Origin: Acidimicrobiia bacterium
GTDB taxonomy: Bacteria; Actinomycetota; Acidimicrobiia; Acidimicrobiales; Aldehydirespiratoraceae
Length of the DNA stretch: 44,105 nt
Assembly (NCBI GenBank): GCA_021296315.1
Contig: JAGWAO010000001.1
Coordinates: 1 to 44,105 of the forward strand
Reading direction: 5' to 3'
The position numbers and the translations under genes are program-made. A model generated the notes under the pieces. That model was not told the DNA's origin and did no database searches. It worked only from the letters and a program-made list of their open reading frames with translations. Positions 1 through 44,105 of this stretch are shown one piece after another; the first letter of the stretch is position 1, and each line of letters opens with the position of its first letter.

Positions 1-118
1 CCGAGCCGGACGGGCCCACCAGGAAGACGAACTCTCCCTTGCCGATGTCGATGGTCACGTCGCGCAGGGCCACCACATCACCCTTGAACACCTTCGTGAC
101 CTTCTCCATCTTGATCAT
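1..118 (-). CDS. ftsE: FtsE, cell division ABC ATPase (5' end only)
   Basis: The first 39 codons are present and the gene runs off the left edge. Translation starts MIKMEKVTKVFKG and stops within the Walker A motif (VGPSGS). FtsE is the cytoplasmic ATPase that works with membrane partner FtsX to control peptidoglycan hydrolases at division. The ATG (116-118) overlaps the TGA of prfB (115-117) in an ATGA arrangement, and prfB-ftsE-ftsX is the usual actinobacterial order. The short N-terminus alone could belong to another ABC ATPase; the neighbour makes FtsE the best call. Confidence 0.85.
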   Translation of the reverse strand, partial: MIKMEKVTKVFKGDVVALRDVTIDIGKGEFVFLVGPSGS

Positions 119-1287
119 CCCGCATCACCTCCGCCCGCCTGCGACGGCGTGGCGACAGTACCAGCACCCTCCACCGGTCCCGCGGCACCCGAGGCCCGGC
201 TCCATCGGAGCCAAGACTCCATGAACGGATCGAGGTCGCCGCCGAGCACTGCGTCGATGTTGGGGGTCTCGAAGCGGGTGCGCTGGTCCCTCACCATCTG
301 GTAGGGCTGCATCACGTAACTGCGGATCTGGCTGCCGAAGCCCACCTTGCGCTGCTCGCCCTTGATGCCGGCGATCTCGTCGGCCAGCCGCTTGCGCTCC
401 AGGTTGAGCAGCTTGGCGGCCAGCATCTGCATGGCCCGTTCCTTGTTCTGGTGCTGGCTGCGCTCGTTCTGGCAGCTGGTCACGATCCCGGTGGGCAGGT
501 GAGTGACCCGCACCGCCGAGTCGGTGACGTTGACATGCTGGCCCCCGGCTCCCGAAGAGCGGTAGGTGTCGATGCGCAGCTCCTTCTCGTCGATGGTCAC
601 CTCGTCGGAGACCTCGTCGAAGAAGGGGGCCACGTCGACCGCGGTGAACGCGGTCTGGCGCTTGCCCTCGTTGTTGAACGGCGAGATCCGCACCAGGCGA
701 TGCACACCGTGCTCGGAGCGCATCCAGCCGTAGGCGCAACGGCCCTTCAGCAGGAAGTCCACACTGGAGTACCCGGCTTCGGTGCCTTCCGACAGCGCGG
801 TCACCTCCAGGTCGAAGCCGCGGCGCTCGGCCCAGCGGCGGTACATCCGCAGCAGCATCTCGGCCCAGTCCTGCGAGTCCGTGCCCCCCTCACCCGACTT
901 GATCTGGCAGACCGCATCCCGCTCGTCGAACTCGCCGGTGAACAGCGAGCGCAGCTCGAGCTCGTCGAAGCGGGCTGCGATGTCGGCTACCAGCCGCGCG
1001 ATCTCAGCCTCCTCGGAGGCGTCGCCCTCCTCGACGGCAAGCTGGTTGAGGGTCTCCGCGTCGGAGACCTCGGCGGCCAGACGGTCGAACCTGGACAGGT
1101 CGTCGTTGATCGAGGCCAACTCGGACGTCACGGCACGGGCCCGCTCAGGCTGATCCCACAGATCAGGGCGTGACGATTCGGCCTCGAGCTGAGGAAGCCG
1201 AGTTCTCAGCGCGTCGATGCGGAGATAGGCCTCGGCCTCTTCGAGGCGGCTACGCAGTCGGCGCAGATCGTCGCCGAAGTCCTGCAC
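115..1287 (-). CDS. prfB: Peptide chain release factor 2 (RF2)
   Basis: A 390-residue class I release factor that ends translation at UGA and UAA. The codon-recognition tripeptide SPF (residues 202-204) marks RF2 rather than RF1, and GGQ (248-250), which triggers peptidyl-tRNA hydrolysis, is intact. The start is GTG at 1285-1287, 12 nt after the secA stop, and the stop overlaps ftsE. Many prfB genes carry a programmed +1 frameshift with an in-frame UGA near codon 26. Here the equivalent stretch reads Tyr-Leu-Arg-Ile-Asp with no UGA, so RF2 is made from one uninterrupted frame without that autoregulation. Confidence 0.97.
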   Translation of the reverse strand: MQDFGDDLRRLRSRLEEAEAYLRIDALRTRLPQLEAESSRPDLWDQPERARAVTSELASINDDLSRFDRLAAEVSDAETLNQLAVEEGDASEEAEIARLVADIAARFDELELRSLFTGEFDERDAVCQIKSGEGGTDSQDWAEMLLRMYRRWAERRGFDLEVTALSEGTEAGYSSVDFLLKGRCAYGWMRSEHGVHRLVRISPFNNEGKRQTAFTAVDVAPFFDEVSDEVTIDEKELRIDTYRSSGAGGQHVNVTDSAVRVTHLPTGIVTSCQNERSQHQNKERAMQMLAAKLLNLERKRLADEIAGIKGEQRKVGFGSQIRSYVMQPYQMVRDQRTRFETPNIDAVLGGDLDPFMESWLRWSRASGAAGPVEGAGTVATPSQAGGGDAG

Positions 1288-1299
1288 GGATGCTCGCTC

Positions 1300-4029
<2,730 letters not shown>

Positions 4030-4050
4030 CGGCCCGGACCCTTCCCCTGG

Positions 4051-4659
4051 TCAGCCGGCTTCGTCGATGAGGCCCACTGCCCCGTCGTCGCGGCGGTACA
4101 CGACGGCCGAGCGCCCGGTGTTCGAGTTGATGAAGAAGAAGAACCCGTGCTCCATCAGATCCATCTTCAGCGCGGCCTCCGACGGGGTGAGCGGGCCGAG
4201 ATGGAAGCGCTTGGTCTTGACGATTCTGAGTTCGGGTTCCGCCTCGCCGGATTCCTCCGGCTCCCAGCCGTCGAGAGCCTGACCGACCGGCTGGGAATCG
4301 ACGATCGGCAGGGGCTCCACCGCCGCTCCGGTCCGGATCGTGGCGCCGCGGCCCTGGTGGCGCCTCTGGAGCTTGGTGCGCAGCTTGCGGATCTGGCGCT
4401 CCAGCTTGGCCTCGGCGAGGTCCACGGCGGTGAAGGCGTCAGGGGCGTTGACCTTGCAGCGCAGAAGATGGCCGTGCCCGGTCAGGGTCACCTCACACGT
4501 CTCGCGGTCGACGATGCGTGGATTGCGGGCCTCGTCGAAGTGGACCTCGGCGGTGTCGAGATCGTCCAGGTACCGGTCGAGTTGGCCGATCTTGGTTCGC
4601 ACGGCCTCCTCAAGGCCCGGGGTGACGGCTATGTGGCGGCTGCTGATCGAGATCTCCAC
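4051..4659 (-). CDS. hpf: Ribosome hibernation promoting factor, long form
   Basis: About 202 residues, matching the long HPF form that binds the 30S subunit and pairs ribosomes into inactive 100S dimers. The N-terminal domain (MEISISSRHIAVTP onward) is the S30AE fold. After a linker, the C-terminal domain (VKTKRFHLGPLTPSEAALKM) carries the dimerisation motif ending in VGLIDE. I place the start at GTG 4657-4659 because AGAGAGG lies 6 nt upstream of it; the TTG at 4663-4665 has no spacing to that site. It lies between secA and comF, the usual actinobacterial order. Confidence 0.92.
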   Translation of the reverse strand: MEISISSRHIAVTPGLEEAVRTKIGQLDRYLDDLDTAEVHFDEARNPRIVDRETCEVTLTGHGHLLRCKVNAPDAFTAVDLAEAKLERQIRKLRTKLQRRHQGRGATIRTGAAVEPLPIVDSQPVGQALDGWEPEESGEAEPELRIVKTKRFHLGPLTPSEAALKMDLMEHGFFFFINSNTGRSAVVYRRDDGAVGLIDEAG

Positions 4660-4700
4660 GTCCAACCTCTCTGCTGATTAGCTTCGGCTTCGATGCGCTC

Positions 4701-5234
4701 TCATGGTAGAGGTACCGCGACAGGCTGCCGCGGCGCCGCCGGTGCCACTGTGGCCACCGCGGCCACCACGGCCGCGGCGCCGCCTGCTCGCAGCGCGGCG
4801 GCCGCGGCCCGCAGCGTCGAGCCGGTGGTGCACACGTCGTCGACGACCAGGACCGCCCCGCCGCGCAGGTGGTGCCGCACCTCCAGTTCCGGGCCCGCGA
4901 GCCGGCCGTGGAGGGTGCGGGTCGTCTGGGGCCGGTCGTCGAGCCGACGCAGCAGCCGGCGGGCTCTCAGCCCCAGTCGCCGGGCCACCGCGCGGGCCAG
5001 CAGCTCAGCGGGGTCGAAGCCGCGCTCACGGCGGCGCGTCGGGCTGCACGGCACCCAGGTGACGAGGCCCGCGGCCTGCGCCCCGTCCGCGACCACCGCC
5101 ATCCGGTCGGCGATCGGGGTGACGGCAGCGGTCTCCTGGCCGTACTTGAGCGCCCGCACCAGCTCTGCCGCGGCGCCCTCATGGCACCAGCCCGCCCACA
5201 TCGCGTCCACACCCTCGATCAAGGGACCCTGCAT
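4701..5234 (-). CDS. comF: ComF-family phosphoribosyltransferase-like protein
   Basis: A 177-residue protein of the ComF family. The PRPP-binding motif VLVVDDVCTTGSTL lies near residues 129-142 and the family motif LKYGQE near residues 29-34. ComF proteins are cytoplasmic and linked to DNA uptake or recombination. Typical members are 220-240 residues and begin with a four-cysteine zinc ribbon. That part is missing here; the only early cysteine is in AGWCHEG. The ATG at 5232-5234 is the only good start, and the AT-rich spacer upstream holds stop codons, so the short N-terminus seems real. Confidence 0.82.
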   Translation of the reverse strand: MQGPLIEGVDAMWAGWCHEGAAAELVRALKYGQETAAVTPIADRMAVVADGAQAAGLVTWVPCSPTRRRERGFDPAELLARAVARRLGLRARRLLRRLDDRPQTTRTLHGRLAGPELEVRHHLRGGAVLVVDDVCTTGSTLRAAAAALRAGGAAAVVAAVATVAPAAPRQPVAVPLP

Positions 5235-5311
5235 CCCGACAGCCTAACGGCTTCAGGATTGACAGCAACTGTAATATATTCAAAGTAATTGAGGATTAGT
5301 ATATTTGTAGA
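5235..5311 (-). promoter_or_regulatory. AT-rich spacer upstream of comF
   Basis: This 77-bp spacer between the SDR stop and the comF start contains an unusually AT-rich core (about 5265-5310) in otherwise GC-rich DNA. It probably holds the comF promoter; TATACT can be read on the minus strand within 5295-5310. A TATATT-containing stretch here weakly resembles the motif at 10963-10984 and 15042-15063, but only with a gap, so I do not count it as a third site. Confidence 0.4.
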
Positions 5312-6328
5312 TCACTGCACGGCGCCGGCGTCGGCGGCAGTGATGTGGCCCTGGTCGCGCATCCAGGCGATGGAGTCGGCCAGCGAGTCCGCCGCGGGGC
5401 GAAGGGTCACGCCGGTGTCCCGCTCGGTGAAGGAGTTGTCCCCGGCGCAGGTGTTGTACATGTACTCCACGCCCTCGGAAGTGAGGATCAGGTCGACGCC
5501 GAAGCGGCGGGTCAGGTCGCCGATCCAGCCCCACGCCAGGAACATCGCCCTGGGCATCTGCACGGACTTGAGGTCCCGGCCGGTGACCTCGCACAGCAGC
5601 GACAGCAAGTCGTCGGAGCTGAAGTGGTGGCCGAACATCACATAGCGCTTGGGACCGCGGCCGGCCTGCATCGATGCCGCAGTCACCGCGGCGATGTCGC
5701 GCACGTCGATCAGGTTCATCGTGTAGCCGGACGAGCGCAGGAAGGGCTTGGCCAGCCACAGCTTGAGCGGCTTGAACTGGGTCGACTCGCCGTAGTCGCC
5801 GGGGCCGAACACCCCGCCGGGGTACACGATGACGACGCCGTGCCCCGAGTCCTGGAGTCGCCGGGCCAGGCGCTCGCTCTCGGCCTTGGACCGCGCGTAG
5901 GGCATCCGGGCGCGGCCCACAGGGTGGTCGCCGGTCACCGGGTCGGTGCGGAACGGGAACAGGGCCGCGGTGCTGGACACATGCACGATCGGGTCGCAGC
6001 CGGCGTCCGCGGCCCCGCCCAGCACGTTGAGGGCTCCCGCGAAGTTGCTGGCCTCGATGGCGGCCTCGGAACTCGGGTCGGTTCCCACCACCGCGGCCGC
6101 GTGCACGACCGCGTCACAGCCGTCGACCGCGCCCGTCACCGCCACCGCGTCGGCGATGTCCCCCTCGACCGTCTCCAGCGAGGCGAGATCCACTCCCACC
6201 CGGGCCGTGACCGTCTCGAGCTTGGCCGGCGTTCGCACCAGGGCCCGCACGGTGTGGCCCGCGTCCTGAAGGGCCTTGGCCGCGTGGGACCCCACGAAGC
6301 CGGTGGCGCCGGTTACCAGGACCCTCAT
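5312..6328 (-). CDS. NAD-dependent epimerase/dehydratase (extended SDR)
   Basis: A 338-residue extended short-chain dehydrogenase. The N-terminus MRVLVTGATGFVGSHAAKAL carries the GxxGxxG nucleotide-binding loop. The catalytic pattern is VSSTAAL with YARSK, and a VVYPGGVFGPGDYG-like substrate-side segment follows. Sequence style is that of 3-beta-hydroxysteroid dehydrogenase / dihydroflavonol reductase relatives; the substrate cannot be named. The start is ATG 6326-6328, with GGGAGGG about 7 nt upstream; longer readings to 6385 lack support. A 60-codon fragment of a paralogue of its C-terminus lies upstream at 6418-6600. Confidence 0.85.
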   Translation of the reverse strand: MRVLVTGATGFVGSHAAKALQDAGHTVRALVRTPAKLETVTARVGVDLASLETVEGDIADAVAVTGAVDGCDAVVHAAAVVGTDPSSEAAIEASNFAGALNVLGGAADAGCDPIVHVSSTAALFPFRTDPVTGDHPVGRARMPYARSKAESERLARRLQDSGHGVVIVYPGGVFGPGDYGESTQFKPLKLWLAKPFLRSSGYTMNLIDVRDIAAVTAASMQAGRGPKRYVMFGHHFSSDDLLSLLCEVTGRDLKSVQMPRAMFLAWGWIGDLTRRFGVDLILTSEGVEYMYNTCAGDNSFTERDTGVTLRPAADSLADSIAWMRDQGHITAADAGAVQ

Positions 6329-6417
6329 AGCTCTGCCCTCCCGGTGATCTCGGGTCAGTTCTGCGGCAATGCCACCCAGTACCAACCCGAGATTCTGCGT
6401 CGGCTGGTGGTTCCAGC

Positions 6418-6600
6418 CTACGGCACGGGCCCGGCGTGGGTGGCGGTGATGTGGCCCTCGTCGCGCATCCAGGCGATGGTGTCGGTCAGCGACTCGGCGA
6501 TGGGTCGCAGCACGATGCCGGTGTCCTGCTCGGTAGCGGAGTTGTCGCCCGCGCAGTAGTTGAACATGTACTCGGTGCCCTCGGTGGTGAGCACCAGGTC
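6418..6600 (-). pseudogene. C-terminal remnant of a second extended SDR
   Basis: Reading leftward from 6600 gives 60 codons (DLVLTTEGTEYMFNYCAGDN onward) ending in TAG at 6418-6420. They align without gaps to the last 60 residues of the neighbouring intact SDR (5312-6328), with 42 of 60 identical, ending at the same point. No N-terminal part exists: homology begins where the stop codon of the classical SDR gene (6599-6601) lies. It is a tandem paralogue that lost its first 80 percent, probably when the classical SDR gene was joined or a deletion occurred. It is not expected to be translated. Confidence 0.85.
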
Positions 6601-7492
6601 ACTGCTCCAGCGGCCTGCCCAGCAGGGTCTCCACGATGGACCTTCCCGAACGGGGCGCGCCTCCAGCTTCGATGCCGCGGTGCCGCTCCGCGATGAACCC
6701 CTCGAAGTGGCCGTCGGTGAACAGCCAGAACTGACCGGCGACGATCGCCTCGAGGACCATGCCGCCCACCACCGACGGGTCCATAGCGTGCTTGTAGACC
6801 TCGCGCACCGCCGCGAGCGTCTCCGACTCGTCGTCGTCGGAGAAGACGTTCAGCGACCCGCGGCCGGCGTCGTCGAGGAGCCGTTCCGGGCGGTTGCGCT
6901 CGGAGTCCAGGATGTTGGTGGACACCAGGCCCGGGCACAGGCAGGTGACGCCCACACCGGTGCCGGAAGCCTGCATCTCGAGGTGGAGGGTCTCGCTCAG
7001 CGCCACGACGCCGTACTTCGACACGTTGTACGGTCCGACTCCGGGCGAGCAGAGGTGGCCGAGCACCGAAGCGGTGTTGACCACATGACCGGAGCCCCGC
7101 TCGATCATGTCCGGCAGGAACGCCCGGCAACCATGGATCACACCCCAGAGGTTGACGCCCAAGCACCACTCCCAAGTCTTCAGGGAGGCCTCCGCCACCC
7201 CACCCCGGCCGGCCACGCCCGCGTTGTTGCACAGCACGTCGGCAGGGCCGTAGGCCTCGGTGCAGGCGTCTCGCAGCGCGTCCACCGACGACCACGAGGC
7301 CACGTCGCAGGCGACCGCGATCGCCTCTCCCCCATCGGCCCGGATCGCCTGCACCGTCTCGTGCAGGGGCGGCTCCTCCACGTCGGCCACCACCACCCGC
7401 ATCGACTCGGCCGCGAACCGCTCGGCCATCCCCCGGCCGATGCCGCTGGCGCCCCCGGTGACCACTGCCACCTGGCCGGCTAGATCCTTCAT
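6599..7492 (-). CDS. Classical short-chain dehydrogenase/reductase
   Basis: A 297-residue SDR oxidoreductase. It shows the cofactor loop TGGASGIGRG near residues 13-22, the structural motif NNAG, the active-site serine in VVNTAS and the YxxxK pair in YNVSKYG. A long C-terminal extension after the catalytic region resembles SDRs paired with F420 enzymes in actinobacteria. The substrate is unknown. The ATG overlaps the TGA of the upstream F420-dependent oxidoreductase gene by 4 nt (7489-7492), so the two are translationally coupled. Its own stop codon abuts the SDR remnant. Confidence 0.9.
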   Translation of the reverse strand: MKDLAGQVAVVTGGASGIGRGMAERFAAESMRVVVADVEEPPLHETVQAIRADGGEAIAVACDVASWSSVDALRDACTEAYGPADVLCNNAGVAGRGGVAEASLKTWEWCLGVNLWGVIHGCRAFLPDMIERGSGHVVNTASVLGHLCSPGVGPYNVSKYGVVALSETLHLEMQASGTGVGVTCLCPGLVSTNILDSERNRPERLLDDAGRGSLNVFSDDDESETLAAVREVYKHAMDPSVVGGMVLEAIVAGQFWLFTDGHFEGFIAERHRGIEAGGAPRSGRSIVETLLGRPLEQ

Positions 7493-8385
7493 GCGCCCTC
7501 CGGCTGCGCCGCCGCCCGGCCGGGGGCCAGAGCGGCCAGCGCCTCGAAGTCGACCGCGCCGACACCCTCCTGCGGGTGCAGCACCTGGATGCAGACCTGG
7601 GTGGCCCCGGCATCGACGTGCTCGGCCAGCCGGCGCTCGATGGCGTCGACGTCGCCCCAGGCCACCATGGCGTCCACGAAGCGGTCCGAGAGCCCGTCGA
7701 TGTCGTCGTCGTCGAAGCCGAGCCGCTTCCAGCTGGCCCGGTAGCCGGGAGCCCGGGTGTAGAACTCCATGACGCTGGCGCCGGTGGCCCGGGCCTGCTC
7801 GGCGTCGGTGGTGAGCATCACCTTCTGCTCCACGCAGAGCTGCGGGTCGGGTCCCATCACCGAGCGGGCGAAGGCGGTGTGCTGCGGGGTGGTGTTGTAG
7901 GGGTGGGCGCCGTCGGTGCGCTCCGCCGCCAGCTCCAGCATCCGGGGGCCGAGGGCGGCCAGCACCACCGGCACCGGCCTGGACGGGGGCACCGAGGTGT
8001 AGCGGGCCGCGTCCATGGCGTCGAGGTAGGACCGCATGAACGACAGCGGCTTGTCGTAGGGAATGCCGCGGATCTTGCTCACGATGACCGGGCTCGACAC
8101 TCCCAGGCCCAGCGTGAACCGGCCGCCGGTCTGCTCGGCGACGGTGTACGCGCCCTGCTTCATTACCCCCGGGTGCCGGTTGTAGACGTTGGCGATACCG
8201 CTTGCCAGGCCGAGCGTCGACGTGACTGCGCCCAAGTGCGCAGTCAGCGCGAACGGGTCGCGCCCAAGGGTCTCCGCGACCCAGAGCCGCGAGTAACCCA
8301 GTTCTTCTGCTCTCCTGGCGAAGTCGGCGACATCGACAGCGTTGAGTGCGTCAGGAATGATCCAGCACCCTCGTTCGACCGCCAT
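7489..8385 (-). CDS. F420-dependent oxidoreductase, LLM family
   Basis: A 298-residue luciferase-like monooxygenase-fold enzyme. The N-terminus (MAVERGCWIIPDAL) and motifs AEELGYSRLWVAE, HLGAVTSTLGLASGIANVY and GRFTLGLGVSSP are typical of actinobacterial F420-dependent reductases (the TIGR03620-like group). It probably transfers hydride between F420H2 and an unknown substrate, in keeping with cofD and cofE in this window. A strong site AAGGGAGAA precedes the ATG. It is coupled to the downstream SDR. A truncated paralogue with the same start and upstream DNA is at 19831-20100. Confidence 0.9.
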   Translation of the reverse strand: MAVERGCWIIPDALNAVDVADFARRAEELGYSRLWVAETLGRDPFALTAHLGAVTSTLGLASGIANVYNRHPGVMKQGAYTVAEQTGGRFTLGLGVSSPVIVSKIRGIPYDKPLSFMRSYLDAMDAARYTSVPPSRPVPVVLAALGPRMLELAAERTDGAHPYNTTPQHTAFARSVMGPDPQLCVEQKVMLTTDAEQARATGASVMEFYTRAPGYRASWKRLGFDDDDIDGLSDRFVDAMVAWGDVDAIERRLAEHVDAGATQVCIQVLHPQEGVGAVDFEALAALAPGRAAAQPEGA

Positions 8386-8460
8386 CCGTTCTCCCTTCGG
8401 CCGGCCCGCGGCCCAACCGTAACGGCGGCTGCGGACTGCGGCACGGCCAGCGCCAGCCTC
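8386..8460. repeat. Upstream region shared with the truncated F420 gene copy
   Basis: The DNA just upstream of the F420 oxidoreductase start matches the region upstream of the truncated copy (20101-20165). Both share the TCCCTTC ribosome-site complement, then GCCGGC, CCCAAC, GTA, CGGCGG and TGC blocks in order with small gaps. The duplication therefore included the leader and probably the promoter. The remaining spacer to 8552 shows no gene. Confidence 0.6.
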
Positions 8461-8552
8461 CCATATCAGGCAGGCCGGGAAGCCTGCGTGGACATCGCCC
8501 CAATGTGACGACTCTCTCTCGACGGACTCGGTGGTGCCCTCGCGCCTGCTTA

Positions 8553-8882
8553 TCAGGAGGGCGGCGGCTGCGGCCAGGCACCAACTACCGGGTGGTCGGC
8601 TTCGACAGGCTCGACGCGGGCCGCGCCGCCGGGCGAATGGAGTCCGGCTACCTCGAAGAAGCTGGCGTTGATCTCAGCGAATGCTTGGTACTCGGCTGGG
8701 AGGAACGCTTCGGGGTAGATCGCCTCGACCGGGCAGACCGGCTCGCAGGCCCCGCAGTCGATGCACTCGTCGGGATGGATGTAGAGCATCCGGCCACCCG
8801 TGTAGATGCAGTCCACCGGGCATTCCGCGATGCAGGCGGCATCCTTGACGTCGATGCAGGTTGGACCGATCACGTAAGTCAC
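8553..8882 (-). CDS. Ferredoxin, FdxA-like 7Fe/8Fe type
   Basis: About 109 residues. The sequence [27 protein letters not shown] followed by [18 protein letters not shown] gives two cysteine clusters typical of actinobacterial 7Fe ferredoxins. The first cluster (Cx7Cx3CP) fits a 3Fe-4S site and the second (CxxCxxCxxxCP) a 4Fe-4S site. I choose GTG 8880-8882 because GGGAG lies 5 nt upstream and family members start MTYVI; GTG 8886-8888 lacks spacing. The Pro/Gly-rich tail is unusual. It lies downstream of the GMC oxidoreductase pair and could be their electron acceptor (inference). A 17-nt triplication covers the start. Confidence 0.88.
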
Positions 8883-8927
8883 GGGCACTCCCGAGTCACG
8901 GGCACTCCCGAGTCACGGGCACTCCCG
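8877..8927 (-). repeat. 17-nt tandem triplication across a stop-start junction
   Basis: Three perfect copies of CGGGAGTGCCCGTGACT (minus strand) at 8911-8927, 8894-8910 and 8877-8893. The first copy holds the TGA stop of the small-subunit gene; the last holds the GTG start of the ferredoxin. Each GTGA is both a stop and a start. Reading from the GTG in one copy gives Met-Thr-Arg-Glu-Cys-Pro-stop, and that stop overlaps the next GTG by 4 nt. Two mini-ORFs thus bridge the genes. The ancestral junction was probably a simple GTGA overlap. Confidence 0.95.
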
Positions 8928-9332
8928 ATAGCCGGGGTGCCTGTCATAGACCCGCTCCAGCATCTCAACGTATTCGGGCTCGGCCGCCACCGACATCGGG
9001 CTGGGCTGCTGGCCGGGGTAGCCGATCAGCTCGCGCACATCGGCGCTGAGGTAGTAGGCACCGACAACGGTCGTGGACAAGACGGCGAAGTCGTCGGGTC
9101 GACTGGCCGCAAGTCGGCGGGCGAAGGCGGCGAGCCCGTCCGCGGGGGCCTCGTCGAGCAGAGCCATCAGCGGCCCTGCCAAGGCCGGAGCGGCGTCGAG
9201 GCATCGATCCAGCAGGCGGTCGGCCACGCCGACGGCCGAGGCGGCGGGCATGCCGAGCCCCTCGGCCACGAGGATGTCGGCCAGCCCCGCCAGCGTCAGG
9301 CGCTGGGCCGATGTCGGCCCGGAGTCGCTCAT
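8913..9332 (-). CDS. Gluconate 2-dehydrogenase subunit 3-like small subunit
   Basis: A 139-residue protein starting MSDSGPTSAQRLTLAGLADIL. The segment VVGAYYLSADVRELIGYPGQQPSP matches the AYY...V...IGYPG signature of the gluconate 2-dehydrogenase subunit 3 family, small partners that accompany FAD-containing GMC dehydrogenases. No Tat or Sec signal is visible, unlike many family members, so a cytoplasmic complex is likely. The ATG overlaps the TGA of the GMC gene (9329-9332). The family assignment rests on this C-terminal motif and the neighbour. Confidence 0.72.
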   Translation of the reverse strand: MSDSGPTSAQRLTLAGLADILVAEGLGMPAASAVGVADRLLDRCLDAAPALAGPLMALLDEAPADGLAAFARRLAASRPDDFAVLSTTVVGAYYLSADVRELIGYPGQQPSPMSVAAEPEYVEMLERVYDRHPGYRECP

Positions 9333-10960
9333 GAAGGCACGACCTGCGACGCCCGTGCCCCGATCAGGCGGTCGGCGACACGCAGGGCGTTGGCCATGAT
9401 GGTGGCCGTCGGGTTGGCCGACCCGCCCGTGACGAACACGCCGCCGTCGATCACGTAGAGATTGGCCACGTCGTGGGCCCGACACCAGCGGTCCACCACC
9501 GAGTGCCGAGGATCGTCGCCCATCCGGGTTGTGCCCAGCACATGGCCGATGCCGGTAGGCCAGACGCCGCGCACCAGGGTGGACACCGCTCCGGCCGCTT
9601 CAGCCGCCTCGACGGCGCGAGCCACGTTGAAGTCGAGCATCCTCCGGGTGTTCTCCGACACCCGGTACTCGACACGGGCGGCCGGCAGACCCGAGGAGTC
9701 GCACACCTCGGGATCGAGGACCACCCGGTTGTCGTCCTCGGGGAGATCCTCCGCCTGGATGCCCCAGGTGAAGGCGTGTCCGAACACCTCGGCAGCCGCC
9801 CGGTGGAAGGCCGGACCCCACACCGCGTCGAAGCCCTCGTGGCGGTGCGCCTCCTGGTATTCCGCCACCGCGAACATCGGCCCGCCGTGCGGCATGACCA
9901 TCCACTTCGCGCCGCGGACAAAGTCGCGGTCGGGATGGGTCTCGGCGAACTCCAAGGAGTAGATGCTCTGCCCCCAGGGACCCTGCCAGCTATCGAGAGA
10001 GTCTTCGCAGACAGCCGTCACCGTTCGGTAGGGATGCTGCATGAGTCGGCGTCCCACCAGTCCCGAGGAGTTGGCCAGACCGTCCGGGAACCGCGGCGAC
10101 TCCGACAGCAGCAGCAGCCGGGCGGTTCCCACGGCGTTGGCCGCCAGGATCACCACCTGCGCCTGCTGCAAGTGCTCGTTCCCGTCGCGGTCCAGGTACA
10201 CGACGCCGCGGGCCCGGCCACGCTCATCGAGGGGGACCTGCGCCACGCGGGCGCCACTCACCAGGCGGGCGCCCGCGGCCAGCGCCGACGGCCAGTGAGT
10301 GAGCGACGGGGTGGCCTTGGCGTTCTCGGGGCATCCCACCATGCATGTACCGCGCCGCTGGCAGGCCTGAAGCGAACCGTGGCGCCGCGAGGCTATGGCG
10401 TTGGCCCCGGGCCACCAGTGCCACCCGAGCCGGTCCATGCCTCGGGCGGCGGCCATCCCGATCTTGCCGATCGGGATGGGTGGGTTGGGGTAGGTGTCAA
10501 GCTCAGGAAGGGCTGGATCACCGCCCAGGCCCGACACAGACATGTCCCGAGCCACCTGAACGTACGGCTCGGCCAGATCGGACCAGCCGATCGGCCAGTC
10601 GTCGGCCACACCGTCGAGGGTCCGCACCCTGAAGTCCGACGCGAGCAGCGGCTGCCACATGGCGGCCCACTGCACCAGCCCACCGCCGACGCCGTTGTAC
10701 ATGACCGGACTCACGTCGGGCTCGCCGGTCAGCGGATAGTCGGCCGGCCCCCGGCGGATGTTGGGGTCGGGGTTCCACCGCTCGACCCAGGCCAGTTCGG
10801 CCTCCGGCCGGTCGCTCAAGTAGTCCGCCGGGCCCGTCCAGTCGCCCTGTTCGAGGCAGACCACCTCGACACCGGCGGCAGCCAGGCGGGCGGCAGCGAC
10901 CGCGCCCGAGGCGCCTGAACCGACGATCACGACATCGGACTGCCGTTGCTGCCTCATCAT
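9329..10960 (-). CDS. GMC-family FAD oxidoreductase
   Basis: A 543-residue glucose-methanol-choline oxidoreductase. The FAD loop VIVGSGASGAVAA lies at about residues 11-23, a cysteine motif (CQRRGTCMVGCPENAK) in mid-protein, and the GMC C-terminal domain has the catalytic pair His (about 473, GHVLGTTRMG) and Asn (about 516, GGSANPTATIM). Enzymes of this type oxidise alcohols, sugars or sterols; the substrate is not deducible. The start is ATG 10958-10960. A TACAAT -10-like box on the minus strand (10974-10979) would give an almost leaderless transcript. First gene of the leftward arm of the divergent island. Confidence 0.9.
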   Translation of the reverse strand: MMRQQRQSDVVIVGSGASGAVAAARLAAAGVEVVCLEQGDWTGPADYLSDRPEAELAWVERWNPDPNIRRGPADYPLTGEPDVSPVMYNGVGGGLVQWAAMWQPLLASDFRVRTLDGVADDWPIGWSDLAEPYVQVARDMSVSGLGGDPALPELDTYPNPPIPIGKIGMAAARGMDRLGWHWWPGANAIASRRHGSLQACQRRGTCMVGCPENAKATPSLTHWPSALAAGARLVSGARVAQVPLDERGRARGVVYLDRDGNEHLQQAQVVILAANAVGTARLLLLSESPRFPDGLANSSGLVGRRLMQHPYRTVTAVCEDSLDSWQGPWGQSIYSLEFAETHPDRDFVRGAKWMVMPHGGPMFAVAEYQEAHRHEGFDAVWGPAFHRAAAEVFGHAFTWGIQAEDLPEDDNRVVLDPEVCDSSGLPAARVEYRVSENTRRMLDFNVARAVEAAEAAGAVSTLVRGVWPTGIGHVLGTTRMGDDPRHSVVDRWCRAHDVANLYVIDGGVFVTGGSANPTATIMANALRVADRLIGARASQVVPS

Positions 10961-10962
10961 AT

Positions 10963-10984
10963 TGAAATACTATATTGTAATGAA
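10963..10984. promoter_or_regulatory. Operator-like site in the divergent promoter
   Basis: A 22-bp AT-rich site between the GMC gene and the XRE-cupin gene. It reads TGAA at both ends around a core ACTATATTGT that is an imperfect inverted repeat. The site at 15042-15063 matches it at 17 of 22 positions. The core carries TATATT (10971-10976), a possible -10 for the rightward gene, and TACAAT on the other strand for the leftward gene, so one bound protein could control both directions. The XRE-cupin protein encoded beside it is the natural candidate (inference). Confidence 0.6.
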
Positions 10985-11012
10985 GATAGGTGGTACTTTG
11001 GGGGTCGATACA

Positions 11013-11666
11013 TTGGCGAAGGTGAACCACTTGCATTCGACCGCGCACCAAGACATCTCGAACTGGCATTCGCCCACTTCCGATGCCACGCTTCACGCCT
11101 CCGACCGGCCGCCGCTGACCGTGCAGGCGGTCGGCAACGAGATCAAGAGGCTTCGCAAGTTGCGGGCATGGACCCTCGAGCAACTCGCCTCGGCGTCGGG
11201 GGTCAGCGCCGGACTGCTCTCGCAGGTGGAGCGGGGCCAAGGCAACCCGTCGTTCAACACCCTCGTGCAGGTGGCCCACGCGCTCGGCATCCCGGTGGCT
11301 CGGCTCGTGGCCGGCGAACAGATGTCCTCGCCAGTGATCCGGCGCGAGGAGCGCCGCCGGCTCAGTCTCGGCGACGACGAACTCGTCCTGGCAGAGATGC
11401 TCACCCCTCGGCTCGACAGCGCCCTGGAGGCCATCCGGATCGTTGCTGAGCCGGGGTACTCCACCCGGGACACGCCCTTCGTGCACGAGGGCGAGGAGTT
11501 CGGCATCGTCCTGGAGGGAACCCACGCCGTCAATGTCGGCGGCACCCACTACGTGCTGCGAACAGGGGACTCGATCTCCTACAGCTCGACGATCCCCCAC
11601 TGGTACGAGAACCCCGGTGAGGTCACTTCAGTCTCACTGTGGGTGGTGACCCCGCCGAGCTTCTGA
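11013..11666 (+). CDS. XRE-family regulator with C-terminal cupin
   Basis: About 217 residues. An N-terminal helix-turn-helix (AVGNEIKRLRKLRAWTLEQL then SGVSAGLLSQVERGQGNPSF) is followed by a cupin barrel (FVHEGEEFGIVLEG and GDSISYSSTIPHWYENPG). Such proteins sense a small molecule through the cupin and repress or activate neighbouring catabolic genes. The start is uncertain: TTG 11013 has GGGGG upstream at suitable spacing, GTG 11022 is also possible, and ATG 10980 would lie inside the putative promoter. It is followed after 3 nt by the FAD oxidoreductase gene, so it leads the rightward operon. Confidence 0.88.
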   Translation: MAKVNHLHSTAHQDISNWHSPTSDATLHASDRPPLTVQAVGNEIKRLRKLRAWTLEQLASASGVSAGLLSQVERGQGNPSFNTLVQVAHALGIPVARLVAGEQMSSPVIRREERRRLSLGDDELVLAEMLTPRLDSALEAIRIVAEPGYSTRDTPFVHEGEEFGIVLEGTHAVNVGGTHYVLRTGDSISYSSTIPHWYENPGEVTSVSLWVVTPPSF

Positions 11667-11669
11667 ACG

Positions 11670-13031
11670 ATGGACACCGCCGTCACCCGACCGGCCACCG
11701 ACGCCCCGGTGACGGCCCGCAGCGACGTGGTCGTCGTGGGGGGTGGCCCGGCCGGCCTGGCCGCGGCGGTCTCAGCCGCGCGCCAGGGGGCGAGCGTCAC
11801 CCTCCTGGAGCGCTATGCCTACCTGGGTGGCCTGGCCGCGGGTGGGATGGTCCTCGTGCTCGACGACTTCTCCGACGGCGCAGCCGAGGTCACCGTGCGC
11901 GGCATCGCCCAGGAGATGGTGGAGCGCCTGCACGCCATCGGTCTGGCCGTCTTTCCGCCGGTCGATGACCGCGTGCTCAGCGACGAGATGTGGCGTCGAT
12001 GGTCCCGCTGGGGTCTGTTCGACCTCTACGCCAAGGGACCCAAGAAGTCCATCGTCTACGCTGTGGCCTTCGATCCCGACGGCTGGAAGCGGACCTCCAA
12101 CGACCTCGTGCAGGAGGCCGGGGTCAACGTCCGGCTCCATTCCTGGTACTCGGCGCCGGTAATGGAGGGCGACACCATCGGCGGCGTGATCTGCGAGACC
12201 AAGACGGGTCCCCAAGCCGTTCTGGGCGACGTCGTGATCGACGCCAGCGGCGACGCCGACGTGGCCGCTAGTGCCGGGGCGCCCCACGCGGAGGGCTCCT
12301 ACATGGTGACCACGGTCTTCCGCCTCGGCAACGTCGACACCGACGCGGCCGAGCGCTTCGAGCACTCCGAGCCCGCCGCGTGCCACGAAGTGAACCGCGC
12401 CGCCCGGCGCATCCTCGGCGGCTCCTGGGCCCAGTGGTGGCTGAAGACGCCCCTGCCCGGCGTGGTGTGGTGCAACTGCCCGCACATGAGCGGCTACGAC
12501 GGGTTGAGCGTGGAGGATCTCACCGCCGCCGACCGGGAGGGGCGCAAGAGAATCGCCAGCCTCCTGGACTACGCGCGTGAGCACTATCCGGGGTTCGAGA
12601 AGGCAGTAGTGATCGATGTGGCGCCCCAGATCGGGGTACGGCAGTCGCGCCTCATCGAGGGCGAGTACGTCGTGACCAAGGACGACGTGGTGAATCGGGT
12701 GCACTTCGCCGACAGCGTGGCCCGCGGCCGCGGCTACTACACCCCCTACCGAGCGCTGCTTCCCAGGCACGTGGAGCAGCTGCTGGTGGCTGGCCGGCAC
12801 TACTCGGTGACGCCCGAGGCCCAGAAGCTGTCCCGGGAGATCCCGCCCTGCATGGCGATGGGCGAGGCGGCAGGCACGGCCGCGGTTGAAGCATTGGATT
12901 CCGGCGTCACGGTTCGCAAGGCGGACGTGGCGGCGGTGCAGCGGCGCCTCCGCCGCCAGGGCGCCGAGCCTGGGGACATCCCGTCGCCGCGGGCGCGCCC
13001 GGCCGGAACCACCCCGGCGGCGAGCCCGTGA
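11670..13031 (+). CDS. FAD-dependent oxidoreductase (PF12831-like)
   Basis: A 453-residue flavoprotein. The dinucleotide-binding motif DVVVVGGGPAGLAAAVSAARQG starts near residue 19, and ERYAYLGGLAAGGMV follows. Near the C-terminus are GVRQSRLIEGEYVV and a second FAD-contact segment (LLVAGRHYS, ACMAMGEAAGTAA-like). This is the pattern of the FAD_oxidored family, which includes predicted dehydrogenases of sugar acids and xenobiotics. The substrate is unknown. The Pro/Ala-rich tail after residue 430 is likely unstructured. Its TGA overlaps the GTG of the CoA-transferase gene (13028-13031). Confidence 0.85.
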   Translation: MDTAVTRPATDAPVTARSDVVVVGGGPAGLAAAVSAARQGASVTLLERYAYLGGLAAGGMVLVLDDFSDGAAEVTVRGIAQEMVERLHAIGLAVFPPVDDRVLSDEMWRRWSRWGLFDLYAKGPKKSIVYAVAFDPDGWKRTSNDLVQEAGVNVRLHSWYSAPVMEGDTIGGVICETKTGPQAVLGDVVIDASGDADVAASAGAPHAEGSYMVTTVFRLGNVDTDAAERFEHSEPAACHEVNRAARRILGGSWAQWWLKTPLPGVVWCNCPHMSGYDGLSVEDLTAADREGRKRIASLLDYAREHYPGFEKAVVIDVAPQIGVRQSRLIEGEYVVTKDDVVNRVHFADSVARGRGYYTPYRALLPRHVEQLLVAGRHYSVTPEAQKLSREIPPCMAMGEAAGTAAVEALDSGVTVRKADVAAVQRRLRRQGAEPGDIPSPRARPAGTTPAASP

Positions 13032-14212
13032 GCAGCCCCGCTTCCCAACCGCTGGCCGGGATCAGGGTCCTGGACTTCTCGCAGATCATGCTGGGCCCGG
13101 TCGCCACCCAGCTCCTGGCCGACCACGGTGCCGACGTGCTGAAGATCGAGCGCCCCGGCGGCGGCGACATCTTCCGCCGGGCCATCGTCGACCCCGACGG
13201 CACCGAACACCCGGCGTTCGGCGCCGTGAACCGCAACAAGCGCAGTGTGCTCGTCGATGTCCGCACACCCGAGGGCCTGGCCTTGATCGACGATCTCGTC
13301 TGCGTGGCCGATGTCGTGGTCAACAACTACCGGCCGGAAGTCATGGACCGTCTGGGCCTGGGGTACGAGCGCCTCTCGGGGATCAATTCCCGCATCATCT
13401 TCGCTCAGGGCACCGGCTTCGGCACCGACGGGGCCTATGCCCGCAAGGGCGGTCAGGACATACTCGCGCAGGCCCTCACCGGAGCGATGTCTCACAAGGC
13501 CGACCCCCGCAACCCGACGGCTATCTACCCCGTCTCGCTGGCCGACTACACCGCCGGCATGCACATGGTCCAAGGGATCCTGATGGCATTGCTCCAGCGG
13601 GCCCGGACGGGACGAGGCCAAAGGGTCGAGGTGTCGCTCTACGACTCCCTGCTTGCCATGCAGACCATGGAGGCCACCATGGAGCTGATGGGCCGCGACC
13701 CCCTCAACTGGGCCCGGATGCCTCTGGTCGGCACCTTCGCCGCGGCCGACGGCGAGATCGTTCTGGTGGGGGCGTTCAAGCCCAACCCTCTGCGCGACAT
13801 CTGCGAGGCGCTGGACATGGAGGACCTCTCGGCCGACCCCTCGTTCGCCACGATGGCCGACCAGGCCGCGAACCGGTCCCGCCTCCAGACCCTGATCGCC
13901 TCGGCTATCGGCCGGTTCACATCGACAGAGGCGACCCACCGCCTCGAAGCGCAAGACGTGCTCTGCGCTCCGGTGAGAACACTCGACGAGGCACTGCAAG
14001 ACCCGCACACGTCATCGATGATCGTGGAGATGCCCCGCTCGGGCCGTGCGCAGCTCCGGTCGGTGGCATCGCCGGTGCATCTGCCCGACACGCCGCGCGG
14101 CCCGCACCGACCCCCTCCGGCACCGGGCGAGGGCGCCGCAGAGGCGCTGGCGGAATACGGAATCGCGCCTGAGCGGATCGGCGCCCTGACCGAAGCCGGG
14201 GTTCTGGCATGA
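13028..14212 (+). CDS. CaiB/BaiF family III CoA-transferase
   Basis: A 394-residue class III CoA-transferase. The N-terminal motif GIRVLDFSQIMLGPVATQLLADHGADVLKIE and the catalytic aspartate in the segment PVSLADYTAG (Asp173) are visible, as is the RGQRVEVSLYDSLLA stretch. The enzyme moves CoA between an acyl-CoA donor and a free acid. It sits between an oxidoreductase and an enoyl-CoA hydratase, so it probably activates the oxidised product for beta-oxidation-like breakdown (inference). Starts GTG at 13028 and ends in an ATGA overlap with the hydratase gene. Confidence 0.92.
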   Translation: MSSPASQPLAGIRVLDFSQIMLGPVATQLLADHGADVLKIERPGGGDIFRRAIVDPDGTEHPAFGAVNRNKRSVLVDVRTPEGLALIDDLVCVADVVVNNYRPEVMDRLGLGYERLSGINSRIIFAQGTGFGTDGAYARKGGQDILAQALTGAMSHKADPRNPTAIYPVSLADYTAGMHMVQGILMALLQRARTGRGQRVEVSLYDSLLAMQTMEATMELMGRDPLNWARMPLVGTFAAADGEIVLVGAFKPNPLRDICEALDMEDLSADPSFATMADQAANRSRLQTLIASAIGRFTSTEATHRLEAQDVLCAPVRTLDEALQDPHTSSMIVEMPRSGRAQLRSVASPVHLPDTPRGPHRPPPAPGEGAAEALAEYGIAPERIGALTEAGVLA

Positions 14213-14982
14213 GCATCGATCTGACAGTCAGCGATCACGTCGCCAGGGTGACGATCAACCGCCCGGAGCGGCTGAACGCCATCGACCAGTCCCACCAGGA
14301 CGACCTGCGGCGTGCGTGGGAGGCCATCGAGGCCGACCGCTCAGTGCGGGTCGTGTTGCTGACCGGGGCCGGCGACCGGGCGTTCTGCGCCGGCGACGAC
14401 ATGCGCTCGGCGGGTCCCACCGGCCTCGACTACTGGTTGCACGCCCGGAGGCACGGCTTCGGCCACCTGCCGCTGCGCGACTGTTTGGACGTGCCGGTCC
14501 TGGCCCGGGTCAATGGCTACGCCCTCGGAGGAGGCCTGGAACTGGTGGTCGGGTGCGACCTGGCCGTTGCCTCGGAGGACGCCGTGCTGGGCTTCGTGGA
14601 GCCACGGCTCGGCCGCCTACCCCTCGACGGGGGAATCGTGTCGCTGGCGCGGCAGCTCCCGGCCAAGTGGGCCATGGAGGTCCTGCTGACGGGCAGGCAA
14701 TTCAGCGCGGCCGAGGCGCTCGCCCTGGGCTTGCTGAACGAGGTCGTGCCCGCCGCCGAACTCGACGCCGCCACCGACCGCTGGCTGGAGAACCTGCTGG
14801 CGTGCGCGCCGCTGTCGCTGCGGGCCATCAAGCAGATCGTCCGCCGCACGGCCCACATGACCGCGGCCGACGCCCGCATGGCCAACCTTCCGGCACTGGT
14901 GGAGGTGTTGGCATCATCCGACGGCGAGGAGGGAGTCCGCGCCTTCAGCGAAAGGCGTGCTCCGCGCTGGGAGGGCCGCTGA
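14209..14982 (+). CDS. Enoyl-CoA hydratase/isomerase family protein
   Basis: A 257-residue crotonase-fold protein. The oxyanion-hole segments RAFCAGDDM and ALGGGLELVVGCD are present. Both catalytic glutamates of true hydratases are in place with the correct 20-residue spacing: Glu111 in GGGLEL and Glu131 in GFVEPRLG. It should hydrate an enoyl-CoA or act on a related CoA thioester. The ATG (14209) overlaps the TGA of the CoA-transferase gene, so the regulator, FAD enzyme, CoA-transferase and hydratase form one tightly packed operon. Confidence 0.93.
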   Translation: MSIDLTVSDHVARVTINRPERLNAIDQSHQDDLRRAWEAIEADRSVRVVLLTGAGDRAFCAGDDMRSAGPTGLDYWLHARRHGFGHLPLRDCLDVPVLARVNGYALGGGLELVVGCDLAVASEDAVLGFVEPRLGRLPLDGGIVSLARQLPAKWAMEVLLTGRQFSAAEALALGLLNEVVPAAELDAATDRWLENLLACAPLSLRAIKQIVRRTAHMTAADARMANLPALVEVLASSDGEEGVRAFSERRAPRWEGR

Positions 14983-15026
14983 GGCGATCCTGCTGACCGA
15001 GCGCCGAACCGCCAGGTCATCGGCCA

Positions 15027-15055
15027 TTGACTTCTATTTGATGAAAATCTACATT
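15027..15055 (+). promoter_or_regulatory. Promoter of the BMP-type ABC importer
   Basis: TTGACT at 15027-15032 and TACATT at 15050-15055 are separated by 17 bp, a good sigma-70-like arrangement. Transcription would begin near 15062, leaving a short leader with GGGAGG at 15079-15084, 6 nt before the ATG of the lipoprotein gene. The -10 lies inside the operator-like site 15042-15063. Confidence 0.65.
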
Positions 15056-15063
15056 ATAGTGAA
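15042..15063. promoter_or_regulatory. Second copy of the operator-like site
   Basis: A 22-bp site matching 10963-10984 at 17 of 22 positions, in the same orientation, with TGAA at each end and the core CTAyATTrTA (y = C/T, r = A/G). The inner CTACATTATAG is an imperfect inverted repeat. It covers the -10 of the importer promoter, which fits repressor binding. Similarity beyond the -10 hexamer suggests more than shared promoter sequence. Confidence 0.58.
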
Positions 15064-15090
15064 TTCACTGCACAAGCAGGGAGGATTCCT

Positions 15091-16251
15091 ATGAGACGCC
15101 GACGCATTGGCACAGCCCTTCTGCTCGCCGTTGCCCTACTGGCAGCGGCCTGCGGAGGCGACGACGACGGGGGCACCGCCGCGCCAGAGCCCGAACCGGC
15201 CGAGACGCCGGCTACCACTGCCCCCGAGCCAGAGGGGGCCGAAACGCCCACGACGGCCGCCCCCGAGCCCGAACCGGAGCCCGAACCGGCCGAGACGCCG
15301 ACCGCCGCCGCGCCGGAGCCCGAACCTGCCGGGGAGCTGACGGTCGCCCTCGTGGCCAACCAGAGGGCAGGCGACCTGGGTCCGATCGACGACCTCGTGA
15401 GGGGCCTCGAGATGGTGGAGCAGGATTATGGCGCGGACATCACCTTCATCGAGGCGACCGATCCGTCGACCTTCGAGACCACCCTTCGGAACCTGGCCAA
15501 CCAGGGCACCGACATCGTCGCGGTGACCTTCCCGCCCATGCAGGATGCCGTCGTCGCGGTGGCCCCGGACTTCCCCGAGACCCGATGGATCCACATCTTC
15601 GGCTTCGAGGGAGGCGTCGACAACCTCGTCTCCATCGGATTCGACTACTACAAGGGCACCTACCTGGCCGGCATTCTGGCGGGCGCGTTGAACACCACGG
15701 GAAAGGTGGGGTTCGTGGGCGGCGTGTCGATCCCGCCGCTGAACGCCGACTACAACGCCTTCGTAGCCGCGGCCCAGACCAAGGATCCCAACATCACGGG
15801 AGAGGCCGCCTTCGCCGACTCGTTCGAGGATCCCGCCAAGGGCCGGGAGCTGGGCGCCGCCCTGTATGACGGCGGGGTCGACATCATCATGACCGACGCT
15901 GCAGCCACCGACCTCGGCGTGATCCAGGCCGCCGAGGAGAAGGGCGGCTACGTGATCGGAGGCTCGGTGAACTACTTCGACAGCTCTGCCGTGATCGGAG
16001 GCGTCCTGCTGTACTGGGCCGAGCTCCTACACGCCCAGGTCGGGCACGCCCTCAGCGACGACTACACGCCCGGCTACGTCGGTGCCGGCGTGGCCGAGGG
16101 CGGAGTGGACCTGGTCGTCAACCCCGAGTTCCTGGCCAACGGCCCGGCAGAGATGGTGGAGATCATCAACGCCACCCTCGCCGAGATCGACGACGCTCGC
16201 TCGCAGATCAAGGACGGGTCCCTCGAGGTTCCCTTCGATCCCGAACTCTGA
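15091..16251 (+). CDS. BMP-family substrate-binding lipoprotein
   Basis: A 386-residue ABC importer binding protein. The signal peptide (RRRRIG then a hydrophobic run) ends in a lipobox LAAAC with Cys21 as lipid anchor. Residues about 24-83 are an acidic Glu-Pro-Ala-Thr tether with repeated EPEPAETP units. The mature domain begins GELTVALVANQ and shows BMP/PnrA features (NLVSIGFDYYKGTYLAGILAG, KVGFVGGV). Known BMP proteins bind purine nucleosides, but relatives bind other ligands; here the neighbours suggest an oxidisable compound. Strong GGGAGG ribosome site; first gene of a four-gene importer operon. Confidence 0.93.
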   Translation: MRRRRIGTALLLAVALLAAACGGDDDGGTAAPEPEPAETPATTAPEPEGAETPTTAAPEPEPEPEPAETPTAAAPEPEPAGELTVALVANQRAGDLGPIDDLVRGLEMVEQDYGADITFIEATDPSTFETTLRNLANQGTDIVAVTFPPMQDAVVAVAPDFPETRWIHIFGFEGGVDNLVSIGFDYYKGTYLAGILAGALNTTGKVGFVGGVSIPPLNADYNAFVAAAQTKDPNITGEAAFADSFEDPAKGRELGAALYDGGVDIIMTDAAATDLGVIQAAEEKGGYVIGGSVNYFDSSAVIGGVLLYWAELLHAQVGHALSDDYTPGYVGAGVAEGGVDLVVNPEFLANGPAEMVEIINATLAEIDDARSQIKDGSLEVPFDPEL

Positions 16252-16270
16252 GAACGGTAATCTCGCATCG

Positions 16271-17824
16271 ATGACGGTGCCGGGCGGACCGGCGTCGGCC
16301 GGGGGCCCGGCGGTCCGCTGCCGATCGCTAGGCGTCTCCTTCGGCGCCGTCCGGGCCCTCCACGGCGTCAGCCTTGATCTCGCCCCGGGGCGGATCCACG
16401 CCCTGGTCGGCCAGAACGGAGCGGGAAAGACCACGCTGGCCAAGGTGCTGGGCGGCCTCCAGGCCCCCGATGCCGGTGACGTGCACATAGCCGGTCGGAA
16501 GCTCCCCTCCGGCGACGTGCGCGCCGCCCGAGCCGCCGGGCTCGCGATGGTGCACCAACACTTCTCGTTGCCTCCCTCCTTCACGGTCGCGGAAGCCCTG
16601 GAGCTGACCGCCGCCCGCCCAGGAGGCCGCTCGGTCTACCGGCGGGCCGAACTGCACCAGCGCTGGCAGGACGATGTGGCGGAGATCGGCGGCGAGGCTG
16701 TGCTGTCGACCCGCATCCGGGACCTGCCCGTGGAGACTCGCCAGTCGCTGGAGATCATGCGAGCACTGGCGACCGAGGCCCGGGTCCTCGTGCTGGACGA
16801 ACCCACCGCCCTGCTCGCGCCTGCGGCCATCGATGCGCTGTTCGAGCGTCTGCGGCGCCTGCGAGACGGCGGGGTCACGGTCCTGGTCGTACTGCACAAG
16901 CTGCGGGAAGTGGCTGCCGTCGCCGACACCGTGAGCGTGTTGCGCGACGGTGAACTGGCCCTGGGCCCGATCGAGATGTCCGAGGTGTCCCAGGGCCGAC
17001 TCAGCGACGCCATCGTCGGGCCCGCGTCGCAGGCGGACCGAGCCGTCGGCGTGGAAGCAGCCACTGGCACCGAGCGGCGGACGCTGCTCGAGTTGGTGCG
17101 GGTCTCGAGCCGGGAGTCGGCCTTCGAGCCTGGCCTCCGCGACGTCGACCTCAGAGTCGAAGCCGGCGAGATCGTGGGCATCGCTGGCGTGGAGGGCAAC
17201 GGCCAGCGCAGCCTCGTCTCGGTCATCGCCGGGCTGGACGTGGCCGCCGAAGGCACTGTCCTCATCGGCGGAGCGGACGCGACCCGCGCGCCTCCCGCCG
17301 GGAGACGGCTTCGGGGACTGCGCCTCGTGCCCTTCGACCGCAACAGCGAGGGGATCAGCCGCCGTGCGCCTCTCTGGTTGAACCAGTCGGCGCTCCGCCT
17401 CGTCGAACGGCGCCGTCGGCGGCTCCCGCTGATCTCTCTGCGCCAGTACAAGCAGCAGGCGGCCATGGAGATGGACCAGTGGCGGGTCCGCTACGACGCG
17501 GTCACCCAGCCGGCCGAGAGCCTCTCCGGCGGCAACGTTCAGCGCCTGATCCTCTCCCGGGAACTGGCCCCCGGGCTGGAGGTGTTGGTGGCGGCCCAGC
17601 CCACACGCGGCCTGGACTTCGCCGCCACCGACTTCGTGCGCCGGTCGCTGCGCGGGCTGCGCGACGCGGGGGCGGGAGTCCTGCTGGTGTCGTCCGACCT
17701 CGACGAGCTGTTCGAGAATTCCGACCGCCTGCACGTGATGTACGGCGGGCGCATCGTGGCCCGTTTCGAGGCGCCCTATGACCGGCGCGCGGTGGGAGAC
17801 GCCATGACAGGGGCGCGGCGGTGA
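16271..17824 (+). CDS. ABC importer ATPase with two nucleotide-binding domains
   Basis: A 517-residue double ATPase of the nucleoside/sugar type (YufO, RbsA relatives). The first domain has Walker A GQNGAGKTT (47-55) and Walker B VLVLDEPT, but its signature is degenerate (LPVETRQS). The second domain has the altered Walker A GVEGNGQRS usual for this family and a good signature LSGGNVQR, then QPTRGLDF. One canonical and one degenerate ATP site is normal in the family. The ATG at 16271 follows the lipoprotein stop by 19 nt; its TGA overlaps the GTG of the first permease. Confidence 0.93.
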   Translation: MTVPGGPASAGGPAVRCRSLGVSFGAVRALHGVSLDLAPGRIHALVGQNGAGKTTLAKVLGGLQAPDAGDVHIAGRKLPSGDVRAARAAGLAMVHQHFSLPPSFTVAEALELTAARPGGRSVYRRAELHQRWQDDVAEIGGEAVLSTRIRDLPVETRQSLEIMRALATEARVLVLDEPTALLAPAAIDALFERLRRLRDGGVTVLVVLHKLREVAAVADTVSVLRDGELALGPIEMSEVSQGRLSDAIVGPASQADRAVGVEAATGTERRTLLELVRVSSRESAFEPGLRDVDLRVEAGEIVGIAGVEGNGQRSLVSVIAGLDVAAEGTVLIGGADATRAPPAGRRLRGLRLVPFDRNSEGISRRAPLWLNQSALRLVERRRRRLPLISLRQYKQQAAMEMDQWRVRYDAVTQPAESLSGGNVQRLILSRELAPGLEVLVAAQPTRGLDFAATDFVRRSLRGLRDAGAGVLLVSSDLDELFENSDRLHVMYGGRIVARFEAPYDRRAVGDAMTGARR

Positions 17825-18867
17825 CCGGCAGCCTGCAACGGGTGGCCTCCACCCTCCTGCTGGTCGGTGTCTCCTTCCTGCTGACGACGCTGATCCTGTG
17901 GGCGAGCGGCTACCGCGTGAGTGAGGTCTTCTCCGGCGTCATCGAAGGGTCACTGACCGCGACGGGCGCGGCGACCTCATCAATCCGCTGGGCGATCCCG
18001 CTGCTGCTGATCGGCCTGGGAGTGGTGATCGGCTTCCGGGCGGGGTTCTTCAACATCGGCGGCCAGGGACAGTTCTACGTCGGCGCCTGCTGCGCGCTGG
18101 TCGTCTCGCTGGGCTGGCGCGACGGTCCGGCGCCGCTGGTCGTCCTGTGCGGGACGGCGGCGGCGATCATGGCCGGATCGGCCTGGTCGCTGCTGCCCGG
18201 CTACCTGCGAGTGCGCTTCGGCACCGACGAGGTGCTGACCACGTTGATGATGAACTTCATCGGCGCACTCGTGCTCCAGTACTTGACCGCCGGACCCATG
18301 CGCAACCCGTCGGGCACCGGCCAGACGGCGGCCAGCGAGCGCATACCCGAAGCGTTCCGCATCACCGACGGCTCGGGCGTCTCCGCCACGGCCTTGCTGC
18401 TCGTCGGCGGCGTGGCCGTGCTGGTCTGGCTGCTGCTGGAGCGCACCCGCTTCGGGTTGACCATAGTCCTGGTCGGCCGGAACCCGACGATGGCCCGCTG
18501 GCAGGGCATCGACGTACGCCGCGTCGGCCTCGTCACCTTCGCGCTGTCCGGGGCGCTGGCCGGTCTCGCCGGCGCGGTCGAGCTATACGGCCCGGGGGCC
18601 CGACTGGTCACAGGATTCTCCCCCGAGGTGGGCTTCACCGCCGTAGTGGTGGCGCTGGTCGGCCTGCTCAGCGTCTGGGGCACCGCCGCGGCCGCCATCT
18701 TCTTCGGCGGCCTGCAGTCGGCCATCCTGTTCCTGCCCATCGTGACGGATCTTCCGCCTCCCGCCCTGGTGCTGCTGCACGGCATGGTGGCGCTGCTGGT
18801 CACCGTCAAGTTCCGGTCAGTGCGCTGGCGCCGGCCAGGGTCCCCGGCGGAGGCTCTCACGGCCTGA
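17821..18867 (+). CDS. ABC importer permease, first subunit
   Basis: A 348-residue inner-membrane permease of the BPD_transp_2 family (YufP/BmpB-like). Long hydrophobic segments run throughout, with the family motifs GFRAGFFNIGGQGQFYVGA and VLTTLMMNFIGALVLQYL. It forms half of the membrane channel. GTG start at 17821 in a GTGA overlap with the ATPase gene; the stop overlaps the next start (TGATG at 18865-18869). The partner permease follows, as in nucleoside transport operons. Confidence 0.93.
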   Translation: MTGSLQRVASTLLLVGVSFLLTTLILWASGYRVSEVFSGVIEGSLTATGAATSSIRWAIPLLLIGLGVVIGFRAGFFNIGGQGQFYVGACCALVVSLGWRDGPAPLVVLCGTAAAIMAGSAWSLLPGYLRVRFGTDEVLTTLMMNFIGALVLQYLTAGPMRNPSGTGQTAASERIPEAFRITDGSGVSATALLLVGGVAVLVWLLLERTRFGLTIVLVGRNPTMARWQGIDVRRVGLVTFALSGALAGLAGAVELYGPGARLVTGFSPEVGFTAVVVALVGLLSVWGTAAAAIFFGGLQSAILFLPIVTDLPPPALVLLHGMVALLVTVKFRSVRWRRPGSPAEALTA

Positions 18868-19784
18868 TGGAACAGATCCTGGCCACCACGCTTCGCTCGG
18901 CCGCTCCACTGGTGCTGGTTGCCACGGCAGGCGTCTTCGCCTTCCGGGCCGGGATCTTCCACCTCGGACTCGAGGGTCTGATGATCACCGGTGCCTTCAC
19001 GACTGTGGCCGTCGGCGAGGCCACCGGGTCGGTGGAACTCGGCATCCTCGCAGCCATCGGCGTATGCATGGCCCTGTCGGCGGTGTACTGGTGGGTCATC
19101 GGACCCCTCGGCGCCAACGTCATCATCGCCGGGCTGGGACTCACCTCCGTCGGCCTCGGCGGCACCGCCTTCGCACTGGGAGCCATCTTCGACCGGCGCG
19201 GCTCCATGTTCACCGACGTGGTGCTGCCCCGACCCGTGAGCGGGACCACGTCGGGTCCGGGCGTCATCGTCTCGGAGCACTCGATCCTCGTATGGATCAC
19301 GCCGCTGATAGTGCTGGCCGCCTGGATTGTGCTGCGGCGCAGCCGTTTCGGGCTGCGCATGACCGCGGCAGGCGAGTACCCCTTCGCGGCTCGCACCGCC
19401 GGGGTCAACCCGTCGATCGTGCGGCTCCAGGCGCTGCTCATCGCTGGCGGGCTGTGCGCTCTGGGAGGCGCGGAACTGTCGGTCGGAGCGCTGCACAATT
19501 TCACCGAGAACATGACCAACGGCCGGGGGTTCATCGCCTTCGTGGCGGTCATCTTCGGGGCCTGGCATCCCATCGGCGCAGCATTCGCCGGCTTGTTCTT
19601 CGGCTTCGCCGACGCCATCGGCATCCAGTCGCAGATCAACATCACCGAGCGGGTACCGAGGGAGTTCGTCCTGATGATCCCCTTCGTGCTCACGATCTTC
19701 GCCGTCTGGCTGGGCGGGCTCTGGCGCCGCCGCTCCCTGGAGGCCGAAGCGGGCTATGCCGAACTGAGGGAACCCGACTATTGA
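18867..19784 (+). CDS. ABC importer permease, second subunit
   Basis: A 305-residue BPD_transp_2 permease (YufQ/BmpC-like). The start MEQILATTLRSAAPLVLVATAG and the motif GIFHLGLEGLMITGAFTTV are characteristic of the second subunit. It completes an importer of one lipoprotein, one double ATPase and two permeases. The ATG at 18867 overlaps the upstream TGA by one base. It is the last gene of the operon; 46 bp downstream is the 3' end of a truncated gene on the other strand, with no clear terminator between. Confidence 0.93.
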   Translation: MEQILATTLRSAAPLVLVATAGVFAFRAGIFHLGLEGLMITGAFTTVAVGEATGSVELGILAAIGVCMALSAVYWWVIGPLGANVIIAGLGLTSVGLGGTAFALGAIFDRRGSMFTDVVLPRPVSGTTSGPGVIVSEHSILVWITPLIVLAAWIVLRRSRFGLRMTAAGEYPFAARTAGVNPSIVRLQALLIAGGLCALGGAELSVGALHNFTENMTNGRGFIAFVAVIFGAWHPIGAAFAGLFFGFADAIGIQSQINITERVPREFVLMIPFVLTIFAVWLGGLWRRRSLEAEAGYAELREPDY

Positions 19785-19830
19785 GGGAACGGCCCCGCTC
19801 ACAACACACCGGTGGATCCAGGCTAAGGAC

Positions 19831-20100
19831 TCAGCTGACTGGGTCCTCGGGGGAGTCCTCGTCGGAGGCGGGAGGGCGGAGGTCGCGCCCCTTGAATGAA
19901 CGACAGAGGCGACCGGCGACGAGCGGAAGCGTGGAGGTGACCGCTCCAAGATGGGCGGCCAGCGCGAAGGGGTCGCGCCCGAACGTCTCGTTCACCCAGA
20001 GCTGGGAGTAGCCGAGATCTTCGACTCGCCTAGCGAAGGCTGCTGCATCGGCCCCGCGGAGCGCGTCGGGGGCCGCCCAGCACCCGCGTTCCACCGCCAT
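19831..20100 (-). pseudogene. Truncated F420-dependent oxidoreductase copy
   Basis: An 89-codon frame starting MAVERGCWAAPDAL. Its first 63 residues match the intact oxidoreductase (7489-8385) at 46 positions, up to AHLGAVTSTLPLVAG. It then runs into 26 unrelated residues (CRSFKGRDLRPP...) and stops. The remaining 230 residues, including the barrel and F420 site, are absent. The ATG and ribosome site (AAGGGAG) are preserved and the upstream DNA is also homologous. This is a 5' fragment left by deletion, or by insertion of the neighbouring importer operon. Confidence 0.82.
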
Positions 20101-20370
20101 GTGTACTCCCTTCAGCCGGCTCGCTCCCAACGGTACCGGCGGTTGCAGACCACGTCGCCCCAACCACGGGCTGAGCCTCAGCCTCCCACTGCCTCCAAGG
20201 GCGGCCGCGCCCGCCGCCAGCCATCATGTCCGTAGCGAGCCGCGTTGGGCCTTCACCACACCGATGAGGGGTCCCGACTCCTCAAGGGCCGATCGCAGGG
20301 CGGTCAAGCGGCGCTGCTTGGCCTCAGCATCGGGGACGTCTGGTTGTTCGGCCAATATCATCGCACGCCG
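20101..20370. other. Spacer before membrane protein A
   Basis: This 270-bp spacer holds the leader of the truncated F420 gene at its left side (20101-20165, homologous to 8386-8460). Near its right edge TATCAT (20356-20361) lies 9 nt before the ATG of membrane protein A, compatible with a -10 box and a leaderless or very short-leader transcript. A 45-codon frame on the minus strand (20224-20361) has no ribosome site and I do not call it a gene. Confidence 0.5.
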
Positions 20371-22008
20371 ATGCGAAAGCAGGGATCGCTGGTCCGGCAA
20401 TGGCTGCTCACGGCCGCGCCGACGCTGATCGTCGCCGTCCCCTTGGTGGGACTCTCGCTCCAGGGAGACGAGCGCCGGCGGCTCTATCGCTCGGCGCACC
20501 ACTACAGCGGCAACCCCATCAAATCTGCCCGCTCAGCGCTTCGAAATGTCGACGCGTACCTGGACGCCGGAAACTTCCGACCGATAGGACGCTTCGCAGA
20601 GGGCCTCCAGCACGGGGTCGTGCTGGAGGCCAGCGAACTCACGGGAATGGCCCCGCACACGACCCTGGGCGTGGTCAGGCTGACTATGGTGCTGGCTCTG
20701 TCGCTGATCTGTGCCCAGATCGTAGCAGCGCTGGCGAGATCCGCCGGATTGACCCGGCCGAAGCGGATCCTGGCCCTGTACCCGCTGGCGCTCGGAACCG
20801 TTCTTGTCGCCAACGGACACTCGGGAGCGCTCGCTCAGTTCTCGTTCGTGTTCATCGGCGCCGTGGCGGTGATACTGGCCACCGCCCTCGCGGTGGCGCG
20901 CGACGCAGACATGGAGATCCGCGGACTGCGATGGCACGAGCCCGTGACGATGAGCCTGCTCGGAGCGGCGACGGCCATGACCTACGACCTCGTGTATGCC
21001 GCCCCTGCCGTCGCGCTGGCCTATGGGGCCGCTCGGGCCGGAGCCTCGAGGATGCCTCTCCGCGACAGCATGCGCACCGCCGCGGCACGACGGTGGGCGG
21101 CCCTTGCCGTCGGGTTCCTAGCGGTGTTCATTCCTGTTCGCATCGTGATCGCACAGCGCTGCGGCCAAGGATCCTGCTATCAAGGCTCGGAACTCGGCCT
21201 GTCGTCTGATGTGGCCGAACTCGCTGCAAGCCGATCTCTGACGGCAACGCCCATCGAGGGCTGGTCTCACAACGCCTCGATCATCCGGGACTCCGGCGGG
21301 AGCCTAGGCCTGCCCGACCTGTTCACGACCTCGCTCCCGGCTCTCCTGGTGCTCGCAATCGTCGCAGCCACGGCTGGTGCCGCAGTCAGGATGGGGGCAC
21401 AGCCGTCAACGGCCAGGGGTCCACTAGGGAACACCCCCGGAGATGAGGAGGGCACGGACGGCCGGCGAGCATGGACGCGCCTCGCCGCAGCCCTGGTGGC
21501 ATTGGGTACCGTCACGGTTGTGCTGGCTGCGCTGGTGGGCAGCCTGTCGCGATGGGCGCAGCAGACACGCCCTCCCACCGGCCAGGCATGGCGGGAGACG
21601 CTCTTGGGCCAGGTCGGATGGTCCCTTGTGATTCTCGGTGTGCTGGCGATGCTGTTGGGATTGATCCGCTCACCAGCAGTGGCGAAGGCTGCCGGCGTCG
21701 GCGCGTGTGCTCTCCTCGGGGCTTGCCTGACCCTCACCCTTCTCGCCAACAGCCGTCTGGCCGTCGCAGACCGGCACGACCAGGTCTCGGCGATCACCGA
21801 CCAGATCGCGTCCGAGACCGTCAACGTCGATACGACCAGCGGCGGCAACGCTCGCCGCTGTGAATTGATCGACCGCTACACAGAACTGGTGCCGCCCCAC
21901 CTCTGGATCGCCGGCCCGGGACTGCGTGCCGACCTCGACGACCTGATGGTCGGTCGATACGGCTGGCCGTTCTGCGATCCCGCCCGCAAGAGCGAGGCCG
22001 GTCAGTAG
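20371..22008 (+). CDS. Uncharacterised polytopic membrane protein A
   Basis: A 545-residue protein of no family I recognise, paralogous to 30762-32474. Roughly ten or more hydrophobic segments are spread over the chain. Conserved in both copies: VPLVGxSLQGDER after the first membrane segment (Gly32-Asp33-Glu34), GNFRPxGR (67-74), RRWAALxVGFLxVFIPVRI, a CxxxxCY pair, WRETLLxQVxWS, and a soluble C-terminus NARRCxLID...ELVPxHL...GWPFCD. An acidic pair just after the first membrane segment recalls GT-C glycosyltransferases, but this is only a guess. Start chosen because residue numbering then matches the paralogue exactly. Convergent with ahcY, overlapping 7 bp. Confidence 0.8.
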
Positions 22009-23426
22009 CGGTAGTGGTCGGGCTTGTACGGCCCGTCGGCGTCCACGCCGATGTAGTCGGCCTGGTGGGGCGTCAGCCTGGTCAGGCGCACGCCGAGCGC
22101 GTCGAGGTGCAGGCGGGCCACCTCCTCGTCGAGGCGGCGGGGCAGCGTGGTCACCGCGATCGGCATCTCGGTGCCGTTGGCGTGCAGGTCCATCTGGGCC
22201 AGGACCTGGTTGGTGAAGCTGCACGACATCACGAAGCTGGGATGTCCGGTGGCGTTGCCCAGGTTCAGCAAGCGGCCCTCCGAGAGCACGATCACCGAGT
22301 GGCCGTCGCCGAAGACGTACTCGTCGACCTGGGGCTTGATGTTGACCCGCTGCACGTCCGACATCCGGTTCAGCCCCGCGATGTCCACCTCGTTGTCGAA
22401 GTGGCCGATGTTGCCCACCACGGCCTGGTGCTTCATGCGGGCCATGTGACCGGCGCTGATGACGCCCGCGTTGCCGGTGGCGGTGACGAAGATGTCGCCG
22501 ACGGCCACCACCGCCTCGAGGGTGTTCACCTCGTAGCCCTCCATGGCGGCCTGCAGGGCGCAGATGGGGTCGATCTCGGTGATGATCACCCTGGCCCCCT
22601 GGCCCCTGAGCGCCGCCGCGCAGCCCTTGCCGACATCGCCGAAGCCGCACACCACGGCCACCTTCCCACCGATCATCACGTCGGTGGCCCGGTTGATGCC
22701 GTCGATAAGCGAGTGACGACATCCGTAGTAGTTGTCGAACTTGGACTTGGTGACCGAGTCGTTCACGTTCACGGCCGGGAACAGCAGCTCGCCCCGCTCC
22801 AGCATCTGGTGCAGCCGCATCACGCCCGTGGTCGTCTCCTCGGACACCCCCCGGATGGACGGCACGATCCGGGAGAAGAAGCCGGGGTCTTCGGTGGCGA
22901 TCGTCCGCAGCCGGTCGAGCACCACCGACCACTCCTCGGAGTCGTCGCCGGCAGCCTCGGGCACCGCACCAGCCCGCTCGTACTCGAGCCCCCTGTGGAC
23001 CAGCAGCGTGGCGTCGCCGCCGTCGTCGAGGATGAGGTTCGGCCCGCGGCCGTCGGGCCACCTGAAGATCTGCTCCGTCGCCCACCAGTAGTCCTCCAGG
23101 GTCTCACCCTTCCAGGCGAACACCGGCACGCCCCGGGGCTCGTCGACGGTGCCACCAACGCCGACGGCGACCGCGGCGGCGGCATGGTCCTGGGTCGAGA
23201 AGATGTTGCAGCTCGCCCACCGGACCTGGGCGCCCAGTGCGACCAGCGTCTCGATGAGCACCGCGGTCTGGACCGTCATGTGCAGCGATCCGGCGATCCG
23301 GGCGCCGGCGAGGGGCTGGTCGTCGGTGTAGCGGCCCCGAAGCGCCATCAACCCGGGCATCTCGTGCTCGGCCAGACGGATCTCGGCGCGGCCCAGCGGG
23401 GCCAGGGAGAGGTCGGCGACACGCAT
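22002..23426 (-). CDS. ahcY: Adenosylhomocysteinase (SAH hydrolase)
   Basis: A 474-residue S-adenosylhomocysteine hydrolase, which splits the product of methyl transfer into adenosine and homocysteine. Seen are the N-terminal [13 protein letters not shown] and [16 protein letters not shown], the NAD-binding loop [13 protein letters not shown], and the signature [13 protein letters not shown]...[18 protein letters not shown]. The C-terminal KPDHYRY is the conserved end that reaches into the partner subunit. The start is ATG 23424-23426, 4 nt after the SIS isomerase stop, so it is last in the manB-Trm112-SIS-ahcY operon. No SAH riboswitch is visible, as expected inside an operon. Confidence 0.97.
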
Positions 23427-23430
23427 GTCG

Positions 23431-24381
23431 CTACCGGCCGCCGGCCCGGCGGGCCGCCACCCCGGCCACCGCGTCGCCGACCAGCACCAGGTCCAGCAAC
23501 TGGGCCAGGGCACCCTCGCCGGCCGCCCTCACCTCGTGGACAGTGGTCGGAGCGCCGTCGAGCAAGTCGATGCGGTCGGCGAGCCCCACCGGCTCGAAGT
23601 CGTGGCGCAGCACGATCGTGGTGACGCCGGATGGGATCGGCCGGGCCAGCGTTCCCCAGGACGCGGCCTCGGCCTCGTCGGCCGGGAGGTTGCGCCGCAC
23701 CGACGACACGCCGCCGATCCGGTCCAACCGATGGACCCAGCGGCGGGCCGCGTGCTTGCCCACGCCCCCGGCCCCGCAGACCACCGCCATGCGGTCCTGC
23801 ACGCTCGCGGCCAGGGCCTCCGCCGGCGAAGGATCGGCGTCCATGAGCCTGCGACGGGCCTCGATCTGCTCTGCGCTGTCGGAGATCAGCCTGTTCATGC
23901 CGTCCAGCACGCCGACGCGCTCGAGCAGCACCAGCACCGGCACGATCACCACGCCGAGCCCGGCAGCCGGGCCGGCGGACGGGTCCACCCGAGCTATCGG
24001 AACGCCCCACCCTGCGCACAGCGCCATCAGTTCCCCGCCGGAGGTGACGGCCACCATGCGCGCCCCGCTGGCTGCCGCGACACGGGCCGCGGCCACGGTC
24101 GGCTGGTCGTCGCCGGACTGCGAGACCGCCACTACCAGCGAGGACTCCGAGAGCCACGCCGGGCTGATGCCGCCGGTGGCCAGTACCGGCACGGAGCCCT
24201 GGAGGTGCGCGACCGACTCCACCACATCGCCGGCCACCCCTCCCCCGCCTGCCCCCACGATCACCACTTCGGAGATCTCGCCCGGAGCAGGCAGGCCCTC
24301 TGCGTCGGCGGCCGCCACGGCAGCATCGCGCACCTGGTCGGGCAGGTGCCGGAGCGCTTCGAACAGGTCGTCGGTGGCCAT
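23431..24381 (-). CDS. SIS-domain phosphoglucose/phosphomannose isomerase-like protein
   Basis: A 316-residue protein of the bifunctional phosphoglucose/phosphomannose isomerase type. The first SIS domain begins [17 protein letters not shown] and contains [14 protein letters not shown]; a second half follows ([19 protein letters not shown]). Archaeal and actinobacterial relatives interconvert fructose-6-P with glucose-6-P or mannose-6-P. The usual Gly-Met-Gly-Gly-Ser loop is changed to GAGGGGVAG, so activity is uncertain. Next to manB it would supply mannose phosphates. It lies 15 nt downstream of the Trm112-like gene. Confidence 0.82.
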
Positions 24382-24396
24382 GGCCAGCTGTCCCGC

Positions 24397-24660
24397 TCAG
24401 CCTGCGCCGTCGTCGCCGGCGCCAGCCTCAACAAAGGTGGGGGCGACCCCGTCGGCCTCCGCCTTGGCCATCAGGCGCTCATGCTCGGTGTCGTCGATCG
24501 AGGCGGCCTCGTCCATCAGCATCACGGGGATCCCGTCGTCCACCCGGTAGCGGAGACGCAGCCGGGGGTTGTACAGGCTCTCCTCGTCGGCGAAGTAAAG
24601 GAGCGGGCCCTTGTCGCTGGGGCAGGCGAGAATCTCCAGCAGGCGGGCATCGAGCGTCAC
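24397..24660 (-). CDS. Trm112-like small protein
   Basis: An 87-residue protein with the start LDARLLEILACPSDKGPLLYFADEE and the DGIPVMLMDEA motif of the Trm112p-like (UPF0434) family. Eukaryotic and archaeal Trm112 stabilises methyltransferases; the role of the bacterial protein is not established. The zinc cysteines of the canonical family are reduced to one (ACPSDKG), a usual state in actinobacteria. Its place between manB and the SIS isomerase and near ahcY is a known actinobacterial arrangement. Confidence 0.88.
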   Translation of the reverse strand: MTLDARLLEILACPSDKGPLLYFADEESLYNPRLRLRYRVDDGIPVMLMDEAASIDDTEHERLMAKAEADGVAPTFVEAGAGDDGAG

Positions 24661-24700
24661 GCGGCCACCTCCTATGCAGCGGGCGGGCAGTGCCCAGATG

Positions 24701-26080
24701 CTACGGGCGAGCGCCGCCTATCCGCTCGGCCTCTGGGGAGATGAGGCCCAGTACCTCAGTCACTCGAGCCGCCATGCCGGCCGGGTCGCTGGACTCCAGG
24801 TTCAGGCGCAGCAGGGGCTCGGTATTCGACGGCCTGAGGTTGAACCACCAGCGGCCGCAATCGACGGTCAGACCGTCGAGCCGGTCCTGCTCGCAGTCCG
24901 CGAACGCGGCCGCCACTCGCCCGATCGCCCCACTCCGGTCCGGTACCTCGGTGTTGATCTCGCCCGACGCCGCGTAGCGGTCCAGCGGAGCGGCCAGGTC
25001 GCTGAGGTTGCCGTCGTGACGGCTGAGCGCCTCCAGCACGACCATCACCGCGATCATGGCGCTGTCGGCGCCGTAGTTGTCCCGGAAGTAGTAGTGACCG
25101 GAGTGCTCGCCTCCGAACACCGCCCTGCTGGAGGCCATGGCCTGCTTCATGAACGAGTGCCCCACCCGGGTCCGGACGGTTCGACCTCCCAGTTCCTCCA
25201 CCACCTCCTCCAGGGCTCTGGAGCAGATCACGTTGTGCACGACCGTCGCGCCGGGATCACGCTCGAGCATCACGGTGGCGATGAGCGCCGCGGTGAGCGA
25301 GCCCGAAAGGGGTCGGGACAGCTCGTCCACCACGAACACCCGGTCGGCGTCGCCGTCGAAGGCCAGGCCAGCATCGGCCGAGACGGCCTCGACCCTGTCC
25401 TGGACATCCCGGAGGTTCTCGGGCTTGAGGGGGTCGGCCGGGTGGTTGGGGAACGTTCCGTCCAGCTCAGGATGGAGGTAGTCGACGGTGAAGGGCAGCC
25501 GATCGAACACGGCGGGAGCGACGAGACCGCCCATGCCGTTCGCAGTGTCCACCGCCAGCCGCAGCGGCTGCAGCGCACCGGGGCTCACGAAGGACAGCAC
25601 ATGTTCGACGTAGCGGTCCAGGAGGTCGCGGCGGGCAACCGCGCCAGCGGTGGCAGCTCGGGGCGGCCCGGAGAGGGCGCGGGCCTTGATGTGCTCCAGT
25701 CCCGTGCCCGCGCCGATCGGCGACGCGCCCGGGCCGCAGAGCTTGATGCCGTTGTAGCCGACCGGGTTGTGGGACGCGGTGAACATCGCCCCGGGGATGT
25801 CGAGCAGCCCGGAGGCGAAGTACACCATCTCGGTCGCGCACATGCCGATGTCCACCACATCGACACCGGCCGCGGTCGCGCCCCGGCAGAAGGCGGCCGA
25901 CAGGTCCGCGCCGTCGGGGCGCATGTCGCGGCCGACCGCGATGCGGGCCGCGCCGTGGTCGCGCCCGTGACCACCGAAGGCCGCGCCGATGGCGAAGCAC
26001 GCCTCCGCGTCGATCTCGGACCCCACGATCCCGCGAATGTCGTAGGCCTTGAAGATGGTGTCGAGATCGGCCACTGCCAC
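24701..26080 (-). CDS. manB: Phosphomannomutase/phosphoglucomutase
   Basis: A 459-residue alpha-D-phosphohexomutase that makes mannose-1-phosphate for GDP-mannose. The N-terminal FKAYDIRG, the phosphoserine loop FTASHNPVGYNGIK, the metal site FDGDADRVFVVD, the sugar loop GEHSGHYYFRDN and the phosphate-binding RPSNTEPLLRLNLE appear in order. Start is GTG 26078-26080 or GTG 26072-26074; both fit the family length, and longer readings overlap the upstream glycosyltransferase. First committed step for the GDP-sugar genes gmd and rmd in this window. Confidence 0.94.
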   Translation of the reverse strand: MAVADLDTIFKAYDIRGIVGSEIDAEACFAIGAAFGGHGRDHGAARIAVGRDMRPDGADLSAAFCRGATAAGVDVVDIGMCATEMVYFASGLLDIPGAMFTASHNPVGYNGIKLCGPGASPIGAGTGLEHIKARALSGPPRAATAGAVARRDLLDRYVEHVLSFVSPGALQPLRLAVDTANGMGGLVAPAVFDRLPFTVDYLHPELDGTFPNHPADPLKPENLRDVQDRVEAVSADAGLAFDGDADRVFVVDELSRPLSGSLTAALIATVMLERDPGATVVHNVICSRALEEVVEELGGRTVRTRVGHSFMKQAMASSRAVFGGEHSGHYYFRDNYGADSAMIAVMVVLEALSRHDGNLSDLAAPLDRYAASGEINTEVPDRSGAIGRVAAAFADCEQDRLDGLTVDCGRWWFNLRPSNTEPLLRLNLESSDPAGMAARVTEVLGLISPEAERIGGARP

Positions 26081-26087
26081 CCGGAAC

Positions 26088-26816
26088 CTAGCTCTGGAGT
26101 CTGTTCGGATAGCGGCCGAGCAGCGCCCGGGCCCGGATGCGGCCCATGTCGAGCACCAGTTCCCAGCCGTCACTGACGACCCGCACCGACGACACGTCGC
26201 TGTTGACCACCTCGACCGGCACCTGGCGCACTTCCATGCCGAGACGGTCGGCCAGGAAGAGCACCTCGACATCGAAGGAGAACCGGTCCATCACCGACGC
26301 ATCCAGCACCGCGGCCGCCGCCTGCCGGGAGAACGCCTTCAGGCCGCACTGGGTGTCGCGGCCCCGTCCGAGCCTCAGCATCCCGCGCATCAGGCCGACG
26401 ACCAGGCTTCCTGCTCTCCGCAGCCCCGACGGGGCGGTCACCGCCACCGAGTCGGGATGGCGGCGGTCGCCGACCGCCATATCGGCTCCCCGCTCCACCT
26501 CATCGAGCAGCCCGACGAGCTGGTTCGGCCCATAGGCGAGATCAGCGTCGGTGAAGGCCACCACCTCTCCCGAAGAGGCCCGTATCCCGGCCCTGACCGC
26601 CTCTCCCTTGCCCCGGTTCACCCCGAACTCAACCACGACATCGGCACCCGCAGCCCGAGCCGCGCCGGCGGTGCCGTCGTCGGAGCCGTCGTCGACCACC
26701 AGGATCTCTGCGCCGCCGGAGGCGTCGACCCCGGCGAGGGCGGCCCGCAGAGCGGTCACAGTGTCGCCGATGCGGCCGGCCTCGCAGTAGGCCGGCACGA
26801 TCACCGAGAACCTCAC
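26088..26816 (-). CDS. Family 2 glycosyltransferase, dolichol-phosphate type
   Basis: A 242-residue cytoplasmic or membrane-associated GT2. The N-terminal FSVIVPAYCEAGRI, VVDDGSDDGT, the metal motif FTDADLAYGP and the late QCGLKAF / DRFSFDVEVLFLADRLG pattern resemble ALG5/DPM-type enzymes that load a sugar on a polyprenyl phosphate. There is no C-terminal membrane segment. GTG start at 26816 overlaps the stop of the large membrane protein gene (GTGA), suggesting the lipid-linked sugar is used by that membrane protein (inference). Confidence 0.88.
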   Translation of the reverse strand: MRFSVIVPAYCEAGRIGDTVTALRAALAGVDASGGAEILVVDDGSDDGTAGAARAAGADVVVEFGVNRGKGEAVRAGIRASSGEVVAFTDADLAYGPNQLVGLLDEVERGADMAVGDRRHPDSVAVTAPSGLRRAGSLVVGLMRGMLRLGRGRDTQCGLKAFSRQAAAAVLDASVMDRFSFDVEVLFLADRLGMEVRQVPVEVVNSDVSSVRVVSDGWELVLDMGRIRARALLGRYPNRLQS

Positions 26817-29743
26817 AGCCCCGCCGCCTCCCCCGGCGTCTCAGCATCGTCGGTTCCGGCTTCGGGAGCCCGTCTCGAGCGCACTATGAGCCACGCGACC
26901 GCTGCGAGGCCGATCAGGGTGACCGCCATCGAGAACCACTCGACCGGGCTGCGGCCGTAGGTCAGGCGGACCTCGGTGTCGGTGGGCACCACGACCATGA
27001 AATTGGGGGTCACCCGGTACGGCCCCCTGGCGCCCGCGACGGACCAGTTGGGAAAGTACGACGTCTTCACCAGCACCGGCGATCCAACGCGATCCACCGT
27101 GAACGAGATCGAATGGTCCCCACGGACCAGGCCGCTGATCCGTGCCGGCTCAATGCTCTCTGCGGGCGCGACGTCAGGTAGGACATCCGCCAGCCGGCGC
27201 ATCACCTCCTGCCGGCCCAGATCGGCGCCGGACAGCCCGTCGCCCGGCTCTCGGAGGACGTCGGGCAGGGTCATCCGGGGCCAGTCGGCGGGCCCGCCGG
27301 CCGCGAGCAGGGGTCCGTCCCCGTCGGTGGCTCCGAAGGCGCCGACCGATGCCTCGAGCCAGTCGTCGCTCGAGTCGTCGAGGCTCCCGACCACCACCGG
27401 CAGCGTGGACAGTCCTGTCACCGGAGCGCTGCCGGACACCGCGAACACGACCCACGGACCCAGCGTCGTCGAGCCGATCTCGGTGAGTCCGGCCGATGCC
27501 CGGGCCTGGCGCACCGCGTCGGAGGAGAACGCCATGTAGTAGCGAACCCCCATGAGCCTCATGTGCTCCACGCCCCTGGCGACATCGAGTCCCGAGTAGG
27601 GCAGGTCCCGCTGGGCCCGTGACGGGGCGGACGACAACTCGGACTGCATCAGGAAATGGTACGGGACGGTGGCCGAGGCCTCGAAGTAGAGACCCTCCAT
27701 GGAGGCGATGCACCGATCGGTCCAGTACGGCAGCAGCATGGGCGCCATCGGCGTTCCGTAGGACCCGAGCCGTCCGGCCTCGTATTCCCAGAGGGCCGGG
27801 CCGCAGCCGTGGGTCTCGCCGATCCGGTCCATGGTCTCGACTAGATCCCAGTACTCGGAGCTGCCCCCGCCGTCGGCGGTCGGGCCCCTGCCCTCGTAGC
27901 CCTCGAAGTTGTACTCGACCCAGTACGAACCGAGATTCGACTCACTGGAACTGAACGGTCCCCACCGGTAGACGCCGTCGTCGCCGAGCTGCCCGCCGGG
28001 CAACGAGCGCAGCGGCAGCCCCACCATCACCATCACCGCGGCCGCAATCAGCGCCACCGCACCGCCGGCCGCAACCGTCCCCGCCGACCTTCGCACGAGC
28101 CCCGCCGGTGTCGCCTCCCGTACTTCTACGGCCCCCGCTCTTCCGACTTCGGCCTCTCCGGCTCCCGCTTCTCCGGCTCCCGCTTCTCCGGCTCCCGCCT
28201 CTCCGGCTCCCGCCTCTCCGGCTCCCGCTTCTCCGGCTCCCACTTCTCCGGCTCCCGCTTCTCCGGCTCCCGCTTCTCCGGCTCCCGCTTCTCCGGCTTC
28301 GTCGGCCCGCACCGCCAGCCACCGGTCCATGGCCGCTCGTCCCATCCGGATCGCCTCGCCCATGCCCAGAGCCGCCGTCAGGTACACGGTGAGGTAGTAG
28401 AAGGGCAGGATCCGGACATTCCAGAGGCGTCCCTCGGGCAGGATCACGAAGCCGGCGGCGACGATCGCTCCCGTCAACGCCAGCGCCATGCCGAGCCGTG
28501 CCCGCCTGAAGAACAGCAGCCCCGCTCCCACCAGCGCCAGGACGATGAACAGCTGCAGCGGCGGATCGTTCGTCAGGAAGCTGTAGTCGAACTCGCGGCG
28601 GGACCACAGCGAGGACAGGTAGCGGCGCTCCTTTCCCCAGCCCATGTCGTTGAGCAGGCTCCGGTTCCACCAGAACGGCAGCACCCACCAGGCGCTGAGA
28701 GCCGCGGCGAGCGCTCCGGTGGAGACGGTCCAGGAGAGCCGGCTGCGCCACTTGTGGGCGCGCCACGTCAGGACGAGCAGCAGCGCAGCCACCGCGGCCA
28801 GCGCGAAGAAGGCGGAGAACAGGTGCATCAGCCCGGTGAGGGCCAGCAGAGTGCCGGCCAGGACCCGGTGACGCCCCGAGGGCATGCCCCGCGCTGCCAC
28901 GCCTATGAACAGGACCGCGCTGGCCAGGCCCAGCGAGTAGGCGAACTCGCCCGCCATGGTCGACATGAGGTTGCCGCCGTAGATGTTGAACGAGCGGTCG
29001 AACAGGAACAGCAGCGTGGCCACCGGAGCCAGCACCTGACCCTCGGTGGAGACCCCGCCCAGACGCGCCATCGCCCACACCGCCACAGGCAGCGCCACCA
29101 CGCCGGCGATCGTCACCAGCTTCAGAGCGACGCCGTAGGGCATGGGTACCGCGAGCAGCGCGAGGGTGGCCGCGGCAACGGCCGCTCCCGCCCGCCAGCG
29201 GGGTCGTCCCCGCAGGCCGTACCACGCCCACCAGGCTGCCGTGGCGGGCAGCAGCAGCCCGGCCAGGGCGCGGTTGGCCACCGGGTCGTCGATGAACAGC
29301 TTGGCCGCCCCGGCTATCCCGGCCACACCCAGCGCGACGGTCCAGCACTGGCTGAGGGGCCGGCCCGCCCGACGGGCCGCCGCCATCACGACCGCGCCGG
29401 CCGCAAGGGCCACTGCGAGGTAGGCGAAGACGGCGGTATGAAGGTCGAGGCCCACGTCGATCATCACGACGAGCAGCGACGGGACCACCATGTAGAACGT
29501 GAATGCGGGAAAGCCGGCGTACCAGTCGTGGGTCCACCCGGTCAGCCTCAGCTCGCCGATGAGGACATCCCTCAGGTAGGCGGGTGCCCAGACGTGGGCT
29601 CCGAGGTCGCCCCCGGTGGGCGTGGTGTCGGTGAACCAGAGCCAGGGCCGCAGGTTGACGACCACGAACCCGACGACCGCGACGAGCACCGCCAAGAGCA
29701 CCGCCACGTCGGGGACGAGCCCCCGGCGGCGACTGCTCAACAC
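26813..29743 (-). CDS. Large polytopic membrane protein (PTPS-related/GT-C-like)
   Basis: About 976 residues with a dozen or so membrane segments, then a large extracytoplasmic domain and a final membrane segment (about 940-960). After the first helix comes WFTDTTPTGGDLGAHVW, an acidic loop like that of 6-pyruvoyl-tetrahydropterin-synthase-related and GT-C membrane glycosyltransferases. Residues about 483-531 are an AGAGE pentapeptide repeat in a cytoplasmic loop. I favour GTG 29741-29743: TATGCT (minus strand, 29752-29757) lies 8 nt upstream, suiting a leaderless start. It is coupled to the GT2 gene. The exact reaction is unknown; transfer of polyprenyl-linked sugars is likely. Confidence 0.75.
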   Translation of the reverse strand: MLSSRRRGLVPDVAVLLAVLVAVVGFVVVNLRPWLWFTDTTPTGGDLGAHVWAPAYLRDVLIGELRLTGWTHDWYAGFPAFTFYMVVPSLLVVMIDVGLDLHTAVFAYLAVALAAGAVVMAAARRAGRPLSQCWTVALGVAGIAGAAKLFIDDPVANRALAGLLLPATAAWWAWYGLRGRPRWRAGAAVAAATLALLAVPMPYGVALKLVTIAGVVALPVAVWAMARLGGVSTEGQVLAPVATLLFLFDRSFNIYGGNLMSTMAGEFAYSLGLASAVLFIGVAARGMPSGRHRVLAGTLLALTGLMHLFSAFFALAAVAALLLVLTWRAHKWRSRLSWTVSTGALAAALSAWWVLPFWWNRSLLNDMGWGKERRYLSSLWSRREFDYSFLTNDPPLQLFIVLALVGAGLLFFRRARLGMALALTGAIVAAGFVILPEGRLWNVRILPFYYLTVYLTAALGMGEAIRMGRAAMDRWLAVRADEAGEAGAGEAGAGEAGAGEVGAGEAGAGEAGAGEAGAGEAGAGEAGAGEAEVGRAGAVEVREATPAGLVRRSAGTVAAGGAVALIAAAVMVMVGLPLRSLPGGQLGDDGVYRWGPFSSSESNLGSYWVEYNFEGYEGRGPTADGGGSSEYWDLVETMDRIGETHGCGPALWEYEAGRLGSYGTPMAPMLLPYWTDRCIASMEGLYFEASATVPYHFLMQSELSSAPSRAQRDLPYSGLDVARGVEHMRLMGVRYYMAFSSDAVRQARASAGLTEIGSTTLGPWVVFAVSGSAPVTGLSTLPVVVGSLDDSSDDWLEASVGAFGATDGDGPLLAAGGPADWPRMTLPDVLREPGDGLSGADLGRQEVMRRLADVLPDVAPAESIEPARISGLVRGDHSISFTVDRVGSPVLVKTSYFPNWSVAGARGPYRVTPNFMVVVPTDTEVRLTYGRSPVEWFSMAVTLIGLAAVAWLIVRSRRAPEAGTDDAETPGEAAGL
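28156..28299 (-). repeat. 15-bp coding tandem repeat, about 9.6 copies
   Basis: Nine full copies and a partial one of a 15-bp unit (plus strand CTCCGGCTCCCGCTT, with CCT or ACTT variants at three units). It lies in frame in the large membrane protein and encodes repeated Gly-Glu-Ala-Gly-Ala. Because 15 is a multiple of 3, copy number can change without breaking the frame. Near-perfect identity suggests recent expansion. Confidence 0.95.
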
Positions 29744-29831
29744 GGGCAAGTAGCATAAGTGGCCGAGCGGATAGGGAGCGACTCGTGTGTCGCAGTGCCG
29801 CCGAGGGCCTGGTCAATCCGGTGGGGCCGCG

Positions 29832-30524
29832 TCAGGCCAGCAGCACGACGACCGTGACCGCGTTGAAGGCAGTGTGCGACCACAGGGCCGCGCCGAGGCG
29901 CCGGGTGGCCAGCACCAGCAGGCCGTGCACGATCCCGATCACGAGCAGCGCCGGGAACTGCACCACCTGGAAGTGGACCACCGCGAACGCGAGCGAGGAG
30001 ACCGTCACGGCGCGGACCGGCCCGAACCGGTCCCGCAGGGCCCCCTGGAGCAGACCCCGGAAGAACACCTCCTCGGTGAGGGGAGCCGCGATCACGGTCA
30101 TGAGCACCAGCGCCGCGACCTCCAGGGGCGCCCCGGCCAGGTCGACGAGTTCTCGGGCCGGCGCCTCCACATCGACATCCTCGAACACTTCGAGGATCGG
30201 GATGTAGAGCAGCGGGAGCACCACCAACTGCAACAGCAGGCCGACGGCGATGCCCAACGGCACATCGACGGGCCGCATTCGCCAACCCATCTGCTCGGAC
30301 CAGTTCAGGCCGCGGGACCGGGCCAGCAGCGGCGTCCCGAGCAGCCCGATCCACAGGGGAACCTGGAGCAGGACCAGTGCGCCCAGCGTCAACTCCGACG
30401 AAGCCTCCTCGCCGCCGGGGTCCACTCCCAGAAAGGCCACCACCGCGATCGCGCCGACCAGGCTCCCCAAGAACCCCAGAGTCCATCCGACCACCGCCCA
30501 CTTCAGCCGCGTCGTGGCCGGCAT
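29832..30524 (-). CDS. CPBP-family intramembrane metalloprotease
   Basis: A 230-residue integral membrane protein of the CPBP (Abi, Rce1-like) family. The diagnostic motifs are in order: TEEVFFRGLL (EExxxR), FAVVHFQ and SHTAFN, which hold the glutamates and histidines of the active site. Family members cleave membrane proteins, and some act in bacteriocin immunity; the target here is unknown. The start is ATG 30522-30524, with AAGG 6 nt upstream; longer readings add a basic stretch with no support. It is divergent from membrane protein B across a 237-bp spacer. Confidence 0.9.
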   Translation of the reverse strand: MPATTRLKWAVVGWTLGFLGSLVGAIAVVAFLGVDPGGEEASSELTLGALVLLQVPLWIGLLGTPLLARSRGLNWSEQMGWRMRPVDVPLGIAVGLLLQLVVLPLLYIPILEVFEDVDVEAPARELVDLAGAPLEVAALVLMTVIAAPLTEEVFFRGLLQGALRDRFGPVRAVTVSSLAFAVVHFQVVQFPALLVIGIVHGLLVLATRRLGAALWSHTAFNAVTVVVLLA

Positions 30525-30676
30525 ACGGGACCTTGACGGCATGGATCGCCACCGTACCGGAAGAGGGCGCCACCGCATTCGGTGCGTCCCAACTCCGGCC
30601 GTCAACAGGCACGGAGCCGCTGAGCGCTGACTCTCCCAGACCGTTGGCCGGATTGGTCATGCCTCTCACACCGTGA

Positions 30677-30730
30677 TGCATGCCATTGGATGCATGCCAT
30701 TGGATGCATGCCATTGGATGCATGCCATTG
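30677..30730. repeat. 14-bp tandem repeat upstream of membrane protein B
   Basis: Three perfect copies of TGCATGCCATTGGA (30677-30718) and a fourth of 12 bases (30719-30730). Each unit contains the palindromes ATGCAT (across the junction) and GCATGC. It lies in the divergent spacer between the CPBP protease and membrane protein B, so copy number could alter promoter geometry. Base composition is far less GC-rich than its surroundings. Confidence 0.95.
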
Positions 30731-30761
30731 ATGGAGTCCGTCCATCTGCGAACATGGCGCG

Positions 30762-32474
30762 GTGACTACGGGAACCGCGCTGACTCGACGGTGGCGCGCC
30801 GCCGCCCTGCCCGCACTGATCGCCACCGTCCCGCTGGTCGGAATGTCCTTGCAGGGCGATGAGCGGCCGAGGGTCTATTCGGTGATCAGTCGGTACAGCT
30901 CGAATCCCTTCAAGATGATCAAGGGCACATATGATGAACTCGACTTCTTCCTGAGCCGGGGCAACTTCCGCCCGGTAGGACGACTGCTCGAGACTGTCGA
31001 GCACGGCTTCATCTTCGAGGCGGGAGAAGCGACCGGGCTGGCCCCCCATGTTGTCCATGGAGTGATCCGGCTTCTCATGGTGGTGCTTCTAGCGGGAGTA
31101 GCCGCATCGGTCGTGGCGGCGCTTGCACGGTCGGCGGGAGCAACGGCAGGCCACCCGCTCCTCGTTCTCTACCCGCTGATCTTGGGAACTGTGCTGGTTG
31201 CGAGTGGAAGCCACGGCCCCGACGCCCCCTATCGCTGGTTCAATCACATCACCTTGGTGCACTTCCCGCACACCATCATCGGAGCCGTCGTCCTGGTCCT
31301 GGGAATCGCGCTTGTTGTGGCACGCGACCGCGACATGGAGACCCGGCCCGTGAGACGAGCCGAACTCGCCGCTATGGCCGGCCTGGGCGGGCTGGCCGCC
31401 GTCTTCTACGATCTCGTGTACCTGGCACCCGCCCTGGCCGCCGTCTTCGTGGCAGCACGGGTCATCGCCGCCGGCCGGCCCGTCAAGGAGATCCTCGCGA
31501 CCGCAGCGGTGAAGCGATGGGCTGCGCTGAGCGTCGGCTTCCTGGTCGTCTTCATCCCAGTCCGTATCGAGATCGCCCGCCGATGCTCCGAGGCGGACTG
31601 CTACGTCGGAACGGACATCAGCCTCTCTCCCGACGTCCTCAACCACTTCGGGCGTCGACTGATCGCGGGGACGCCGCCAGCCGGCTGGTTGCACAATGCT
31701 GAACTGGCGCGGCACTTCGGAATCGACCTGGGTCTGCGCGACCTCGCCACGAACGCGCTGACCGGAATCCTCCTGGTCGCCATCGCCGCTGTGGCAGTGG
31801 CCACGGTCATCTCGGTTTCCAGGGCCGGGGGGCACGGGCGGAACTTGGCCCGACCGGGAGTCCTGTCGGAGGCCGCCGAGACTGGATCGCCGCCCCGATC
31901 CCCCCTCCCCCGAGTCCTGTCGGAGGCCGCCGAGACTGGATCGCCGCCCCGATCATTCCGTCTCGCGCTGGCCCTGGCGTTGATCGGAGCGGCCGGTGCT
32001 TCGCTCTCGGCACTGCTGGCGAGCCTCGTGACGGTCGTGCAGAATATCGAGCCGAGAGCCATAGATGCCTGGCGTGAGACCCTCCTGACCCAGGTTGCCT
32101 GGTCGTTCTTGATCTCCGCGTGCCTGGCAGCCACCCTGGGCGCAGTCCGATATCGAAGCTCCAGGCAGATCGCAGTGGGCCTAGCAGCCGCGCTGCTCGC
32201 CGCATCTCTGACGGCCACGCTTCTCGCCAACTGGCGAATGGCCCAGGCGGACAGACAGACCCCACTCTCGTCAATCACCAGCCAGATCTCGGCTGCCGTG
32301 ATCAACCTCGACACCACCGAGAACGGCAACGCCCGCCGCTGTTCGCTGATAGACGCATACTCCGAACTGGTTCCCGACCACCTGAACATGGGCGGACCGG
32401 CCGTACAGGAGCATCTCGACCATCTCATGCTCCAACGACACGGCTGGCCGTTCTGCGATCGGACCCGGTATTGA
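30762..32474 (+). CDS. Uncharacterised polytopic membrane protein B
   Basis: A 570-residue paralogue of membrane protein A (20371-22008). Both begin with a basic stretch, a membrane helix and then VPLVGMSLQGDER at the same residue number (Gly32-Asp33-Glu34), with GNFRPVGR at 67-74. Shared blocks continue to the end: YDLVYxAPA, KRWAALSVGFLVVFIPVRIEI, a CSEADCY cysteine pair, AWRETLLTQVAWS, and NARRCSLIDAYSELVPDHL...HGWPFCD. B has an extra loop (SHGPDAPYRWFNHITLVHF) near residue 147 and an in-frame duplication near residue 370. No ribosome site is seen before the GTG. Function unknown; probably envelope-related from context. Confidence 0.8.
   Translation: MTTGTALTRRWRAAALPALIATVPLVGMSLQGDERPRVYSVISRYSSNPFKMIKGTYDELDFFLSRGNFRPVGRLLETVEHGFIFEAGEATGLAPHVVHGVIRLLMVVLLAGVAASVVAALARSAGATAGHPLLVLYPLILGTVLVASGSHGPDAPYRWFNHITLVHFPHTIIGAVVLVLGIALVVARDRDMETRPVRRAELAAMAGLGGLAAVFYDLVYLAPALAAVFVAARVIAAGRPVKEILATAAVKRWAALSVGFLVVFIPVRIEIARRCSEADCYVGTDISLSPDVLNHFGRRLIAGTPPAGWLHNAELARHFGIDLGLRDLATNALTGILLVAIAAVAVATVISVSRAGGHGRNLARPGVLSEAAETGSPPRSPLPRVLSEAAETGSPPRSFRLALALALIGAAGASLSALLASLVTVVQNIEPRAIDAWRETLLTQVAWSFLISACLAATLGAVRYRSSRQIAVGLAAALLAASLTATLLANWRMAQADRQTPLSSITSQISAAVINLDTTENGNARRCSLIDAYSELVPDHLNMGGPAVQEHLDHLMLQRHGWPFCDRTRY
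31858..31954 (+). repeat. 43-bp direct repeat inside membrane protein B
   Basis: Two perfect 43-bp copies at 31858-31900 and 31912-31954, separated by an 11-bp C-rich spacer (period 54 bp, 18 codons, in frame). Each encodes VLSEAAETGSPPRS. They lie in the hydrophilic loop that in protein A is unrelated ([14 protein letters not shown]). The perfect identity points to a recent event. Confidence 0.95.
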
Positions 32475-32490
32475 AGACCCGGTCTTGAAG
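32463..32490 (+). repeat. 14-bp duplication at the end of membrane protein B
   Basis: ACCCGGTATTGAAG (32463-32476) is followed directly by ACCCGGTCTTGAAG, 13 of 14 identical. The first copy contains the TGA stop. A 6-bp inverted repeat (GGTCTT ... AAGACC, 32481-32505) follows, a weak terminator candidate without a T-tract. Confidence 0.8.
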
Positions 32491-32556
32491 AAGAACAAGA
32501 AGACCAGTTGACTGCCTCGCAGGGAAGTCAGGCGCCGCCGGACTAATCTGAGTGCC

Positions 32557-34599
32557 GTGGCTGACAGCACGCCGCCGCCCCCTCCGCCGCCCCCGCACGA
32601 CGGCAAGCGGTCCCGGTCGCCGTTGCGGCCCTCTCCGGAGTCACAGCGTCGCTCGCGCCTGGTGGTATGGCTGATGATCGGCGCGATCATCGCCATCTTT
32701 CTGGCCACCACCATGCTCCCCAGCGATTCGGGCAACGAGATCTCCTACCCGGACTTCCTCGACCGGGTGACCGAGGGCGGGATCGTTCAGGGCACCTACA
32801 ACAACAACAGCGGGAGCATCAAGGCAACAGCCGTCGACGGCACCGAATACGCCTCCAACGGCCCGCTGCCGCTGCCCGATGCCGACACCGCGCTGATCAA
32901 CGAGCACGTCCCGGAGTTCCGCTACGAGACTCCCGAGACGAACTTCTTCCTGTCGATACTGCCGCTCCTGCTGCCCATCGGGCTGCTCATCCTGTTCTTC
33001 TGGTGGATGCAGCGGCGGGCTCAGGGGCAGATGGGCAGCATCATGTCGATCGGACGGAGCCGGGCCAAGACCTACACCACCGAGCGGCCCGGCACGACCT
33101 TCGACGACGTCGCCGGCTACGAGGGCGTCAAGCAGGAGATCACCGAGATCGTCGACTTCCTCAAGACGCCGGAGCGCTTCGCCGAGATCGGGGCCCGGGT
33201 GCCGAAGGGCGTGCTGCTGGTGGGCCCCCCGGGCACGGGCAAGACGCTGATCGCCAAGGCCGTGGCGGGCGAGGCGGGCGTGCCGTTCCTCTCGGTGACG
33301 GGCTCGGACTTCATGGAGATGTTCGTGGGAGTCGGCGCCAGCCGGGTCCGCGACCTGTTCCAGTCGGCCCGCAAGATGGGCAAGGCCATCATCTTCATCG
33401 ACGAGGTCGACTCGATCGGCCGCAAGCGGGGCGCGGGCCTCGGAGGGGGCCACGACGAGCGCGAGCAGACCCTCAACCAGATGCTCTCGGAGATGGACGG
33501 CTTCGAGGGGTCCGAGGGGATCGTGATGATGGCCGCGACCAACCGGCCCGACATCCTCGACCCCGCCCTGCTGCGGCCGGGACGGTTCGACCGCCAGGTC
33601 GTGGTGCCGCTGCCGGAGCTGTCGGACCGTCACGCCATCCTCGAGGTACATGTCAAGGGCAAGCGAACGGCCGAGAACCTGGACCTCAATGTGGTGGCCC
33701 GGGGCACGCCGGGGATGAGCGGCGCCGACCTGGCCAACCTGATCAACGAGGCCGCCCTGTACGCGGTGCGCGAGGGCGACGAGGAGATCGGGGCCCGGCA
33801 CGTCGAGATGGCCCGCGACCGGGTGATCATGGGCCAGAAGCGCGAGTCGCTGGCCCTGACCGACGACGAGAAGGAGGCCATCGCCTACCACGAGGCAGGC
33901 CACGCCGTGTGTGCGGCGGTGCTCCCGACAGCCGACCCGCTTCACAAGGTGACGATCATCCCCAGCGGGATGGCGCTGGGCGTCACCATGCAGCTGCCCG
34001 AGGAGGACCGCCACATCTACCGCTCCGACTACATCCGCGACCGCCTCGTGGTGATGTTCGGCGGCCGTATCGCCGAGGAGCTCGTGTTCGGGATCAGCAG
34101 CACCGGCGCCGCCGACGACCTGATGCGGGCCACCGCACTGGCGCGGTCGATGGTCCGGGAGTGGGGCATGTCCACCGAGATCGGCCCGATGGCGTGGGGA
34201 TCACAGAACCAGGTGTTCCTGGGCGAGGACCTGGTGCAGACCCGCGACTACAGCGACGAGACGGCCCGGGTCATCGACGAGGAGACCGAACGCATCCTGC
34301 GCGAGCAGCAGGAGCGGTGCCTCCAGACCCTCACCGAGTACCGCTACGGGCTCGACCTGGTGGCCAGGGCCCTGCTCGAGCACGAGACCATCAGCGGAGA
34401 GGAAGTCGACCGCCTCATAGCGGTGTCCCGCGAAGGCTCGCGGGCGGGCGACGGGGCCGACACCACGCCGAGTGCCCGCGCACCGTCCGGCGACGACGGC
34501 GCGCCGCGTGCCGACATGCCGTCCGGCGACGACAGCCCCCCCGGCGCCGAGGGCAACGGCGCAGGCGCCCCCAGCAGCGTCCCCAGTTCCACGGCCTGA
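32557..34599 (+). CDS. ftsH: ATP-dependent zinc metalloprotease FtsH
   Basis: A 680-residue membrane-anchored AAA+ protease that degrades misfolded membrane proteins and regulators. Two N-terminal membrane segments flank an extracytoplasmic domain. Then come Walker A GPPGTGKT (223-230), Walker [12 protein letters not shown], the second region of homology ([23 protein letters not shown]) and the zinc site HEAGH (445-449). The C-terminal 70 residues are a Ser/Gly/Asp-rich tail with a SGDDxxPxA-type repeat. GTG start at 32557; TAATCT (32544-32549) would give a leaderless transcript, as no ribosome site is visible. Confidence 0.97.
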
Positions 34600-34680
34600 C
34601 ACCCGGACCGAGGCCGGTCGGCTCACCGAGGCCGGCCGGTCGGCTCCCGGATCCCCTCGAGGGGGCGGCGGGGTAGCGGG
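34600..34680. other. Convergent spacer with GC-rich repeats
   Basis: This 81-bp spacer separates the ends of ftsH and the DUF5719-like gene. It contains a short direct repeat (ACCGAGGCCGG at 34607 and 34625), a small hairpin (34606-34619) and the palindrome CCCCTCGAGGGG (34653-34664). It may serve as a two-way terminator, but no T-tract is present on either side. Confidence 0.4.
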
Positions 34681-36168
34681 TCAGCGGATCCCGTCGATGG
34701 GCACCGGTTCGTCGGTGGCCACGCCCAGCGAAGCCGAGCGAGACGTGAGACCGACCAGCTCACGGCCGACAACGACCGGCGCCGACGACTCCACCTGCAC
34801 CAGGAACCGGTCAGAGCCCAGCGACGCCAGCGACAGCCTGCGGCTCCGGCCGGGCCCGATCTCGGTGGAGCGGACCAGTTCGCCGTCGACGCTCACGTCG
34901 ACCTCGGCGATTCCCGCCGCCGACGGGTTGACGATCACCAGGGCCCCGGCGTCGCCCAGCTCGATGTCGCGGTCCGAGGCGGGCACCTCCGCCGGCACCA
35001 GCCAGCGACGGGAGGCGCCGTCGGCACCGCTCGTCGCCGTCGAGCCGGCCACATCCGCCTCACCGGCGCCGGCGGGATCGGCAGTCGAGGTGACGCTGGT
35101 GATCGACGCGGCCACCGGTACAGCATCCAGGGAGCGGGCTGCCAGGGAGCGGACGACCACGCTGAAGTGGCCGATGCCATCCAGCCGTCCCTGCTCGGAC
35201 AGGTCGACCAGAACGGTCCGGCCCGGGCGGACCGTGATCTCGATGGGGTTCACCTGGATTCCCGGATCCTCGGGAATGATCTCCAGGTCCACCTCCGCGA
35301 CGTCGGTGGTCGACGGGTTGGACACGGCCACGACGTCCCTCCTGGAAGCCCCGACCGCGGCAACCGGAAGATGCCACAGATCGGCGGCGCCTGCGACCGC
35401 CGGAGCGGTGCGGGCGCCGCGGCCGGCGACGGGGCCGTCGGAGATCTGGATCCACGACGCGGCCACACGGCCGGAGACGACGTTGATGAAGGCGGCGACC
35501 GTCGCGGCCACCGTGACCTCGTCCGTCACGTCCACGGCCACCACCCGCTGGGCCGGTATGACGAGCCCGTCGATCGAGTCCCGGCCCACATCGGCCACCA
35601 GTTCGATGTCGGCCACCGCGACGTCCGGGAACGGGTTGAGCAGCATCACCACGAAGCGCTCCCGCTCCACCGCCGAGCGGGTGGCGCCGTTGGAGACAAC
35701 CCAGCTGTCGGCCACCCGGGTGAGGCAGGGCGAACGGCCCACCCCTCCTTGTGACGCAGTGAGGATCTGCTCCACGACCACGTCGGAACCCTTGGCCTCG
35801 ACCATCACCCCGACCCAGTCGGCTCCGGGCACCGCGTCGGACGGCTGGAGCAGGGCGCGGCCCCGGGGCTCTATGTCCATCTGGAACATCGCCGGTTCCT
35901 GCACCGCAGACCCGCCGGGCAGCACCGACACGGTGACGGTTCGCGGCTCATCGGATCCGTTGGCCATCTGGACCGTCAACTCGGCGATTCCCGACGGCCC
36001 GCTGCCGCCCGGACAGAACCATGTGTTCACCACCGCGGTCGGAGCGACCAGAGCCGACGTGTACTGGTATTCGACGTCCGATTGCGGGCGATCCGCCAGA
36101 TCGACGAGAACGCCGGCCAGCAACAGGCCGGCGATGGCGACAATGGCGAGCACTCGCATCGAACCCAT
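34681..36168 (-). CDS. DUF5719-like secreted/anchored protein
   Basis: A 495-residue protein with an N-terminal signal anchor (MRVLAIVAIAGLLLAGVLVDL) and a large extracytoplasmic part made of beta-rich segments that recur (VVSNPSTTDVAEVDLEI, VIVNPSAAGIAEVDVSV, VVMLLNPFPDVAVADIEL). It resembles the DUF5719 proteins encoded after a giant GT2 in actinobacteria; their function is not known. The start ATG 36166-36168 overlaps the TGA of the GT2 gene (TGATG), so the two are coupled. The Asn-Pro pattern suggests repeated Ig-like modules. Confidence 0.72.
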   Translation of the reverse strand: MGSMRVLAIVAIAGLLLAGVLVDLADRPQSDVEYQYTSALVAPTAVVNTWFCPGGSGPSGIAELTVQMANGSDEPRTVTVSVLPGGSAVQEPAMFQMDIEPRGRALLQPSDAVPGADWVGVMVEAKGSDVVVEQILTASQGGVGRSPCLTRVADSWVVSNGATRSAVERERFVVMLLNPFPDVAVADIELVADVGRDSIDGLVIPAQRVVAVDVTDEVTVAATVAAFINVVSGRVAASWIQISDGPVAGRGARTAPAVAGAADLWHLPVAAVGASRRDVVAVSNPSTTDVAEVDLEIIPEDPGIQVNPIEITVRPGRTVLVDLSEQGRLDGIGHFSVVVRSLAARSLDAVPVAASITSVTSTADPAGAGEADVAGSTATSGADGASRRWLVPAEVPASDRDIELGDAGALVIVNPSAAGIAEVDVSVDGELVRSTEIGPGRSRRLSLASLGSDRFLVQVESSAPVVVGRELVGLTSRSASLGVATDEPVPIDGIR

Positions 36169-39100
36169 CACGACCGGTCCATCCGGCGGCGCAGCCAAGC
36201 CAGCGCCAGCACGAAGGGCGCGGCCGCACCGACCAGCTGGCCGCCATGACGCCACCAGGGCGCCGAGTAGGACAACTGCACCTCCCCGGAGGAGGGGGGC
36301 CGGTAGACCCTCGTCCACGACAGCGCCTCACGCCTGGGAACGGGCTCGCCGTCCGCGCTGAGTTCCCAACCGGGCCGCGGTGTGTGGCTGACCAGGATCT
36401 CCGCGCCACCGGGAATCCTCGCGGTCCACGGCGGACCGTCCCCGGAGAACAGCGACGCGCCGGTGGCCAGCGGTCGACCCTCGAGGTCTGTGAAGTCCTC
36501 GATCCCCTCGTCGAACCCCGGCGAATAGAGGGCCCGCATCGGCACCCAGGCCGTGTTCACGAACATGTCGACCGCGCTGTTGGTGCCTTCCACCAACTCG
36601 AGATCGAGCTGGTCGTGCATGGCTCCCGCGAGGCCGGCAGGCACCGGCCGGGCGTCGGCGGCGGCAACGAACGGCGCCGGCGCAAGCCGGTGCAGCAGCA
36701 CCACGTAACGCACTCCCAGACCGGCCAGCAGTCGCCCGCCCCGCGCCGTGCGGCCCTGCTCGATCTCCTCGATCACCGACTCGAAGAGATCAGCCCGACC
36801 CTGATCGAACGGAACGGCACGATCGAGGAGCGTCACCGAGTCCCCGCCGGTGGCCGCCCAAGCGACGCCGGGGGCGAAACTGTGCCCTTCGACGGCCAGG
36901 AACTCGGGCGAGCCGATCCACAGCACGCGGTAGGCGCCCTCCAGAACCGGGGCCTCGAAACGCAGTGCCGCGTGGTGATCGCTGGCTACCAGGCCCCACC
37001 GCCCGTCCTCCAGCGAGCCGATGCTGCCCACCGCCAGCAGCAGCGAGGCCAGCGCCGTCACCGGCACCAGCGCCTGCCTCCAGCCGAAGTGGCTGAACCG
37101 CAGGTCGTGCTCGATCGACAGCACGGCCATGCCGCACAGCCCGGCCACCGCCACGGCCGCCGGCGCCAGCAACAGATGCAGGTCGGGAAGCCCGAACGGC
37201 AGCATTCCCCGCTCGGCGGCGAGCGCGACGGCCCAAGCGACCACGGCCACCATCCACAGGCGCACCGACTGCTCCAGGCGCCATCCCCTCCCGAGCAGCA
37301 GAGGCACGGCCATCGGGACGGCGAACAGCCAGACCAGCGACGGTGGATCGCCTCCCCCGACCGCGAAGCGCAGGATCTCGCCGAAGGAGGCCTCACCGGC
37401 GGACCCGTCGCGCCCGTCGGCGACGAACCCCCAGTCCGGGCCCGACGCGACCAGGTCCACCGCGGTCGGGAAGGCGAGGAAGACGAGCGCCGGCACGGAC
37501 AGCCCGGTGGCGGCCACCAAGCGGGGAACCCCTTCGGGCCGGCCGGCGAGCAGGCTGCCCGCCACCAAGCCCGCCGCCAGCAGCGCCACGAGCCCGGCCG
37601 CGGCCGGGACCACCAGCGCGGCGGCCCCCGCCGCAGCCCCCAGCGACACGTACACGTAGAGGTGGCCCCGCAGTCCCTGGGGGCCCTGCCGGAACGGCGC
37701 GGCCCGCGACGCCCTCAGCAGTTCCTTGAGCATCCACGGCGCGGCCGCGTAGCCGACCAGACCGGCCAACGACCCGCTGGCCACCGACGCCGGCGCCAGC
37801 GGAACCAGCAGGTAGGCGATCAGCGCGCTGGCCTGGGCCCGGCGCGAGCCGGTCGCGGCCAGCAGCCGGTAGGAGCCGGCCAGCCCGACGACGATCAGCG
37901 CGACGACGGCCAGTGTGCGAACCAGCGCCATGCTGTCGAGGACCCAGCCCAGCAGGCCGAGATACACCAGGATTCCCAGATTCGAGGACGGCGCTCCGGC
38001 ATTGCGCTCGCTCCACCCGCCCCACCACGCCTTCAGCAGGTCGGAGGCGGTCTCGGGCAGCGCGACGAAGTCCCCGACCGCGGGGACGCCTCCGGACAGG
38101 AGCCGGCGCGATCCGAACAGGACGACCCCGAGCACCACGATCCAGGTGATCCACGCCAGCCGGGTGGTTCCCGTGCGCAGGCCCCCGAACACGCCCCGGC
38201 CGGCGGCGCCGAGCAGACCGGAGGGCTCACTGCCGGACTGCCCGCTGGACTGCCTCCTGAGTGAAGCCAGGACGCGGACGCTGCCGAAGTACTGCAGAGC
38301 GGTCACGTCGGCTTGACGCACCCGTCGCACCGACGCGTTGGCCTGGCGGCGCTGGGCCACGACATCGAGCCGGGAGATGTTCCAGATCCAGGCACGGATC
38401 ACGTCGCGGGCCCGGCCGAACCGGGCGGTGAAGACGTCCAGCACAACCTCCGAGAGCGCCATCAGCAGAGCCACCGGCAACAGCAGGGTGAGCGAGATGC
38501 GGCCGTGGTTGACCAGCATGGCCCGCAGCGCGTGGCGGGTCTCGGTGAGCTTGGCGTCGTCGACCCCCGTGCGGGAGACGAGGGCTTCCCGGTGCCGGGC
38601 CACGGCGCTCCCGGCGAACATCACCCGAGCCCCGGCCATCTGGGCCCGCCAGCACAGATCGACGTCCTCGCCCCGGAAAGTCATGCCCCCGTCGAAGCCA
38701 CCGAGGCGCACGAACAGATCTGTGCGGATGAGCAGCACCGCCGACGGAAGGGCGAACACGTCGCTGACGCCGTCGTGCTGCTCCTGGTCGAGATCCTCTG
38801 CGCCGACCCGCTCGGCGGGCACGCCGAAGCGGTCGACGTCATAGCCGGCGTGCTGGATGATCTCGGGCCGATCCCATTGGACGATCTTGGGACCGACTAT
38901 GCCGGCGTTGCTCCTCAGCGCTTCGGCCACGAGGGTGGTGACCGCGTCGGGCGCCAACGCCACGTCGTCGTGGCACACCAGCAGGAAGTCGGCTTCGATG
39001 CCCGCATCGAGCACCGCGTTGGCCGCCTGGGAGAACCCTGTGGTCCCGGTGCCGTCGATCACCACGGCATCGGCGATGACCTCCGACACCCGCGGGCCGA

Positions 39101-39296
39101 TCCCGGAGGAGGCTGCGTCCACGACGGCGGTGCTCAAGTACTCGTAGTCCTGCAAGGACAAAGACTCGAGCGTCTCCACGAACCAGTCGCCGGGCTCATG
39201 GGCCACCACGACGGCCAGCACCGTCGGGATGTGGGGGCGAGGCGGGCCGGATGCTTCGGAAGCAGGTGCGGCGGTATGGGCGGACGCGTCGATCAA
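36168..39296 (-). CDS. Giant GT2 glycosyltransferase fused to a membrane domain
   Basis: A 1042-residue protein. Residues about 25-270 form a GT2 domain with VVVAHEPGDWFVETLESLSLQ, the metal motif CHDDV (Asp110-Asp111) and GGFDGGMTFRGEDVDLCWRA (about 199-218). Roughly a dozen membrane segments follow (about 275-780), then an extracytoplasmic domain and a final membrane helix before RRRMDRS. This architecture is found across actinobacteria beside DUF5719 and near manB and F420 genes, and is thought to build a cell-envelope glycan. TTG at 39294-39296 is the likely start but lacks a clear ribosome site; a GTG about 25 codons inside is possible. Confidence 0.85.
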   Translation of the reverse strand: MIDASAHTAAPASEASGPPRPHIPTVLAVVVAHEPGDWFVETLESLSLQDYEYLSTAVVDAASSGIGPRVSEVIADAVVIDGTGTTGFSQAANAVLDAGIEADFLLVCHDDVALAPDAVTTLVAEALRSNAGIVGPKIVQWDRPEIIQHAGYDVDRFGVPAERVGAEDLDQEQHDGVSDVFALPSAVLLIRTDLFVRLGGFDGGMTFRGEDVDLCWRAQMAGARVMFAGSAVARHREALVSRTGVDDAKLTETRHALRAMLVNHGRISLTLLLPVALLMALSEVVLDVFTARFGRARDVIRAWIWNISRLDVVAQRRQANASVRRVRQADVTALQYFGSVRVLASLRRQSSGQSGSEPSGLLGAAGRGVFGGLRTGTTRLAWITWIVVLGVVLFGSRRLLSGGVPAVGDFVALPETASDLLKAWWGGWSERNAGAPSSNLGILVYLGLLGWVLDSMALVRTLAVVALIVVGLAGSYRLLAATGSRRAQASALIAYLLVPLAPASVASGSLAGLVGYAAAPWMLKELLRASRAAPFRQGPQGLRGHLYVYVSLGAAAGAAALVVPAAAGLVALLAAGLVAGSLLAGRPEGVPRLVAATGLSVPALVFLAFPTAVDLVASGPDWGFVADGRDGSAGEASFGEILRFAVGGGDPPSLVWLFAVPMAVPLLLGRGWRLEQSVRLWMVAVVAWAVALAAERGMLPFGLPDLHLLLAPAAVAVAGLCGMAVLSIEHDLRFSHFGWRQALVPVTALASLLLAVGSIGSLEDGRWGLVASDHHAALRFEAPVLEGAYRVLWIGSPEFLAVEGHSFAPGVAWAATGGDSVTLLDRAVPFDQGRADLFESVIEEIEQGRTARGGRLLAGLGVRYVVLLHRLAPAPFVAAADARPVPAGLAGAMHDQLDLELVEGTNSAVDMFVNTAWVPMRALYSPGFDEGIEDFTDLEGRPLATGASLFSGDGPPWTARIPGGAEILVSHTPRPGWELSADGEPVPRREALSWTRVYRPPSSGEVQLSYSAPWWRHGGQLVGAAAPFVLALAWLRRRMDRS

Positions 39297-39376
39297 CCGA
39301 GGCTAATGGCCGCCCCTTCCACGGGGGTGCCACTGTCACACTCAGGTATTGTGCTTCCCGCTCTTGTTCGCTCCGC

Positions 39377-40072
39377 TCACGGGCCGCTCGGGCCACGGCC
39401 CCGCAAGCTCGGCCTCTGGGCCCAGGCCTCCAGCAGCTCCGAGGACGTCACCACCGTGGCCACCATGGCCAGGGAGTGTTCGATCACGGATTCCGCGTAG
39501 CCCGCAGGGACGCCCGCCACCGCATCCCGCACCAGCACGACCTGGTAGCCGAGATCGACGGCGCTGAGGCACAAGCCCATGACGCCCACATTCACCGACA
39601 CGCCGGTGGCCACAACGGTGGTCACGCCGAGGTTCCGCAGGGTCTGATCGAGCGAGGTGGAGGTGAACGGCGTCAGGCCGTGTCCCCGGGCCGCGATCAG
39701 GTCCCGGGAATCGTCCCCGAGCTCGGGCACGAGCCGCGCCCCGTCGCTCCCGGCGAGAGTCGGGGCGATCCCCTGCTCACGGCGCAGCTTGTCGGCCAGC
39801 CCGAGGATCCGGCAGTTGACGGCGCCGCCCGCTCCGTCGGCGCGAGTCTGCACGACGCAGTGGACCACACGCGCCCCCACGTCCCGGGCCGCGTCGCACA
39901 CAGCCGCGGCGGCGCGGACCGTCCCAGCCGCCGCCACCTGCTCGGCCAGGGCCTGCATCATGGCGTCCTCACCGACGACTCCCCTCTGCAGCTCCATGGT
40001 CAGCACCGCAGTCGAGGCTGGATCAACCAGCGCGGCCAGCACCTCGACCCCCCGCCCGGATGCCGTCGTCAT
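39377..40072 (-). CDS. Isochorismatase-fold protein without catalytic cysteine
   Basis: A 231-residue member of the isochorismatase/cysteine hydrolase superfamily by fold signature: AVLTMELQRGVVG, LRNLGVTTVVATGVSVNVGVMG and DLGYQVVLVRDAVAG. The usual Asp of the triad is Glu27 (TMELQ) and the nucleophilic Cys of the T-D-V-C-V type motif is Gly (VNVGV). A lysine at the expected middle position is not evident. It is probably not a classical hydrolase; it may bind a ligand or use other chemistry. The ATG (40070-40072) sits at the end of a 17-nt repeat chain. An 80-bp spacer separates it from the GT2 start and shows no gene. Confidence 0.78.
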   Translation of the reverse strand: MTTASGRGVEVLAALVDPASTAVLTMELQRGVVGEDAMMQALAEQVAAAGTVRAAAAVCDAARDVGARVVHCVVQTRADGAGGAVNCRILGLADKLRREQGIAPTLAGSDGARLVPELGDDSRDLIAARGHGLTPFTSTSLDQTLRNLGVTTVVATGVSVNVGVMGLCLSAVDLGYQVVLVRDAVAGVPAGYAESVIEHSLAMVATVVTSSELLEAWAQRPSLRGRGPSGP

Positions 40073-40147
40073 GCGATCACCGCCGTCACGCCATCACCGC
40101 CGTCACGCCATCACCGCCGTCACGCGATCACCGTCGTCATGCGATCA
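40068..40147 (-). repeat. 17-nt tandem repeat forming a chain of mini-ORFs at a start codon
   Basis: Four full and one partial 17-nt units (typical plus-strand unit GTCACGCCATCACCGCC). On the minus strand they form four consecutive six-codon frames: MTTVIA-stop, MTAVMA-stop, MTAVMA-stop and MTAVIA-stop. Each stop overlaps the next start as GTGA or ATGA, and the last leads into the ATG of the isochorismatase-fold gene. A 21-nt frame minus a 4-nt overlap equals the 17-nt period. Confidence 0.93.
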
Positions 40148-40209
40148 AGTGTGGCACGCCTCTAGTGTGCGCGGTGATGCGCTGTCCAGGCAACGACCGG
40201 TAGGCAGCG

Positions 40210-41169
40210 GTGCGGGTCCTCGTCACCGGCGCCACGGGCTTCGTGGGCCGCCATCTCGTGGCGCACCTGGCCGCGGCCGGCGACGAGGTGACGATCAGCG
40301 AAGCCGAGATATGTGACCCCGAGTCGCTGGAGGCCGATTTTCTCCAAGGACGCCCGGACACCGTGTACCACCTGGCTGCCCAGGCCGATGTGCAGGCGAG
40401 CTTCATCGAGCCGGCCACCACCCTGCGGGTCAATGTGGAGGGAACGTCCAACGTCCTCGAGGCGGCCCAGCGGGCCGGTGCCGGCCGGGTGGTGGTCATC
40501 AGCAGCGCCGACGTCTACGGGCGAGTCGAGCCCGCCAGCCTCCCCGTCGACGAGACGGCCGCCATGCGCCCGGTGACGCCCTACGGCGCCAGCAAGGCCG
40601 CGGCCGAGATGGTCTGCGTGCAGGCCGGCCTGGGCCGCGGGCTCGACGTGATCCGGGCCCGGGCCTTCAATCATCTCGGCCCCGGCCAGAGCGATCGCTT
40701 CGTTGCGGCCGCGCTGGCATCGCGCGTCGCGGCCAATGAGCGCACCGGTTCGGAGGTGGTCCGGGTCGGGAACCTGCACGCGAGACGCGACTTCACCGAC
40801 GTGCGCGACGTGGTCCGGGCCTACCGGCTGCTGGCCACCAACGGTGCCGCCGGCGAGGCCTACAACGTCTGTAGCGGCGCGGCCCGCGGCATCTCCGGGC
40901 TGGCGGAGGCCCTGATCGCCAGGGCCAGGCGCCCGATGCGCCTCGCGACCGACGGCGAACTGCTGCGCCCGGTGGACGTGTCCGAGGTCAGGGGCGACCC
41001 GTCGAAGCTGCGCGACGCCACCGGCTGGCGTCCCGAGATCCTGCTGGAGCAGACTCTCGACGACCTCCTGGACTACTGGCGGTGTCGGACCGCGGAATCG
41101 TTGGACCCCCGGCGCGGAACCGGCACCGGGGCGGAGTCGGAACTGCCGAGCCGGGGCGATAGCCAGTAG
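40210..41169 (+). CDS. NAD-dependent epimerase, GDP-4-keto-6-deoxymannose reductase-like
   Basis: A 319-residue extended SDR. It has the Rossmann loop VTGATGFVGRHLV, the serine region VVISSADVYG and TPYGASKAAAEM (YxxxK). Sequence style and its position right before gmd suggest an Rmd-type enzyme that reduces GDP-4-keto-6-deoxymannose to GDP-rhamnose; a C4-epimerase role is possible. The tail after residue 300 is low-complexity. GTG start at 40210 with GGTAGG upstream at suitable spacing. 3 nt separate it from gmd, so they form one operon divergent from the isochorismatase-fold gene. Confidence 0.82.
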   Translation: MRVLVTGATGFVGRHLVAHLAAAGDEVTISEAEICDPESLEADFLQGRPDTVYHLAAQADVQASFIEPATTLRVNVEGTSNVLEAAQRAGAGRVVVISSADVYGRVEPASLPVDETAAMRPVTPYGASKAAAEMVCVQAGLGRGLDVIRARAFNHLGPGQSDRFVAAALASRVAANERTGSEVVRVGNLHARRDFTDVRDVVRAYRLLATNGAAGEAYNVCSGAARGISGLAEALIARARRPMRLATDGELLRPVDVSEVRGDPSKLRDATGWRPEILLEQTLDDLLDYWRCRTAESLDPRRGTGTGAESELPSRGDSQ

Positions 41170-43082
<1,913 letters not shown>

Positions 43083-43107
43083 GCATGGGACCCCAATTCA
43101 AGAGCGC

Positions 43108-43124
43108 GGCTCATGTCATGAGCC
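43108..43124. repeat. 17-bp palindrome between cofD and cofE
   Basis: GGCTCATGTCATGAGCC is an 8-bp perfect inverted repeat around one central base. It is too tight for an RNA hairpin and could be a protein-binding site for cofE control. Confidence 0.5.
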
Positions 43125-43157
43125 TGAAGAGACCGTGAATCTGGATCCCGCGTCGCA

Positions 43158-43181
43158 CTCGGCCTCAGCGGTGAGGCCGAG
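43158..43181 (+). other. 10-bp stem hairpin just before cofE
   Basis: CTCGGCCTCA and TGAGGCCGAG form a perfect 10-bp stem with a GCGG loop. It ends 9 nt before the cofE GTG and no T-tract follows. Its place suggests a leader structure that may affect cofE translation or shield a processed end; a weak terminator is the alternative. Confidence 0.6.
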
Positions 43182-43190
43182 AATGTCGCC

Positions 43191-43895
43191 GTGAGTCTGG
43201 AGATCCTCGGAATCGAGGGCATCGGCGAGGTGCGCCCCGGCGACGACTTGGCCGCGCTGATCGTCGAAGCGGCCGGTGGGGACCTGCTCCGGGACCGCGA
43301 CTGCCTGGTGGTCACCCAGAAGATCGTGTCCAAGGCCGAGGGTCGGCTCGCGGCCGTCGACCCCGCCGACCCGCTCAGCCACAAGCCTCTGGTGGAGGCC
43401 GAGTCGGTTCGGGTGCTGCGCCGCCGCGGGGACTTGGTGATCTCGGAGACCGCCCACGGTTTCGTGTGCGCCAACGCCGGAGTCGATCTGAGCAACGTCG
43501 AAGAGGGGTTCGCCGCCCTGCTGCCGGCCGATTCGGACCGCTCGGCCCGGCGCATCCGCGACCGCATCAGAGCCCTCGCCGGCGTCAAGGTCGCAGTGGT
43601 GGTCTCCGACACGTTCGGCCGCCCGTGGCGCCGGGGCGTTACCGACACCGCCATCGGCTGCGCGGGCATCGCCGCGATGGTGGACCTGCGGGGCACCACC
43701 GACGCGCTGGGCCGCGAGCTGAAGGTGACAGAGGTGGCGCTGGTCGACGAGATCGCGGCCGCCGCCGACCTAGTCATGGGCAAGGCCAAGGGCGTGCCCG
43801 TGGCCATCGTCAGGGGCCTGGAGGAAGCCTGGTTCCGCACCGGGTCGGTGCGAGAGGAGATAGTCCGCCCCCCCGCCGACGACCTCTTCCGCTAG
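43191..43895 (+). CDS. cofE: CofE, F420-0:gamma-glutamyl ligase (stand-alone)
   Basis: A 234-residue ligase that adds glutamates to F420-0 using GTP. Motifs include VTQKIVSKAEGR, ETAHGFVCANAGVDLSN, the VVVSDTFGRPWRRGVTDTAIG stretch and VALVDEIAAAADLVMGKAKGVPVAIVRG. Mycobacterial FbiB carries an extra nitroreductase domain that reduces dehydro-F420-0; here the protein stops after the ligase domain and nothing follows within the window, so a separate reductase or a different donor must serve. GTG start at 43191; a 10-bp hairpin lies just upstream. Confidence 0.95.
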   Translation: MSLEILGIEGIGEVRPGDDLAALIVEAAGGDLLRDRDCLVVTQKIVSKAEGRLAAVDPADPLSHKPLVEAESVRVLRRRGDLVISETAHGFVCANAGVDLSNVEEGFAALLPADSDRSARRIRDRIRALAGVKVAVVVSDTFGRPWRRGVTDTAIGCAGIAAMVDLRGTTDALGRELKVTEVALVDEIAAAADLVMGKAKGVPVAIVRGLEEAWFRTGSVREEIVRPPADDLFR

Positions 43896-44105
43896 AGGCG
43901 GTGACACCGGCGCGGCTGCTGACCGACGTTGTTCGAGCGGTGCCTCCCGGAGCGCTAGAGTTCGTTCGCCAACTCACGGACCGCTCGCTCCACAGCCTCT
44001 CAAGGTGCTCGCGAACTCCTGGTGAAATGTCGCCTGCCCGCCCGGTTGCCTGGTGACAAACCGTCCATGTCGAGCAGCGTCACACCCCCTGTGATGTCGC
44101 CTGCC
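43896..44105. other. Right-edge non-coding stretch
   Basis: No gene is supported in these 210 bp. The sequence ATGTCGCCTGCC occurs at 44027-44038 and again at the very end (44094-44105), 67 bp apart. CCTGGTGA also recurs nearby. This could be the edge of a repeat or mobile element continuing beyond the window. Confidence 0.35.

Follow-up and report, generated by a model that had tools for sequence, protein, structure and literature searches.

Short tandem repeats at gene starts form serial stop-start chains in a genus of Acidimicrobiia

We observe that, in one genus of Acidimicrobiia, short tandem repeats directly ahead of genes form chains of minimal open reading frames (mini-ORFs), each ending in a TGA that overlaps the next start as RTGA. 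We consider it probable, at roughly 60%, that such arrays arise by tandem expansion of a stop-start junction and that duplications survive there when the path of the ribosome to the gene stays open. The same junctions are found in single and in expanded form in different species, and the repeat lengths show a frame bias within the genus. Two of these arrays lie in the window, a 44,105-nt stretch of DNA from a 2.66-Mb draft genome (G000; 83 contigs, 86% complete), one ahead of an isochorismatase-family gene (iso) and one ahead of a ferredoxin gene. The features are as follows.

39377..40072, minus strand: isochorismatase-family gene (PF00857, E 1.6e-26; 231 aa), ATG at 40072
40073..40089, minus strand: 17-nt unit 4, GTGACGGCGGTGATCGC, mini-ORF MTAVIA from GTG40089 to a stop ending at 40069
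40090..40106, minus strand: 17-nt unit 3, a copy of unit 2, mini-ORF MTAVMA from GTG40106 to a stop ending at 40086
40107..40123, minus strand: 17-nt unit 2, GTGACGGCGGTGATGGC, mini-ORF MTAVMA from GTG40123 to a stop ending at 40103
40124..40140, minus strand: 17-nt unit 1, ATGACGACGGTGATCGC, mini-ORF MTTVIA from ATG40140 to a TGA ending at 40120
40137..40157, minus strand: leading mini-ORF MPHLIA (GTG...TGA), start GTG40157, its TGA within the ATGA at 40140
8553..8882, minus strand: ferredoxin gene (Fer4, PF00037), start GTG8882
8883..8916, minus strand: two extra exact 17-nt units, GTGACTCGGGAGTGCCC, each with GGGAG and an RTGA stop-start overlap
8913..9485, minus strand: gene upstream of ferredoxin as listed ORF; the coding-potential call is 8913-9332

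At the iso locus, four minus-strand 17-nt units (40140-40073) stand directly 5′ of the ATG of the gene (40072). Each is made up of a start, five sense codons and a TGA that forms RTGA with the following start. A sequence-only reading of the window had described these four mini-ORFs and had claimed that the last overlaps the gene's own ATG; all four lie where it had placed them, and the stop of unit 4, ending at 40069, does overlap ATG40072. The chain is one step longer than first described: the MPHLIA mini-ORF overlaps ATG40140 in the same RTGA manner, giving five small-ORF RTGA overlaps in series before the gene. Every ATG or GTG start from GTG40157 to the gene, in all frames, terminates at the start of the following unit. 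Tandem-repeat detection reports 40063-40147 (period 17, 5.0 copies, 91% matches), of which 40073-40140 is full units and the rest a partial copy. By a hand estimate, the constancy of RTGA across the iso units does not reach significance. The unit pattern has exact matches in G000 at the iso locus only and, with 2 mismatches, is found at 31 further places, unit 1 itself among them. On the minus strand, a block common to relatives, CCACACTTGATCGC, precedes the units.

The array occupies the divergent gap between the iso gene and an epimerase gene. The epimerase gene (GTG40210) is itself preceded by a short ORF, MRCPGNDR and a stop (window 40177-40203, plus strand), with TAGTGT 14 nt 5′ of its ATG; by eye, similar ORFs occur in several relatives. 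At the other end of the iso gene, its TGA (minus strand, near 39377) lies within a copy of a dispersed repeat with core GAGCGGCCCGTGAGCGCAGCGAACA, which recurs, at ≤5 mismatches, in 92 copies spread over 49 of 121 stretches.

The nearest named relatives of the iso gene come from Acidimicrobiaceae or Acidimicrobiia metagenome bins, and a close orthologue (at least 77% identity) is found in 12 of the 16 genomes of the genus, G000 included. The insertion site is common to seven close genomes, again including G000. The number of units at this one locus differs between species: G009 and G012 have 0, G014 and G005 have 1, G000 has 4 and G007 has 5, while the site in G002 carries an unlike insertion of 37 nt. 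No array was found in the other five genomes with an iso orthologue (G015, G001, G006, G008 and G010). The MPHLIA peptide and its overlap are kept in six of the seven close orthologous loci; the exception is G002, where the leading GTG is in frame with the iso gene. In all five genomes with an iso insertion, the first ATG past the conserved block CCACACTTG is still linked to the gene by a series of overlapping stops and starts. The mini-ORF peptides give no sign of conservation; changes between units alter the residues (MTTVIA, MTAVMA, MTTVTQ, MTTVTE).

The ferredoxin array (8877-8928) holds three RTGA junctions 17 nt apart. An array with arithmetic identical to that of iso had been proposed at 8877-8927, and the two extra exact 17-nt units are indeed present before GTG8882. 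The TGA of the upstream gene (8915-8913) overlaps the first array start, GTG8916; this first junction holds the stop of an upstream frame with 228 open codons, and the last junction is GTG8882. Where G000 has three RTGA overlaps, six relatives (G003, G012, G007, G002, G008 and G010) have one, at the end of upstream frames of 161-423 open codons. By this comparison of species, the ferredoxin array is an expanded overlap that is single-copy in the six relatives. G015 carries an older duplication of the ferredoxin start, placed 44 nt upstream and diverged to 25 of 34 matching bases; the ORF from this duplicated start likewise stops in overlap with the next start.

The sequence-only reading had left open whether such arrays exceed chance, and had noted that a unit length of 2 modulo 3 keeps the RTGA overlap. 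The arithmetic holds, and scans of the genus show an excess over chance. We searched the 16 genomes for four RTGA at a fixed period, merging overlapping matches by hand into distinct arrays, and found 0 arrays at period 13, 7 at 14, 1 at 16, 14 at 17 and 0 at 20, that is, 21 arrays of 14 or 17 nt against 1 of 13 or 16 nt. The sole period-16 array is antisense to a gene. With the expected ratio of 13/16 to 14/17 (4:7) taken from 11 divergent-gap arrays, the binomial P is 0.001, computed on 21 arrays, the full count being 22. Reversed-pattern controls at period 17 gave 6 raw matches in the genus. At period 15, 16 matches were found and 9 loci inspected with no clear start chain, the upstream gene ending in the first RTGA at one of them (L325); at period 18, 11 matches and 7 inspected loci gave no demonstrated start chain.

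We classified 20 of the 21 arrays of 14 and 17 nt by position, leaving out one of period 17 (G004:C46). A same-strand gene start adjoins 13 of the 20, with the iso locus counted twice (G000, G007). Genes at such arrays include those for citrate synthase (G002) and cytidylate kinase (G015) and a TtuA-like gene (G000:C13), where an unbroken chain was confirmed; in a start-adjoining array of G008, a stop breaks the last unit. The remaining 7 of the 20 lie away from same-strand gene starts: two are antisense (G000:C25, G002:C250), three have an upstream gene that ends in or before the array and no recognised gene 3′ (G011:C11:334712, G015:C34, G011:C10), and two are without a recognised gene (G004:C31, G011:C11:294077). 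A conserved overlap was not the origin of every array: in G011, the start of the single-copy relative of the citrate synthase gene lacks RTGA. At the orthologue of the TtuA-like gene in G009 (L092), a GTGA/ATGA pair 35 nt apart stands ahead of the start and forms a single relay, MKCRAAVMAASQ and a stop; G000 has 17-nt units at that site, and G010 has neither.

Across the phylum, the period-17 pattern is found in 20 of 296 evenly sampled genomes (our own included) vs 17 of 296 for period 16, and no frame bias between the two was found in this sample. With so small a difference between 16 and 17, the bias can be claimed for the genus alone; the length bias that the sequence-only reading had asked about is thus present in the genus, where 13 of 20 arrays also adjoin starts, and was not found in the phylum-wide sample. 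Among 21 inspected period-17 loci of the phylum, called with a crude gene caller and leaving out a few listed arrays without a locus, about 3 are start chains (L222, L226, L232); in four others (L223, L228, L237, L241) the first RTGA holds the end of an upstream gene and no clear gene lies 3′. Several of the period-16 matches are 8-nt units. Ten period-16 loci were inspected, of which L335 is an 8-nt-unit chain at a start and L328 and L330 are ambiguous. The L335 array (G187) consists of seven 8-nt units, GTGACGGA, running from the stop of the upstream gene to the start of an ORF, each unit being a three-codon relay (MTE and a stop).

We also scanned an unbiased sample of 2.39 Mb (N excluded), drawn from 11 genomes and made up of 120 stretches together with the window, for arrays of any sequence at periods 8-60. 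This gave 213 arrays, from which 11 simple repeats were dropped for the location classes. Within genes, 112 of 113 arrays have a period divisible by three. Divergent-gap arrays, with periods mostly of 13-18 nt, fall 5/6/8 into lengths of 0/1/2 modulo 3 (n=19), with no clear frame bias among them; the corresponding counts are 25/5/13 in codirectional gaps, 1/2/2 in convergent gaps and 4/1/3 at stretch ends. One window array with a period divisible by three is a 15-nt unit, CTTCTCCGGCTCCCG, in 11.7 copies at 28123-28298.

Copying of the start codon itself was then asked, with gene starts taken from codon-bias calls (a position-filtered model in the sample census); 8 start arrays from a longest-ORF-trained caller, which mis-called antisense ORFs, were left out. 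In the 2.39-Mb sample, 14 arrays duplicate a gene's start codon. The chain, counted as kept if the upstream ORF ends from 2 nt before to 4 nt past the next start, is kept in 10 of the 14, including one whose start is uncertain (L080), and in 9 of the 12 whose length is not 0 modulo 3. Random duplications at 1,625 gene starts leave the chain intact in 26-32% of cases (P 0.0005-0.003), and with the two window arrays removed it is kept in 8 of 12 (P 0.004-0.014). The chain is broken in L077, which adjoins an N gap, in L078 (period 40) and in two arrays of period 16, L268 and L305, the stop in L305 lying 8 nt past the next start. Two real chains fall outside the strict rule and are not among the 10 of 14: L183 (32 nt, d +2) and the iso array of G007 (L090). 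A looser count of arrays ≤30 nt from a start (1.19 Mb; 9/5/8 for 0/1/2 modulo 3) showed no excess of 2 modulo 3, because it did not ask for a copy of the start codon.

If L is the unit length and d is the next start minus the stop end, an unbroken chain has L = d modulo 3 by arithmetic alone. Beyond the arithmetic, the finding is that intact chains are commoner than expected from random lengths, and that they occur across several spacings: d of -4 with units of 14, 17, 32 and 35 nt, d of -1 with 44, d of 0 with 33 and d of +1 with 52. Single-copy relatives were found for two of the longer units. At an ABC-ATPase gene (L102; 35 nt, d -4) the G009 unit is missing from G000, and at an amino-acid-kinase-family gene (L183) the G000 units are missing from G011; long upstream frames of 127 and 442 open codons, respectively, end at these junctions.

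We discarded the idea that 17 nt is special as such: RTGA arrays occur at 14 nt and start chains at 32-52 nt, and the divergent-gap arrays, mostly of 13-18 nt, have no clear frame preference. Also discarded as a third relay of the window was the array at 30675-30730, which makes no RTGA chain. It consists of four exact copies of a 14-nt unit in a divergent gap, with a 20-codon minus-strand ORF, MACIQWHASNGMHPMACITV and a stop, ending 5 nt before ATG30660. An exact four-copy 17-nt array in a divergent gap of G009 (L103, 8927-8995) has no RTGA, and so the period alone does not need the overlap.

These observations suggest the following origin. A short segment holding a gene's start codon and the overlapping stop would be duplicated, probably by replication slippage, and then duplicated again. 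With each unit added at iso, the array would gain one minimal cistron, consisting of a start, five sense codons and a TGA that forms RTGA with the following start. A ribosome entering at the first start would terminate and restart serially until it reached the real gene, and a start chosen anywhere in the array would likewise end at the following unit, the units probably being passed by termination-reinitiation. Duplications at gene starts would then persist mainly if the path is open, i.e. if L = d modulo 3, and selection of this kind may be the cause of the bias. As mutation supplies mostly units of ~13-18 nt, those of 14 and 17 nt would survive at -4 overlaps and those of 15 and 18 nt inside genes. 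Overlaps of this RTGA type are common, a -4 overlap being usable in 253 of 899 codirectional gene pairs. Termination-reinitiation at overlaps has been measured in Haloferax and E. coli, with Shine-Dalgarno (SD) sequences helping to a varying degree, as far as the available part of that study goes (PMC6728339). In the sampled genomes, TANNNT is enriched at 12-14 nt before the in-frame starts of first genes, where it is about eight to ten times as frequent as at most positions nearby, a placement that suggests leaderless transcripts; at the iso locus the equivalent position holds only CACACT.

A rather unlikely alternative is that the arrays are products of slippage and drift alone, with the gene initiating at its own start, selection acting only against upstream frames that cross the gene start, and no hand-over of ribosomes. 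Copy number (0-5) and unit sequence do vary freely between species, and the encoded peptides are not conserved. Every ferredoxin unit contains GGGAG, so direct initiation is possible there. At iso, however, by eye no SD-like sequence is found in the units or 5′ of the gene start within the array, so independent initiation there would proceed without a visible signal. Since this alternative predicts the same frame filter as a relay, the counts do not separate the two.

It is quite doubtful that the genus keeps a population of short, locus-derived start-codon relays whose unit number is a fast-mutating translational dial, in which each 14- or 17-nt unit would add one step of termination and restart and so lower or re-time output. 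Under this reading the gene would never be broken, since survival would be confined to lengths that match the stop-start spacing modulo 3. The adaptive form, in which repeat number is a hypermutable setting of output and each restart costs a fraction of the ribosomes, has an outside chance. Copy number varies at one locus among six species, and the available part of a report on M. tuberculosis links higher mRNA with greater length of the repeats that end at the fpg1 start (PMC2734929). The identified array-bearing genes, on the other hand, have no obvious function in common (ferredoxin, citrate synthase, cytidylate kinase, FtsX-type permease, DUF1015).

We think it very improbable that the array is a DNA-level element, such as an operator or iterons, between the divergent iso and epimerase genes. 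It does lie in a divergent gap, and other such gaps also hold arrays, some without RTGA (as at L103); however, G009 and G012 have zero copies, arrays at different genes have no evident common sequence beyond RTGA, and several arrays sit at operon junctions with the stop of the upstream gene in the first unit. An assembly artefact is scarcely credible: every genome was assembled from metagenome data and some repeats have N gaps nearby, and the iso units occur in NODE-named records (G007, G014, G005) whereas k141-named records have none (G012) or another insertion (G002), but the units are ordered and diverged, the arrays are shorter than common read lengths, and k141-named G002 itself carries a 17-nt array at citrate synthase.

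If tandem expansion of a stop-start junction is correct, the duplications that compact genomes can tolerate at gene junctions would follow a simple rule, namely a unit length that matches the stop-start spacing modulo 3. From such chains one may learn how small duplications at gene starts are tolerated, or even how genomes employ them to tune protein output. The iso alleles with 0, 1, 4 and 5 added restarts are natural templates with which to measure the cost per termination-reinitiation step. Should repeat number set the protein level, the array would be a minimal contingency locus with which it is hard to break the gene.

A literature search, made on partly available texts, found no report of serial RTGA mini-ORFs from short tandem repeats; no precedent emerged from it for very short units that are locus-derived, stand in series and obey a length rule. 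The individual elements have known counterparts, cited here for the sections accessible of each source. Leaderless mRNAs of mycobacteria carry over-represented RTGA-coupled small ORFs (PMC4633059), likewise short upstream ORFs whose TGA overlaps a downstream RTG, and the same relation, a short-ORF TGA forming RTGA with the next start, is found at iso. In one mycobacterial example the architecture is kept and the peptide sequence is not, and the leading MPHLIA ORF fits this picture; in the cases described there, one small ORF stands ahead of a gene, whereas here there is a tandem chain of four or five duplicated units of equal length (PMC4633059). MIRUs (mycobacterial interspersed repetitive units) are repeats that stand at start codons and contain an ORF in -4 nt coupling with the gene, a coupling that, per the accessible portion of a review, likely permits insertion with little effect on expression (PMC12548453). 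The iso units resemble them in standing at the start codon with a -4 coupled ORF (PMC12548453). MIRUs are of 40-100 bp, at 41 scattered places in M. tuberculosis, and unlike them the units here are of 14-17 nt, are unrelated between genes and apparently derive from the local junction (PMC2734929); no dispersed family of related 40-100 bp units corresponds to the 17-nt iso units. At fpg1 of M. tuberculosis, variable tandem repeats that are absent from most other mycobacteria end at the start codon and are linked to mRNA level (PMC2734929). There too the number varies (here between species) and the array ends at the start codon, but the fpg1 units are of 55 and 79 bp, with no stop-start chain described in the text seen, in contrast to the chained short units here (PMC2734929). 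Gene pairs coupled by termination-reinitiation, in the sections available to us, have the overlap geometry and the likely mechanism in common with our arrays; the members of those pairs are real genes, whereas the arrays described here are serial mini-cistrons (PMC6728339).
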